Both the position numbers and the translations under genes were made by a program. Under the pieces are notes generated by a model. That model ran no database searches and was not told where the DNA came from. It saw nothing but the letters and a program-made list of their open reading frames with translations. Shown piece after piece: positions 1 to 51,783 of a stretch of DNA of 51,783 nt (within the stretch, counting starts at the first letter, position 1; every line of letters starts with the position of its first letter). Source of the stretch: an uncultured Methylococcaceae bacterium (GTDB lineage Bacteria; Pseudomonadota; Gammaproteobacteria; Methylococcales; Methylomonadaceae); the NCBI GenBank assembly GCA_903866825.1, contig CAIPPE010000090.1, positions 1-51,783 on the forward strand. Reading direction: 5' to 3'.

Positions 1-1
1 C

Positions 2-106
2 CAAAAAAAATGGACACATCGAACACCTGCTATGGCGATGGGGTTGACTCAAGCGGCATTAACTTGGAGATACTTATTCGTCACACCCATTCCGGTAACT
101 CGTTGA
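2..106 (+). pseudogene. C-terminal remnant of a transposase
   Basis: The frame starting at base 2 reads to a TGA at 104-106 and carries the segment RTPAMAMGLT, which resembles the conserved tail (R-T-P-A-M-A-x-G-L-T) of several DDE transposases and integrase-core proteins. The rest of the gene is off the left edge or lost. The octamer AATGGACA at 9-16 recurs inverted as TGTCCATT at 169-176, so the end of the element may lie near 176. Family not determined; remnant status is inferred from the short tail. Confidence 0.45.
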
Positions 107-261
107 TAAAAAACAACCTGCATTGATTTGTAGGGACTACCTGGAGTTGTGTCAACAAGTTCACTTTATGTCCATTCATTTTGAGCTCTATTCAAATTTA
201 TTTATATTTTAAAAATGGTAAGATGAAGCTGAAATACCTTCTGGCACTATTATGAACATTT

Positions 262-3200
262 ATGAAGAACATTCCAGTAATATACAAAAAACCGCTAAAG
301 CACTTTTTTATTACCTGTATCATAGCCTCTATCTACAGCATATTTGGTTTTGTTCTTATTCCATCCCTCATAAAATGGAAACTACCTGAGCTCATTCAAC
401 AGGAAACCGGTAGAAACATTAAGCTCGAAAATATTTATTTGAATCCTTTTTTACTATCTGCAAGTCTTAAAGGATTTCAAATACAAGAACTTAATGGTCA
501 GGTCTTTGCATCATTTGATTACTTCAATATTGAAATCAATGTACTTCAATCTATAAAACAATCAGCACTAGTCTTCGACAAAGTTTGGCTCAATAAACTA
601 TTCGTTCGTATTGCTAAACAAAAAGACGGGGGATTTAACTTTAACAATCTGCTCAAAACCCCAAAAGCTGCAAAAAAGACCAATGAACCCGACAAACTTT
701 TCCCGCTGGTTATTTCGATACTATCTCTGACAGATGGAACAATGATCTTTGAGGACCCATCATTAGCCAAGCCGTTAAAAGAAGATATTCTTCCGATTAA
801 TCTCGAAATCGAAAACTTCAGCACGCATGCCGATCAGAAATCCAGGATTACCTTTTCTATGACACTTAATTCAGGAGGACAACTAGAGTGGACAGGTGAA
901 ATGGGCATTAATCCGCTCCATACTTTCGGTAAAATAAAATTCAATGATATAAAACTTGAAGGGATTTCAGAGCTGATATTGCAAGATAAAATCCCCCTAG
1001 ATTTAAAAGGCACCGCAACATTTGAAGCTGATTATGCCGTAAATGACACTAAAATCGGACTTGAATTTAGCGCAGATAATGCAGAACTCGAACTTCATGA
1101 TATTAATCTGACCGGGCTGGCACCTAACAAAGTTTCGATTAAAATTCCATCTCTAGTATTGAAATCTAATTACAAGGCTCTTTACGCAAATCATGCGCTA
1201 AATTTTTCTAGCAGCCAAGGCCAACTCGATATCAAAGCGTTCGAATTATACGAAACCGAGCAACATAAGATGCTGGCCCAAATCCCCTCCTTGGTGATGC
1301 GCGGGGTAGACGTTAACTCCAGTAGACAGGAGCTGGGTATTGATTCATTCACATTCAACAATGCAAACATCAATGCTTGGCTAACTCAGGAGGGTATAAT
1401 TAATTACCAAGCCTTATTTCTTAACACCTCATCTACTAATCCCAATATTCCCGCTCAAACTCAAGTCCAATTGCCCGAACCTACAAAAGCACCGTGGACA
1501 ATCCATGTCAACAACCTTAACTTAGTGAATCTCGGAATAAAATTTGAAGATAAGTCTCTTAAAATACCTGCATCCTTCGACTTAAAACCGATCAACTTTA
1601 AGTTAAGCAAATTCAGTACTGAAAAAAATGCAAAGTTCCCTTTTCAGCTTAGCGTTGGCATCAATAAAAAAGGTTTGATTCATCTCAATGGCGATACCGT
1701 CATTGAGCCGTTGAATATTCAATCAACTATTGATGCCCAAACAATTGCCTTAGAGGACTTTCAGTCTTATGTCGATCAATTCGCCCGACTTGACATCATT
1801 GACGGTAATTTGAATATCAATGGTCAAGCATCATTGAGTAGGACTGAAAGCAATACGCTGGGTATTAAATTTAATGGAGATAGTGGGGTTTCTGATTTAA
1901 TCACCCGTGACAGGATACTCAATAAAGACTTAGTAAAATGGAAAAAACTGACCCTAAAAGACATGGACATTGATTTACTTTGGAACCGCTATTTCGCTAA
2001 AGAGCTTATTATCGATAAACCCTATGCCCGAGTTGTCATCAGAAAAGATAAAACTATAAACTTTGCCGACATCTTCGTTACCAATGGCAGCAAATCTGGA
2101 AAATCCGTTAAAACAAGTACTGGCAAACCGGATCCTGAACAAACCAGACCCTATTTTAAACTGGATAAATTTCAATTGACAGATGGCTCTTCGGATTTTT
2201 CCGACCTGTCTCTGATACTTCCATTTGCTGCAGAAATTGAAAATTTGGATGGAAGTGCCGACGGTATTTCTTCAGATCAAAAGTCAGAAATTAAAATTAA
2301 TTTAAAAGGAAACACTTACGACTTTTCACCGGTTGATATCCAAGGCTCAATCAGCCCCTATTTGGGAAATTACAACGTCAAGATGAATTTTCAGGGCATG
2401 TCGATGCCTTTCATATCTCCTTATATGGCCCAGTTTGCAGGTTATAAAATCGAAAAGGGCAAATTGAACTTAGGTCTGGAATATAACTTAGTCGACAAAA
2501 ATCTGACTGCTTCCAACCATATTCTGATGGATCAATTCGAACTAGGTGAAAAAGTGGAAAACCCTAATGCAGTTTCATTACCTCTTGAACTCACCATTGC
2601 GCTATTAAAAGATTCAAATGGCAAAATAAAAATTGATTTTCCCATTACTGGAAGTCTGGAAAATCCGGAGTTTAGTATTGGCAGTCTCATTGGCAATGCT
2701 TTACTGAATGTACTCAGCAAAATTGTCACTTCACCTTTTAGCTCAATATTATCGATGATAGGTAGCGAAGAAGACCTGAGTACCGTCAGCTTTGCTGCCG
2801 GTGATGCAACATTAAACCAACAACAAACAAATGAACTGGAGAGTTTATCCAAAGCGCTAAAAGATCGGCCAGATTTAAGCCTGGAAATTAAAGGAGCCGC
2901 TTATCAGGAACTGGATTGGCCCGCAATGTTAGAAGTAGCAGTAATGGATCAACTAAAAAAATCAAAAGCGGCTGAACTCAATAAGAGTGGCGGAAAAATA
3001 ACCCGAGCTGAATATATTGACCTTTCAGTTGATGATTATATACGCTTGTTGGCGAAAGAGTTATCGGATAAATTCCCTGCACTAACAGAACAATCAATTT
3101 TAGGTACGCCAAAACTGATTACCCCCAAGGAAGGTGATATTTATGAAATTGCAAAACAGAAGCTTTTTTCTACCCTTAAACCAGATCAGGAACGACTTAA

Positions 3201-3357
3201 TCACCTCGCCTCAGAGAGGGCTCAGGCTATTGCAAAATTAATTGTACAGAAGAGTGGTATTGAAAACGACCGAGTATTTCTTCTCGATACTGTGATTGAT
3301 CCAGCAAGAGGCAAAAAAGAGATTGTTAGCCTATTGTCTCTGAAAACAAACCATTAA
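262..3357 (+). CDS. DUF748 (AsmA-like) family envelope protein
   Basis: A 1031-residue protein with one N-terminal membrane segment (about residues 13-36), followed by a long beta-rich periplasmic region made of repeated AsmA/DUF748-type segments. This fits the DUF748 family, related to the AsmA/TamB bridge proteins thought to act in the periplasm on lipid transport or outer-membrane assembly. The last 200 or so residues (from FAAGDATLNQQQ, about residue 848) look OmpA-like: a beta strand, then helices with an E-x-K style calculation of oligomer binding, as is common at the end of DUF748 proteins. The ATG at 262 was chosen; an in-frame ATG lies close by at 253 but the hydrophobic segment follows well from 262. 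It is convergent with the ybhP-like gene and ends 33 bases from it. Substrate unknown. Confidence 0.75.
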   Translation: MKNIPVIYKKPLKHFFITCIIASIYSIFGFVLIPSLIKWKLPELIQQETGRNIKLENIYLNPFLLSASLKGFQIQELNGQVFASFDYFNIEINVLQSIKQSALVFDKVWLNKLFVRIAKQKDGGFNFNNLLKTPKAAKKTNEPDKLFPLVISILSLTDGTMIFEDPSLAKPLKEDILPINLEIENFSTHADQKSRITFSMTLNSGGQLEWTGEMGINPLHTFGKIKFNDIKLEGISELILQDKIPLDLKGTATFEADYAVNDTKIGLEFSADNAELELHDINLTGLAPNKVSIKIPSLVLKSNYKALYANHALNFSSSQGQLDIKAFELYETEQHKMLAQIPSLVMRGVDVNSSRQELGIDSFTFNNANINAWLTQEGIINYQALFLNTSSTNPNIPAQTQVQLPEPTKAPWTIHVNNLNLVNLGIKFEDKSLKIPASFDLKPINFKLSKFSTEKNAKFPFQLSVGINKKGLIHLNGDTVIEPLNIQSTIDAQTIALEDFQSYVDQFARLDIIDGNLNINGQASLSRTESNTLGIKFNGDSGVSDLITRDRILNKDLVKWKKLTLKDMDIDLLWNRYFAKELIIDKPYARVVIRKDKTINFADIFVTNGSKSGKSVKTSTGKPDPEQTRPYFKLDKFQLTDGSSDFSDLSLILPFAAEIENLDGSADGISSDQKSEIKINLKGNTYDFSPVDIQGSISPYLGNYNVKMNFQGMSMPFISPYMAQFAGYKIEKGKLNLGLEYNLVDKNLTASNHILMDQFELGEKVENPNAVSLPLELTIALLKDSNGKIKIDFPITGSLENPEFSIGSLIGNALLNVLSKIVTSPFSSILSMIGSEEDLSTVSFAAGDATLNQQQTNELESLSKALKDRPDLSLEIKGAAYQELDWPAMLEVAVMDQLKKSKAAELNKSGGKITRAEYIDLSVDDYIRLLAKELSDKFPALTEQSILGTPKLITPKEGDIYEIAKQKLFSTLKPDQERLNHLASERAQAIAKLIVQKSGIENDRVFLLDTVIDPARGKKEIVSLLSLKTNH

Positions 3358-3389
3358 GTTGTGAACCAAGGGAACTTAACGCTACATTT

Positions 3390-4181
3390 TCATAGTTTAT
3401 CTGATTGCAGATCATGGAATGAGAACTCAGCTATTATAGGGTAATGATCGGAGCTATTAATATCTGAGAGTGTTTCTGCTTTTATTAAATCTAGATCACG
3501 GTAAAAAATATGATCAAGATGGTTATTTAAATGATGCCAGAAGGTTTCTCTATCGAATGCAACAGGAGTCAATCCAACATTTTTTATAGACTCAAAAAGA
3601 AATTCGAATCGAGCATTACTCCAGCAATTGAAATCGCCAGCTAGAATGATTGGGCCTGAATGTTGCTGGATTAACGATAGAATCTGATTAATATGGCTTG
3701 AATATTTTTTTATCCTAACAAAATTAATGGCATGGACATTTAAAACCAAGAGTGTTTTAAGACTGCTTTCTAGATTGAATTTTGTTGCCAGTACAAGTTT
3801 TGACGTGTTCAAAAGCGGCTCTCTATCCGGCGAATAAAGACATTCATGTACACTTGACTTCGCAATAGAACCCGTTTTAAGGCCAGTGATAATCTGGCTC
3901 CCTCGATATTTATGGCTACAAGCCATAATCCATTCAAAGCGTCGGCTTTTTTCAAAAATACTGTTATCATGTTTATTGATCACTGACTCTTGTAGCAAAA
4001 TCAAATCTTTTTTTGGGATTAGCTTAAGGAAATCATCACGCCAGCCGCTTTTCTTGGCTTTATAGATATTCCAAACCAGGATTGATATAGTTTTGCCTAA
4101 TGTAGGCTGACTAGCTTGTCCCATATAAACGAGCGGATTGCTGGAGTCATATACTTCGGGAAATATTTTTCTAAAGAGCAT
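3390..4181 (-). CDS. Endonuclease/exonuclease/phosphatase family protein, YbhP-like
   Basis: A 263-residue EEP-fold metal-dependent phosphodiesterase. Visible active-site residues are N38 (VWNIYK), E65 (LLQES), H150 (LNVHAIN), D183 and N185 (GDFNCW), D223/H224 (LDHIF) and D245/H246 (SSDHYP), so the catalytic set is complete. The gene starts 4 bases after the cardiolipin synthase gene ends, on the same strand. In E. coli the EEP protein YbhP is encoded next to clsB, so the pairing of an EEP protein with a phospholipase D-type synthase is a conserved arrangement. A role in phospholipid rather than nucleic-acid hydrolysis is inferred from this context. No signal peptide was seen. Confidence 0.8.
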   Translation of the reverse strand: MLFRKIFPEVYDSSNPLVYMGQASQPTLGKTISILVWNIYKAKKSGWRDDFLKLIPKKDLILLQESVINKHDNSIFEKSRRFEWIMACSHKYRGSQIITGLKTGSIAKSSVHECLYSPDREPLLNTSKLVLATKFNLESSLKTLLVLNVHAINFVRIKKYSSHINQILSLIQQHSGPIILAGDFNCWSNARFEFLFESIKNVGLTPVAFDRETFWHHLNNHLDHIFYRDLDLIKAETLSDINSSDHYPIIAEFSFHDLQSDKL

Positions 4182-4184
4182 TTA

Positions 4185-5606
4185 TTATAAATAAGGCGAC
4201 AACAGACGAAAAAAATTGTTCCGCAACTGAATATAAAGTGAATAATGAGCACAGGTAACTTTAGAGACCAGTTCTGACTTCAACTTTTTTTCATTAAAAA
4301 TAAGCCCTAAGGCTTGGTTCAGGACATAATCATAGCATTCAATATTGATCTCGAAATTTAAAGCGAAGCTTCGAGTATCCCAGTTGGAAGAACCAATAAA
4401 AGACCAGCAATCATCGACTAAAAAGAATTTGCTGTGCTCAAACGGAGGAGCACTAAGATAGATTTTCAGGCCGAATTTAAGAAGGTTGTTAAAATTGGCC
4501 TGCATTGCCCAGTTAAAAAAGGGAATGTTGTTTTTTTTGGGTACTATAAGCTGGACATCAACGCCTCGCAAAGTAGCAGACTGAAGGGCACAGATGACGG
4601 TATGATCAGGAATGAAATAAGGCGATATTATGCGAATGCTGTATTCGGCACTATTAATGGCTGCAAGTAACGTCCATACCAGCTTTTGGTAATTCTCATC
4701 TGGACCATCTGGAAGTACGCGACATGTGACTTGTCCGTCGCAGGTTCCAGACCAAGATGAAACATTTATAGGCTTAGCGGTGGCGAAGCACCAGTCGTCG
4801 GTGAAGGTCTTGCTGATCTGGTTTATTACGGGGCCTTTGACTTCAAAATGAATGTCTTGCACCGGCTTGCATGGGTTTTCACTGACCATGTTGTCTTGAC
4901 GGATATTCATGCCTCCAACAAATGCTATTTGCCCGTCCAGACATAGAATTTTCCGGTGATTACGTAGGTTCATAAAGCTGGGACTAAAAGGGAGAAATCT
5001 GGCTGTTTTGACATTTCTTTTACGCAGCTCCTTCTCCGTCATGCGCCATCTATAGTCCAGAAAGTCGCCGTCAATCAGGACATATACAGAGACATTCCGT
5101 TTACGTGCCTCACCCAGGGCATCAACAAATTTACGGCCAGTTTGATCGTAATCAAAAATATAGCTTGAAAGAACGATATCTCGTTTAGCGTTAGTGATGG
5201 CGATAAGCATTCGAGGATAGGCTTCATCTCCATTGACAAGTGGTACGATTTGATTGTACGTCAGGTAGACCGAGTCATGAATTGCGTATCCTGCCTGCAT
5301 CAGGGTTCGCCATTTTCTTTGAAAACTGGTTTCGGATTCAAATCTCTTTCTTGGAAACAAGTTGGTCTTTTTTTTCTTTGCTTTAGTTAATTTCGTGAGA
5401 GCATTTATACGGTTGACTCCGAACATCCAATAAATAGAGCTACCAAGAAACGGCGATAGGAAAATAAGACCGATCCAGCCTATAGCAGCACGCTCGTCAT
5501 TTTTATAAAGCAAAACATGGATTGAGCTGGGAATGGAAAAAAGCAAATGAAGCACTCCAATAAGAATCGCCCAAGTTGTGCTCTGATTAGAATAGAAAAT
5601 CAGCAC
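4185..5606 (-). CDS. cls: Cardiolipin synthase (phospholipase D family)
   Basis: A 473-residue membrane-anchored enzyme that joins two phosphatidylglycerol molecules (or PG and PE) into cardiolipin at the inner membrane. Two hydrophobic segments lie at about residues 10-33 and 40-63, matching the PLDNc anchor of ClsA-type enzymes. Both HKD motifs are intact: H217-x-K219 with D224 (NHRKILCLDG) and H391-x-K393 with D398 (EHSKFFLVDD), each followed by a GG/GS signature. Length is usual for the family. It is first in a two-gene unit with the downstream ybhP-like phosphodiesterase. ClsA versus ClsB type cannot be settled by eye; the two N-terminal membrane segments favour ClsA, the neighbour favours ClsB. 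Confidence 0.9.
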   Translation of the reverse strand: MLIFYSNQSTTWAILIGVLHLLFSIPSSIHVLLYKNDERAAIGWIGLIFLSPFLGSSIYWMFGVNRINALTKLTKAKKKKTNLFPRKRFESETSFQRKWRTLMQAGYAIHDSVYLTYNQIVPLVNGDEAYPRMLIAITNAKRDIVLSSYIFDYDQTGRKFVDALGEARKRNVSVYVLIDGDFLDYRWRMTEKELRKRNVKTARFLPFSPSFMNLRNHRKILCLDGQIAFVGGMNIRQDNMVSENPCKPVQDIHFEVKGPVINQISKTFTDDWCFATAKPINVSSWSGTCDGQVTCRVLPDGPDENYQKLVWTLLAAINSAEYSIRIISPYFIPDHTVICALQSATLRGVDVQLIVPKKNNIPFFNWAMQANFNNLLKFGLKIYLSAPPFEHSKFFLVDDCWSFIGSSNWDTRSFALNFEINIECYDYVLNQALGLIFNEKKLKSELVSKVTCAHYSLYIQLRNNFFRLLSPYL

Positions 5607-5647
5607 TCAGATAAACCTACTTTATTTAATCCTGGCAGCCATGGTTG

Positions 5648-6379
5648 TTAGGTGTCTGATTCCGTTTTATTGAGCCCCTGCCGAAACGCATCGAACTCCT
5701 TTTTCCATGGCTCTTTGCTGCATCCCCAATTACCTTCACTTAAAAGTTTTTCTCCTAGCGCAAACTCGGCTTTGACTTTTGACAGGAAAGCCTTGTCGTT
5801 ATCCTCCCAAAGAACTTGAGCATAAAACAAGTGGTTAAGAGGATGCTCAGGATATTTCTTAATCGCCATTTCTAGCAGCTCCAAAGCTTTATCAGGGTCA
5901 CCAATGCCATTTGGCCAGGCTGGGGCTTTAAGATAAAGTGCGCCCAAAATTCGTAGCGACCCACCATCATCAATATCCGGGTTCAAGTCGATTGCTCGTT
6001 TCATCTCCTTTTGAGCCATTATCCTGTAACGCTCGTTAGTGCGGCCTTTAATTTTAGGCTGAACCAACGGCACCAAGTTGTGTAATATGCGCAATTCCAA
6101 ATAGAGACATAACGAGATAATGGCGAATTTTGGGGGCATTTCTACCATTTGTTTCCTGCATTCGTCCGCTTTGGATGTGAATAGACTGTTAAAAATGTTC
6201 AACGGCCACTGGCCGCCCCGCTCCACCACGCGCTGCATAGCATTCATCGCTCCGTTTGCAACTTTGACATTGACGGAAGCGCCGGGATAACAGACCACGA
6301 TTGTTTCTGAGTTTGGTATGGCACTGGCGCCAAAAGAGAGCAGCAGGCTGCCAACAAGAATGAGGTATGCTTTTAGCAC
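5648..6379 (-). CDS. TatT-like TPR protein, exported
   Basis: A 243-residue protein with a signal peptide (residues 1-20, ending ASA) and an all-helical body with TPR-like repeats, for example the segment DPDKALELLEMAIKKYPEHP followed by LNHLFYAQVLWEDN. This pattern resembles the TatT (T-component, TRAP-associated lipoprotein) family, periplasmic helical proteins found with TRAP-type or lipid export systems; I see no lipobox cysteine, so it is more likely soluble. It begins 19 bases downstream of the broken RND transporter and probably served with it. Ligand unknown. Confidence 0.6.
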   Translation of the reverse strand: MLKAYLILVGSLLLSFGASAIPNSETIVVCYPGASVNVKVANGAMNAMQRVVERGGQWPLNIFNSLFTSKADECRKQMVEMPPKFAIISLCLYLELRILHNLVPLVQPKIKGRTNERYRIMAQKEMKRAIDLNPDIDDGGSLRILGALYLKAPAWPNGIGDPDKALELLEMAIKKYPEHPLNHLFYAQVLWEDNDKAFLSKVKAEFALGEKLLSEGNWGCSKEPWKKEFDAFRQGLNKTESDT

Positions 6380-6397
6380 TATGGTTTTCTCCTGGAA

Positions 6398-7684
6398 TCA
6401 AGTAATTGTCCGATAGCTGGCCAGAGTAATTCCTTCCAACCCTGCCAATTCAGTACCTGCAGCAAGCCCGATTACCTTACCGACAATGATGCTGACTTGC
6501 ATTGGGTTATGACCCTTTAACTCACTCCAGCGATAGTTGAACCATACTCCGTAATCCACTGCCAGCGCAATTACAATCGGTAAGGCAATGATGATCGCAA
6601 AGTTGTAGCGAATACCGCTAAGAGTCATGATACCTAACATCCAACCACCTCCGGTCAATAAAGGCAACACCGCCAGGGCGAAGCCTCGAACACTGCGCGT
6701 CATCGCCATGATCCATAACAGACATAGTGCAAGGGCCAACCCCGTTCCCTGAATGGAACTCTCAACCACGGACTTGGAAAACACTTGATGCGTGGTAGGG
6801 AAGCCGGTTGCTTCCAGCGAGACGCTATAAACGTCTTTTATCAGTGCGTCGAGATTGTCAGGATTGTAAACGGATTTTGCCGGAAAAGCATATACCGCAA
6901 TGCGGCCATCAGTCGCGAAGAATCGATCGCGTAAGGTAGGTGGCAGTTGGTCTGGGGTAAGGAGTTGAGCCTGTCGCCAGCAGTCAATGATTTTAAGTCC
7001 AGCATCCGAGCTGGCAAGCAATGTACGCAAAAAGCTCTCGCTACGCAACCGCCCCTTTTCTCCGTCAGAAGAGAATATGACCGATATGAACGCAAGTTGC
7101 CTACGCATTTTCTCCAAACTCAGAACAACATTGGAATGCCCTGCAGAAAATGCCTGCTCTTGGGCATCGTCAATAATGGCAGTGCCGTTTTCCAGCACTG
7201 CTCGCAATAACTTAAACGATTCCACAGACAAGCCAGACTGTTCGAGTCTTCCGATCTGCTTGTCGTAGCCTGCCCAGACGAACGAATTGGCTATGGTTAT
7301 GGCTTTTCGAATGGGTTCGTCAGCGTCCTCAGGAAACAGCTTGGTCAACAACTGTATCTGGGCAATAGTCTGTAACTTACCCGCTTCACTGGTGATCTGC
7401 CGAGCATCAGCCATATCCTTAGCAGTGAAAATTATGACTTCGGCCTGATAGTCGCTTTCAGCTACCATGAGGCGTTGGTAATAGGCCGACTGAGAGTCTT
7501 TGGGTAACATAGACAGCAAATCGTAGTCGAAAGGAATGGAAACCAATTGATGGTGCCTGGAATAGGATGTTAACAGCGAATATCCGCACATGAGGAGTCC
7601 AGTTACAGATGAATATAGCACATTGCCGAAGAATAACGGCTGGGTAGCAAATGTATTCGTCGGGTTCTTGCCATAGGGGATGCC
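6398..7684 (-). pseudogene. Decayed RND/MMPL-type transporter (middle fragment)
   Basis: The open frame encodes about 420 residues of an RND-superfamily (MMPL/HpnN-like) exporter but neither end is intact. It has a hydrophobic segment, then a long periplasmic loop (SDYQAEVIIFTAKD onward), then three membrane segments ending in the family signature region ALPIVIALAVDYGVWFNYRW. RND proteins of this type are 800-1000 residues with two such halves. The C-terminus breaks off just after the helix following the DYG motif (ending ASYRTIT) where the family would continue through two more helices, and the 5' end runs to a stop at 7685-7687 with no good start: the only nearby starts are a GTG at 7621 and internal codons. 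I interpret it as a pseudogene left after deletions at both ends. The TatT-like gene follows directly. Confidence 0.65.
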
Positions 7685-7930
7685 TTATTAGTTTACGGAA
7701 AATACAAATTCTAGATACCGTTTCGAAAGAGAGCTTAATATCGGCAATAGTTATCATCTGTACGTTTACGCACATAAACCTAAAAAAATCAATTGAGATG
7801 CACCCTGGCAAGAACATTCGATGTAAGCTTGACAGCTTATTTTGTGCAAGCACTAGGTTCGTTAACGAACAGTTCGTGTAGTGTAGAAATTGCAATATAG
7901 AAGCTCTTTTAACAACATGGAGTAACAACC

Positions 7931-8584
7931 ATGAAAAATGATGCAACATTAAAACAAGACATAATTGCAGAACTAAATTGGGCACCTGAAGTTAATGCCG
8001 AGCATATTGGCGTAGAAGTCATAGATGGCATCGTTACTTTAGCGGGTAATGTGGATAGTTATGCAGAAAAATGGCATGCTGAAGCAGCTGCTCAACGAGT
8101 ATCGGGTGTTAAGGCACTAGCCATTGAACTGGTGGTAATACTACCTGGATCTAGCAATCGAAGTGATGCTGATATTGCTCGTTCAGCAGAAAATACTTTG
8201 GAATGGTTAGTTTTATTGAATAAAGACTCTGTCAAGGTTATGGTCGAAGACGGATGGATTACCTTGTCTGGCGAAGTCGACTGGGATTATCAAAAACAAA
8301 TTGCGACAGGAGCAGTGCGATATCTCATGGGTGTTAGAGGCGTCAGCGACCAAATCGCAATTAAACCGAAACTTTCAGTAAGCGCAGTTAAATCGGATAT
8401 TGAGTTAGCATTAAACCGCCGCGCATCTCGCGATGGGCAAAAGATTATCGTTGACCTCAACGGAGCAGTTGTTACTTTGGCCGGAACTGTTCAAAGTTGG
8501 TCTGAACGCACTTTGGCATGCCAGTCTGCGTGGGGGTCGCCTGGCGTAGAAAAGGTGATTGACAATATCACGGTAACCTCCTGA
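7931..8584 (+). CDS. Triple-BON-domain protein
   Basis: A 217-residue protein made of three BON domains at about residues 4-71, 78-146 and 152-217. Each has the family pattern of a helix followed by V-x-V-x-[DN]-G-x-V-x-L-x-G, seen as VEVIDGIVTLAGNV, VMVEDGWITLSGEV and VDLNGAVVTLAGTV. BON domains bind phospholipid surfaces or sugars and occur in osmotic-stress proteins such as OsmY. No signal peptide is present, so this one may act in the cytoplasm, like other three-BON proteins of gammaproteobacteria. A GGAG ribosome binding site lies 8 bases before the ATG. The small exported protein gene follows after 157 bases. Confidence 0.85.
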   Translation: MKNDATLKQDIIAELNWAPEVNAEHIGVEVIDGIVTLAGNVDSYAEKWHAEAAAQRVSGVKALAIELVVILPGSSNRSDADIARSAENTLEWLVLLNKDSVKVMVEDGWITLSGEVDWDYQKQIATGAVRYLMGVRGVSDQIAIKPKLSVSAVKSDIELALNRRASRDGQKIIVDLNGAVVTLAGTVQSWSERTLACQSAWGSPGVEKVIDNITVTS

Positions 8585-8662
8585 GCGTTATACAACTAAA
8601 TAAACTATGACATAAATACCCGTTTGAGAAATCAACGGTTTGTAATGTTTGCGTACTATAGG

Positions 8663-8725
8663 CCAGCTGGTGCGCAATTGACAAAATTCTACAATTTTGT
8701 CTTCAAAAGCTGGAATTTTTATTTT
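8663..8725 (+). terminator. Nested hairpins and T-rich tract after the BON gene
   Basis: A perfect 9-bp inverted repeat GACAAAATT (8680-8688) / AATTTTGTC (8693-8701) with a 4-base loop sits inside a wider pair CCAGCT (8663-8668) / AGCTGG (8708-8713). The latter is followed by AATTTTTATTTTTT. It could end the BON transcript, or sit in the leader of the small exported protein gene, whose ATG is at 8742. Confidence 0.45.
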
Positions 8726-8741
8726 TTAAGAGAGAATTATT

Positions 8742-9083
8742 ATGAACAAAAATATATATTGTGGCCTAATTTTGGCTGTTTGTATGAGTACTATTTCAGC
8801 ACCATTGTTAGCAGAAGTTGCGCCTGCTTCCGAACAACACACTAATACTGCTGTGCCTGCAACATCCGCAGAACATATAGCGGCTGCCGAACTTCAGAAA
8901 AAACATTCCGTATATCATAAAGGTTTGGCTAATCAAGAAAGATCGATTGCAGCAGTGTATGGATCACTTGGAAAGCGTATTCTTGGGGATCGGCACGAAG
9001 CTTTAGCTGTTCAACAAGATGTGCTGGCTAGTGAATATGAAAAAACAGCAACAGAGCATGAAAAGTTAGCAGCTGGTAAGTAA
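8742..9083 (+). CDS. Small exported protein of unknown function
   Basis: A 113-residue protein with a clear signal peptide (MNKNIYCGLILAVCMSTISA, cleavage probably after LLA, about residue 24). The mature part is Ala/Glu/His-rich and predicted helical, with recurring H-x-x-L/A spacing (ELQKKHSVYHKGLANQERS and ATEHEKLAAGK) that suggests a coiled-coil-like periplasmic helix bundle. No cysteine or lipobox in the mature part. A purine-rich AGAGAG site precedes the ATG by 8-9 bases. Small exported proteins next to BON genes often belong to envelope-stress regulons, but no function can be assigned here. Confidence 0.65.
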   Translation: MNKNIYCGLILAVCMSTISAPLLAEVAPASEQHTNTAVPATSAEHIAAAELQKKHSVYHKGLANQERSIAAVYGSLGKRILGDRHEALAVQQDVLASEYEKTATEHEKLAAGK

Positions 9084-9678
9084 TACTTCAATGACGTTAG
9101 CAACGTGCATTCAACGACTATAGTTCTTGAAACATTCCGTTTGCCCTAGCCGATAGGATGACGAATTTGCTATAGCTATTGGATGCGCATTACTTTCATC
9201 ATTTTGATTCAGGTTTGATTGTTCAAAACGCATGCAAGCGACAGCACTCTTACACCGAGTTTAGTTTCATTTTTATACAATAGTAATTGAGGCGGTTCCG
9301 ATACGAACTCGCCTTGACCCATCACAATTGCCATACCTTAATAAATGACATACCCAAGAGCGTGTCATTTTTCAGCTAAAGCTAACCGACTGTAAGCTAA
9401 AAATTTCAATATTTATGATGAGTTAGATCCTTATTAAGGCGGATCTAAAATCATATTCAATTCAATCTATGACCCGATTTTAAATAAATAGATGTTACAA
9501 TCAAAGTGAGCAGACTTTCTTTGTTACGACAGTCAAATTCACTGACGAACCACAACTAATATAAAATAATGGGGCAATATCATTAACCTTGTAAATATTC
9601 AAACATGCTTGATTCACTTATATGGCATCATTAATGCTTAATTTTTCACAGAACTAAACAACACATAGCTGAAGTGCC
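9084..9678. other. 595-bp intergenic region with two hairpins
   Basis: No convincing gene. The inverted repeat AAATGACA (9343-9350) / TGTCATTT (9363-9370) followed by more T could be a weak terminator. A second inverted repeat TTAGATCC (9423-9430) / GGATCTAA (9441-9448) has a 10-base loop. The rest is AT-rich and presumably carries the promoter of the Anbu-cluster gene at 9679. Confidence 0.5.
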
Positions 9679-11130
9679 ATGAAATCAATCTGGAAAAACT
9701 ATAAAACTGACATTGCTTACGATGAACTGATGCATTCAGAATTCCAATCTCGTCCAGTGAGTCATCGATTATGTCAATATTTGGATTCACTAAAAAAGGA
9801 GGATATCGACAAAAGAAAAATTGCCGCAGAACTTGCCATTATGGAAATGGGGATCAGTTTTACTGTCTATAGTGATGAGGGAAACATTGATAGGGCGTGG
9901 CCTTTTGACATTATCCCTCGTATTATTGACGCAGCAGAATGGAAAATCATAGAAAAAGGACTAAAACAACGCCTAACTGCCTTAAATTGCTTTATTAGCG
10001 ATGTTTATGGAGACCAAGCTTTTCTAAAAGATGGCAAAATGCCTAGTGAGATTATCACTAGTTCAAAGAATTTTCGTAAAGAATGCATCGGCATGGAACC
10101 CAAGCATAATGTCTGGGCTAATATTTGTGGCACTGATTTGGTGCGTGACAAAGATGGTATTATGTATGTTCTTGAAGATAATTTACGGGTTCCTTCTGGG
10201 GTTTCGTATATGCTCGAAAATAGAATCATTACTAAACGGGTATTTCCTGAATTATTACAAGACATTGATATCCTCCCTATTGACGATTACCCTACGCATT
10301 TGCACGATATGCTTACGTCAATTGCACCGCACCAAAATGGATTAATTACTTGCGCCGTTTTAACCCCTGGTATTTATAACTCTGCCTATTTTGAGCATGC
10401 CTATTTAGCGCAGCAAATTGGTGCGCAACTGGTTGAAGGTAATGACTTGGTTGTCAATGATGACGACTGCGTTTATATGAAAACAATTGAAGGACTTGAA
10501 AAAGTCGATGTTATTTATCGACGCATTGATGATGACTTCCTTGACCCTGAAGTTTTTCGAAAAGATTCAACACTCGGCGTTCCGGGTTTAATGAGAGCCT
10601 GGAAAGCAGGTAATGTAGCATTGGCTAATGCACCGGGTGCAGGAGTCGCGGATGATAAGGTAGTTTATGCCTATGTTCCTGAAATGATCCGTTATTATCT
10701 AAACGAAGAGCCTATATTGCCGAACGTTCCTACTTACTTGTGCAGTAATAAAGATGATTTAGACTATGTACTGGCACACCTCGCTGAATTAGTAGTAAAG
10801 CCGGCCAATGAGTCGGGTGGTTACGGGATGCTTGTTGGACCTCATGCAACTACCAAGGAAGTAGAAAGTTTCCGGCAAATTATTAAAAAAGACCCTCGCA
10901 ATTATATTGCACAACCCACACTCTCAATATCAACCGCACCAACTTTGTGCAAAGGAAAGCTTGAACCGCGTCATATTGACTTGCGTCCCTTTATTTTGCA
11001 AGGAGAAAACACCTTCGTTACTGCAGGCGGATTAACCCGGGTCGCTTTGAAAAAAGGCTCACTGGTTGTAAATTCATCGCAAGGAGGTGGTAGTAAAGAT
11101 ACCTGGATTATTAATATGGAGGACAGCTAA
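9679..11130 (+). CDS. Circularly permuted ATP-grasp protein
   Basis: A 483-residue member of the circularly permuted ATP-grasp family (COG2308, formerly DUF404/DUF407). Family hallmarks seen include the segment VLEDNLRVPSGVSYMLENR, the acidic nucleotide-binding strand, and VKPANESGGYGMLVG, in which the Lys and the glycine loop would bind ATP. ATP-grasp enzymes of this type are predicted amide or peptide ligases; the substrate is unknown. Its stop codon overlaps the start of the alpha-E gene by one base (TAATG), so the two are translated together. The same two domains are fused into one 856-residue protein at 15514-18084. The genes lie beside Anbu and transglutaminase genes, which is the usual neighbourhood of this family. 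Confidence 0.85.
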   Translation: MKSIWKNYKTDIAYDELMHSEFQSRPVSHRLCQYLDSLKKEDIDKRKIAAELAIMEMGISFTVYSDEGNIDRAWPFDIIPRIIDAAEWKIIEKGLKQRLTALNCFISDVYGDQAFLKDGKMPSEIITSSKNFRKECIGMEPKHNVWANICGTDLVRDKDGIMYVLEDNLRVPSGVSYMLENRIITKRVFPELLQDIDILPIDDYPTHLHDMLTSIAPHQNGLITCAVLTPGIYNSAYFEHAYLAQQIGAQLVEGNDLVVNDDDCVYMKTIEGLEKVDVIYRRIDDDFLDPEVFRKDSTLGVPGLMRAWKAGNVALANAPGAGVADDKVVYAYVPEMIRYYLNEEPILPNVPTYLCSNKDDLDYVLAHLAELVVKPANESGGYGMLVGPHATTKEVESFRQIIKKDPRNYIAQPTLSISTAPTLCKGKLEPRHIDLRPFILQGENTFVTAGGLTRVALKKGSLVVNSSQGGGSKDTWIINMEDS

Positions 11131-12068
11131 TGTTATCTCGCTCAGCAGAACGCCTGTATTGGCTCGCCCGTTATCTGGAACGTACAGAAAATATAGCCAG
11201 ATTGGTTAACGTACACATGAATTTATTAATGGATCTACCCAAAGGCGTTGAAATGGGTTGGAGACAATTAATATCGATTAATGCCTCAGAGCAAGAGTTT
11301 TACAAGAAAAATAATGTTGCGTCTGAACGCAACGTTACACGCTTCCTGCTTGCAGATCAGTCTTATCCAGGCTCTTTATTTTCTTCTCTAACAGCTGCCA
11401 GAGAAAATATCCGCACCTCTAGAGAATTATTACCTGACGAAGCTTGGGAACAAGTCAACGAAATGTATTTGTTTGCCAAAAATAATTTAGAGACAGTGGC
11501 TAACCGACGCCAAAGAGTCATCTTTTTAAATGAAATACTGAAAGGATGCCAGCGCTTTACAGGCTTATTGTCAGGTTATATGAGCCACAACCATCCCTAT
11601 AGTTTTATTCGCTTAGGCAGAAATATTGAACGGGCAGATATGACTAGTCGTATTCTTGACCTAGCCTCTTTATTACTATCAGAATCACGGAGTGATGAAG
11701 TTCGTCAATATGAAACCATTTTGTGGATGAATATATTAAAAGCTTTGAATGCTTTACTCATGTATCGTCAACAGAAACATAATCGAGTAAATGGAGATGA
11801 TGTGCTTAACTTTCTTTTACAGGATACTAATCTACCTCGCTCGGTCATTTGCTGTATCTCAGAAATTTCAACCTGTATAAGCAAACTTCCAAATAGCGAT
11901 CAACTACCAGGAAAAGTTAATGAATTGGAAGCTTATGTAAAAGCTATCGACTCAGAAAACACGACCCAGGTTCAACTCCGTGGCATCCTTGATGACCTGC
12001 AAAATAAACTGGGTAACCTTCACCATCAAATTGCAGATAACTGGTTTCTTATTTCATCGCCAGAATAG
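11130..12068 (+). CDS. Alpha-E domain protein
   Basis: A 312-residue all-helical alpha-E protein (COG2307). The family opening LSRSAERLYWLARYLERTEN is present at residues 2-21, with a matching internal repeat near YSFIRLGRNIERADMTSRIL (about residues 151-170). Alpha-E proteins are almost always encoded beside or fused to circularly permuted ATP-grasp ligases and are thought to act as a partner or scaffold. The start overlaps the stop of that ligase gene. It faces the Anbu gene, with a 14-bp-stem hairpin between them. Confidence 0.85.
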   Translation: MLSRSAERLYWLARYLERTENIARLVNVHMNLLMDLPKGVEMGWRQLISINASEQEFYKKNNVASERNVTRFLLADQSYPGSLFSSLTAARENIRTSRELLPDEAWEQVNEMYLFAKNNLETVANRRQRVIFLNEILKGCQRFTGLLSGYMSHNHPYSFIRLGRNIERADMTSRILDLASLLLSESRSDEVRQYETILWMNILKALNALLMYRQQKHNRVNGDDVLNFLLQDTNLPRSVICCISEISTCISKLPNSDQLPGKVNELEAYVKAIDSENTTQVQLRGILDDLQNKLGNLHHQIADNWFLISSPE

Positions 12069-12102
12069 AAAAACAGTTACTTAAATTATCATCTTAAACT
12101 AA

Positions 12103-12135
12103 GCCATCATGAGCATATAAAATGTTCATGATGGC
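12103..12135. terminator. Hairpin between convergent genes
   Basis: GCCATCATGAGCAT (12103-12116) pairs with ATGTTCATGATGGC (12122-12135): 14 pairs, one of them G-U, around a 5-base loop. It lies between the converging alpha-E and Anbu genes. Neither side has a strong T-run, so its role as a two-way terminator is inferred from position and strength. Confidence 0.5.
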
Positions 12136-12163
12136 AAATAATAAATACGGATACTCAAACGAT

Positions 12164-12919
12164 TTATAAAACCATTCGGATAAGTTTATTTGATTTTTTA
12201 TCTAACGCTGGTAAAGCTGCAATGGCTTCACGTAATTTGTTTTCCCAACTGCGTCTAAGCTGCAACATATAATCATCGTCATCATCAAAACAGTAATATT
12301 CATCTAAACTATAACTGTTTTTACGATAAATCAGCATTTCCACTGGTGAACCAACACTCGCATTACTTCGGATGGTTGAATCCATAGAAACCAGACAGCA
12401 ACGTGCAGCCTCATCAATAGAGGTATTCAACTTAAGAAAACGATCCAGGATGGGTTTACCATATTTACTCTCACCAATTTGCAGGAAGGGCGTATTAGCT
12501 GAACTGGTAATACTATTACCCTCTGCATAAATCATATATGCGCCATGCGGATCACTACCAATTTGACCAGCAAGAATAAAGGTAGCAGTCGGATTAAAGG
12601 CTGATTGACCCTGTGAACTTTTATATTGCTTTTGCTTTTCTACACTGACGTGACCTAAATAATCAGCTGCTTCAAACAGGCTTTCAACATTATTTAAGTT
12701 GATCGTTGCATTTTTTAGTTTATCTCGATGTAACTGCTCTAAAACAGCTTGAGTTGTCGCTAGATTACCCGCACAAAGCAGCACTATCTTACGATCACTT
12801 GTTGTTTCAAATGCATGCATCTTGCCATGGGTGCTCACATTATCAATGCCAGCATTAGTTCTTGAATCTGAAACCAGAATAAGTCCTTCATCTATAGAAG
12901 CTGCAATACAATAAGTCAT
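12164..12919 (-). CDS. Anbu, ancestral beta subunit proteasome-type peptidase
   Basis: A 251-residue Ntn-hydrolase of the Anbu (COG3484) branch of the proteasome family. After removal of Met1 the sequence starts TYCIAASIDEGLILVSDSRT, giving catalytic Thr1, with Asp17 and Lys32 at the positions used by proteasome beta subunits. Length is typical of Anbu. The C-terminus has an acidic stretch (FDDDDDY). Anbu assembles into open ring-like or spiral oligomers; its natural substrate is not established. Neighbouring ATP-grasp, alpha-E and transglutaminase genes form the known Anbu neighbourhood, for which peptide ligation and removal from a target has been proposed. It is on the minus strand, 31 bases after the transglutaminase gene that starts at 13739. 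Confidence 0.92.
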   Translation of the reverse strand: MTYCIAASIDEGLILVSDSRTNAGIDNVSTHGKMHAFETTSDRKIVLLCAGNLATTQAVLEQLHRDKLKNATINLNNVESLFEAADYLGHVSVEKQKQYKSSQGQSAFNPTATFILAGQIGSDPHGAYMIYAEGNSITSSANTPFLQIGESKYGKPILDRFLKLNTSIDEAARCCLVSMDSTIRSNASVGSPVEMLIYRKNSYSLDEYYCFDDDDDYMLQLRRSWENKLREAIAALPALDKKSNKLIRMVL

Positions 12920-12950
12920 GAACTTTGCCGTTATTAAAAGTTATAATATG

Positions 12951-13739
12951 CTAATTATCCAGCAAATCGACGCGGACGTCCATGCTGTTCAACAAACAAC
13001 CTGATCCAAACTGATGGAATATTGACACATCTGCTGCATCTCGCCCAAAAGCAATAATCACTCTCCCACCTTTTAACTCAGCTTGTGTGGGGTCAAAAGT
13101 ATACCACTTATCACCCACATAAACCTCAAACCAGGCATGTAAATCCATTGGCTGCAAGTTGTATAAATAGCCTACAACGAGTCTTGCAGGAATACTGATG
13201 CTGCGACATAAGGCGATTGCAACCTGCGCCAGATCCCTACAGACCCCATAACCACGAAGATGTACTTCTGATGCAGACATAGGAAACTCACTAGTACCCG
13301 GAACATACTTGATCGTTTCCCTAACCCAATCATTAATTTTACTCACTTGATCATAACCCGGAAGACTATCAAAGGTTATTTCTCTAGCCAAATCACCAAA
13401 CCGGTCAGATTCACAATAACGACTGGGTAATAAATATGTCAATATATCATTTGGAAGGTATTGTATCTCTACAAAATAATTGCCTGGGGCTACTTCAACC
13501 TTGTCTGTCACAATAACATCTGTCGAAGTGTATATCAGGAAATTTCCGACCGGCACTCTTATTCTTTGCAACGAATTACCAAAGCTATCAACACTTTCTA
13601 TCATCGGTGTTACTGGCTTAATGATATAAACCTCTCGATTAATCCATTGCTGAATTCCTCTGTAAGGTCGGAGCATCAAAATCAATACTGTGGGTTCAAT
13701 GATCTGAAACCGAAGACTGCAACTCACCCTCAATTTCAT
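12951..13739 (-). CDS. Transglutaminase-like cysteine peptidase-fold protein
   Basis: A 262-residue protein with an N-terminal beta domain (1-120) and a transglutaminase-like core. The triad is visible as C167 (GYGVCRDLAQ), H201 (DLHAWFEVY) and D216 (YTFDPTQ). Such proteins may cleave or form isopeptide or amide bonds; the substrate is not known. It is directly upstream of Anbu on the same strand, so the two are probably co-transcribed. It is shorter than, and only distantly similar to, the transglutaminase at 14576-15517, for instance in its opening residues, so the two are not a recent duplication. Confidence 0.85.
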   Translation of the reverse strand: MKLRVSCSLRFQIIEPTVLILMLRPYRGIQQWINREVYIIKPVTPMIESVDSFGNSLQRIRVPVGNFLIYTSTDVIVTDKVEVAPGNYFVEIQYLPNDILTYLLPSRYCESDRFGDLAREITFDSLPGYDQVSKINDWVRETIKYVPGTSEFPMSASEVHLRGYGVCRDLAQVAIALCRSISIPARLVVGYLYNLQPMDLHAWFEVYVGDKWYTFDPTQAELKGGRVIIAFGRDAADVSIFHQFGSGCLLNSMDVRVDLLDN

Positions 13740-13787
13740 GAAGATTAACTTCCTGTCATTACGATAGAAATTACAACCAGATTCATC

Positions 13788-14483
13788 TTAGACGCCAACA
13801 GATTCGATTTCTTTATAAGCATGATTTAGCCAGATTTTAACCCGCTGCCTTTCAAGTAACCCCAATGCATCCACGCTTTCAAGATCTTTATTTTTTGCAG
13901 CCCAAAAACTGTAACTATTATTATCAATTTTAGTCATTACAGGCGCATGAAGACGCTTCAAAGTCATGACTTTGGCATCAAATGCTAAAGCTCGCTCTTT
14001 GACCCCTGAAAACTCTAAAATATTGAAATGCTCATCACGAATTTGATTTTGTACCAACACATAGTTAATTCTAGTGTTAAATTGGGTTAGTAACTTATTT
14101 AATAAAGTGACCGAGTCTTTGCCCGAATCCATTACATTCCAATAAGTAATAGTAATGCCCAATTCTTCGGCCAACTCTAAAACCCCTGATTCATCGATCC
14201 ACTGCGCTAAAGCCTGATGAGTTTGTGCCGCTAAATCCACGAGAATGCGCTGTTCAGGCTTTTCCGCAGCAACCTCCATAATCGCATCCAGACTTTGATA
14301 ATTATCAATGATTGTTGGTGAAGCATAATCTGTATAAAAGCGTAACAATGAACCATGTGATTTATCGGTATCAAAACCGATAAACTGAATTTGACGGTCA
14401 ATCATATATTGCGCCAACAATCGCGCAACAACCGATTTACCAACTCCGCCTTTTTCACCGCCAATAAGATGTATAGTAGACAT
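13788..14483 (-). CDS. ParA/MinD-like P-loop ATPase
   Basis: A 231-residue SIMIBI-class ATPase. The deviant Walker A motif GGEKGGVGKS lies at residues 8-17 with the signature Lys11 and Lys16, followed by the second strand ending in D38/D40 (GFDTDKSHG) and the Walker B-type strand ILVDLAAQTH at about residues 80-89. It resembles single-protein ParA-like ATPases more than chromosome-segregation ParA, and no ParB or parS is nearby. It lies between two transglutaminase genes on the same strand, 48 bases upstream of the 13739 start, so it is probably part of the Anbu operon. A positioning or assembly role for the cluster is only an inference. P-loop ATPases of this class are sometimes annotated as mobilisation proteins; nothing else here suggests a plasmid. 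Confidence 0.75.
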   Translation of the reverse strand: MSTIHLIGGEKGGVGKSVVARLLAQYMIDRQIQFIGFDTDKSHGSLLRFYTDYASPTIIDNYQSLDAIMEVAAEKPEQRILVDLAAQTHQALAQWIDESGVLELAEELGITITYWNVMDSGKDSVTLLNKLLTQFNTRINYVLVQNQIRDEHFNILEFSGVKERALAFDAKVMTLKRLHAPVMTKIDNNSYSFWAAKNKDLESVDALGLLERQRVKIWLNHAYKEIESVGV

Positions 14484-14575
14484 GTAAACTCCATTAAATT
14501 TAAAAATTAAGCTGTTTGAAACATTTGAAAATAAGAAAGAAAGTGCAGAACTCGCGCTATTGAAAAAAGTAAAAG

Positions 14576-15517
14576 TTACTCAATCCTTAAGACATCGACA
14601 GACACTGATAAAACATGCTGACCGCCACCAAAAGCGATACCTTTAAGTGGCGTTACATCTGAAAAATCACGCCCCCATGCTAAAGTAATATGCTGGTCGA
14701 GTGGAATAGTATTGTTAGTTGGATCAAAGTCTAACCAGCCAGAATTAGGGATATAAACAGAAAACCAGGCATGCGAAGCATCTGCACCTACCAATCGCTG
14801 TTTTCCTGGTTCGGGTAAAGTTTCTACATAACCACTGATGTATCTGGCAGCTATTCCATAAGCCCGCAAACAGCCAATAGCTAAATGAGCAAAATCCTGA
14901 CAGACACCGCGTCGAAAACTCAGCACATCCGATAAAGGGGTTGCTATTGTGGTAAACGTTGGATCGTAAGTAAACTCAGTATAAATACGCGCCATTAAAT
15001 CATGGACAACATCAACCAAAGGTCGATTAGGTTGAAATGAGATTCGCGCATATTCAGCAAGTTCTGGTGTAACCTTAACCATAGGCGAGTCCAAAAGAAA
15101 TTGCTTTGCATCAAATACTTCTTGCGCGTAATCCTGGTTTTGCCATAGAACCTGACTTTGCTGAGTTTGCGACTGTGAGTGACCTTGTACTGGTATTCCT
15201 TGTAAAATATTGCGGACCGGCTCCCACGCTATCTGATTGAAGAGTTCAAGGACATTTTGCTTAGGGAATAGGGTCACTTCACTGATAGCGGTCACATTCA
15301 ATTTGATATGCTGTTTTTGAACAGCAAAATAGGTCACACGATTACCAAAAAAATCCAGACGCTCCTGAAAATCAATGGGGTCAGGCGTAATATCGAAATA
15401 ACTCGTGTGACAATGCTGACGCCAAAAGTTTCTGGGTTGCAATCTCGCTTCATTCTGACATAATCCAACCGGCTGACTGTAATGATACAGCGTACTGTGC
15501 GTAATTCTGTATTTCAA
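14576..15517 (-). CDS. Transglutaminase family protein with N-terminal beta domain
   Basis: A 313-residue protein of COG1305. It opens with the bacterial transglutaminase-like N-terminal region (MKYRITHSTLYHYSQPV), and has a core with C206 (RRGVCQDFAHLA), H249 (DASHAWFSVY) and D265 (LDFDPTNN). The start codon overlaps the stop of the upstream ATP-grasp/alpha-E fusion gene by 4 bases (ATGA), so the two are coupled. This is the standard partner of the ligase: ligase and transglutaminase are predicted to make and break the same bond. The C-terminal segment ITLAWGRDFSDVTPLKG is typical of the family. Confidence 0.88.
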   Translation of the reverse strand: MKYRITHSTLYHYSQPVGLCQNEARLQPRNFWRQHCHTSYFDITPDPIDFQERLDFFGNRVTYFAVQKQHIKLNVTAISEVTLFPKQNVLELFNQIAWEPVRNILQGIPVQGHSQSQTQQSQVLWQNQDYAQEVFDAKQFLLDSPMVKVTPELAEYARISFQPNRPLVDVVHDLMARIYTEFTYDPTFTTIATPLSDVLSFRRGVCQDFAHLAIGCLRAYGIAARYISGYVETLPEPGKQRLVGADASHAWFSVYIPNSGWLDFDPTNNTIPLDQHITLAWGRDFSDVTPLKGIAFGGGQHVLSVSVDVLRIE

Positions 15518-18084
15518 AGCTCATCCTCAGTGGATTTGTGCGCTATTAATTGTGAGGTTTGAGAATGACTAAAGTAAGCGTTTGCAATACTCTCAGAAAG
15601 TTTCCACAACAACGCAGTTGTATCATAGAGCAACTTCTCAAAGTCAGCATAAATACCCTCTTCCTCGCCGGTTTTGGTTAATTCAAATACATTACACAAG
15701 CGTAGGTTTGTATAAGCTTTTAAAATTAACCGCTCCTCTTCACTGAGCTGACTATTAACCTTTACTCTAGGCAAAGAGGCAATATGAATTGATAATTCAT
15801 GCAGTTGATACGCCACTGACCTAGGATGCGTCTCATCCAGCAATAATAACTCCAGCACTAAGGGTAACTGAATATATGACCGATAACGACGTTGATAAAT
15901 GGTTAAACTATCCGTTGAAACCAATACTGCCTCAAGTACCTGGTTTTGTAACACATCTTCGTGGCGCAATGCCAACGTGGAACGCATTAAGGCAATAAGA
16001 GCCAGCGCACGCTCAAGCCTCCGCCCACTGTCCATCATTAACCAGGCCGCTTCTCGCGTCATGCTTTCACTAGTCAAACCCGTGAAAGCAACAATACCAG
16101 TAATTAAATCATCCAAGTGATTAGGTAATTGATCAACATTAATTTCATTACCAATAACCTTTTGCTGCCATCGCCGTTGAATGTTATCGACGCCACGCCA
16201 AGTATCTTGTGACCACAAATCCCGAATACTAAAAGCTGCCTGGAAAAATGCTTGAATATTAGTCGTCAATGAGCCTCTTCTGTAAACATCTTTTACTAGC
16301 GACAACAACTCCTGCACGGGTGATTTTAACAATTCTTCATCACAATTTATAAACCCTGGGTATGTTCCCGTGACTTGTGTGAAGGTACGCAACAATACCC
16401 TTAAACATTCGGTATCAATCGGATCTTTCGATTCATTAGCCACTCTATATTTAACCAATACCGTACGCAACAATCTGGTTACCGCTTCAGTGCGCTCAAG
16501 ATGTCGACCCACCCAAAAAAGATTATCCGCAGCACGACTGGTTAGAGGTTCAGTGACAGCATCAATGAGTTGATTACGTTTAGGCTGAGTCCATAAACTG
16601 ACGGGCTTATCGGGTTCAGAGGCTAAAACCCAGGTATCCTTACTAATCCCACCCGCCTGATTTGAAACAACAAAGTTATCTTTCTGGCGAGCAACACGCG
16701 TTAATCCACCCGGCATCACTTCGTAATCATCACCACAAGCGACAAGAAAATTACGTAAAACTGCATTACGGGGTTCGATTTGATGATCAATAAAAGCCGG
16801 TAATGTCGAAAAACTGACTCTCTCCTGGCCAATATACAAATGCGGCTTAGCTAAAATTTGCCCGCGTAACTCTTCTTTTTCCTTAATACTTAAAGCCCCT
16901 CCAAACACCCCCTGATTGCCAATACTGCGATTGATGGGTTTAATAACCAGACTATCAATATTTTGCAAAACGAACTCACGCTCACGACGTTGTCCACACC
17001 ACCAAGTTGCAATAGAAGGTAATTTAAGATCTTCATTGAGATAGTGACGCGCTAATCGGGGTAAAAATGCCAGTAAGGCGGGATTTTCTAAAACACTGCT
17101 TCCGAATGGATTGGCTATTGCAACATTACCTCTTCGAACCACCTCAAGTAACCCTGCCACACCCAATCTTGATTCGCTACGAAACTCCAGCGGATCACAA
17201 AACGAATCATCGACCCGTCTTAAAATAACATCAACAGCCTGTAAACCTGCTAAAGACTTAAGCCAGACACGCCCGTCACGCACCGTTAAGTCGCCACCCT
17301 GCACCAAGGTATAACCCAGATAAGCCGCTAGATAAGCATGCTCAAAATAAGTTTCGTTAAGTGGCCCCGGTGTCATGATGACAATACGCGGGTCTTCTTT
17401 ATTGTTGGGCGCTATATCAACAAGGCTCTTATGTAAGGACTTAAAAAAACCTGACAGGCGATGAACCTGTGTTTCACGATAAATATCGGGTAAAACTCGT
17501 GCCATAACAGTACGGTTTTCCAAGGCATACCCAGAACCTGAAGGTGCCTGTGTTCTATCATCCAGTACCCACATCAAGCCATTTGGCCCCCGCGCAAGAT
17601 TGGCTGAATAAATAGTTAAATGGCGCTTTTGATTTTGCAGAGCACCGACGCAAGGGTGCAAGAATCCTTCATGCCCGAACACTAACTCCGCAGGTAACAG
17701 ACCTTTTTTTAAGAGATTCTGTTTACCGTAAATGTCTTTTAAGATTAAATCCAGTAGATCAGCACGTTGCTTTAAGCCTGCTTCAATAACCAGCCATTCT
17801 TCACTACTAATCAGTAATGGCACCGGATCAAGGCGCCAGGGCCTGGTCAGATTCTGCGAGTCACCATAGACATTATAGGTAACCCCATTTTCACGCAGTA
17901 AGCGCTGAGCCTCCCTTCGACGAAGCTCAAGCTTTTCACTTCCCATACTATTAAGCGAGGCCATAAAGCGTTCCCAATAAGGTAACGCTTTATTTTCTTT
18001 AGCATACATTTCATCATATATGCCCAACTGTGTCGCGTAATACTGCGCACCAATATCATCGGCAGAACTTTTGTTGTTACGCAC
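15514..18084 (-). CDS. Circularly permuted ATP-grasp / alpha-E fusion protein
   Basis: An 856-residue protein fusing the two domains that are separate genes at 9679-12068. Residues of about 1-500 are the ATP-grasp part, with MWVLDDRTQAPSGSGYALEN and VIKPINRSIGNQGVFGG; the alpha-E part starts at about residue 523 with LTSRAADNLFWVGRHLERTE. Fusion supports the idea that the two domains act as one complex. Start context: ATG at 18084. It is the first gene of a pair with the transglutaminase at 14576-15517. Predicted to be an ATP-dependent amide ligase of unknown substrate. Together with the separate version it gives the cell two paralogous ligase systems. Confidence 0.9.
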   Translation of the reverse strand: MRNNKSSADDIGAQYYATQLGIYDEMYAKENKALPYWERFMASLNSMGSEKLELRRREAQRLLRENGVTYNVYGDSQNLTRPWRLDPVPLLISSEEWLVIEAGLKQRADLLDLILKDIYGKQNLLKKGLLPAELVFGHEGFLHPCVGALQNQKRHLTIYSANLARGPNGLMWVLDDRTQAPSGSGYALENRTVMARVLPDIYRETQVHRLSGFFKSLHKSLVDIAPNNKEDPRIVIMTPGPLNETYFEHAYLAAYLGYTLVQGGDLTVRDGRVWLKSLAGLQAVDVILRRVDDSFCDPLEFRSESRLGVAGLLEVVRRGNVAIANPFGSSVLENPALLAFLPRLARHYLNEDLKLPSIATWWCGQRREREFVLQNIDSLVIKPINRSIGNQGVFGGALSIKEKEELRGQILAKPHLYIGQERVSFSTLPAFIDHQIEPRNAVLRNFLVACGDDYEVMPGGLTRVARQKDNFVVSNQAGGISKDTWVLASEPDKPVSLWTQPKRNQLIDAVTEPLTSRAADNLFWVGRHLERTEAVTRLLRTVLVKYRVANESKDPIDTECLRVLLRTFTQVTGTYPGFINCDEELLKSPVQELLSLVKDVYRRGSLTTNIQAFFQAAFSIRDLWSQDTWRGVDNIQRRWQQKVIGNEINVDQLPNHLDDLITGIVAFTGLTSESMTREAAWLMMDSGRRLERALALIALMRSTLALRHEDVLQNQVLEAVLVSTDSLTIYQRRYRSYIQLPLVLELLLLDETHPRSVAYQLHELSIHIASLPRVKVNSQLSEEERLILKAYTNLRLCNVFELTKTGEEEGIYADFEKLLYDTTALLWKLSESIANAYFSHSQTSQLIAHKSTEDEL

Positions 18085-18180
18085 CTAGTTTCCTTATACT
18101 CTATTCATTATCGAGCTTACGCCCTACCCACAGGCTAGCTTTGTTAATGTCTGCCGACTTATAATCACTATACATTCACT

Positions 18181-18252
18181 AATAAAAGCTATTTACATCA
18201 AGAGACGCTTCAGATTATATTTGATGAAGTCAATTCCCACATAGCTTTTATT
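18181..18252. repeat. Perfect 12-bp inverted repeat, 72-bp element
   Basis: AATAAAAGCTAT at 18181-18192 is repeated perfectly inverted as ATAGCTTTTATT at 18241-18252, and CATCAA / TTGATG pairs further inside. It lies in the 185-bp gap between gltA and the ligase fusion gene, both on the minus strand. It may be a terminator or processing hairpin for gltA, or a small mobile element; no clear target-site duplication was seen. Confidence 0.55.
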
Positions 18253-18269
18253 TCCTTTCAATTTTTGCC

Positions 18270-19577
18270 CTAGCAAGTTCTTTGACTTATTTCCTGATAG
18301 TGTCGAATTTTTTCACCGGTATATATTTGTCGTGGTCGATAAATAGTCACTGTCTCACCATGAATCATTTCACGCCAGTGCGCTAACCAACCTGGCATTC
18401 GACCAATCGCAAATATAACGGTAAACATGTTAGTAGGGATACCTGCAGCTCTGAGTATAAGTCCAGAATAGAAATCTACATTGGGGTACAACTTTCGAGA
18501 AATAAAATATTCGTCCTTCAATGCTATTTCTTCGATACGTCTTGCAATATCCAATAACGGATCATTAATACCGGACTTATTAAGCAATTTATCACAGTGC
18601 TGCTTTAATACTTGGGCACGGGGATCAAAGTTTTTATAAACCCGATGACCAAAGCCCATCAAACGTTTTCCTGACTTCTTATCTTTGGCCTGATTAATAA
18701 ACTCTGTGCCATCCCCCCCCTCAGCATGAATCTGTTCAAGCATAGAAATTACTTCCTGGTTAGCCCCACCATGACGAGGCCCCCAAAGCGCAGCAATCCC
18801 TGCCGTAATGACCGCATACACATTAGCCATACTTGAACCCGCAGTCCGTACAGACGAAGTACTGCAATTTTGCTCATGATCCGCATGCAGTATCAAGACC
18901 ATATCAATAGCACGCACAATATCGGCATCCAACTGATAATCACGCACGGGTGATGAGAACATCATGTTCATAAAGTTACTGGTATATTTGTACTTGATAG
19001 ACGGATAGACCAAAGGCTCACCAATCGACTTCTTGTACGAAAATGCCGCAATGGTGCGGACCTGAGAAACCAGATTAGCCACAATCTGTATCTCTGTTGC
19101 TTCATCCAGACGATCAGGCACCGGATAAAAAGTCGATAATGAAGCCACCATCGTGGTAAGAATCCCCATTGGATGCGAGCCACGCGGAAAACCATTAAAG
19201 AAGTGATGCATATCCTCATGAATAATTGAGGATTCATTCAGACGTGTAGAAAAGGTCAGTAATTTATCAGCAGTGGGTAACTCGCCATAGAGCAATAAAT
19301 AAGCAACCTCAACAAATCGGGAATGTTCAGCTAACTCTTCAATCGGATAACCACGATAGCGAAGAATACCTTTCTCACCATCAATATACGTGATCGCACT
19401 CTCACAAGCCCCCGTATTGCCATAACCATCATCCAAAGTCACATAACCGGTTTCACTGCGTAACTTGGTTATATCTATGGCTTTTTCACCCTCAACGCCC
19501 ATATAGGTAGGCAATGAATAAGTTTTATCATCAAGCGTTAAAGTGGCGGGTGCCAGTAATTTTAATTTATTGCTCAT
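18270..19577 (-). CDS. gltA: Citrate synthase
   Basis: A 435-residue type II (hexameric, gammaproteobacterial) citrate synthase, which condenses acetyl-CoA and oxaloacetate as the entry step of the TCA cycle. The active-site residues are seen in ILHADHEQNCSTS (His), GFGHRVYKNFDPRA (His) and PNVDFYSG (Asp). Length matches the E. coli enzyme. A GGAG site lies 8-10 bases before the ATG. It sits, same strand, between the two large members of the transglutaminase/ligase cluster, 34 bases downstream of the DUF2126 protein's stop on the other side, so it may be co-transcribed with them in part. Nothing suggests a functional link to that cluster. Confidence 0.97.
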   Translation of the reverse strand: MSNKLKLLAPATLTLDDKTYSLPTYMGVEGEKAIDITKLRSETGYVTLDDGYGNTGACESAITYIDGEKGILRYRGYPIEELAEHSRFVEVAYLLLYGELPTADKLLTFSTRLNESSIIHEDMHHFFNGFPRGSHPMGILTTMVASLSTFYPVPDRLDEATEIQIVANLVSQVRTIAAFSYKKSIGEPLVYPSIKYKYTSNFMNMMFSSPVRDYQLDADIVRAIDMVLILHADHEQNCSTSSVRTAGSSMANVYAVITAGIAALWGPRHGGANQEVISMLEQIHAEGGDGTEFINQAKDKKSGKRLMGFGHRVYKNFDPRAQVLKQHCDKLLNKSGINDPLLDIARRIEEIALKDEYFISRKLYPNVDFYSGLILRAAGIPTNMFTVIFAIGRMPGWLAHWREMIHGETVTIYRPRQIYTGEKIRHYQEISQRTC

Positions 19578-19611
19578 TTATATACTTCTCCTAGTCATCT
19601 GTTATTCAAGT

Positions 19612-22600
19612 CTACCGATTAGAGTGACGCAAATCTAAAGTGAATGGATATTCCCTACTCAACTCTTCAACGGGCGGTGCCATGGCTCTGGGTGATTCAT
19701 CACTCTCTTTAAAGTTTTTCAGGAAAGGTTCATCTGAGGCTATATCCCTCGTAGTGGCTAGAGGCGGTCTGATAATAACGCCAGGAGTATGTCCATAATC
19801 CCAGAACCGCGTCATCCGGCGGGTTTCTGCAGCGTAATCATTAATTGGGAAATCATCATAACTACGACCACCGGGATGAGCGACATAATAAGTACAACCG
19901 CCCACTGAACGACCATTCCAGGTATCAATCACATCAAAAACCAAAGGTGTATGCGGTGCAATCGTTGGATGTAAAGCGGAAGGTGGTTGCCATGCTCTAT
20001 AACGAACACCGGCAACATATTCCCCTTTTCGACCGGTGCTACGCATAGGCACCCGACGACCATTACAGGCAATAACATACCGCCCTTCGGTAAAACCGGT
20101 CACAGAAACCTGTACACGTTCTACTGACGAATCCACATAACGGGCGGTACCGGAACTGCTCATTTCTTCACCCAATACATGCCAAGGTTCTATAGCAAAA
20201 CGCAATTCCATATCCATACCATCGATTAAGGTATTACCATAACGAGGGAACCTAAATTCAAAGAATGGAGCCAACCATTCCAGATCAAATGCAAAACCAG
20301 CCCGTTGCAAGTCTTTAGTTACCTGACGCAGATCTTCATGCACATAATGCGGCAACATAAACCGATCATGTAACTCTGTACCCCAGCGGATCAGATCATG
20401 CTTATAAGGCTCACGCCAGAACCAGGCAATTAATGATCTAAGCAAGACCACCTGCACTAATGACATTTGCGCATGGGGGGGCATTTCAAACGAACGTAAC
20501 TCTAAAATACCTAAACGACCGGTAGAACTGTCAGGAGAATACAGTTTATCAATACAAAACTCTGATCGATGCGTGTTTCCGGTAATATCCGTCAACAAAT
20601 GTCGTAATAATCTGTCGACTAACCAAGGCGCAGGCACTTCGCCTTCAGGCATTTGTTGAAAGGCAATTTCCAATTCATAGAGCTTTTCATCACGGCCTTC
20701 ATCAACACGTGGCGCCTGACTGGTGGGTCCAATAAACATGCCGGAAAACAGATAAGACAAGCCCGGATGGTGTTGCCAATACGTTATTAAACTACGCAAT
20801 ATATCAGGGCGACGTAACATCGGACTATCTGAAGGCATTTCAGCACCCATTGTAATATGGTTACCCCCCCCCGTTCCGGTATGTCGGCCATCTTGCATAA
20901 ACTTCTCAGTGCCTAAGCGACATTGTCGTGCCTGCTCATAAATAACGTGAGTTTTTTCTACCAGCTCATCCCAAGTCTTTGAGGGATGAATATTGACTTC
21001 AATAACCCCTGGATCAGGTGTGACCATCAGGCGCTCAACACGATAATCTCTAGGTGGCTCATAACCTTCAAACACCACAGGAATAGCCAGGTTTTCTGCA
21101 GTCGCTTCAACCACAGAGACTAACTCCAGATAATGCTCAAGCGTTGTCAACGGTGGCATAAAGATATGGATTCGACCATTTCTAGCCTCAACACACATTG
21201 CCGTATGAGGCACTTCGACTTGTGACTCAAAACTATCTCCAACTTCCTGTTCAATAATTTCAGGATGTTCGTTAACTTTTGCTTCGATATGACTGTATCT
21301 ACGCGTCACCTCACCGTAATAATCACCTAACTCTGGCAATTCACCAAATAAACTTTGGGGTTCCTGATTGTCTCGTTTATCCGGTGCAACCCAAGGTAAA
21401 CTGGCTAAGGGTAAACGCATACCCATCGGCGAATTACCCGGAATTAAAAACATGGCACCGCGTCTGAATTCCCAAGGACCACTTTTCCAGACGTGATCAT
21501 ACCAGTTCCATTTAATAGGCAAAGTAAAGCCAACTGGCTGGTCTAAGCCTGTTTCCAAGAGCTTGGTTAAGGTTTTACGCTCAATAGAATCCTTTAAATC
21601 ATACTTTAAGGAGTCCAGATTATCTGGCAAAGTCCCTTCCTGCCACAAATGATAAAAACGATCCTCAAAGGCAGTCACGATATACTTTGATGACACCCCT
21701 AAACGTTGAGCTACTTGAAAAATAAACTTCTGAGCCTGCTTAACCGTATGCCCATAATCCTTATTAATATCGGCTAACAATGAAGGGTTACGCCACATAG
21801 GCTCATCATCCTTCCGCCAAAAGATACCGTATTGCCAACGTGGCAGCGGTTCTCCGGGGTACCATTTGCCTTGTCCATAATGCAGCATTGCGCCTTTTGC
21901 AAACTCATCACGCAAACGCATGGTCAAATGTTGTGCACGCTCACGCTTATTTGCACCATCAGCGTGCGTATTCCATTCATCCCCTTCCATGTCATCAACG
22001 GAAACGAATGTGGGTTCACCTCCCATTGTCAAGCGCACATCATCTTCTTCCAGACGCTTATCTACAAACTTACCCAAAGCATCAATGTGATACCACTGTT
22101 CTTCGGTATAAGGCTTGGTTACGCGTGGATCTTCATGCAAACGCTCAACTGTGTTACTAAACTCAAACTCAACTTCACATTTATCAGTCCCCCCAGTGAC
22201 CGGCGCAGCACTGGCAGGATCTGGTGTACACGCCAATGGAATATGACCTTCGCCCGTCAACAAACCGGAAGTTGGATCTAAACCAATCCAGCCAGCACCG
22301 GGCACATACACTTCTGTCCAGGCATGTAAATCGGTAAAATCCTGCTCAGGGCCTGAGGGTCCATCCAGGGCCTTGACATCAGAGGTTAATTGCACCAAGT
22401 ACCCAGAAACAAAACGTGCCGCCAAGCCTAAATGTCTTAAAGCCTGCACTAATAACCAGGCCGAATCCCGACAGGAGCCACTGCGGATTTTTAAGGTTTC
22501 TTCGCTGCTCTGGATGCCCACTTCCATGCGAATGTTATAACTAATGGCCAGAAAAATAGCCCGATTAATATCAACCAGGAAATCATTGATTGAACGCTCA

Positions 22601-23010
22601 GTCTTATCGAACTCTTTAACCCATTGTTTTAATAAGGGTCCATCTTCTGTCACTTCAAGATAAGGCTGTAATTCCTTTTGAGTTAACGCATCATATTTAA
22701 ACGGGTATTTTTCAGCATAATCCTCAACAAAAAAATCAAACGGATTAATGACGGTCATATCCGCAATGACTTCAACTTCAACACTCAACTTTTGGCATTT
22801 ATCAGGAAACACCACCCGACCCAAAATATTACCAAATGGATCTTGCTGCCAATTAATGAAATGATTCTTGGGTTCTATCCGCAAAGCGTACGCTTTAATG
22901 GGGGTTCGGCTATGTACCGCAGGGCGTAAACGAAAGACATGAGGTGATAAAGATACCGGCCTATCAAAGTTGTATATCGTTTTGTGACGAATGGCGACGC
23001 GTATGGTCAT
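19612..23010 (-). CDS. Transglutaminase / DUF2126 protein
   Basis: An 1132-residue protein with an N-terminal transglutaminase domain and a large C-terminal DUF2126 domain. The N-terminal core has the cysteine in RSGSCRDSAWLLVQ, His in DLHAWTEVYVPG and Asp in GLDPTSG (about residues 179-254). DUF2126 begins near residue 320 (VRLTMGGEPTFVSVDDMEG). DUF2126 proteins are commonly encoded with circularly permuted ATP-grasp ligases and are thought to belong to the same peptide-modification pathway; DUF2126 itself resembles glutamine synthetase/ATP-guanido-type amidoligases in predictions. The start at 23010 has an AGGAAAAG site 9-13 bases away. A perfect 13-bp hairpin lies about 33 bases before the start. 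Confidence 0.9.
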   Translation of the reverse strand: MTIRVAIRHKTIYNFDRPVSLSPHVFRLRPAVHSRTPIKAYALRIEPKNHFINWQQDPFGNILGRVVFPDKCQKLSVEVEVIADMTVINPFDFFVEDYAEKYPFKYDALTQKELQPYLEVTEDGPLLKQWVKEFDKTERSINDFLVDINRAIFLAISYNIRMEVGIQSSEETLKIRSGSCRDSAWLLVQALRHLGLAARFVSGYLVQLTSDVKALDGPSGPEQDFTDLHAWTEVYVPGAGWIGLDPTSGLLTGEGHIPLACTPDPASAAPVTGGTDKCEVEFEFSNTVERLHEDPRVTKPYTEEQWYHIDALGKFVDKRLEEDDVRLTMGGEPTFVSVDDMEGDEWNTHADGANKRERAQHLTMRLRDEFAKGAMLHYGQGKWYPGEPLPRWQYGIFWRKDDEPMWRNPSLLADINKDYGHTVKQAQKFIFQVAQRLGVSSKYIVTAFEDRFYHLWQEGTLPDNLDSLKYDLKDSIERKTLTKLLETGLDQPVGFTLPIKWNWYDHVWKSGPWEFRRGAMFLIPGNSPMGMRLPLASLPWVAPDKRDNQEPQSLFGELPELGDYYGEVTRRYSHIEAKVNEHPEIIEQEVGDSFESQVEVPHTAMCVEARNGRIHIFMPPLTTLEHYLELVSVVEATAENLAIPVVFEGYEPPRDYRVERLMVTPDPGVIEVNIHPSKTWDELVEKTHVIYEQARQCRLGTEKFMQDGRHTGTGGGNHITMGAEMPSDSPMLRRPDILRSLITYWQHHPGLSYLFSGMFIGPTSQAPRVDEGRDEKLYELEIAFQQMPEGEVPAPWLVDRLLRHLLTDITGNTHRSEFCIDKLYSPDSSTGRLGILELRSFEMPPHAQMSLVQVVLLRSLIAWFWREPYKHDLIRWGTELHDRFMLPHYVHEDLRQVTKDLQRAGFAFDLEWLAPFFEFRFPRYGNTLIDGMDMELRFAIEPWHVLGEEMSSSGTARYVDSSVERVQVSVTGFTEGRYVIACNGRRVPMRSTGRKGEYVAGVRYRAWQPPSALHPTIAPHTPLVFDVIDTWNGRSVGGCTYYVAHPGGRSYDDFPINDYAAETRRMTRFWDYGHTPGVIIRPPLATTRDIASDEPFLKNFKESDESPRAMAPPVEELSREYPFTLDLRHSNR

Positions 23011-23042
23011 AATCTCTTTTCCTATTGCCTAATGGTAGTTTG

Positions 23043-23078
23043 GCTTCATTCAACAACCTACATGCTGTTGAATGAAGC
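23043..23078. promoter_or_regulatory. Strong hairpin in the leader of the DUF2126 gene
   Basis: GCTTCATTCAACA (23043-23055) and TGTTGAATGAAGC (23066-23078) form a perfect 13-bp inverted repeat with a 10-base loop. On the minus strand it lies between the His-rich membrane-protein gene and the DUF2126 gene, 33 bases before the latter's start. There is no following U-tract, so it is more likely an mRNA stability or translation-control element, or a repeat, than a terminator. Confidence 0.5.
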
Positions 23079-23191
23079 GCTATGCGATATGTATAGCATT
23101 TTTTGTTCCAGATTTTAACTATCTGGCTAACTAAAAAGCGATAAGCGCCCTAATAGCCTGATAACTCGACTCTATTGATAAATTGCTACTG

Positions 23192-24238
23192 TTATTTTGA
23201 AAATCCGATGAAGCGCCGATAAGGGGAATCCTGTTTCCAAGTAAATGACTCGGTGTAATAGTGCATTAAAGCCAGATAACCTAATAAGCCTAAAGTAATC
23301 ACTTTGCGCACTTCTACACCAAAAAATAACTCTGTTAATGCACTCACAGCCTGATCACCATAAGCCTGCAACACAAACGCCAAGGCAAAAGTAACTATTG
23401 GCAGCACAATAAATATATTCAGCTTAAATCTGGCAGCACTAAGGTAAAGAAAATTTTGAGGCTGTTGATGATGCTTGTTGTAATCATGAGTTACATAAAA
23501 TAGATAGGCAGTTGCATCATGCACCAATCTGGGCACTAAAATGGCAAAGAAGAAATATTGCTGAACATAGAAATAAAAACTACTGATCACCAGCAAAATA
23601 TTTGCCCATAGGAAGCAAAGCCCAAATAAAGAAGAAACATAACGCTGACAATATAGCCCACTTAACACCAATCCAACAGATAATCCAAAAGCAATTTGTT
23701 TAATCCATTCAGTTTGCTGAGCATCTAAACTGTTTTTGAGAAAAATACCGATATAAACAAACAAACCCGCTGCCACACTTAATACCAGCAACAGATAAAA
23801 TGCCCAGCCAGGTAAACGACAGACACCTCGCGCCACACCCTGCTGCTGCTTTAAAACATGGAAGACTGTCCATCCAGCGACCAGGACATAAAAAGCCTGA
23901 TAAGGAATAAACAAACTGCCTACCCCAAAAAATACTGCAATGGCAACCGTCATTGCAATCAACTTACGGCGATAAAATTCCATATAATCACGATTGCCCA
24001 GCAGTAAAAAAGTACTTGCAAGAATATGAGGCGTCCCAAATAATATTTGGAATAATAAAAAGTGCGTTGGTTTTGTTGGTAAACTCTCCCTGAGAAAGCC
24101 ATGTAAATACAAAACATCCGTCAATTGTATGATAAAACACAACGGAATAATGGCATAAAGACTCAACAATACCCTAAAAGAAACCGTTAGTTTTCGTGCT
24201 TCAGGTGTCTCCAGAGAAGTAATGATTTGTGCAGACAT
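23192..24238 (-). CDS. Polytopic membrane protein with conserved histidines, unknown function
   Basis: A 348-residue protein with about eight predicted membrane segments and no recognised family by eye. Histidine-bearing motifs lie near membrane edges: FGTPHILAS (about residue 70), WTVFHVLKQQQG (about 128), LVHDATAYLFYVTHDYNKHH (about 238-258) and LMHYYTESFTWK (about 326). This spacing is like membrane-embedded metal or heme enzymes and some di-iron hydroxylases, but no standard H-box set is present. It is divergent from the HIT-like gene and upstream of the DUF2126 gene on the same strand. Start: ATG with an AGGATA-like site. Confidence 0.55.
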   Translation of the reverse strand: MSAQIITSLETPEARKLTVSFRVLLSLYAIIPLCFIIQLTDVLYLHGFLRESLPTKPTHFLLFQILFGTPHILASTFLLLGNRDYMEFYRRKLIAMTVAIAVFFGVGSLFIPYQAFYVLVAGWTVFHVLKQQQGVARGVCRLPGWAFYLLLVLSVAAGLFVYIGIFLKNSLDAQQTEWIKQIAFGLSVGLVLSGLYCQRYVSSLFGLCFLWANILLVISSFYFYVQQYFFFAILVPRLVHDATAYLFYVTHDYNKHHQQPQNFLYLSAARFKLNIFIVLPIVTFALAFVLQAYGDQAVSALTELFFGVEVRKVITLGLLGYLALMHYYTESFTWKQDSPYRRFIGFSK

Positions 24239-24340
24239 AAAATATCCTCTCGCTTATAGTTGTTATATTTTAAAACAGAAGATAAATTAGACCGAAATTT
24301 TAAGCGCCCTAAACCATTGCTGTCACCATAATCAAAAAAG

Positions 24341-24763
24341 ATGACCACATTATTTCAGTTACATCCACGTCTACAACAAGACTGTATAAACCTAGGCAGC
24401 TTTGACCTATGTCAATTACTTATCATGAATGATAGCCAGTACCCGTGGTTTATCCTGGTTCCCAAATTAGCCGACATCAGCGAAATTTATCAGCTCAGCC
24501 GGACAGAACGACTTATGCTAACAGAAGAATCAAATTATCTGGCTAAAAACTTAGCCACACTCTTCTCAGCCGACAAAATGAATATTGCTGCAATAGGTAA
24601 TCTGGTTCCACAGCTTCACCTGCATCATGTAGTTCGATATCAAACTGATAAAGCCTGGCCGGCCCCAGTGTGGGGAAAGTTTGCCTGCATACCTTTTACA
24701 GATGATCAACTCTGCGCCACTATCACGCGCGTAAAAGCACAACTCACTTCATTAAACGACTAA
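24341..24763 (+). CDS. HIT-like protein
   Basis: A 140-residue protein resembling the histidine triad fold, with the strand-loop-strand PWFILVPKL (cf. the HIT N-terminal strand) and the triad region PQLHLHHVVRY (about residues 90-100), matching the H-x-H-x-H-x-x pattern loosely (H93, H95, H96 with one substituted position). HIT proteins are nucleotide phosphoramidases or hydrolases. It stops three bases before the cstA-family gene begins, so the two are an operon. HIT proteins next to CstA-type transporters have no known joint role. Divergent from the membrane-protein gene. Confidence 0.7.
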   Translation: MTTLFQLHPRLQQDCINLGSFDLCQLLIMNDSQYPWFILVPKLADISEIYQLSRTERLMLTEESNYLAKNLATLFSADKMNIAAIGNLVPQLHLHHVVRYQTDKAWPAPVWGKFACIPFTDDQLCATITRVKAQLTSLND

Positions 24764-24766
24764 ATT

Positions 24767-26827
24767 ATGAATAAGATCCTACAAAAATGCCTTTGGCCAT
24801 TTATCACATTAATGGGTGCTTTAGCTGTGGGCGGTATCGCAATTAATCGAGGCGAACCGATTAATGCGCTCTGGCTTATCACTGCTGCACTTTGCATCTA
24901 CGCCATTGGCTATCGCTTCTATGCCTTATGGATTACCTCCACCGTCTTAATCGTTGATAAAACCCGCGCAACGCCCGCAGAGCGTCTGGATAATGGCCGT
25001 GATTTTGTACCCACCAACAAATGGATTGTGTTCGGACATCATTTTGCAGCTATCGCCGGCCCTGGCCCCTTAATAGGGCCCACACTGGCAGCACAATTTG
25101 GCTATTTACCCGGAACGCTTTGGATCTTATTCGGCGCAGTCATCGGTGGCTGCGTACAAGACATGGTGACTTTATTTTTATCGACCCGACGGGATGCCAA
25201 AAGCCTGGGACAAATGGCACGCGATGAACTAGGCCCCTTGGGCGGAACCGCTGCCTTAACCGCCACCTTTGCCATCATGATCATTCTCATTGCCGTACTG
25301 GGACTGGTGGTTGTTAATGCTATGAAACACAGCCCTTGGGCCACGTTTACAGTTTCTGCGACTATCCCTATTGCCATGATAATCGGCGTTTACATGCGCT
25401 ACATCCGTCCAGGCCAAGTACTGGAAGCCTCGATCATTGGCGTAACCTTATTATTGCTGTCCGTTGTCGGCGGGCGCTTTATTGACGAAAATGAAACCCT
25501 GCGAATACTGTTTGATCAGGAAGGACTCACGCTAGCCTGGTACGTGATGGCCTATGGTTTTGCCGCAGCCATTTTACCCGTTTGGTTATTATTAGCTCCA
25601 CGCGATTATTTATCCACCTACATGAAGATTGGCACCATTACCTTGTTAGCCATCGCCATTATCCTGTTGCAACCCAATATAAAAATGCCGGCCATCACTC
25701 AGTTTATTGACGGCACAGGGCCTATTTTTAGCGGTAAATTATTTCCGTTTGTCTTTATCACCATTGCTTGTGGCGCTATATCCGGGTTTCACTCCCTGGT
25801 TGCTTCAGGTACGACACCCAAGCTTCTTAGTAATGAAGAAGATATCTGCATGATTGGCTATGGTGGCATGCTCCTGGAATCCTTTGTTGCCATCATGGCA
25901 ATGATTGCAGCGACCGTACTTGATCCGGGGGTATTTTTTGCGATTAACAGCCCAGCCGGTATCGTCGGTGCAGAGGCCGTTGATGCTGTTGCCAAAATAG
26001 CGTCCTGGGGCTTTCCGGTGACTGTCGAACAGATGCAAACGTTAGCGCATCAAATGGGTGAAACCACTCTGTTTGCTCGCACGGGAGGCGCCCCTTCATT
26101 GGCTGTCGGTATGGCGAGTATTTTTGGTAGTGCGTTTGGAGAAGGCTTATTGGCGATTTGGTATCACTTTGCTATTATGTTTGAGGCGGTTTTTATCCTG
26201 ACGACACTGGATGCAGGCACGCGCGTCGGACGTTTTATGCTTCAGGATATACTCGGCAATGTCTGGCCTAAAATGGGTGAAACCTCATGGATACCCTCCG
26301 TGATTTTCACCAGTTTTGTTGTGGTCGCTGGTTGGGGTTATTTTTTATATATTGGCGTTATTGATCCCAATGGTGGCGTGAATATTTTATGGCCACTCTT
26401 TGGTATCGCGAATCAAATGTTAGCGGCAATCGCTTTATCGGTTGCAACCGGCATTTTAGTCAAATCTGACAAGCTAAAATATGCCTGGATAACCGGTATC
26501 CCTTTATTCTGGCTAGTGACTGTTACCTCCACAGCCGCCTGGCAAAAGGTGTGTAGCGATGATATTCGCCTCGGTTTCTTTTCTGCTGCTAACGACTTGG
26601 CTGACAAGCTCGCTAATGGCCTGTTACCCCCTGCCAAAGCTGCTGTTGCCCCACAATTAATCTTTAACCTGCAACTGGATGCCTGGATTACAATCAGCTT
26701 TGTAAGCCTGCTCTGGATCATTGTTTTTGATATGTTACGGGTCAGTCTTCGACACCTGCAAGGAAAAGCAGTGCCGCCGTTAACAGAAACCGCGTATAGT
26801 CTCAGCCATTTAGTTGAGGAGAGCTAG
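24767..26827 (+). CDS. CstA/BtsT-family pyruvate/peptide transporter
   Basis: A 686-residue carbon-starvation (CstA) family membrane protein with about 16-18 hydrophobic segments. The N-terminal CstA domain and its motifs (GPLIGPTLAAQFGYLPGTLW near residues 98-117, and the DMVTLFLSTRRD cytoplasmic loop) and the C-terminal portion (TLDAGTRVGRFMLQD) are intact. Family members import pyruvate or peptides; in E. coli CstA and BtsT are pyruvate transporters. The partner small gene ybdD/yjiX normally follows directly, but here the matching gene is at 34063, 7.2 kb away. A shared promoter with the upstream HIT-like gene is likely. Confidence 0.88.
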   Translation: MNKILQKCLWPFITLMGALAVGGIAINRGEPINALWLITAALCIYAIGYRFYALWITSTVLIVDKTRATPAERLDNGRDFVPTNKWIVFGHHFAAIAGPGPLIGPTLAAQFGYLPGTLWILFGAVIGGCVQDMVTLFLSTRRDAKSLGQMARDELGPLGGTAALTATFAIMIILIAVLGLVVVNAMKHSPWATFTVSATIPIAMIIGVYMRYIRPGQVLEASIIGVTLLLLSVVGGRFIDENETLRILFDQEGLTLAWYVMAYGFAAAILPVWLLLAPRDYLSTYMKIGTITLLAIAIILLQPNIKMPAITQFIDGTGPIFSGKLFPFVFITIACGAISGFHSLVASGTTPKLLSNEEDICMIGYGGMLLESFVAIMAMIAATVLDPGVFFAINSPAGIVGAEAVDAVAKIASWGFPVTVEQMQTLAHQMGETTLFARTGGAPSLAVGMASIFGSAFGEGLLAIWYHFAIMFEAVFILTTLDAGTRVGRFMLQDILGNVWPKMGETSWIPSVIFTSFVVVAGWGYFLYIGVIDPNGGVNILWPLFGIANQMLAAIALSVATGILVKSDKLKYAWITGIPLFWLVTVTSTAAWQKVCSDDIRLGFFSAANDLADKLANGLLPPAKAAVAPQLIFNLQLDAWITISFVSLLWIIVFDMLRVSLRHLQGKAVPPLTETAYSLSHLVEES

Positions 26828-26932
26828 GAAGGATCAATAATTTAAGGATTGGGGGTGAATCTATTTTTAACGGTAAGAGCCCTTATCTAAAAACAACTTA
26901 AACTTTTAAACAAAGGCTCATGCTGTTCAACG

Positions 26933-27565
26933 CTATGGGACTAATTTTTCAACTGGGTTGGAAAAGTTATAGGAGCCCATTTTGTTGGCTTCGGAACTGG
27001 TAGCGGCGACTTTAAAAATATATTTAATTCCGCTGGTTAAACCAGTGATTGTAGCCTTGGTTTTTGAAAATAACTTACTGCGCCACTCTGCATCATTTAC
27101 CGGTGCAGGAGAGGGCGAAAACAGTAAGAGATATTCATTGGCATTGGCCACTGTGCCAATTTCAACGCCCATTTCGCCGGGATTATTCCCATATTGCACG
27201 TTTAAAGTCGGTGCCTCTAAAATACCAACAGCCTGAGGTGTTTTTGAGAGTGGAAAGCCTGAGCTGTCTAATTTAACCAGATCAGATGCTGCAGTCAAAT
27301 TCACATAGGTGCCGAGTGCAGACAGTGCATTTTCTAGCACTAAACGCAGGGCGTTCTTGTTAGCCGTGTCTTCTTTATTGCCATCTTTGCATTTAACTAA
27401 TGCGGCGGAGTAAGCGAGTATCGCACTTTGGATAGTGGATAGTTCTGGTTGAGGAGCAGTGTAGTTAAGATTGTTGGTCATTTTATCAACAATTTTTTGT
27501 GCATCGTTGACTAAATCATTATCTTTAACGTCACTGAAACTGATGAGTGCTTTTTGTGTTTTCAT
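26933..27565 (-). CDS. FN3-like domain protein, unknown function
   Basis: A 210-residue protein without signal peptide or membrane segments. Residues 1-115 are helical; residues of about 117-207 look like a single fibronectin type III-type beta domain (LNVQYGNNPGEMGVEI, then ATITGLTSGIKYIFKVAATSS, then GSYNFSNPVEKLVP), where the GLTSGIKYIFKVAA strand is the familiar FN3 L-x-x-x-x-x-Y-x-x-x-V pattern. The first part resembles proteins often annotated as FN3-containing hypothetical proteins of environmental Proteobacteria. It is at the left edge of the accessory island. Confidence 0.55.
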   Translation of the reverse strand: MKTQKALISFSDVKDNDLVNDAQKIVDKMTNNLNYTAPQPELSTIQSAILAYSAALVKCKDGNKEDTANKNALRLVLENALSALGTYVNLTAASDLVKLDSSGFPLSKTPQAVGILEAPTLNVQYGNNPGEMGVEIGTVANANEYLLLFSPSPAPVNDAEWRSKLFSKTKATITGLTSGIKYIFKVAATSSEANKMGSYNFSNPVEKLVP

Positions 27566-27676
27566 AAATCCCTCTGCGATTGCCTGAAAAACAGGCGTAA
27601 TGTATCGAAATCCTATTCAATCCCCTCGTAACAAATAGATGATTCTAAGTGCTACGCAAACCAGTATAGGCCTTTA

Positions 27677-28215
27677 TCAATTTAAAGTACGATATAAATA
27701 GATTATTTTTGAAATGGTTTGGGCGTGAGGTTCAGTCTGGCAATTTAATTGTTTTTTTAAGATCCAGGCCGTCCTAAGAAAGGGTAAGAATGGCGTAAAC
27801 AAGACCTTGTTTATAACAAACAAGACCCTTTCTGTAACAAACAAGGTTCTGTTTACGGCAAACAAGGTTCTTCTTGTCGCAAACAAGATCACTTTTAGAA
27901 TAAACAAGACCTTGTTTGCTCATAGGAGAGGTCGTTTTAGAATCAACAATGAGTATCGAGGTCTTCAGTAGGCTAGAAAAGGAGCAAACAAGGTCTTGTT
28001 TGTAGCAAAAGGAACCTTGTTTAGAGCAAACAAGACCTTGTTTACTGCAAACTGATACTTGTTTACTCTAAACATTGACTCGTTTATTCTGAAGGTCTTT
28101 CCTCTGAGAGCATACCTGTTATGGTTTAGAGCAGAATAGTATTCGTTAACTGTGGTCGTGTATTGGTTTGCTATAGACTGAGGCTTGTTTGCTCCATCCT
28201 TGATCAGACATCTAC
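27677..28215 (-). pseudogene. Degenerate heptapeptide-repeat ORF over the 21-bp array
   Basis: One minus-strand frame crosses the 21-bp array with only two stops, TGA at 27965-27967 and TGA at 27920-27922. Its product is seven-residue repeats with the consensus [VLT]-N-K-[VT]-L-F-[AV], for example the pieces VNKVLFALNKVPFATNKTLF and RTLFAVNRTLFVTE. The part from 27907 down to 27677 (76 residues) is open and could start with a TTG, but I find no good ribosome binding site. I interpret it as a decayed coding region; it could instead be an accidental frame in a DNA-level repeat. Confidence 0.35.
27797..28195. repeat. 21-bp-periodic palindromic repeat array (about 19 units)
   Basis: Units begin at 27797 and every 21 bases thereafter to 28175. 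The best-preserved 16-base core is AAACAAGACCTTGTTT, a near-palindrome (arms AAACAAG / CTTGTTT) found at 27797, 27902 and 28028, with its reverse form at 27986. A 5-base spacer follows (ataac, acggc, gtagc, agagc, actgc and so on). Units at 27923-27965 and after 28091 are diverged, yet the spacing never slips. The array ends after 28195. See the findings for the two readings of this: protein-binding iterons or a heptapeptide-repeat coding sequence. Confidence 0.85.
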
Positions 28216-28332
28216 CCTACTCCGTTACACCTTAAACGCTTTCTGATATGATGATCTGAAATACATGTCATCTCTCATACTCTAACTTGATGAGCCTTAT
28301 CAATACTATCATTATTTTCAAATCCTAACTCT
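28196..28332. other. Noncoding stretch between array and methylase remnant
   Basis: AT-rich sequence with no open frame or strong repeat. Confidence 0.5.
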
Positions 28333-28518
28333 ATGAACAGCATATCAATGATTCCAAAAGTCCATAATCAAATGGTTAGTTTCATTTAGAGTGTTACCGA
28401 TGATGTTTTGCGAGATATATTCGTAAAAGGTAAATACCGCAGCTTTGCTGATATTTATTGGGCAATTAAAGATAAAATTAATGAAATCCTAACTCAACAC
28501 GCCCTTGATGATATGTAA
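28333..28518 (+). pseudogene. N-terminal remnant of an N6-adenine DNA methylase (HsdM-like)
   Basis: From the ATG at 28333 one frame reads KVHNQMVSFI, an in-frame TAG (28387), then SVTDDVLRDIFVKGKYR, matching the opening of class I N-6 DNA methylases (usual form F-I-W-x-x-A-D-D-x-L-R-D-x-F-x-x-G-K-Y-R). The TAG replaces the expected Trp (TGG). After KYR the sequence no longer matches the family and stops at 28516-28518. A dead restriction-modification or BREX-like methylase remnant is the best explanation; no catalytic motif survives. Confidence 0.55.
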
Positions 28519-28533
28519 AAGAATGGGGAAATC

Positions 28534-28755
28534 ATGAATGCCGTCATGACGTTACCTGACAAGCAAAATACCAAAACCTCTACAGATAAGAAATTGTAAG
28601 ATTTAATGCAGCAGCATTTTTTTAATCTAACCGAGTTATTTAAAAAACCCTCTGACGATAAAGATTTTCAAAGACAAAATATAGAGTCAATTTTTGATAC
28701 CCTTTGGGAACAAGGGCAATTAGGGTTGAAAGAACAAAAACGGTGTTGTTTGTAA
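28534..28755 (+). pseudogene. Unidentified broken reading frame
   Basis: The same frame as the methylase remnant continues from an ATG at 28534, is interrupted by TAA at 28597-28599, and reads on (DLMQQHFFNLTELFKK then IESIFDTLWEQGQLGLKE) to a TAA near 28755. It looks like degraded coding sequence from the same lost gene or operon, but no family could be recognised. Confidence 0.35.
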
Positions 28756-28895
28756 GACTTGAAATTAAATTTAATTTATCGCTACTTATTGGAGACTCTT
28801 TGTTTAATAGATATATAGCCCAGTATTTAGTAGTGAGATGCTTTACAAACTTGGTGCATCTAATACCCTTTAATAAGTAAAAAAGGATAGCTAAT

Positions 28896-30041
28896 ATGAG
28901 TGATAAATTTGTTACTTTTTCTATAAAAAAAAATGAGTCATTAAGTAGTATTGAAGCCAAAACTAAAAAGCTAATTTTGGATAAGAAATATAAGGTTAGG
29001 TTAAGTGCAAGTTTGGATACGAGAGGTTCATTAGGAATTGAGGTCGCACTGATTCAATTGATTGGGACATGGCTGACGCTTAACAAATATAAAAAGGTTT
29101 TTCATAGTTACCAAGAAAGCCTACCAGAATCTTTTCATAATCTTTGTTCCACCATATATGGCATTGCTGCATTATCTATGATTGAAGAAGTTTGGGATAA
29201 GACAGGTGAAAAACTTCCGAGAGGATTGGTGCTTGATGAGGCTAAGAAGACCATTGAAAATCTGAGAAAGGGTGAGTTTAGTCAGAGTTTTACTTCACGA
29301 TATTTTGGTGTTCCTTATATTAAAACACTACGTTATGATAAAGAATTTGAGATGCCTTTTTATAACGCGAATAAAGTTATAGAGAGCGCCGCTTTTCATA
29401 GGGTTGTTGAGAAAATATTAGATGAAAATATTAATGGATTTTCTAGATTTGAAAGCCTAAAAACCATGATTGAAATTAAAGATTTGTCTGACTTATTATG
29501 GGAGTTACTCAAAAATACTCATGATCATGGCCGACATAATCCTATAGGAAACATTATTCCTCAAAACTTTCGGAGCATCATTATTCAGCAGCAAGATATA
29601 ACGAATGCTTATTTAAATTCATGGTGTGGTGAAAACCCCAGTGCAGCGCAATTAAAATTTAAAAATTACTGGTATGACAGAGCAAAAAAACATTATTTCT
29701 TAGATTTGTCCATTATAGATTTTGGTGCTGGATTTGTTGAATTGGCGCAACATAAAACAAGATCTAAAGATAATATCGATGTTTTTATGAAATGCTTTGA
29801 AAAGGGATGGTCACGTTTTGACGAGAAAAGTAGAGGAAGTGGTTTAACAAAAGCTCTAAATTGTATACATAAGTACAAAGGCTGGTTACGGATACGGACT
29901 GGCAATTTATTAGTGGAGAAAACTTTCTCAGAAAATGACTTGCCTGAAATAAAAAGAGAAGATATTCAGGTGATGGATCTAAGTGTAGTGGGGACATCCG
30001 TGCACATATCACTTCCACTTCAAGGTTATAACAATAAATAA
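28896..30041 (+). CDS. GHKL-type ATPase of an uncharacterised two-gene system
   Basis: A 381-residue protein. Residues 200-375 form a GHKL (Hsp90/histidine kinase-like) ATPase domain: N-box E203-x-x-x-N207 in LLWELLKNTHDHG, G1 box D275-F-G-A-G279, G2 box RGSGL at 313-317. Residues 1-195 are helical with no recognised family and contain no phospho-acceptor histidine region, so this is not an ordinary sensor kinase; no membrane segment or receiver is present. A clear AAAGGAT site precedes the ATG. The gene is followed after 12 bases by the PRTase-like gene, so both form one unit. ATP-driven switch or clamp function is inferred from the fold. The base composition is AT-richer than the flanking core genes. 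Confidence 0.75.
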   Translation: MSDKFVTFSIKKNESLSSIEAKTKKLILDKKYKVRLSASLDTRGSLGIEVALIQLIGTWLTLNKYKKVFHSYQESLPESFHNLCSTIYGIAALSMIEEVWDKTGEKLPRGLVLDEAKKTIENLRKGEFSQSFTSRYFGVPYIKTLRYDKEFEMPFYNANKVIESAAFHRVVEKILDENINGFSRFESLKTMIEIKDLSDLLWELLKNTHDHGRHNPIGNIIPQNFRSIIIQQQDITNAYLNSWCGENPSAAQLKFKNYWYDRAKKHYFLDLSIIDFGAGFVELAQHKTRSKDNIDVFMKCFEKGWSRFDEKSRGSGLTKALNCIHKYKGWLRIRTGNLLVEKTFSENDLPEIKREDIQVMDLSVVGTSVHISLPLQGYNNK

Positions 30042-30053
30042 GGGATTATAAAA

Positions 30054-32285
30054 ATGTTTGTATTCGAATGTAAAACACATGAAAAAGATTGTCTGGTTAT
30101 GTTTCTTGGGCAATATGTTGAATCGGCTAGTCCTTCCTTATCTAGTAGCATCCAATCAGCATATAACAAAAACCTGACACCTGAATTAGTATTTTTTGTT
30201 TATCCTTCGTATCTTGATAATGATGTGAGTTCTTTTTTAGCAAATGAAAACTCTAAAATTGAGTTAACTAGACAGCAGTATTCACCTGTAATTTGTATCA
30301 GCTTTAATATTAAAGGTATATTTTCTGAAAAATGTAGATTAGATAAATTACATCCCATTAAGTTAAATATTAATTATGAGGAATTAGCTATTGACATTGT
30401 AAGGTCTGGTTATGCTCATTTAATGGCTCAAAGATGTAATGACGTTTTAGTTAAAGCACCTGCAGGAACAACCTTTGTCAAGCCATCAGGAAAGAGTTTA
30501 GAAGAGTTTATTTACGCATCTCAATTAGCTAGATGTAATTTTGAGCATCAATTTTTAGCAATGTCTTTATTACGCTATGCCCCAGACGCAGATATTATTG
30601 ATTGCATCCATATTGATACATCAAGTATTTCTCCGATTGCTGAAGCAGTAATATATTACATTTCAAAATTTCAAGTTAGAAATTGCAAACATATTACCTA
30701 TCGCAGTTTTAGTTCTTATTCCGGCTTAGAGAGTAACAACAAACCAGATAATACTGCAGGCGCCTGGGTTATTATATCTGCCTCAGCAACTACAAGTATG
30801 GGTAAAAAAATAGTCAAAGATTGGAATATCAAGCCCAAACAAGTGGTAACTATACTTTCTTATGGCTCAGTGCTTACAAAGGAAGAATTAAAAGTTGATA
30901 ATATTGGAAATGCAGTTGTGTTTTGTCTAAACGAGTATTCTTCAAGGGACAAAGATAGTTTTTCACCAATAAAAGTACAGGTTCAAGGTGAAAGCTTTTC
31001 TGCTGAAGTATCTAGTCCCAAAACAGCTTTGTTACTAAAGAAGCATAAGCCAAATTTTGTAGATACCAATATATTTAGGTATCACAATAACAAGGTTTTT
31101 TCTGTTAATAAAAATGGTCATGTTTTATATGTGGACTACATCAAGTTAAGGCAAACATATGTAGATCAAAACAATATAACTGGTAAATTGTATGATTGGA
31201 TGAAACAAGTCGTGCAGTGGACCATACCGAGAAATCTTGCCGCTATCGTTGTTAACACTGGCATTGCTGAGCGGCAGTTGCTGAATGATTTTATAAGCGT
31301 TCTTAATGAATGTGAGTTTAATGCAAATGAAATATCAATACTTGAACCCGATGATCAAACGGGAATGCAAAAAATAAAGGATGGTGCTGTGTTGGTCTTA
31401 TCACCCGCTATAAGTACAGGTCGTTTTTTTGTTGATATTAATCGAGCTTTACGATTAGCTAAGCAAAGCGGTATGCGCATTTTTGCAACTCCTTTTGTTG
31501 TTGCACCATCAAGTATTCAGTTTAAAAAGATTTCAAATAGTTTGACTCAAGCAGTTGAGGGGTTTAAATATTCCTTTTTGAACTTCCATAAAATTTATAT
31601 TGGCAGTAAGGACCTATCACCTTGGGTAAAAGAACTGGAGTTTATTAGAAAGTTAATTAATGACTCTGATGAGGGAGATAAAGGAATGGATTTTTGGCTT
31701 TCTCGCAAGGGAATTCTAGAGAGAGAAGGAAATGGCTTGGAAGGAAAAGTTGGGATTCATTATTCTAATTTAAATGAAACTCTTGATCTTGCTCCTGATT
31801 TTGTGTTTTGGCCATCTGGATATGATCCCTCCAAAATTGATTTAGAGGCAGTCTATGCAACTATTTCTGCGGTATTCCAGAACCTAAGAGATAATGAAAT
31901 TGACGGTTGTAGATTAAGCGCCAACATTTATCAGCACTGTGTTATCGATCCAGAAAATTTCGTAAGATTTAATGACTCTGTATTACAGTCTTGCTTGTGG
32001 CGATGTGCAATGCCGGGTGAGCTTGATTATCGAAGATCTGATGCTTTAAGTAGTGATATGCATAGGATATTAAGGAAGATATTTATGTCATGTGGCACTA
32101 ATCGCGGTGTAATTTCTTTAGATCTTTTAATGGGCTTAGCGATCCGTTGGATTAAAATTTCCAATGACGCAATGGACAAAGTAATCAAGGATGCAGAGAA
32201 TTATTTGGAAGAACCGTATGCAATTCTTTTGATAGAGCAAATGAAGAAAGAATTTAATACTAATAAAGGGACTAACTCTATCTAA
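30054..32285 (+). CDS. Protein with two phosphoribosyltransferase-like segments, partner of the GHKL ATPase
   Basis: A 743-residue protein with no assigned family. Two segments resemble the type I PRTase fold: around residues 140-270, with a strand then a TTSMG loop in GAWVIISASATTSMGKKIV (236-254), and around 390-500, with VLVLSPAISTGRFFVDINRA (446-465), where STG plus a following helix occupy the PRPP-loop position. The usual acidic pair before the loop is not obvious in either, so catalysis is uncertain. Residues 1-130 are a separate alpha/beta region (LVFFVYPSYL, VICISFNIKG) and 540-743 a C-terminal helical region. An AAGGGAT site precedes the start. Probably a cytoplasmic partner of the upstream ATPase. 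No signal peptide or membrane segment. The PRTase reading rests on pattern only. Confidence 0.55.
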   Translation: MFVFECKTHEKDCLVMFLGQYVESASPSLSSSIQSAYNKNLTPELVFFVYPSYLDNDVSSFLANENSKIELTRQQYSPVICISFNIKGIFSEKCRLDKLHPIKLNINYEELAIDIVRSGYAHLMAQRCNDVLVKAPAGTTFVKPSGKSLEEFIYASQLARCNFEHQFLAMSLLRYAPDADIIDCIHIDTSSISPIAEAVIYYISKFQVRNCKHITYRSFSSYSGLESNNKPDNTAGAWVIISASATTSMGKKIVKDWNIKPKQVVTILSYGSVLTKEELKVDNIGNAVVFCLNEYSSRDKDSFSPIKVQVQGESFSAEVSSPKTALLLKKHKPNFVDTNIFRYHNNKVFSVNKNGHVLYVDYIKLRQTYVDQNNITGKLYDWMKQVVQWTIPRNLAAIVVNTGIAERQLLNDFISVLNECEFNANEISILEPDDQTGMQKIKDGAVLVLSPAISTGRFFVDINRALRLAKQSGMRIFATPFVVAPSSIQFKKISNSLTQAVEGFKYSFLNFHKIYIGSKDLSPWVKELEFIRKLINDSDEGDKGMDFWLSRKGILEREGNGLEGKVGIHYSNLNETLDLAPDFVFWPSGYDPSKIDLEAVYATISAVFQNLRDNEIDGCRLSANIYQHCVIDPENFVRFNDSVLQSCLWRCAMPGELDYRRSDALSSDMHRILRKIFMSCGTNRGVISLDLLMGLAIRWIKISNDAMDKVIKDAENYLEEPYAILLIEQMKKEFNTNKGTNSI

Positions 32286-32407
32286 TAGCGGAGTGAATAA
32301 TAAATTTTTTGAGTAACCTTTAAGAGTGCGGAGTCCATTTCAGCACCTCTATTTAGGATCAGAAAATACGACAACTATTCTGACACAAAGGGCAGTCAAC
32401 AGGCTGA

Positions 32408-33019
32408 ATGAGCCAAACGAATGTTTCGTTTAGTTTTGACTTATTGGAGTGTCAACACAGCCTGACGTTTCCTGTGGCTAAGTTAACTGATTATTCTGAT
32501 AGAGTGGATGAGCTATTAAGCATCGATAATGCTTTTGCACTGATTACAGCCGCCCATATTTTAACTCAACAAACCAGAAAAAAGAGTCAAGCCCGTTATG
32601 AAGCTAAGCTGCGATTGGTAAGGTTACTCTATGAACGTCAATGGGACAAACAACGCATCATTGACTTATTTGAAATCGTTGACTGGTTGATGAAACTGCC
32701 CAAATGGTTAGAAACTAAAGTATTCCAAGAAATTGAATCAATAGAAAGGAGAGAAGATATGCGCTATATCAACAGCGTTCAAAGAATGTATATGGAAAAG
32801 TTCAGAGCCGAAGGAATGGAGCAAGGTCTTGTTAAAGGCGTATTAACCGGTGAAATTAAAGTATTAAAAAGACAACTCGAAAAACGTTTTGGTACTTTAC
32901 CCACTTGGGCAATCGATAAGTTAGATAACGCAGCAGAGCAAGAATTAGATGCTTGGTGTGAATCTATCCTAACGGCTCAAACATTGACCGCTGTATTTGA
33001 CAACGAGGCTACTCATTAA
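32408..33019 (+). pseudogene. Rpn-family (PD-(D/E)XK) nuclease, 5'-truncated copy A
   Basis: 203 residues matching the C-terminal part of Rpn/transposase-like recombination-promoting nucleases, which have an N-terminal PD-(D/E)XK nuclease domain. Here the reading frame opens inside the homologous region (YSFDVLGCQHSLTFPVAKLT equivalent at residues 8-27), and the nuclease part is missing. Downstream parts are intact: ITAAHILTQQTR, LRLVRLLYERQWDKQR, the DUF4351-like C-terminal segment (LKRQLEKRFGTLPTW). It is a relic without catalytic residues; the start MSQTN is incidental. Copy B lies at 33658-33964. Confidence 0.65.
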
Positions 33020-33123
33020 GCAATCAACAGCACAGCATAATAATTAAACTAAAGCACTCATCCACTATCGATTTAAATTTTTAAACAAGCTGATCCATGC
33101 TAAATAAAATCAAAACTATCTGG
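32430..33123. repeat. Segmental duplication, left copy
   Basis: The sequence from the Rpn fragment at about 32430 to the TGGC at 33120-33123 is repeated, diverged, at about 33730-34090. Shared stretches include the Rpn coding part and the 100-bp spacer with the first 28 bases of ybdD (ATGCTAAATAAAATCAAAAC). The right copy has lost about 330 bp of Rpn coding sequence. After TGGC this copy runs into a SUMF1-type tail instead of ybdD. Confidence 0.75.
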
Positions 33124-33194
33124 CTGTTCGCGGTTGGGATGGGCCCACGTCCCGCAACTACTATCTGGGGTTTCGGCTTGCCCAGGACTATTAA
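33123..33194 (+). pseudogene. C-terminal tail of a SUMF1/FGE-sulfatase domain gene
   Basis: The frame 33123-33194 reads VRGWDGPTSRNYYLGFRLAQ and ends at TAA. This matches the end of formylglycine-generating-enzyme (SUMF1/FGE-sulfatase) domains, where the chain ends with R-x-x-x-[N]-x-x-G-F-R-L-A. Nothing upstream belongs to such a gene; it is fused at its left side to the duplicated ybdD start. A relic joined by recombination. Confidence 0.5.
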
Positions 33195-33337
33195 CTTTAT
33201 TCTCTATACTCTTTCCTTTACGGTTGTTATGAGGGGTTGTTTATAATGCCTCGGAGTCCGACGCGATAGCATAGGACACGATTTATTTTTGGGGGGGATA
33301 TTAGTTATATAGATCGTCGGAACGGGGAGGTCAAACT
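33195..33337. other. Noncoding, recombination-worn stretch
   Basis: No open frame or clear family. It contains a short CGGAGTCCG palindrome (33244-33252) and a G7 run. Probably residue of the rearranged island. Confidence 0.4.
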
Positions 33338-33598
33338 TTAAAAAAATGTCTTAACGACAATGGACATCACGCAAGCAATCAGGACACCCATCATCCACTT
33401 GAGCGTTGTCAAGTCGGCCTTAATCACGGCTAAATCTGTTTTAATTGGCGTCAAAGCCAGTTCAAGATCAGTTTTTGTAATCAGGCTATTTTGTGATTCC
33501 ACAATAACACGGATAAAAGCATCCGCATGCTCTTGTGAAACTCCTACTGCTTTAAGTTTAATGACGGCTTCTTGCGGGTCAAATGTAATAGTGCTCAT
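33338..33598 (-). CDS. DUF1640-family small membrane-anchored coiled-coil protein
   Basis: An 86-residue protein of the DUF1640 type (related to the coiled-coil/MCUR1-like family). It starts MSTITFDPQEAVIKLKAVGV, has the conserved GVSQEHADAFIRVIVES segment, a central coiled coil of heptad D-L-x-x-I-K pattern (LELALTPIKTDLAVIKADLT) and one C-terminal membrane segment (MMGVLIACVMSIVVKTFF). Function unknown in bacteria. Such genes are often near mobile or toxin-like loci, and here it lies in the island, opposite in strand to its neighbours. Length is normal for bacterial members, so it could be intact. Confidence 0.75.
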   Translation of the reverse strand: MSTITFDPQEAVIKLKAVGVSQEHADAFIRVIVESQNSLITKTDLELALTPIKTDLAVIKADLTTLKWMMGVLIACVMSIVVKTFF

Positions 33599-33657
33599 AG
33601 TTATCTCCGTCGTTTAATGATATTAACATAGAGGTTGGGCGTGGCGTTGTCAAGCTG

Positions 33658-33964
33658 CTTTGATAGACCGGTTGCCAGTATGGCCGTGTTAGCCGATGAA
33701 AATAAACACTGGAAGCCAACCTCGTATAGCTTTGACGTATTAGGCTGTCAACATAGCCTGACGTTTCCAGTGGCGAAGCTAACCGATTATTATGATAAAG
33801 TAGATGGACTACTCAGCATCGATAATGCCTTTGCATTGATTACAGCAGCGCACATACTAACGCAGAAAACCAGGAAAGAGTGTGAAGCCCGTTATGAAGC
33901 TAAACTACGATTAGTAAAGTTACTCTATGAACGTCAATGGGACAAACAATGGATCATTACTTAA
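33658..33964 (+). pseudogene. Rpn-family nuclease relic, copy B with internal deletion
   Basis: The frame reads DRPVASMAVLADENKHWK onward into SYSFDVLGCQHSLTFPVAKL and RLVKLLYERQWDKQ, then ends in a TAA at 33962-33964. Copy A shows that about 330 bp between the IIDLFEIV equivalent and the FDNEATH end were deleted. It lacks the start of the nuclease domain. It sits directly upstream of ybdD, with the original 100-bp spacer, so it marks the older insertion point. Confidence 0.65.
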
Positions 33965-34090
33965 TTTGACAACGAAGGGACTCATTATGCAATCAACTGT
34001 ACGTAACAATCAATCCAAAGCTCTCATCCACTATCGATTTAAATTTTTAAACACGCTGACTCATGCTAAATAAAATCAAAACTATCTGGC
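33730..34090. repeat. Segmental duplication, right copy
   Basis: Counterpart of 32430-33123; see that entry. It includes Rpn copy B and the first 28 bases of ybdD. Confidence 0.75.
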
Positions 34091-34275
34091 GAATCTTACG
34101 AAGGCTTTCAGGTGATGATGCCTATGAACGCTACTTAATACATTATGAGCGTCATCATGCTCATAATCACCCTGACTTATCCGGTCATGACGATTGCCAT
34201 GCTCCCTTAAGTAAAGCCGAATTCTATAAACAATGGCAAGATGAAAAATGGAATAGTATTAAGCGCTGTTGTTAA
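34063..34275 (+). CDS. ybdD: YbdD/YjiX-family small protein, normal partner of CstA
   Basis: A 70-residue protein matching the YbdD (DUF466) family: IWRILRRLSGDDAYERYL at the start, then HHAHNHPDLSGHDDCHAPLS, then EFYKQWQDEKW at the end. These small cytoplasmic proteins are encoded directly after cstA or btsT in many bacteria and are thought to assist or regulate the transporter. Here the cstA-family gene ends at 26827, 7.2 kb upstream; the accessory island lies in between. The start is at 34063. Copy A of the duplication ends inside this gene's 5' end. Confidence 0.85.
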   Translation: MLNKIKTIWRILRRLSGDDAYERYLIHYERHHAHNHPDLSGHDDCHAPLSKAEFYKQWQDEKWNSIKRCC

Positions 34276-34290
34276 CGAAAAACTGACTTA

Positions 34291-35346
34291 ATGATCATCG
34301 ATTATTTAATTATCGGCCAAGGCCTTGCAGGCAGCTTGCTCGCATGGGAACTGATACAACGAAACTGTAAAGTAGTGGTTATCGATAACGGTCAGGAAAA
34401 TGCCTCACAAGTCGCAGCGGGGTTAATTAATCCTGTCACAGGGATGCGCTTTGTAAAGTCCGCAGAGATAGATTTATTATTACCTGCCGCTAAAGCCTAT
34501 TACGCACAACTAAGCCACACCTTGCAGCAGCCTTTTTATATAGAAAAGCCGATGCTGAGGCTGTTTCGCAAAGAAGCGGAATTAACACACTGCCTTAAAC
34601 GATTGCAGGATAAGCACTATCAAGACTATTTAAGTGCAATCACGCCATCAGACCCTAACCTAAAAGAACCTATTGCCAGCTTTGGCCTTGTCGAGCAAAA
34701 ACAAACCGGCTATTTATTAACCCGAAACCTGTTAAGCCACCTAAAAGATTTCTTTATCGCTAACGGTAGCTATCGGCAAGCTGTGTTTAACTATCAAGAC
34801 ATTCAGTTAACACCCTCACTCTCTTGGCAAGCTATTTACCCCAAAAAAATCATTTTCTGCGAAGGGTATCAGTCCATACAAAATCCCTGGTTCTACTGGC
34901 TACCTTTTCAATTAGCTAAAGGTGAAATAGTAACACTTGAATATCAGGGAGAACTGGCCGATAAAATCCTTAACTTTGGACATTGGTTGATCCCATTAGA
35001 TAACCAGACTCTTCGTCTTGGAGCAACCTTCGACAGAACCCACATAAACAGACAAGCAACTCCAAGTGCCCAAGAGGAGCTATTAAAATCATTGGCTAGT
35101 GTGTTACCCTCCCTTTCAACAAAAGTACTTGACCAACAAGCCAATGTTCGTCCCTGTACTTTAGATAAGCAGCCTTTTATTGGCGAACACCCAAGCCATC
35201 GAGACTTAGCCATCTTTAATGGTTTTGGTGCTAAAGGTAGCTTACAAATACCCTGGTATTGCCAACAATTTGCCGATAGTTTATTAAACAACCACCCAAC
35301 TCCCTCCTCTATCCAACGTTATTATGCAACGCATTTCACTGGTTAA
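34291..35346 (+). CDS. FAD-dependent oxidoreductase (DAO family), MnmC-oxidoreductase-like
   Basis: A 351-residue DAO-family flavoprotein. The dinucleotide-binding loop IIGQGLAGSLLAWEL is at residues 7-21, with further FAD contacts near ASQVAAGLINPVTG and the C-terminal RPCTLDKQPFIGEHP and FNGFGAKGSLQIPWY. That pattern (N-terminal GQGLAG, C-terminal GFGAKG) is that of stand-alone enzymes akin to the FAD domain of MnmC. Its gene overlaps the MnmM-like methyltransferase gene by 23 bases. MnmC's FAD domain turns cmnm5s2U34 of tRNA into nm5s2U, and MnmM methylates nm5s2U, so the pair may do the two MnmC steps. Inference from context; amino acid oxidation is the alternative. Confidence 0.7.
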   Translation: MIIDYLIIGQGLAGSLLAWELIQRNCKVVVIDNGQENASQVAAGLINPVTGMRFVKSAEIDLLLPAAKAYYAQLSHTLQQPFYIEKPMLRLFRKEAELTHCLKRLQDKHYQDYLSAITPSDPNLKEPIASFGLVEQKQTGYLLTRNLLSHLKDFFIANGSYRQAVFNYQDIQLTPSLSWQAIYPKKIIFCEGYQSIQNPWFYWLPFQLAKGEIVTLEYQGELADKILNFGHWLIPLDNQTLRLGATFDRTHINRQATPSAQEELLKSLASVLPSLSTKVLDQQANVRPCTLDKQPFIGEHPSHRDLAIFNGFGAKGSLQIPWYCQQFADSLLNNHPTPSSIQRYYATHFTG

Positions 35347-35896
35347 TAGTGCCCATCATTTTATAAAAGAACATCTTCAATCGGGTGATATTGCCATTGA
35401 TGCAACGGTAGGCAATGGACACGACACTTTATTTCTCGCATATCAGGTTGGCCCTTCAGGCTTGGTTTTTGGCTTCGACATTCAATCGGCTGCCATTGAA
35501 GCCACTCAACTAAAATTTCGCTTGACCGGCATGGATAACTTAACACTCATAGAAGCCAGTCATGCCACTATGAGTGACCAGATACCTCACCCGTATCATG
35601 GCAAGATTAACGCGATCATGTTTAATCTCGGCTATTTGCCAGGAGGCAATAAAACCATCATCACCCGCAGTGACTCTACCCTGACCGCGTTAACTAACGC
35701 CTGTCAACTTCTATCAGATAATGGGATTATCACCATTATGGCGTATCCTGGACATACTGGCGGCGACTTGGAAACAGACAGCGTAAGCACTTGGTGCGAA
35801 CACTTAGACAAACAACATTTTACCAGCCATCAAGTTCCAAACCCGGAAGATAAGCCCACATCTCCAAAACTTTTTATCATTCAAAAACACACTTAA
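35324..35896 (+). CDS. MnmM-like (YtqB-family) SAM-dependent methyltransferase
   Basis: A 190-residue class I methyltransferase of the YtqB/MnmM family (PF06962). SAM-binding motif I is DATVGNGHDTLFLA (about residues 26-39), then the acidic GFDIQ of motif II, and the family-specific NLGYLPGGNKTIITRSDSTL (about 108-127). YtqB (MnmM) of B. subtilis methylates nm5s2U34 in tRNA. The gene overlaps the preceding FAD oxidoreductase gene by 23 bases and is translated in another frame, showing tight coupling. Start: the ATG at 35324 lies inside that gene. Length is normal for the family. Confidence 0.82.
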   Translation: MQRISLVNSAHHFIKEHLQSGDIAIDATVGNGHDTLFLAYQVGPSGLVFGFDIQSAAIEATQLKFRLTGMDNLTLIEASHATMSDQIPHPYHGKINAIMFNLGYLPGGNKTIITRSDSTLTALTNACQLLSDNGIITIMAYPGHTGGDLETDSVSTWCEHLDKQHFTSHQVPNPEDKPTSPKLFIIQKHT

Positions 35897-35974
35897 TCCG
35901 ACTAATCAAAAAACAATCTGCTATTATTTCGCGCCTTTTAATTAATTTGAATCAATCTATCAATCAGGAAAAGC

Positions 35975-36292
35975 ATGTCAGAATTTAATAATGTAACCAT
36001 CGTAAAAAAAGCCAATGTTTACTTCGATGGCAAAGTCAGTAGTCGTACTATCCGTTTTGAAGATGGCTCTTTAAAAACACTGGGCTTTATGTTGCCGGGT
36101 GAATATCTATTCAATACCGCCGCTCCAGAATTAATGGAAATTATTGACGGTGATCTTGAGGTTTTATTGCCAGGCTCTGACCAATGGCAAAAAGTAGTCG
36201 GTGGGCAATCATTTGATGTACCGGCTAATGCAGCTTTCACAGTAAGAATAAACACTGCCACTGACTATTGTTGCTCTTTTATCAGCGAATAA
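35975..36292 (+). CDS. ppnP: Pyrimidine/purine nucleoside phosphorylase
   Basis: A 105-residue cupin-type protein matching PpnP (YaiE, DUF1255): NVYFDGKVSSRTIRFEDGS and TLGFMLPGEYLFNTAAPELM are near-identical in pattern to family members, and the last part GGQSFDVPANAAFTVR follows. PpnP phosphorolyses a broad set of nucleosides to free bases and ribose-1-phosphate. A clear AGGA site lies 7-9 bases before the ATG. It ends one base before the NYN-domain gene, so the two are an operon. Confidence 0.93.
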   Translation: MSEFNNVTIVKKANVYFDGKVSSRTIRFEDGSLKTLGFMLPGEYLFNTAAPELMEIIDGDLEVLLPGSDQWQKVVGGQSFDVPANAAFTVRINTATDYCCSFISE

Positions 36293-36293
36293 A

Positions 36294-36767
36294 ATGAGAA
36301 AAGTCGCCATCTTTGTCGATGTGCAAAACATTTATTACACCACTAAGCAAAGTTATCAACGGCACTTTAATTACAGCGCCTTCTGGGCTCAGGCAACCGC
36401 TAATAGGATCGTTGTTGGAGCCTTTGCTTATGCCATTGACAAAGGTGACAAAAAGCAACAAGGGTTTCAGAACATACTTCGGCAAATAGGTTTTGAGGTT
36501 AAACTTAAACCCTATATCCAGCGCAGTGATGGCACATCGAAAGGTGATTGGGATGTAGGCATTACCTTGGACGTTATCGAATATGCAGCCAAATCGGACA
36601 TCATTATCCTTTTATCGGGTGATGGTGATTTTGATTTACTGCTTAATAAAGTTAACCAATCTTACCCAGTTAGTACTGAGGTTTATGGCGTGCTATCACT
36701 CACCGCCCCTTCACTCATTAATTCAGCGAGTCGCTTCATAGAAATTGATAACAATCTGTTGCTATAG
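36294..36767 (+). CDS. NYN-domain (LabA/DUF88-like) nuclease
   Basis: A 157-residue NYN (PIN-like fold) protein. Acidic active-site residues are seen in AIFVDVQNIYY (D9), KGDWDVGITLDVIEY (D79-D86 region) and LLSGDGDFDLLL (D at about 104-108), which form the metal-binding pocket of LabA-type nucleases. It probably acts on RNA. It begins one base after ppnP's stop. A hairpin terminator follows at 36799. Confidence 0.88.
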   Translation: MRKVAIFVDVQNIYYTTKQSYQRHFNYSAFWAQATANRIVVGAFAYAIDKGDKKQQGFQNILRQIGFEVKLKPYIQRSDGTSKGDWDVGITLDVIEYAAKSDIIILLSGDGDFDLLLNKVNQSYPVSTEVYGVLSLTAPSLINSASRFIEIDNNLLL

Positions 36768-36798
36768 ACTGTAATCATTGCCATCCTAGGCACATAAA

Positions 36799-36832
36799 AA
36801 AACCGGATTCCAAAAACATGAAATCCGGTTTT
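36799..36832. terminator. Two-way rho-independent terminator
   Basis: AAAACCGGATT (36799-36809) and AATCCGGTTTT (36822-36832) form an 11-bp perfect stem with a 12-base loop between the converging NYN and ctpA genes. An A-run on one side and TTTTAT on the other make it work for both strands. Confidence 0.85.
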
Positions 36833-36853
36833 ATAAGACAAGAGGATAACTAA

Positions 36854-38209
36854 CTATTTCTTGATTATACTAATACCTTTTAGCAAATTTAGCGCTTCAT
36901 GCAAAGAATAGTCTTCTACATCTGACTTCTCTTTTTTATCGCCGTCCTTTTTATCAGTATCCTTATTTTTATCACCGCTGTCAGCCTCTTCTTTTTTTCC
37001 TTTAGCAGCGCTATTTGCATTCTGCAAATGACCGGACAAGTCAGCTTCCTTAATAGACAAGGAATCAGCCTTATCCAAAGTTTCCAGCTTTACTCGACCC
37101 AAAGCAATATCAGGCTCAATACCCTCAGCTTGAATTGATCGGCCAGAAGGGGTGAAGTAACGTGCTGTTGTCAACTTGACTGCAGCGCCATTACTGGTTG
37201 GCAAAATTGTTTGCACAGACCCCTTACCAAAAGACTTCTCGCCCATAATCACTGCCCGCTTTTGATCCTGCAAAGCACCGGCAACAATTTCTGAAGCCGA
37301 GGCAGAACCCCCATTGATCAACACCACAATAGGTGCATCTTCAATAAGATCATCAGGTGTTGCATTAAAACGCATTTCCGAGTTTTCAATACGTCCTTCA
37401 GTGTAAACAATCAGCCCGCTTCTCAAAAAGGCATCACTGACTTCAACTGCCGCATTTAAAACACCCCCAGGATTATTTCTCAGGTCAAGCACCAAGCCTT
37501 TTAAGGCACCGCCATTCTCTTTCTTCAGAGCAGAAATAGCTTCTTTAAGACCTTCGCCGGTTCCTGATTGAAAGCTACTAATGCGAACATAGCCATAGCC
37601 TTTTTCTAAAATCCGGCTTTTAACACTCTTAACTTTGATAATGTCACGAGCTAAGGTTAATTTAAGTGGCGCTTCCAGGCCTTCTCGCACAATCGTCAGC
37701 ACGATTTTACTGCCAGGCTCACCACGCATCAATTTAACGGCATCGGTTAATGACATGCCTTTTACTGGCTTCTCATCAAGCTTAATAATTAGATCGCCTG
37801 TTTTTATACCTGCTTTTTGAGCGGGTGTATCGTCAATAGGTGAAACTACTTTTATAAAACCATTTTCCATCGTTACTTCAATACCCAAGCCGCCAAACTG
37901 GCCAGTAGTGCCTTCCTTTAACTCTTGGTATTCTTCTGCTACCAAATAAGCTGAATGAGGATCCAAACCGCTTAACATACCTCTAATAGCATATTCCAAT
38001 AACTTTTTATCAGAAACAGGCTCCACATAATCCCGTTTTATCCGACCAAAAATTTCTGTAAATGTTCTCAGGTCTTCATAAGGTAAAGTTTCCGTATCGG
38101 CAGCAACTTCGGTATTGCCTTTTTCGGCAAAAACGCTCCCACAGATCCCTATAAAAACGCCCAACATAATCCCTAACGATAAAATAAAAACAGCTTTCTT
38201 TTTCAGCAT
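36854..38209 (-). CDS. ctpA: C-terminal processing peptidase (S41)
   Basis: A 451-residue S41 (CtpA/Prc) serine protease with an N-terminal membrane anchor (residues 5-25), a PDZ domain (about 80-165, VSPIDDTPAQKAGIKTGD) and the catalytic region: Ser in GGSASASEIVAGALQD and Lys in GEKSFGKGSVQ, the Ser-Lys dyad. It trims periplasmic proteins. The start at 38209 (ATG, MLKKKAVF) is chosen over an upstream GTG at 38254 because an AAGGAG site sits 10 bases before it. The C-terminus is a Lys/Asp-rich tail (about residues 400-435) not found in all homologues. The gene follows envC, as expected for the envC-ctpA pair. Confidence 0.93.
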   Translation of the reverse strand: MLKKKAVFILSLGIMLGVFIGICGSVFAEKGNTEVAADTETLPYEDLRTFTEIFGRIKRDYVEPVSDKKLLEYAIRGMLSGLDPHSAYLVAEEYQELKEGTTGQFGGLGIEVTMENGFIKVVSPIDDTPAQKAGIKTGDLIIKLDEKPVKGMSLTDAVKLMRGEPGSKIVLTIVREGLEAPLKLTLARDIIKVKSVKSRILEKGYGYVRISSFQSGTGEGLKEAISALKKENGGALKGLVLDLRNNPGGVLNAAVEVSDAFLRSGLIVYTEGRIENSEMRFNATPDDLIEDAPIVVLINGGSASASEIVAGALQDQKRAVIMGEKSFGKGSVQTILPTSNGAAVKLTTARYFTPSGRSIQAEGIEPDIALGRVKLETLDKADSLSIKEADLSGHLQNANSAAKGKKEEADSGDKNKDTDKKDGDKKEKSDVEDYSLHEALNLLKGISIIKK

Positions 38210-38278
38210 CTGATCAAAACTCCTTATCCTAGATTTACAACGTAATATTAACACCTAAACAAATATAAATTTGAATGT

Positions 38279-39424
38279 CTATCTTCGACACCATTCAAGT
38301 GGATCAACCGGCACACCTTTACTACGTATTCCAAAATATAACCCCGCCTTACTACGCCCCCCACTTTGTCCAACAGATGCTATAATTTCACCAGCTTCGA
38401 CAGAATCTCCGGTTTTCTTATAAAGACTTTGATTAAAGGCATACAAAGTCTTGTAACCTTGCCCATGATCAAGAATGATCATTAAACCATAACCCCGCAA
38501 CCACTCTGCAAAAACTACCGTACCCCGGGTAATTGCTTTTACTTCCATTCCCTCATTAGCATCAATCAGCACGCCATCCCAAGTTACAACAGTCCGAGCA
38601 CTACCAAATTTATGACTTAACTGACCAGTAACCGGCCAAGGTAATTTACCTTTAAGACTAGAAAAGTCGAGCGTTTTTACAAAGTCACTATGCTTTTCTG
38701 TCATTGAAGTAACTGCCTTATTTCCAGCGGGTAAACTCTCCTTGTCGGCCCCAGGTAATGAAGATACCACAAGCTTTAAACTGTTTTCACTTTCCTGCAA
38801 TTGACTCAACTGCTGTTCAGGTGAAGAAAAATCTCTGCCTATTTTATCAAGTAAGTTACTACGCTGCTTTTTTGCTTCTAAAAGCGCTAACTGCTCTGAT
38901 TTTTTACTTTCTACATCTTTTTCTAAAATGGCTGCTTCAGCTTCTCTCTGCTTATCCAGTTTATCGAGATGCTCTACGGCTTTATCCAACTCAGCCAGTT
39001 TTTTCAACCGGTCTTTGTTAAAATAATTAAAATAGTGCATCATCCGACCTGATACTGCAAGATCCTGTTGATTAAGCAGTAACTTTAACTTATCTTTCTG
39101 CCCAAAAGAGTAAGCTACTCTTATTTGCTCAATTAATTCTTTACGAAGTTTATCAACATCTCTCTGACAATTAGAGATTTCCTGGCGGATTTGATCCAGG
39201 CTATTACGCTTTTGCTCAATTTGGGCCTGTAACTTTTTCAATACGGCGGCTGTTTCACCATAATGCTTATCAATATCAGATAATAAATTCATCAAATGAT
39301 CTTTCTGTACTGATAAACGCTGCATCGCCTCTGTATCAGCCTGAACAGTTATTTGGTCCTCCGCATAACTATAAGCACAACCAATACACAGAAATAAAAC
39401 AGCAGACAATCTTTTTTTATTCAC
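38279..39424 (-). CDS. envC: Murein hydrolase activator EnvC (degenerate M23 domain)
   Basis: A 381-residue protein with a signal peptide (residues 1-21), long coiled coil (about 28-200) and a C-terminal LytM (M23) domain. The catalytic positions of LytM enzymes are degenerate here: the sequence reads KFGSARTVVTWDGVLIDA, with the metal-ligand His replaced, and the H-x-H motif is YFGIRS. This is typical of EnvC, which activates the cell-division amidases AmiA/B rather than cutting peptidoglycan. The start is a GTG at 39424; no ATG start with a site is near. In E. coli envC is preceded by gpmM; that gene is absent here. Confidence 0.9.
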   Translation of the reverse strand: MNKKRLSAVLFLCIGCAYSYAEDQITVQADTEAMQRLSVQKDHLMNLLSDIDKHYGETAAVLKKLQAQIEQKRNSLDQIRQEISNCQRDVDKLRKELIEQIRVAYSFGQKDKLKLLLNQQDLAVSGRMMHYFNYFNKDRLKKLAELDKAVEHLDKLDKQREAEAAILEKDVESKKSEQLALLEAKKQRSNLLDKIGRDFSSPEQQLSQLQESENSLKLVVSSLPGADKESLPAGNKAVTSMTEKHSDFVKTLDFSSLKGKLPWPVTGQLSHKFGSARTVVTWDGVLIDANEGMEVKAITRGTVVFAEWLRGYGLMIILDHGQGYKTLYAFNQSLYKKTGDSVEAGEIIASVGQSGGRSKAGLYFGIRSKGVPVDPLEWCRR

Positions 39425-39866
39425 AAATCAAACATTTTAATAAGAGTCCTATCTGGAGGCCGATCAATACTTAAACGAACCAACGCGAAATAACTACGTC
39501 ACAACCGTAGATTATAATCAATACATTGTCTGGATATATCGCCACAACTTACCCACTTTAAGGCTCGTTATTCTTAGATCTCCATGAGAGATCAAAGGAA
39601 TTGAAACCAGACTAAAAGTATCAGTTATATTATCCATTACCCAAAGTGATTGAAAATAAGGTATGATTTTGTTAAATTTGTCCGCTTTTAAATGGCAACC
39701 TGGTTATTATATTAATACACGTTGATAGTAGTTGTGTATAAATAATTCTTCAAGGGACCTTTAATTTTAATAAAGTAGTCATAATTAGATATAACAACGT
39801 AAGCCCATGAACACTAAAGTTCAACGCATAACTTAACTCACCATTCAATAAACTTAAAAATAATCC
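39425..39866. promoter_or_regulatory. 442-bp divergent intergenic region between envC and the rhodanese gene
   Basis: AT-rich with no open reading frame. It must hold the outward promoters for envC-ctpA and the rhodanese-secB-gpsA operon. I see no strong inverted repeat and cannot place -35/-10 boxes with confidence. Confidence 0.4.
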
Positions 39867-40328
39867 ATGGAACGTTACCTAGAATTCATCTTAAATCACT
39901 ATATCTTATCTCTCGCTCTCGCTGTTGTTACTTACCTCTTAATACAAGAACTTTTCGACACAGCGTTTAAGAAATTTGGCTCTATAACTCCTCTTATGGC
40001 TGTTGCCAAGATGAATGACACTGATACCATTGTGATTGATGTCCGGGAACCACCAGAATTTATCCTTAGTCATATCAGTGAAGCTATTAACATACCATTG
40101 GGCAAACTACCCGAAGAACTTTCAAAAATTTCTAATAACAAAAACAAACCCGTGTTACTTTCCTGTCAAACGGGAACCCGTGCAGCATCAGCGGGAAAAA
40201 TATTAACAAAAGCAGGTTTCGAACAGGTTTTTGTTATTACGGGGGGGATGGACGCTTGGGAGAACGATTATAAATTACCTGTAAAAATAACCAGTAAACA
40301 AAAAACAAAAGCAACACCTAAACTATAA
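39867..40328 (+). CDS. Rhodanese-like protein, YibN type
   Basis: A 153-residue membrane-anchored sulfurtransferase-fold protein, with an N-terminal membrane segment (about 9-27) and one rhodanese domain. The catalytic cysteine lies in VLLSCQTGTRAAS (about residue 103). In E. coli the related YibN gene is followed by grxC, secB and gpsA; here secB follows directly after 27 bases and grxC is missing. A loose role in export or redox quality control is suggested by this conserved position. Two C-terminal Lys-rich segments follow. Confidence 0.88.
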   Translation: MERYLEFILNHYILSLALAVVTYLLIQELFDTAFKKFGSITPLMAVAKMNDTDTIVIDVREPPEFILSHISEAINIPLGKLPEELSKISNNKNKPVLLSCQTGTRAASAGKILTKAGFEQVFVITGGMDAWENDYKLPVKITSKQKTKATPKL

Positions 40329-40355
40329 TTTCTTAACAACTAACACACCTCTATT

Positions 40356-40823
40356 ATGGCCGAAGATCAAGCTGCACCAGAAAAACAATTTTCTATTCAG
40401 AAAATATATACAAAAGACATGTCTTTTGAAACACCTAACTCACCCAAGATCTTCACTGAGAAATGGGAACCCGCTGTTGATTTCAACCTGGGTTCTACCG
40501 TTTCACCATTGGAAAACTTTTTATACGAAGTCGCATTGACTGTCACTATCACTGTAAAAAGTGAAGACAAAGTTGCTTACTTAGTTGAAGTCAATCAAGC
40601 GGGCATTTTTACTATCTTTGGCTTTACTGATCAAGAATTAGGCCCTATGGTTGGCAGCTTCTGCCCCAACATTCTTTTTCCCTATGCTAGAGAAGCCATA
40701 TCTGACCTCGTTACAAAAGGCGGCTTTCCACAACTGCTCCTGGCTCCCGTAAATTTTGATGCGCTATACGCGCAACACTTACAAGCCCAACAACAAGCAC
40801 CTAGCACTGAAACCATTAATTGA
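40356..40823 (+). CDS. secB: Protein-export chaperone SecB
   Basis: A 155-residue SecB: FSIQKIYTKDMSFETPNSPK at the start is the family signature, and the beta-sheet core (VALTVTITVKSEDKVAYLVEVNQAGIF) and C-terminal helix with ILFPYAREAISDLVTKGGFPQL are present. SecB holds precursors unfolded and hands them to SecA. It overlaps the gpsA region by none if gpsA starts at 40832. A usual length. Confidence 0.97.
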   Translation: MAEDQAAPEKQFSIQKIYTKDMSFETPNSPKIFTEKWEPAVDFNLGSTVSPLENFLYEVALTVTITVKSEDKVAYLVEVNQAGIFTIFGFTDQELGPMVGSFCPNILFPYAREAISDLVTKGGFPQLLLAPVNFDALYAQHLQAQQQAPSTETIN

Positions 40824-40831
40824 TTATATTA

Positions 40832-41830
40832 ATGGCAAAGAAAATAGCTATTTTAGGTTCCGGTTCGTGGGGAACTGCATTAGCTCTTTTGGCAGCCAGA
40901 AATGGCTGCCAAACTCTATTATGGGGGCATAATGCTGATCATATTGAAGCCATTACCCGGGATCGTGAAAATAAACGCTATTTACCCCAATATCCATTTC
41001 CTGACAACTTACAAACCACCTCTGATTTAGCTGAAATTGCAGCCTTCAGTGACCTGATACTTATTTGCGTACCAAGTCACGCCTTTAAAAACACCCTTAC
41101 CAAGCTTCAACCTTATGTCTTAAACCACGTTAAAATAGCTTGGGCCAGTAAAGGATTCAACCCTGATGACGGCTGTTTACTTCACAATATCGTTGCCAAA
41201 ACGTTTAGCACTGAAACACCCGCTGCCATTATTTCAGGCCCTACTTTTGCACACGAAGTTGCTGCCAACTTACCCACTGCTATTACGATTGCCTCAACAT
41301 GTCCTAATTTTTCTAAAGAACTGAGTGAGATCTTGCACAGTGGACTTTTTAGAACCTACACGAGTACCGATGTTATCGGTGTGGAGGTTGGAGGTGCTGT
41401 TAAAAATGTACTAGCTATTGCTGCTGGCATCGCTGATGGTCTAGGCTTTGGTGCTAATACTCGGGCAGCATTAATTACCCGGGGCCTAAACGAAATTATC
41501 CGACTTGGCATTGCACTGGGTGGCAAACAGGAAACGTTTATGGGCTTGGCAGGCTTGGGAGACCTGATTTTAACCTGTACTGATAACCAATCCAGAAACC
41601 GAAGGTTTGGTCTGGCACTGGGCCAAGGACAAAACCGAACAGAAGCATCCATAATAATTGGACAAGAAATCGAAGGCATTTCCGCTGCTAAAGAAACATT
41701 TCTATTAGCTAAAAAATACAACATCGACATGCCAATTACTGAGCAAACTTATAAAGTGCTCTATGAAGGACTCGATCCTCGAATTGCCGTACATAATCTT
41801 TTAGGGCGCGAACAAAAAGCCGAGTCCTAA
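40832..41830 (+). CDS. gpsA: Glycerol-3-phosphate dehydrogenase [NAD(P)+]
   Basis: A 332-residue enzyme reducing dihydroxyacetone phosphate to glycerol-3-phosphate for phospholipid synthesis. The Rossmann motif AILGSGSWGTALA is at residues 5-17, the catalytic lysine in GAVKNVLAIAAGIADG and the signature NTRAALITRGLNE are intact. I use the ATG at 40832, 8 bases after the secB stop, rather than a TTG at 40820 that overlaps it, because family members begin MxKIAILGSGSWG. It is the last gene of the rhodanese-secB-gpsA operon. Confidence 0.95.
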   Translation: MAKKIAILGSGSWGTALALLAARNGCQTLLWGHNADHIEAITRDRENKRYLPQYPFPDNLQTTSDLAEIAAFSDLILICVPSHAFKNTLTKLQPYVLNHVKIAWASKGFNPDDGCLLHNIVAKTFSTETPAAIISGPTFAHEVAANLPTAITIASTCPNFSKELSEILHSGLFRTYTSTDVIGVEVGGAVKNVLAIAAGIADGLGFGANTRAALITRGLNEIIRLGIALGGKQETFMGLAGLGDLILTCTDNQSRNRRFGLALGQGQNRTEASIIIGQEIEGISAAKETFLLAKKYNIDMPITEQTYKVLYEGLDPRIAVHNLLGREQKAES

Positions 41831-41958
41831 AGCAGCCTCTGAACTTCTCTCAATATCCAACTTACTTACCAGCCGTCTTCAGACTGTTGGCACCTAAACA
41901 TAACCATTGCGTTAAGCTCTTTTATGTCGGGCTATTCAGCTTACATTTATCTTCGGTT

Positions 41959-41998
41959 GATAGAATCGAATGGTTTCTTTAATTCTATCCAAAGAAAC
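41959..41998 (+). promoter_or_regulatory. Two interleaved 8-bp inverted repeats in the leader of the Ig-repeat gene
   Basis: GATAGAAT (41959-41966) pairs with ATTCTATC (41982-41989), and GTTTCTTT (41973-41980) with AAAGAAAC (41991-41998). The two stems overlap in order (A, B, A', B'), so they cannot both form as simple hairpins. They could be alternative RNA structures in the 5' leader (gene start at 42039) or two protein-binding palindromes. Confidence 0.4.
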
Positions 41999-42038
41999 AA
42001 AGATATTTTTAATCTAACCAAATAACAAAAAGACACGC

Positions 42039-44303
42039 ATGTTCAAAATACTATCCGCAATAACACTAAGCCTTATTACCTGCATGGCTAATGCGTCCGT
42101 GCTGATCAATGTACCCGGCATTGGCAATACCTCAATCGGATGTTCCCCCCAATGCGCTATTAACTCAGCAATCACATTAGCAGGAACGTATGATCCAACC
42201 CAGACACTATGGGATCAAGTAGATAATGCAGGCGTTCCGGATGGCAATACTATTATATTCAGCCAAGGAACTATTGCACCGACTACCGATACTGCGACCC
42301 ACATTCAATGGAATGGATCTGGCAGTGCAGGTTTAGGATTCGTCATTGGCATCTGGGACTTGTCTGTCCCGGTTCCAGCTAGCGGAGCAGGAGGCATGCC
42401 AGGCTTTCCAGTTACTTTTGGGAATTCAAACATAACAGGTCCACAGATTGCCAAACTAAGCCTGCCGATTGGTCAAATTACAACCACATCCTCTGTGAAC
42501 GGGATGAGTCATTATGATACTGTCATTCCTGCCTTAGCCATCACAGCGGGTCACAACTACGGAATCTCGATAGTGGCTATCAGCGCAGGCTGGCAATGGG
42601 AAATAGCGGCCAACTGCTCGACCTCGAACTATACGGGTTGCATCATGAATGCATCCACTGGCTTGGCCCCTTCAACATCTTCGACGATGGGTGGATCAAT
42701 TTTTCATGCGGCCCCCGTTGCATTCGAATTAACTAATGATGTAGGTACAACACCGCCGCCAACACCACCAGTCATTAACACTACAACATTACCTGCAGGC
42801 ACAATAGGTACAGCGTATAGCGTGAGCATCAGTACAACCGTACCAACCGGTGATGCGACATCGATTACAGTAAGTGGCCTACCGACTGGCTTAAGCTTTG
42901 ACCCGACCAGTAACTCAATCATTGGTACAACCAGTGTTATTGGCTCCTCAAATGTCACCATTACAGCTACGGATACGACCACAAATCTATCCACATCAAG
43001 CCAATTAACTTTAACTGTAAATGATATTGCTGTTACCTTTGCGCCAACCAACCTTCCCAATGCCACAACCAATTCAGCCTATACGGCTTCATTTAGCTTC
43101 GCTACTGGGGGATACGGTGGATTTACCTACACCGCTAGCGGTCTACCAACAGGACTTGCTCTGACTGGCAATACCATCAGTGGAACTCCAACAATTGCAG
43201 GAACCAATTCAATCACCCTGACAGCAGTTGATTCTGTTGGTACATCTACTTCTGCAATCATTACATTAAGTGTTATTGATCCAGTTGCTGCACCCTTAGC
43301 CTGCTCTGGTACCAATGCAGCCGTTACAGCTTATGTTACAAGCAACCCTGGATTCATCACTGTTAATGGTGGTCTAAATTTATTGGATCACCTTTGGACA
43401 ACCAATTTGACTGCCAGCAATACAACCTTCAATGGTGGATTAATTAATTGGTACACAACTGGAGACATCGTAAACTGGACAGGCACTGTTGATCCAACAG
43501 GTTGTATATTAACCCAATTAACGGTTAATCCACGTGTTACCATAACTACAAGCTCGTTACCAACGGGTATAGCAGGTACAGCTTATTCTACCCCTATATC
43601 AGTCACATGGGGTATTGCACCTTATACAACGACTGTTCAAGGGCTGCCTGCTGGCTTGACTTTTAATGGTAGTAATATTACTGGTACACCCACAGCATCT
43701 GGTACATCTACAGTAACAATTAGTACCGTTGATGCTGCTGGTGTCTCAGCCGCTTCATCCGCACTAACGCTCACGGTTTCAGCTCCAGCAATCACTTCAT
43801 TTTCTGCCAACCTACCAGCCGCTACCGTTGGAACAACCTATACAGGCTCTGTTTCTGCAAGCGGTGGTTATGGCACATTAACTTATGGAGCGACTGGCCT
43901 GCCCGCTGGCTTAAAATTGACTGGAAATACTATTGCTGGTACCCCCACGACAGCAGGAACCAATAGCGTTTCACTTACTGTAACAGACTCATTAGGCACT
44001 ACAGCATCGACTAGTGGTAGTGTTACCGTTTCCAATGCAGTAACAAACGGCCCGTCATGCACAAAACCAGCAACAGGTGCTACGGGTGGTTTAAATAGTA
44101 AAGGCACCATTACAGCGATTGCTGGTAACGTCATTACCTTTAAGACCAAAAGTGGCGCTATCGTTATAGTTACTGTTCCTACTTGCGCTAAAATTACCTG
44201 GAACGGTGGTGCTAAAGCCTTTGCTGTTGGACAGGCTTTCGAATGGAATGGTTACAGCAGTGCTGCAACTGGCAATGTTGCTCAAAGCGTGACTATCAAC
44301 TAA
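42039..44303 (+). CDS. Secreted Ig-repeat (He_PIG-like) surface protein with DUF5666-like C-terminus
   Basis: A 754-residue protein with a signal peptide (residues 1-20, MFKILSAITLSLITCMANA) and then an N-terminal domain (about 20-235) with Trp and Cys pairs and no recognised family. About residues 245-412 hold two Ig-like repeats of about 85 residues (start of each: T-x-L-P-A-G-T-x-G-T-A-Y-S, core: GLPTGLSFDPTSNSIIGT), a linker domain, then two more repeats (about 505-665). The last 75 residues (SKGTITAIAGNVITFKTKSG) resemble DUF5666/OB-like tails. Repeats are Thr/Ser/Ala-rich, as in adhesins or matrix proteins. No sorting signal (LPxTG, PEP-CTERM) was seen. A terminator follows. Confidence 0.75.
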   Translation: MFKILSAITLSLITCMANASVLINVPGIGNTSIGCSPQCAINSAITLAGTYDPTQTLWDQVDNAGVPDGNTIIFSQGTIAPTTDTATHIQWNGSGSAGLGFVIGIWDLSVPVPASGAGGMPGFPVTFGNSNITGPQIAKLSLPIGQITTTSSVNGMSHYDTVIPALAITAGHNYGISIVAISAGWQWEIAANCSTSNYTGCIMNASTGLAPSTSSTMGGSIFHAAPVAFELTNDVGTTPPPTPPVINTTTLPAGTIGTAYSVSISTTVPTGDATSITVSGLPTGLSFDPTSNSIIGTTSVIGSSNVTITATDTTTNLSTSSQLTLTVNDIAVTFAPTNLPNATTNSAYTASFSFATGGYGGFTYTASGLPTGLALTGNTISGTPTIAGTNSITLTAVDSVGTSTSAIITLSVIDPVAAPLACSGTNAAVTAYVTSNPGFITVNGGLNLLDHLWTTNLTASNTTFNGGLINWYTTGDIVNWTGTVDPTGCILTQLTVNPRVTITTSSLPTGIAGTAYSTPISVTWGIAPYTTTVQGLPAGLTFNGSNITGTPTASGTSTVTISTVDAAGVSAASSALTLTVSAPAITSFSANLPAATVGTTYTGSVSASGGYGTLTYGATGLPAGLKLTGNTIAGTPTTAGTNSVSLTVTDSLGTTASTSGSVTVSNAVTNGPSCTKPATGATGGLNSKGTITAIAGNVITFKTKSGAIVIVTVPTCAKITWNGGAKAFAVGQAFEWNGYSSAATGNVAQSVTIN

Positions 44304-44328
44304 TCACCCGTTGACGCATTAAATCGGG

Positions 44329-44358
44329 AAAGGGGGTGAGCAATCACCCCCTTTTTTT
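44329..44358 (+). terminator. Rho-independent terminator
   Basis: AAAGGGGGTGA (44329-44339), loop GCAA, TCACCCCCTTT (44344-44354) and a following T-run to 44358. It ends the Ig-repeat gene. Confidence 0.92.
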
Positions 44359-44394
44359 GGGTCTGATTTAAGATTTATGGGACCAATAAACAAC

Positions 44395-44583
44395 CTATTT
44401 CAACTCAGAATCAGACGTAGGATAAAAACCTGAAGACTCTTTTAATGGCACACTTAACTCTTTTTTAGCCGCTTCTTTTTGTTGGTTTGAAATATAAGTA
44501 CCCACAAAAATAAACGCCATAATAACAAGATAAATAATGGAAGCAACTCGACGGACTTTTTTACTTTGTTGGTAGCTTTCCAC
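44395..44583 (-). CDS. Small single-span membrane protein
   Basis: A 62-residue protein with one membrane segment (ASIIYLVIMAFIFVGTYIS) between a basic N-terminal part (YQQSKKVRRV) and a lysine-rich C-terminal tail. I choose the GTG at 44583 because a GGAG site lies 6 bases upstream; an in-frame TTG at 44598 has no such site. It lies between the Ig-repeat terminator and uvrB, on the same strand as uvrB and 86 bases downstream of nothing else. Not recognised; tail-anchored or regulator-type proteins of this size are common. Confidence 0.5.
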   Translation of the reverse strand: MESYQQSKKVRRVASIIYLVIMAFIFVGTYISNQQKEAAKKELSVPLKESSGFYPTSDSELK

Positions 44584-44668
44584 TTTACACTCCGCCAATT
44601 TTCAAACTTTAAAGGATATTACAGCAATGATTACAGGTCTAGAACTTTCTCACTTTGTTTCTTCTGCC

Positions 44669-46675
44669 CTATCTCAACACCTGCTCCTGTAATACTTTAA
44701 TTTCATCTCTAAGTTTTGCCGCCTGTTCAAACTCAAGATTCTTTGCATGACGATACATCTCATCTTCCAACTGCTTGAGCTTCTTACCCAATTGTTTCGG
44801 AGTCAACGCTTGGTAATCAGCGGATTTTTCAGTCACTTTACTGGTTTGCTTATTATTAGACGAACCAGAACCAGGAATTGCGACTTGTAAAATATCAGTG
44901 ATTGACTTAAGGATTGTGATCGGTTCAATATTATGCAAGGTATTAAACTGATGTTGTTTTTCTCGTCTACGATTTGTCTCATCAATCGCCTGTTGCATCG
45001 AACGAGTAATTTTATCGCCATACAAAATCGCCTTACCATGACTATTTCTTGCCGCCCGCCCGATGGTTTGCACTAAGGAGACTACTGACCTTAAAAAACC
45101 TTCTTTATCAGCATCTAATATTGCAACCAAAGATACCTCAGGAATATCCAAACCTTCCCGCAACAGATTGATACCCACTAAGACATCAAACTGCCCTAGC
45201 CTCAAATCCCGAATAATTTCAACTCGTTCAACCGTATCCACATCCGAATGCAAATAACGCACTCGTATGCCATGCTCAGACAAATATTCTGTTAAATCTT
45301 CCGCCATTCTCTTAGTCAGAGTCGTTACCAAAACACGTTCATTGACCTCAATCCGTAAATTAATTTCTGATAATAAATCATCAACCTGAGTTAAAGCTGG
45401 GCGCACTTCCACAACCGGATCTAACAATCCTGTCGGCCTCACAACCTGCTCAGCAAAAACCCCGGAATGTTCTTTCTCATAAGGCCCTGGTGTAGCAGAT
45501 ACATAAATCCGTTGGGATGATTTAGCCTCAAACTCAGTAAACATAAGAGGCCGGTTATCCAGTGCTGATGGCAACCTGAAACCATACTCTACCAGGGTTT
45601 CCTTCCTAGATCGATCCCCCTTATACATCGCCCCAATTTGTGGTATAGTGACATGACTTTCATCAATAATAACCAAGGCATCATCGGGTAAATAATCAAA
45701 CATCGTTGGGGGCGACTCCCCTGCTAAGCGGCCTGACAAATACCGGGAATAGTTTTCAATGCCCGAGCAATATCCGACTTCCAGAATCATTTCAATATCA
45801 AACAGGGTACGCTGCTCAAGACGTTGAGCTTCTACCAGTTTATTTAAAGCCATTAATTGCTTAAGACGCTCTTTAAGCTCAACCTTAATGGATTCAACTG
45901 CTGCCAATAACTGTTCACGTGGTGTCACATAATGGCTCTTGGGGTAAACCGTATAACGCGCTACGCGACTGAGTATTTCACCGGTTAAGGGATCAAACAG
46001 AGACAAGCGCTCTACTTCATCATCAAATAACTCCACCCTTAAGGCTTCGGCATCCGACTCAGCCGGAAAGATATCAATCACCTCACCACGTACCCGATAA
46101 GTAGCCCGACGTAATTCCAGATCGTTACGGGTATATTGCATCTCTGCCAAACGCCGAACAATATCACGTTGATTAATCATATCGCCTTTAACCAAATGTA
46201 AAACCATTTGAAAATATGATTCAGGCTCACCTAAGCCATAAATAGCCGACACCGTAGCAACGATAATTGCATCGCCTCTTTCAAGTAAAGCTTTGGTTGC
46301 TGACAAACGCATTTGTTCAATATGCTCATTGATTGCAGCATCCTTATCAATGAACGTATCAGAAGCTGGGACATACGCTTCCGGCTGGTAATAGTCATAA
46401 TATGAGACAAAATACTCTACGCTGTTTTCCGGAAAAAACTCCTTCATCTCACCATACAACTGCGCAGCCAGGGTTTTATTGGGAGCCATAATCATGGCTG
46501 GACGTTGCACCGTGTTGATGACATTAGCGATAGTAAAAGTCTTTCCTGAACCTGTAACACCCAACAAAGTCTGATGCACTTCCCCATCATTTAAACCATC
46601 AACCAGCGCTTTAATCGCAGAAGGTTGATCACCCGCCGGTGCAAAACGACTGTGAATTTTGAATTGTTTTTTCAC
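44669..46675 (-). CDS. uvrB: Excinuclease ABC subunit B
   Basis: A 668-residue UvrB, the DNA-opening helicase of nucleotide excision repair. It has the Walker A loop GVTGSGKT (about residues 40-47), the DESH box, the damage-probing beta hairpin ([13 protein letters not shown]), helicase motifs ([29 protein letters not shown]) and the C-terminal UVR domain ([26 protein letters not shown]). Complete and of usual length. It is divergent from the aminotransferase gene; both promoters must lie in the 106-bp gap. Confidence 0.97.
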
Positions 46676-46781
46676 TTAAGCTCTCCATAAACAGGCTTTT
46701 TTAACATTGTCTTCTTAGCAAGACACCCCCACATAGCGTATAATCACCGCTATTTATGACATTCATTTTACACGGCGGAAC

Positions 46782-47963
46782 ATGAGCATTACACTTTCTA
46801 ACAGAGTTAAAGCAGTTAAACCTTCACCTACCCTGGCCATTACTGCCAGAGCCGCTCAAATGCGTGCGGCAGGCAAAGATATTATCGGACTTGGCGCTGG
46901 TGAACCTGATTTTGATACGCCAGATCATATTAAAGCGGCCGCAGTAAAAGCAATGGACAGTGGTTTCACTAAATATACCGCCGTCGATGGTACAGCTGGT
47001 CTTAAAAAAGCTATTATCGCAAAATTTAAAAATGATAACGGTCTTGAGTATCAACCTAAACAGGTTTTAGTGTCTTGCGGTGGTAAACAAAGTTCTTACA
47101 ACTTAACCCAAGCCCTGCTTAATGTCGGTGATGAAGTCATCATTCCAGCCCCTTTCTGGGTATCCTATCCCGATATGGTGTTGTTAGCTGATGGGGTTCC
47201 CGTTATTATTGAAACGACCCAAGCCCAACACTTTAAAATTACCCCGGAACAACTACGTGCCGCCATTACCGATAAAACTCGCTTGATTTTTATCAACAGT
47301 CCCTCTAATCCTTCTGGTGTTGCTTATAGCTTAGACGAGTTAAAAGCCCTAGGTGATGTGTTGGCTGATTATCCAGAGATTATCATTGCTACTGATGATA
47401 TGTATGAACATATCCTTTGGAATCAAGGCACATTCGTTAACATACTAAACGCACATCCTGAGTTTTATGATCGTACCGTGGTGATGAATGGGGTATCAAA
47501 AGCCTATTCAATGACCGGCTGGCGTATTGGTTATGCGGCAGGCCCTGCGGATTTGATCGAAGCGATGTGTACCATTCAATCACAAAGTACTTCAAACCCC
47601 ACTTCAATCTCACAATATGCAGCAGAAGCCGCTTTAATCGGTGACCAAAGCTTTATTACAAATATGTGCGTTGAGTTTAAAAAACGTCATGACTATGTCG
47701 TAGCGGAATTGAACAGCATCGAAGGTATTGAGTGTTTAGAAACAGACGGCACTTTCTATGTTTTCCCTAATGTAGAAAAATTAATTGCGCGTTTAGACGG
47801 AATTAACAATGATTTGGAATTCTCGGATTATTTAATCGAAAAAGCCGGAGTTGCCTTAGTACCTGGCTCTGCCTTTGGTACCGAAGGTCACATCAGAATC
47901 TCTATAGCAACCAGCATGGCAAACCTTGAAAGAGCTTTAGAACGCATCAAAAACGCCATCTAA
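46782..47963 (+). CDS. Aspartate aminotransferase (class I/II, PLP)
   Basis: A 393-residue fold-type I aminotransferase of the Aat subgroup Ib. The PLP lysine lies in GVSKAYSMTGWRIGYAAGP (K at about 239), with INSPSNPSGVAYSLDEL and the C-terminal arginine region ALVPGSAFGTEGHIRIS (R for the alpha-carboxylate). Converts aspartate and 2-oxoglutarate to oxaloacetate and glutamate. Usual length. It is preceded by a GCGGAA site. Confidence 0.92.
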   Translation: MSITLSNRVKAVKPSPTLAITARAAQMRAAGKDIIGLGAGEPDFDTPDHIKAAAVKAMDSGFTKYTAVDGTAGLKKAIIAKFKNDNGLEYQPKQVLVSCGGKQSSYNLTQALLNVGDEVIIPAPFWVSYPDMVLLADGVPVIIETTQAQHFKITPEQLRAAITDKTRLIFINSPSNPSGVAYSLDELKALGDVLADYPEIIIATDDMYEHILWNQGTFVNILNAHPEFYDRTVVMNGVSKAYSMTGWRIGYAAGPADLIEAMCTIQSQSTSNPTSISQYAAEAALIGDQSFITNMCVEFKKRHDYVVAELNSIEGIECLETDGTFYVFPNVEKLIARLDGINNDLEFSDYLIEKAGVALVPGSAFGTEGHIRISIATSMANLERALERIKNAI

Positions 47964-48017
47964 CCAATACACTGTAATTATTCAGAGAGAATGCTTTACC
48001 TAAAAAATCTCCCTTAA

Positions 48018-48038
48018 CCCCTCTTTTTCAAAGAGGGG
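48018..48038. repeat. Perfect 9-bp hairpin of an intergenic-repeat type
   Basis: CCCCTCTTT (48018-48026), loop TTC, AAAGAGGGG (48030-48038), preceded by AATCTCCCTTAA. This resembles the abundant intergenic hairpin repeats (AATCTCCCTTAACCCCTC...) seen in methanotroph and some other genomes. A second, overlapping pair of hairpins, CCCCATC / GATGGGG (48062-48077) and GGGGGCTT / AAGCCCCC (48074-48099), follows. The region lies between converging genes, so it may terminate both. Confidence 0.6.
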
Positions 48039-48108
48039 GACTGAATACACCTGCAACACATCCCCATCAAGATGGGGGCTTGCTTTACTCTAAGCCCCCT
48101 TCATTGCC

Positions 48109-48549
48109 TTACCAAACACCGGCATTAACCATTGAAGCCCAAGGCTCTTGGGGTTCTAAGGATTTACCCTTTTGTAAAAATTCAATAGAAATTGCGTCGG
48201 GTGAGCGAACAAAGGCCATATGTCCATCACGCGGGGGGCGATTAATAATTACCCCAGCCTCTAACAATTTCTGACAGGTTTCATAAATATTATCAACTTC
48301 AAAAGCTAAGTGCCCAAAGTTGCGGCCAGCCGTATAATCTTCGGTATCCCAGTTATAAGTCAGTTCAACTAAAGGTGCAAACGAATTAATAGCCTGATCA
48401 GCATCCAATGGTGCATACAAATAAACTAGGGTAAAACACCCCGTTTCACTCTCAAAACGATGACTCTCTCGCAGACCTAGTTTATTACAGAAAAAATCGA
48501 GAGATTCGCTTAAATCACGTACACGAATCATAGTATGTAAATATCGCAT
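48109..48549 (-). CDS. gloA: Lactoylglutathione lyase (glyoxalase I)
   Basis: A 146-residue vicinal-oxygen-chelate enzyme that isomerises the hemithioacetal of methylglyoxal and glutathione. All metal ligands of glyoxalase I are present: His5 (RYLHTMIRV), Glu of ELTYNWD (about residue 66), His of [10 protein letters not shown] (about 83) and Glu of ISIEFLQKG (about 129). The C-terminal tail (about 15 residues, [15 protein letters not shown]) extends beyond the E. coli enzyme. It is the only gene of its unit, converging with the aminotransferase. Confidence 0.9.
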
Positions 48550-48621
48550 AACTCAAACCCTTATCAATTAATTAGTCTCATTGTAAGGTTATTTGCTAAC
48601 CCTGTCATCCACTGCTAAGGT

Positions 48622-49839
48622 CTAAAACTGGTAATCTTTCGGAATAACGGTAACGCCTGATTCCGAAACCGTAAAACGTGCTAAATCATCTATGATATTA
48701 AATCCAACAGCCTGACCCTGTGGTATCTGAACGTGCTTATCAACAATACAGCGCTTTAATTTCACACCGGCATCAATAGTTACCCCGTCGAATAAAATTG
48801 AATCTTCAACCACGGCATTTTCATCCACAAACACTTTAGAAAACAATATTGAGTGCATAACAGATCCACCTGAGACCACGGTTCCACTACCTAACATAGA
48901 ATTAACCAACTGCCCCTTATTACCCAGCAACCCGGTAACCATTCGCGCCGGTGGGTTCTGTCCGTTGTAATTGCGGATAGGCCAATCTCGCTGATATAAA
49001 TTTAACGGTGGCACAGGCTCCAACAAATCCATATTTGCCGCATAATAAGAGTCAATTGTGCCGACATCTCGCCAGTAACGATCAGAGGTAACACGCCCGG
49101 CATCTCCCCCAAATCGATAAGCGCAGACACAATGCTTTTCAATTAACCTGGGAATAATATCCTTACCAAAGTCATGATTGGATTCAGTTTGCAAGTAATC
49201 AGCCTGTAATTCATGACGCAGTAAATCCATGTCGAAAATATAGATGCCCATCGAAGCCAATGCACTATTTGGATCACCCGGTAAAGATTTAGGTGTTAGA
49301 GGCTTCTCATTAAACTCAAAAACCCTTTGTTGCTCATCGACAGACATAATTCCAAAGGCGCTAGCGTCCTGGATCGACACTGGCATACAGGCAATAGTCA
49401 AGTCTGCTTTCTGATCCCGATGAAACTTCAACATTGCCGCATAATCCATTCGATAAATATGATCACCGGACAAAATTAATATATATTTGGCACCACTTCG
49501 TTCAAGCAAATAAAGATTCTGATGAACCGCATCAGCAGTCCCTGAATACCAAGAGTTACCAGTGCGCATTTGCGGCGGAACAGGGGTAATGTATTCATAG
49601 ATTTCTGGATTAAAAATCGACCAGCCATTACGTAAATGCTTTTGTAAGGACTGAGATTTATATTGCGTCAAAACCAAAATACGCCTTAAACCAGAGTGTA
49701 AACAATTCGAAAGAGTGAAATCAATAATCCGATAACTACCTCCGAAAGGTACTGAAGGCTTCGCCCTATCCATAGTCAGCGGATACAACCTGGAACCTGC
49801 TCCACCCGCCAAAATGATAGCTAACATTTTATCAAGCAT
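48622..49839 (-). CDS. glgC: Glucose-1-phosphate adenylyltransferase
   Basis: A 405-residue ADP-glucose pyrophosphorylase, the first committed step of glycogen synthesis. The N-terminal nucleotide-binding motif LAGGAGSRLYPLTMDRAKPS at residues 10-29, the sugar-phosphate site (FGGSYRIIDFTLSN), and the left-handed beta-helix C-terminal part (GSVMHSILFSKVFVDENAVV) are present. It has a GAGGTGATG site before the ATG. No other glycogen gene lies in the window. Confidence 0.97.
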   Translation of the reverse strand: MLDKMLAIILAGGAGSRLYPLTMDRAKPSVPFGGSYRIIDFTLSNCLHSGLRRILVLTQYKSQSLQKHLRNGWSIFNPEIYEYITPVPPQMRTGNSWYSGTADAVHQNLYLLERSGAKYILILSGDHIYRMDYAAMLKFHRDQKADLTIACMPVSIQDASAFGIMSVDEQQRVFEFNEKPLTPKSLPGDPNSALASMGIYIFDMDLLRHELQADYLQTESNHDFGKDIIPRLIEKHCVCAYRFGGDAGRVTSDRYWRDVGTIDSYYAANMDLLEPVPPLNLYQRDWPIRNYNGQNPPARMVTGLLGNKGQLVNSMLGSGTVVSGGSVMHSILFSKVFVDENAVVEDSILFDGVTIDAGVKLKRCIVDKHVQIPQGQAVGFNIIDDLARFTVSESGVTVIPKDYQF

Positions 49840-49969
49840 TCATCACCTCGCAAATATACCGTTAACAGCTTATTCGCATGACCAAAAACAGCCCTACACA
49901 AACCACACTGATAATAAGCTTGATTCTATACCTTTTACTCCAAAGGTCAACGGATTAACAAAAGCACTT

Positions 49970-51013
49970 TCATTCAGATGCTAACACGTTCCTAAGGTAA
50001 ACAATAGACGATAATTTTTTTATGTTGTCGCTGCCTGGAAGCTTGTCAGGATCCAAACGAATATAAAAACCACCTGGCTCATTTGGGAATGCAAACTGAG
50101 CCTTTACAAAGCCTGATGGATACCACCTTCTTAAGGATTTAATTTCTGAAAAGTTGGGCGTACTATTAAAAAATAATTGCATCCAGCCTTCTGAGGTACG
50201 GTTTATTTCTATTTCTAACCCAACATCAGTTGCGTTTTCACAAATGAATCTGTTATTCGACACTAAAATTGAATCATTTCTGCTTGAATCAATAAGCAGT
50301 CCCGCTTCTGATAAATTAAGCACTGCATTCGAAGCAGTAAAACTATTTAAATCAACATCAATTTTATTAAGCCTCGCAAATAACTGACTTCGCGATGGCT
50401 CTAAATCAATACTCCAGGAAGGATATACGGCCCATTGTGGAAGTACGGGGATATTTAGCTTTTGATAATCTGAAAACTTTGCAAATGAACCAAATTGCAA
50501 GTTTGACTGAGGTACTTTATGGAAATTTATATAACAAATAAAAAGAATTAATCCAAAAAGAACTGCCTGCAAAATACGCTTATGATTTGAAGCATACATA
50601 GCACCAAAAAAAACCAGTACATAAGGCAACCAGGAATATCGATTTCCCCCACCAATACTTACTCTCCCCAATGGATAATTCTTCATAGAGTATAGGCTGG
50701 CAATAACAAATAAGGCTGCTGTAAATAAAAATATGGATGGCAGGCTTTTTACGTGTTGTTTTTCCTTCTTAGAAAAATACTTTTGACCAATAACGATACA
50801 TAGCAACCCCCAAAAAAGTTTACCTGCATACTTTGTCTCAGGGCTATTGGCACCAAATAAAGCTATTTGACGAAATGCAGTATACCAATCTCGGATAGAT
50901 GTATTAATTCCAACCGAGGCTGCTCGCCCAGAATTTATTAATACAATTCCCTGAACAACTGCGCATCCCAACATAACCCAATAACCCCAAGAGTTTTTAA
51001 AGTCTTTTAGCAC
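49970..51013 (-). pseudogene. Truncated polytopic membrane protein
   Basis: About 350 residues with several hydrophobic segments (about 13-29, 65-77, 92-108, 125-140, 148-163) and a soluble C-terminal part (165-347, beta-rich, NLSEAGLLIDSSRNDS). The frame runs upstream to a stop at about 51044, about 10 codons beyond the GTG at 51013, with no ATG and no site, and the ISAzo13-like element begins next to it, so the N-terminus is probably missing. It resembles glycan-related membrane proteins but I recognise no family. It may be silent or a working C-terminal piece. Confidence 0.45.
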
Positions 51014-51044
51014 AATGGACCTTAAGGGATACCGCAGACATTAA

Positions 51045-51716
51045 AATCCCGTCATAATGGTGGATATTACGAATAACCCAGACCAACAGAGATTAAAGAA
51101 GTGATTACCCCGTCAGTCCCATTTACAGAAGAGCTTTCCGAATTGATCACCCGCTTGGTGAAACAAATTCCCAACGAATATCGACGTCAGGCCATGAGTG
51201 ATGTTGTGCAAACCTTACTGGATGGTAAGTCGCGTAAAGCCGAGGACGTGCTAGGTTGGAATCGACATACTGTGGAGTTGGGGATAAACGAATTTCGCAC
51301 GGGTATTCGTTGTATCAGTGATGTCTCCGCCCGGGGGAAGAAAAAAGTCGAAGAGGACAATCCGCAACTGTTAAGGGACATTGAACGCATCCTGGAACCA
51401 CACAGTGAATCGGACAGCCATTTGAGAACAACCTTGCTACACAATAATATCACGGCCAAAGCTGTTCGCAATACTCTGATTGAGATCGGGTATTCTGAAG
51501 GCGAGCTACCTGCGGAGCGGACTTTCTACGACCTGTTGAATCGACAAGGCTATCGTCGTCGGACGGTTGCCAAAAGCAAAGTTCAAAAAAAACGAAATGA
51601 CTGACCCGATATTCGCCAATGTGCATCGGCTCAATATAGAGGCAGATACCGATCCGAAGGCTTCCAATTTAAGCCGGGACAAAATCAAGCACCCGTTGCT
51701 CAGTCCTGTATCATGA
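51045..51716 (+). mobile_element. ISAzo13-like element, 5' part, broken
   Basis: The sequence from about 51045 carries the start of an ISAzo13-family transposase gene (51101-51604) and an out-of-frame continuation to 51716. The left end was placed from the end of the truncated membrane protein; no inverted repeat could be confirmed. The rest of the transposase (DDE core and C-terminus) is not present before the window ends. Confidence 0.6.
51101..51604 (+). pseudogene. ISAzo13-like transposase, N-terminal part with a frameshift
   Basis: 167 residues matching the N-terminus of ISAzo13-type transposases (RRQAMSDVVQTLLDGKSRKAEDVLG, then WNRHTVELGINEFRTGI). The frame ends at TGA (51602-51604) after an A8 run at 51585-51592 (QKKRND). 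The family sequence continues in another frame: MTDPIFANVHRLNIEADTDP at 51597-51716. Removing one A from the run would join the two frames, so a one-base expansion is the simplest explanation. After that the match is lost. The start is GTG at 51101. Confidence 0.7.
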
Positions 51717-51720
51717 GTTA

Positions 51721-51783
51721 ATGACAAAAAAAACAAAACAACACAACACTAGAAATCCGAGCAACGAGCCGTCTGATTATCAC
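51721..51783 (+). CDS. Possible start of a further reading frame, cut by the window edge
   Basis: An ATG at 51721 opens MTKKTKQHNTRNPSNEPSDYH and runs to the end of the window. Too short to identify. It may belong to the same mobile element. Confidence 0.2.
   Translation, partial: MTKKTKQHNTRNPSNEPSDYH

Follow-up and report, generated by a model that had tools for sequence, protein, structure and literature searches.

The window, the whole stretch of 51,783 nucleotides analysed, encodes a pair of adjacent genes (A and B) that is almost certainly a member of PDC-M65, a two-gene defence candidate listed in PADLOC, where neither model is described, and that probably helps the cell resist viruses, as far as its sequence and that of its relatives can tell. 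Indeed, the PADLOC model PDC-M65A matches the product of A over residues 8-362 of 381 (9.5e-33) and the model PDC-M65B matches that of B over residues 7-732 of 743 (2.3e-68), while in Pfam and NCBIfam neither protein was named above a cut-off. These matches overturn the proposal of the preliminary description that the pair is a new system whose second protein belongs to no known family. The listing of the pair as an anti-phage candidate was already known; a very divergent member and a reading of the domains are added here. The name PDC-M65 was not met in the literature searched. The PDC candidates stem from a 'guilt-by-embedding' study (Payne et al. 2024 preprint), most of them awaiting validation according to the available part of PMC12988326, in which PDC-M65 itself is not named. 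Two other PADLOC candidates, PDC-M63AB and PDC-S04, showed no sign of activity in a native host (available part of PMC12409345), and in the available part of the DefensePredictor work PRTase and HATPase appear in figure legends only. The features of the locus are the following:

26828..34062, no strand: stretch holding the pair; all 14 other loci fetched from the same genus lack it between cstA and ybdD
28896..30041, + strand: gene A (PDC-M65A), encoding a 381-aa GHKL-type ATPase
29475..30017, + strand: residues about 194-374 of A, the GHKL region bearing the N, G1, G2 and G3 boxes
30054..32285, + strand: gene B (PDC-M65B), encoding a 743-aa protein with two predicted, degenerate PRTase-like folds
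30054..30353, + strand: N-terminal alpha/beta region of B (residues about 1-100), for which no relative was found
30375..31058, + strand: domain 1 of B (residues about 108-335), related by sequence to orotate phosphoribosyltransferase (OPRT)
30759..30815, + strand: residues 236-254 of B, where the model puts the PRPP loop of domain 1; the family consensus is ISASTSG, and 238-247 hold no D or E
31056..31613, + strand: domain 2 of B (residues about 335-520), a second PRTase-like fold according to the model and a weak similarity to domain 1
31389..31448, + strand: residues 446-465 of B, where the model puts the PRPP loop of domain 2; 445-453 hold no D or E
31611..32282, + strand: C-terminal region of B, mostly helical, with invariant R638, N640, D641, Q645 and R650

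The two open reading frames have the lengths, the common strand and the 12-base gap first given for them, and each is preceded by a plausible ribosome-binding site, AAGGA at 28883-28887 for A and AAGGGA at 30040-30045, overlapping the stop codon of A, for B. The G+C content of positions 28501-31500 is 33%, the minimum of the window. A distance of 7.2 kb separates cstA from ybdD in the window and each of the 14 other ybdD loci taken from the same genus has the two genes side by side (ybdD is present in 26 of 31 genomes; 15 loci were taken, the window's own being one of them), which places the pair in an insertion and confirms that this DNA splits a cstA-ybdD pair. The supposed dead DNA methylase remnant upstream was not recovered: the three pieces at 28390-28752 gave no Pfam family above cut-off, and the one of them that was searched in plasmids had no match. 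The Rpn nuclease relics downstream are still plausible, the segment 32408-33019 having plasmid relatives annotated DUF4351 and being partly duplicated downstream, but its own Pfam score lies below the cut-off.

A and B form a constant two-gene unit across distant bacteria. An alignment scan of named genomes gave 153 B relatives, and among the best 80 of these A is directly upstream of B in 77 loci and A or its end in 78, the last 70 residues of A standing directly upstream of B in one locus (L085); in the other two (L080, L099) the contig starts at or inside B. A is in two frames at two loci (L045, L079) and is cut by the contig edge at a third (L074), and two loci occur in duplicate between collections (L004=L043, L024=L077). 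In plasmid records bearing B, A is upstream in 10 of 10, the Spirosoma B being in two frames, and the search made from the A side returned 11 records, nine of them the same as on the B side and two from R. leguminosarum with a 66-residue B stub, which in strain Vaf10 directly follows an intact A. The A-B spacing ranges from -88 to +9 nt with a mode of -4 (76 pairs), the negative tail being due to starts taken from the longest frames. The identity matrices of A and B over 91 pairs correlate with a Spearman coefficient of 0.57 (Mantel 0 of 999) and a Pearson coefficient of 0.92, the latter inflated by duplicate loci.

The neighbourhoods of PDC-M65 in relatives are defence-rich. Neighbouring proteins of 110-1600 aa encoded within two genes of the pair at loci L035-L114 (251 proteins, split 125 + 126) were compared with 126 control proteins, which were drawn from the 142 encoded by 20 stretches in five genomes and were not taxon-matched. 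At 1e-10, 279 PADLOC models were matched by the 125 neighbours and 300 by the 126 neighbours, versus seven by the 126 controls, these counts being of models matched rather than of proteins and inflated by redundant restriction-modification (R-M) models. Genes neighbouring PDC-M65 include type I R-M, DrmMI/IIG-like, Qat and capP genes; 14 of 93 loci have type I R-M or DrmMI/IIG-like methylase clusters, named from single representatives and counted as their union, no more than five genes away, and a P. aeruginosa plasmid locus stands beside Qat genes. With conserved pairing and enrichment near defence genes both found, the defence role held possible in the preliminary description survived, as did the GHKL-type ATPase, the constant two-gene unit, the accessory insertion and the PRTase-like fold of B, while novelty, PRTase activity and the methylase remnant did not.

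In four loci the pair has a ThyX gene as its direct neighbour. This gene lies upstream of the pair in three Rhizobiaceae plasmids, and in Bosea it lies downstream; the Bosea draft genome yielded one ThyX, the adjoining one, and one ThyA elsewhere. The nearest relatives of the Bosea B are the B proteins of these three plasmids (33%), so the ThyX loci were counted as one clade. No thyX was found within 6 kb on either side of A and the B stub of R. leguminosarum Vaf10.

Protein A is a GHKL-type ATPase, whose boxes are kept throughout the family: N207, D275, G277, G279, G314, G316 and G366 are present in 77 of 77 aligned sequences and E203 in 71 of the 77. Window A matches no Pfam family at cut-off, and hence shows no recognisable sensor, receiver or phospho-acceptor domain, in agreement with its first description as a GHKL ATPase devoid of sensor and phospho-acceptor regions, and a phospho-acceptor (HisKA-type) Pfam domain was absent from window A and from 17 A members. 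The Pfam family HATPase_c left window A unmatched at its curated cut-off, also in the whole-genome list, and was weakly matched by four of the 17 members (best 0.0058); PHROG 3364, of function not known, matches residues 169-376 at 2.1e-12. In Foldseek, the structure model of A (pLDDT 86, pTM 0.89) has its best matches with ParE/GyrB, the P4 domain of CheA and Hsp90, the best E value being 4.1e-3 and nothing in the PDB reaching 1e-3 or below; this model-based comparison with GHKL proteins is weak but consistent. PDB sequence searches with A gave no significant relative, and the idea that A begins with a STAS-like domain was rejected (hhalign 0.2%).

The structure model of B (pLDDT 89, pTM 0.81) can be read, by the order of its elements and with no structural superposition behind the reading, as two PRTase-like folds flanked by an alpha/beta region on the N-terminal side and a helical one on the C-terminal side. 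Residues 236-254 and 446-465, in which PRPP-loop motifs had been suspected, would by the same element order lie on strand-loop-helix elements at the PRPP-loop positions of the successive folds, so their placement holds in the model, but the motif itself is degenerate. The sequence of domain 1 shows kinship with orotate phosphoribosyltransferase: compared with three OPRT-like proteins (L009, L013, L017) it scores 94% in hhalign over 68 columns, with an E value of 9.8e-8 that is pairwise and without database correction. These three proteins match NCBIfam pyrE at 2.8e-22 to 1.6e-20, below the cut-off, and one of them, taken for a further search, hit an OPRT structure (9.4e-40). The alignment spans residues 122-197 of B and stops before the PRPP loop, so the assignment of the loops rests on the model. 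The motif VVEDVITTGGS is present in the OPRT-like proteins; in B, no acidic residue (D/E) occurs at 238-247 or 445-453 in any of 82 sequences, and B is therefore probably not a working PRTase. Its earlier reading as a PRTase enzyme was rejected, the acidic pair being missing from PRPP loops whose positions come from the model, and B is classed as having a PRTase fold and not as a PRTase enzyme.

Among six PRTases, domain 1 shows sequence kinship with PyrE and with none of the others, and domain 2 with none (best PyrE, 2.4%); domain 2 resembles domain 1 weakly (hhalign 10.6% over 132 columns). The whole-chain model of B gave nothing below 1e-3 against the PDB in Foldseek. The top match, 7u5t (2.3e-3), is an unrelated DHQS/EPSPS chain and not a PRTase; it is followed by UMP synthase and then by many OPRTs and HGPRTs (probability 0.96-1.00), the OPRT matches having a probability of 1.00, target TM values up to 0.61 and E values above 1e-3, with non-PRTases such as KaiC interspersed at low probability. 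PDB sequence searches with B gave no significant relative, and the Pfam families PRTase-CE and PRTase_2 were each matched by one of 15 B members, not significantly (0.074 and 0.29). A CxxC motif lies near residues 280-320 in 55 of 82 B members, and a CPxC in the tail of the three OPRT-like proteins. The invariant columns of B are D188, S221, S242, F315, R467, R638, N640, D641, Q645 and R650, conservation in the C-terminal region being inflated since one pattern from that region served to pick the B genome loci.

The reading that we favour, by a modest margin of confidence, is that the window pair is a divergent PDC-M65 in which an ATP-gated complex of A and B would act in defence, with the PRTase-like B as a possible nucleotide-linked part. 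A role of the PDC-M65 pair in defence against phage is by itself likely, and a nucleotide-linked action is less likely than not, the nucleotide role of B being drawn from its OPRT kinship and from the ThyX clade. In order of falling certainty, (i) A and B would form a complex, (ii) the pair would serve in defence, (iii) the GHKL protein A would close with ATP and thereby switch B, and (iv) the altered pocket of B could still bind a ribose-phosphate or a pyrimidine nucleotide, B and its conserved C-terminal region could act on or respond to the nucleotide pool at phage takeover, and phage growth would halt, probably at the expense of the cell. In the literature searched, PDC-M65 is a name without a mechanism; the candidate becomes directly testable through the proposed GHKL switch, the OPRT-related tandem lacking the PRPP acidic pair, the listed residues and the link to ThyX, and confirmation would extend nucleotide-based immunity by a branch tied to pyrimidines.

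PRTase-fold regulators such as PurR and PyrR bind PRPP or nucleotides, and the PRTase-like tandem of B could similarly be a ligand sensor, with the C-terminal region as an effector, perhaps on nucleic acid, and A as the coupling ATP clamp. The loops lacking acidic residues in 82 of 82 sequences suit binding rather than PRPP chemistry, and the C-terminal region contains five of the ten invariant columns; however, neither Pfam nor the PDB gave that region a match pointing to a nuclease or another effector, and its conservation is inflated by the pattern with which loci were picked, and this alternative is considered doubtful. Fairly improbable is the proposal that B is an immune effector of a new kind, descended from an OPRT ancestor turned non-PRPP enzyme, which would destroy or divert pyrimidine (deoxy)nucleotides once freed by the GHKL switch, ThyX then providing in one clade a thymidylate bypass that would protect the host or tune starvation.

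The window copy, for which no close relative was found, may represent a divergent lineage or be impaired. Window B is at most 24.6% identical to any of 81 aligned B proteins and departs from the family at eight of 38 near-invariant columns (those shared by at least 90% of 82 sequences), the most of all 82 (median 1, next highest 6); among these eight it has G403 and E406 at sites where D is present in 75 and S in 76 of 82 sequences, respectively. Window A departs at one of 14 such columns. This deviance of B and the partly duplicated relics beside the pair would fit a decaying remnant of a real family that no longer works, but both frames are full length with ribosome-binding sites in place, A retains its GHKL boxes and B its invariant residues, and against a pattern-picked comparison set a distant lineage should stand out in any case, so that decay is rather unlikely.

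PDC-M65 is rare and sporadically spread. From record titles, members occur in what we take to be Alpha-, Beta- and Gammaproteobacteria and Bacteroidota, and in single assemblies labelled Planctomyces, Acidobacteria, Myxococcales, Syntrophobacterales and Obscuribacterales. PDC-M65B was matched in 21 of 398 phylum-sample genomes, six of them (the window's own included) below 1e-30; the 15 weak matches include the three OPRT-like proteins and a distant pair (L007). PDC-M65 was present in two of 151 genomes of the family-level sample, one being partial with an internal stop, in none of the other same-genus genomes among these 151, and in one of 397 in the order of Bosea, namely Bosea itself. The alignment scan found the pair on three IMG/VR contigs, one with A in two frames; single-sequence scans of viral and genome contig collections returned no relative, INPHARED phages gave no match to window B or to a Trinickia B, and an Enterobacter pair had no DNA match in 5,426 E. 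coli genomes. Two matches below 1e-3 in a viral structure library (query TM 0.13 each) were judged meaningless. Some PDC-M65 loci are plasmid-borne and/or near recombinases or integrases. Classical toxin-antitoxin proteins are generally smaller than about 390 and 740 aa, and that the pair serves mobile elements as cargo or for their maintenance (e.g. in a toxin-antitoxin-like way) with no direct anti-phage role is improbable, since its sporadic occurrence, the plasmids, recombinases or integrases near some loci, the lack of same-genus matches and the IMG/VR contigs, which speak for it, are set against neighbours matching many more PADLOC models than the control and the large size of A and B.

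Compared with known systems, the window pair shares both proteins, their order and their adjacency with PADLOC PDC-M65 in near full-length matches, but window B lacks several near-invariant residues of other PDC-M65B proteins at its low identity to them. B resembles PyrE by the kinship of residues about 122-197 and by its PRTase-like fold; unlike PyrE, it has no acidic residues where the model puts the PRPP loops, contains a PRTase-like fold twice and has additional regions at both ends of the chain. ShosTA is another two-gene defence unit with a PRTase-fold protein, whose partner is DprA-like and not a GHKL ATPase. WonAB was rejected as the same system, its ATPase being of the ABC type (available part of PMC12137116). 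The GHKL-Shedu protein VcSduA, of an architecture earlier called paraMORC3, has its ATPase fused to a DUF4263 nuclease, whereas the GHKL ATPase of PDC-M65 is a separate gene; no DUF4263 match was found in window A or B, 15 B members or 17 A members. As proposed for PDC-M65, the GHKL ATPase of VcSduA is thought to control the effector, and according to the available part of PMC12137116 its ATPase motif is needed for defence.

The pair of the GHKL-type ATPase gene (A) and the gene with PRTase-like folds (B) is accompanied in the window by the following features:

26933-27565, minus strand: a gene for an fn3-like protein (Pfam score below the cut-off), flanked by cstA and the repeat array
27774-28200, upstream of the pair: an array of 21-bp units with the palindrome AAACAAGACCTTGTTT as core
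32408-34090: a partly duplicated DUF4351/Rpn-like frame and ybdD start

Of the array, four exact copies are present in the window, and contig C148 of this genome carries two more. The reversed-pattern control gave 0 copies. The partial duplication comprises repeats of 253, 87 and 39 nt that are 83-91% identical, and indicates that recombination took place at the border of the insertion.

Two relatives of the pair are encoded in other genomes:

L187, 5863-7256, Rhizobium leguminosarum Vaf10 plasmid: an intact A and, downstream of it, a short stub of B
L007, 1-3498, genome G266: a distant two-gene pair (365 and 715 aa)

The former, which is adjoined by integrases, is a decaying copy of the pair. 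The latter has the same gene order as A-B, and PADLOC recognized its second protein alone, with a weak match (1.7e-6); it is possibly a sister system. Furthermore, ThyX adjoins the pair in four loci (L027, L031, L033 and L073), which belong to a single clade of Hyphomicrobiales; it lies upstream of the pair in three of them and downstream in the fourth.
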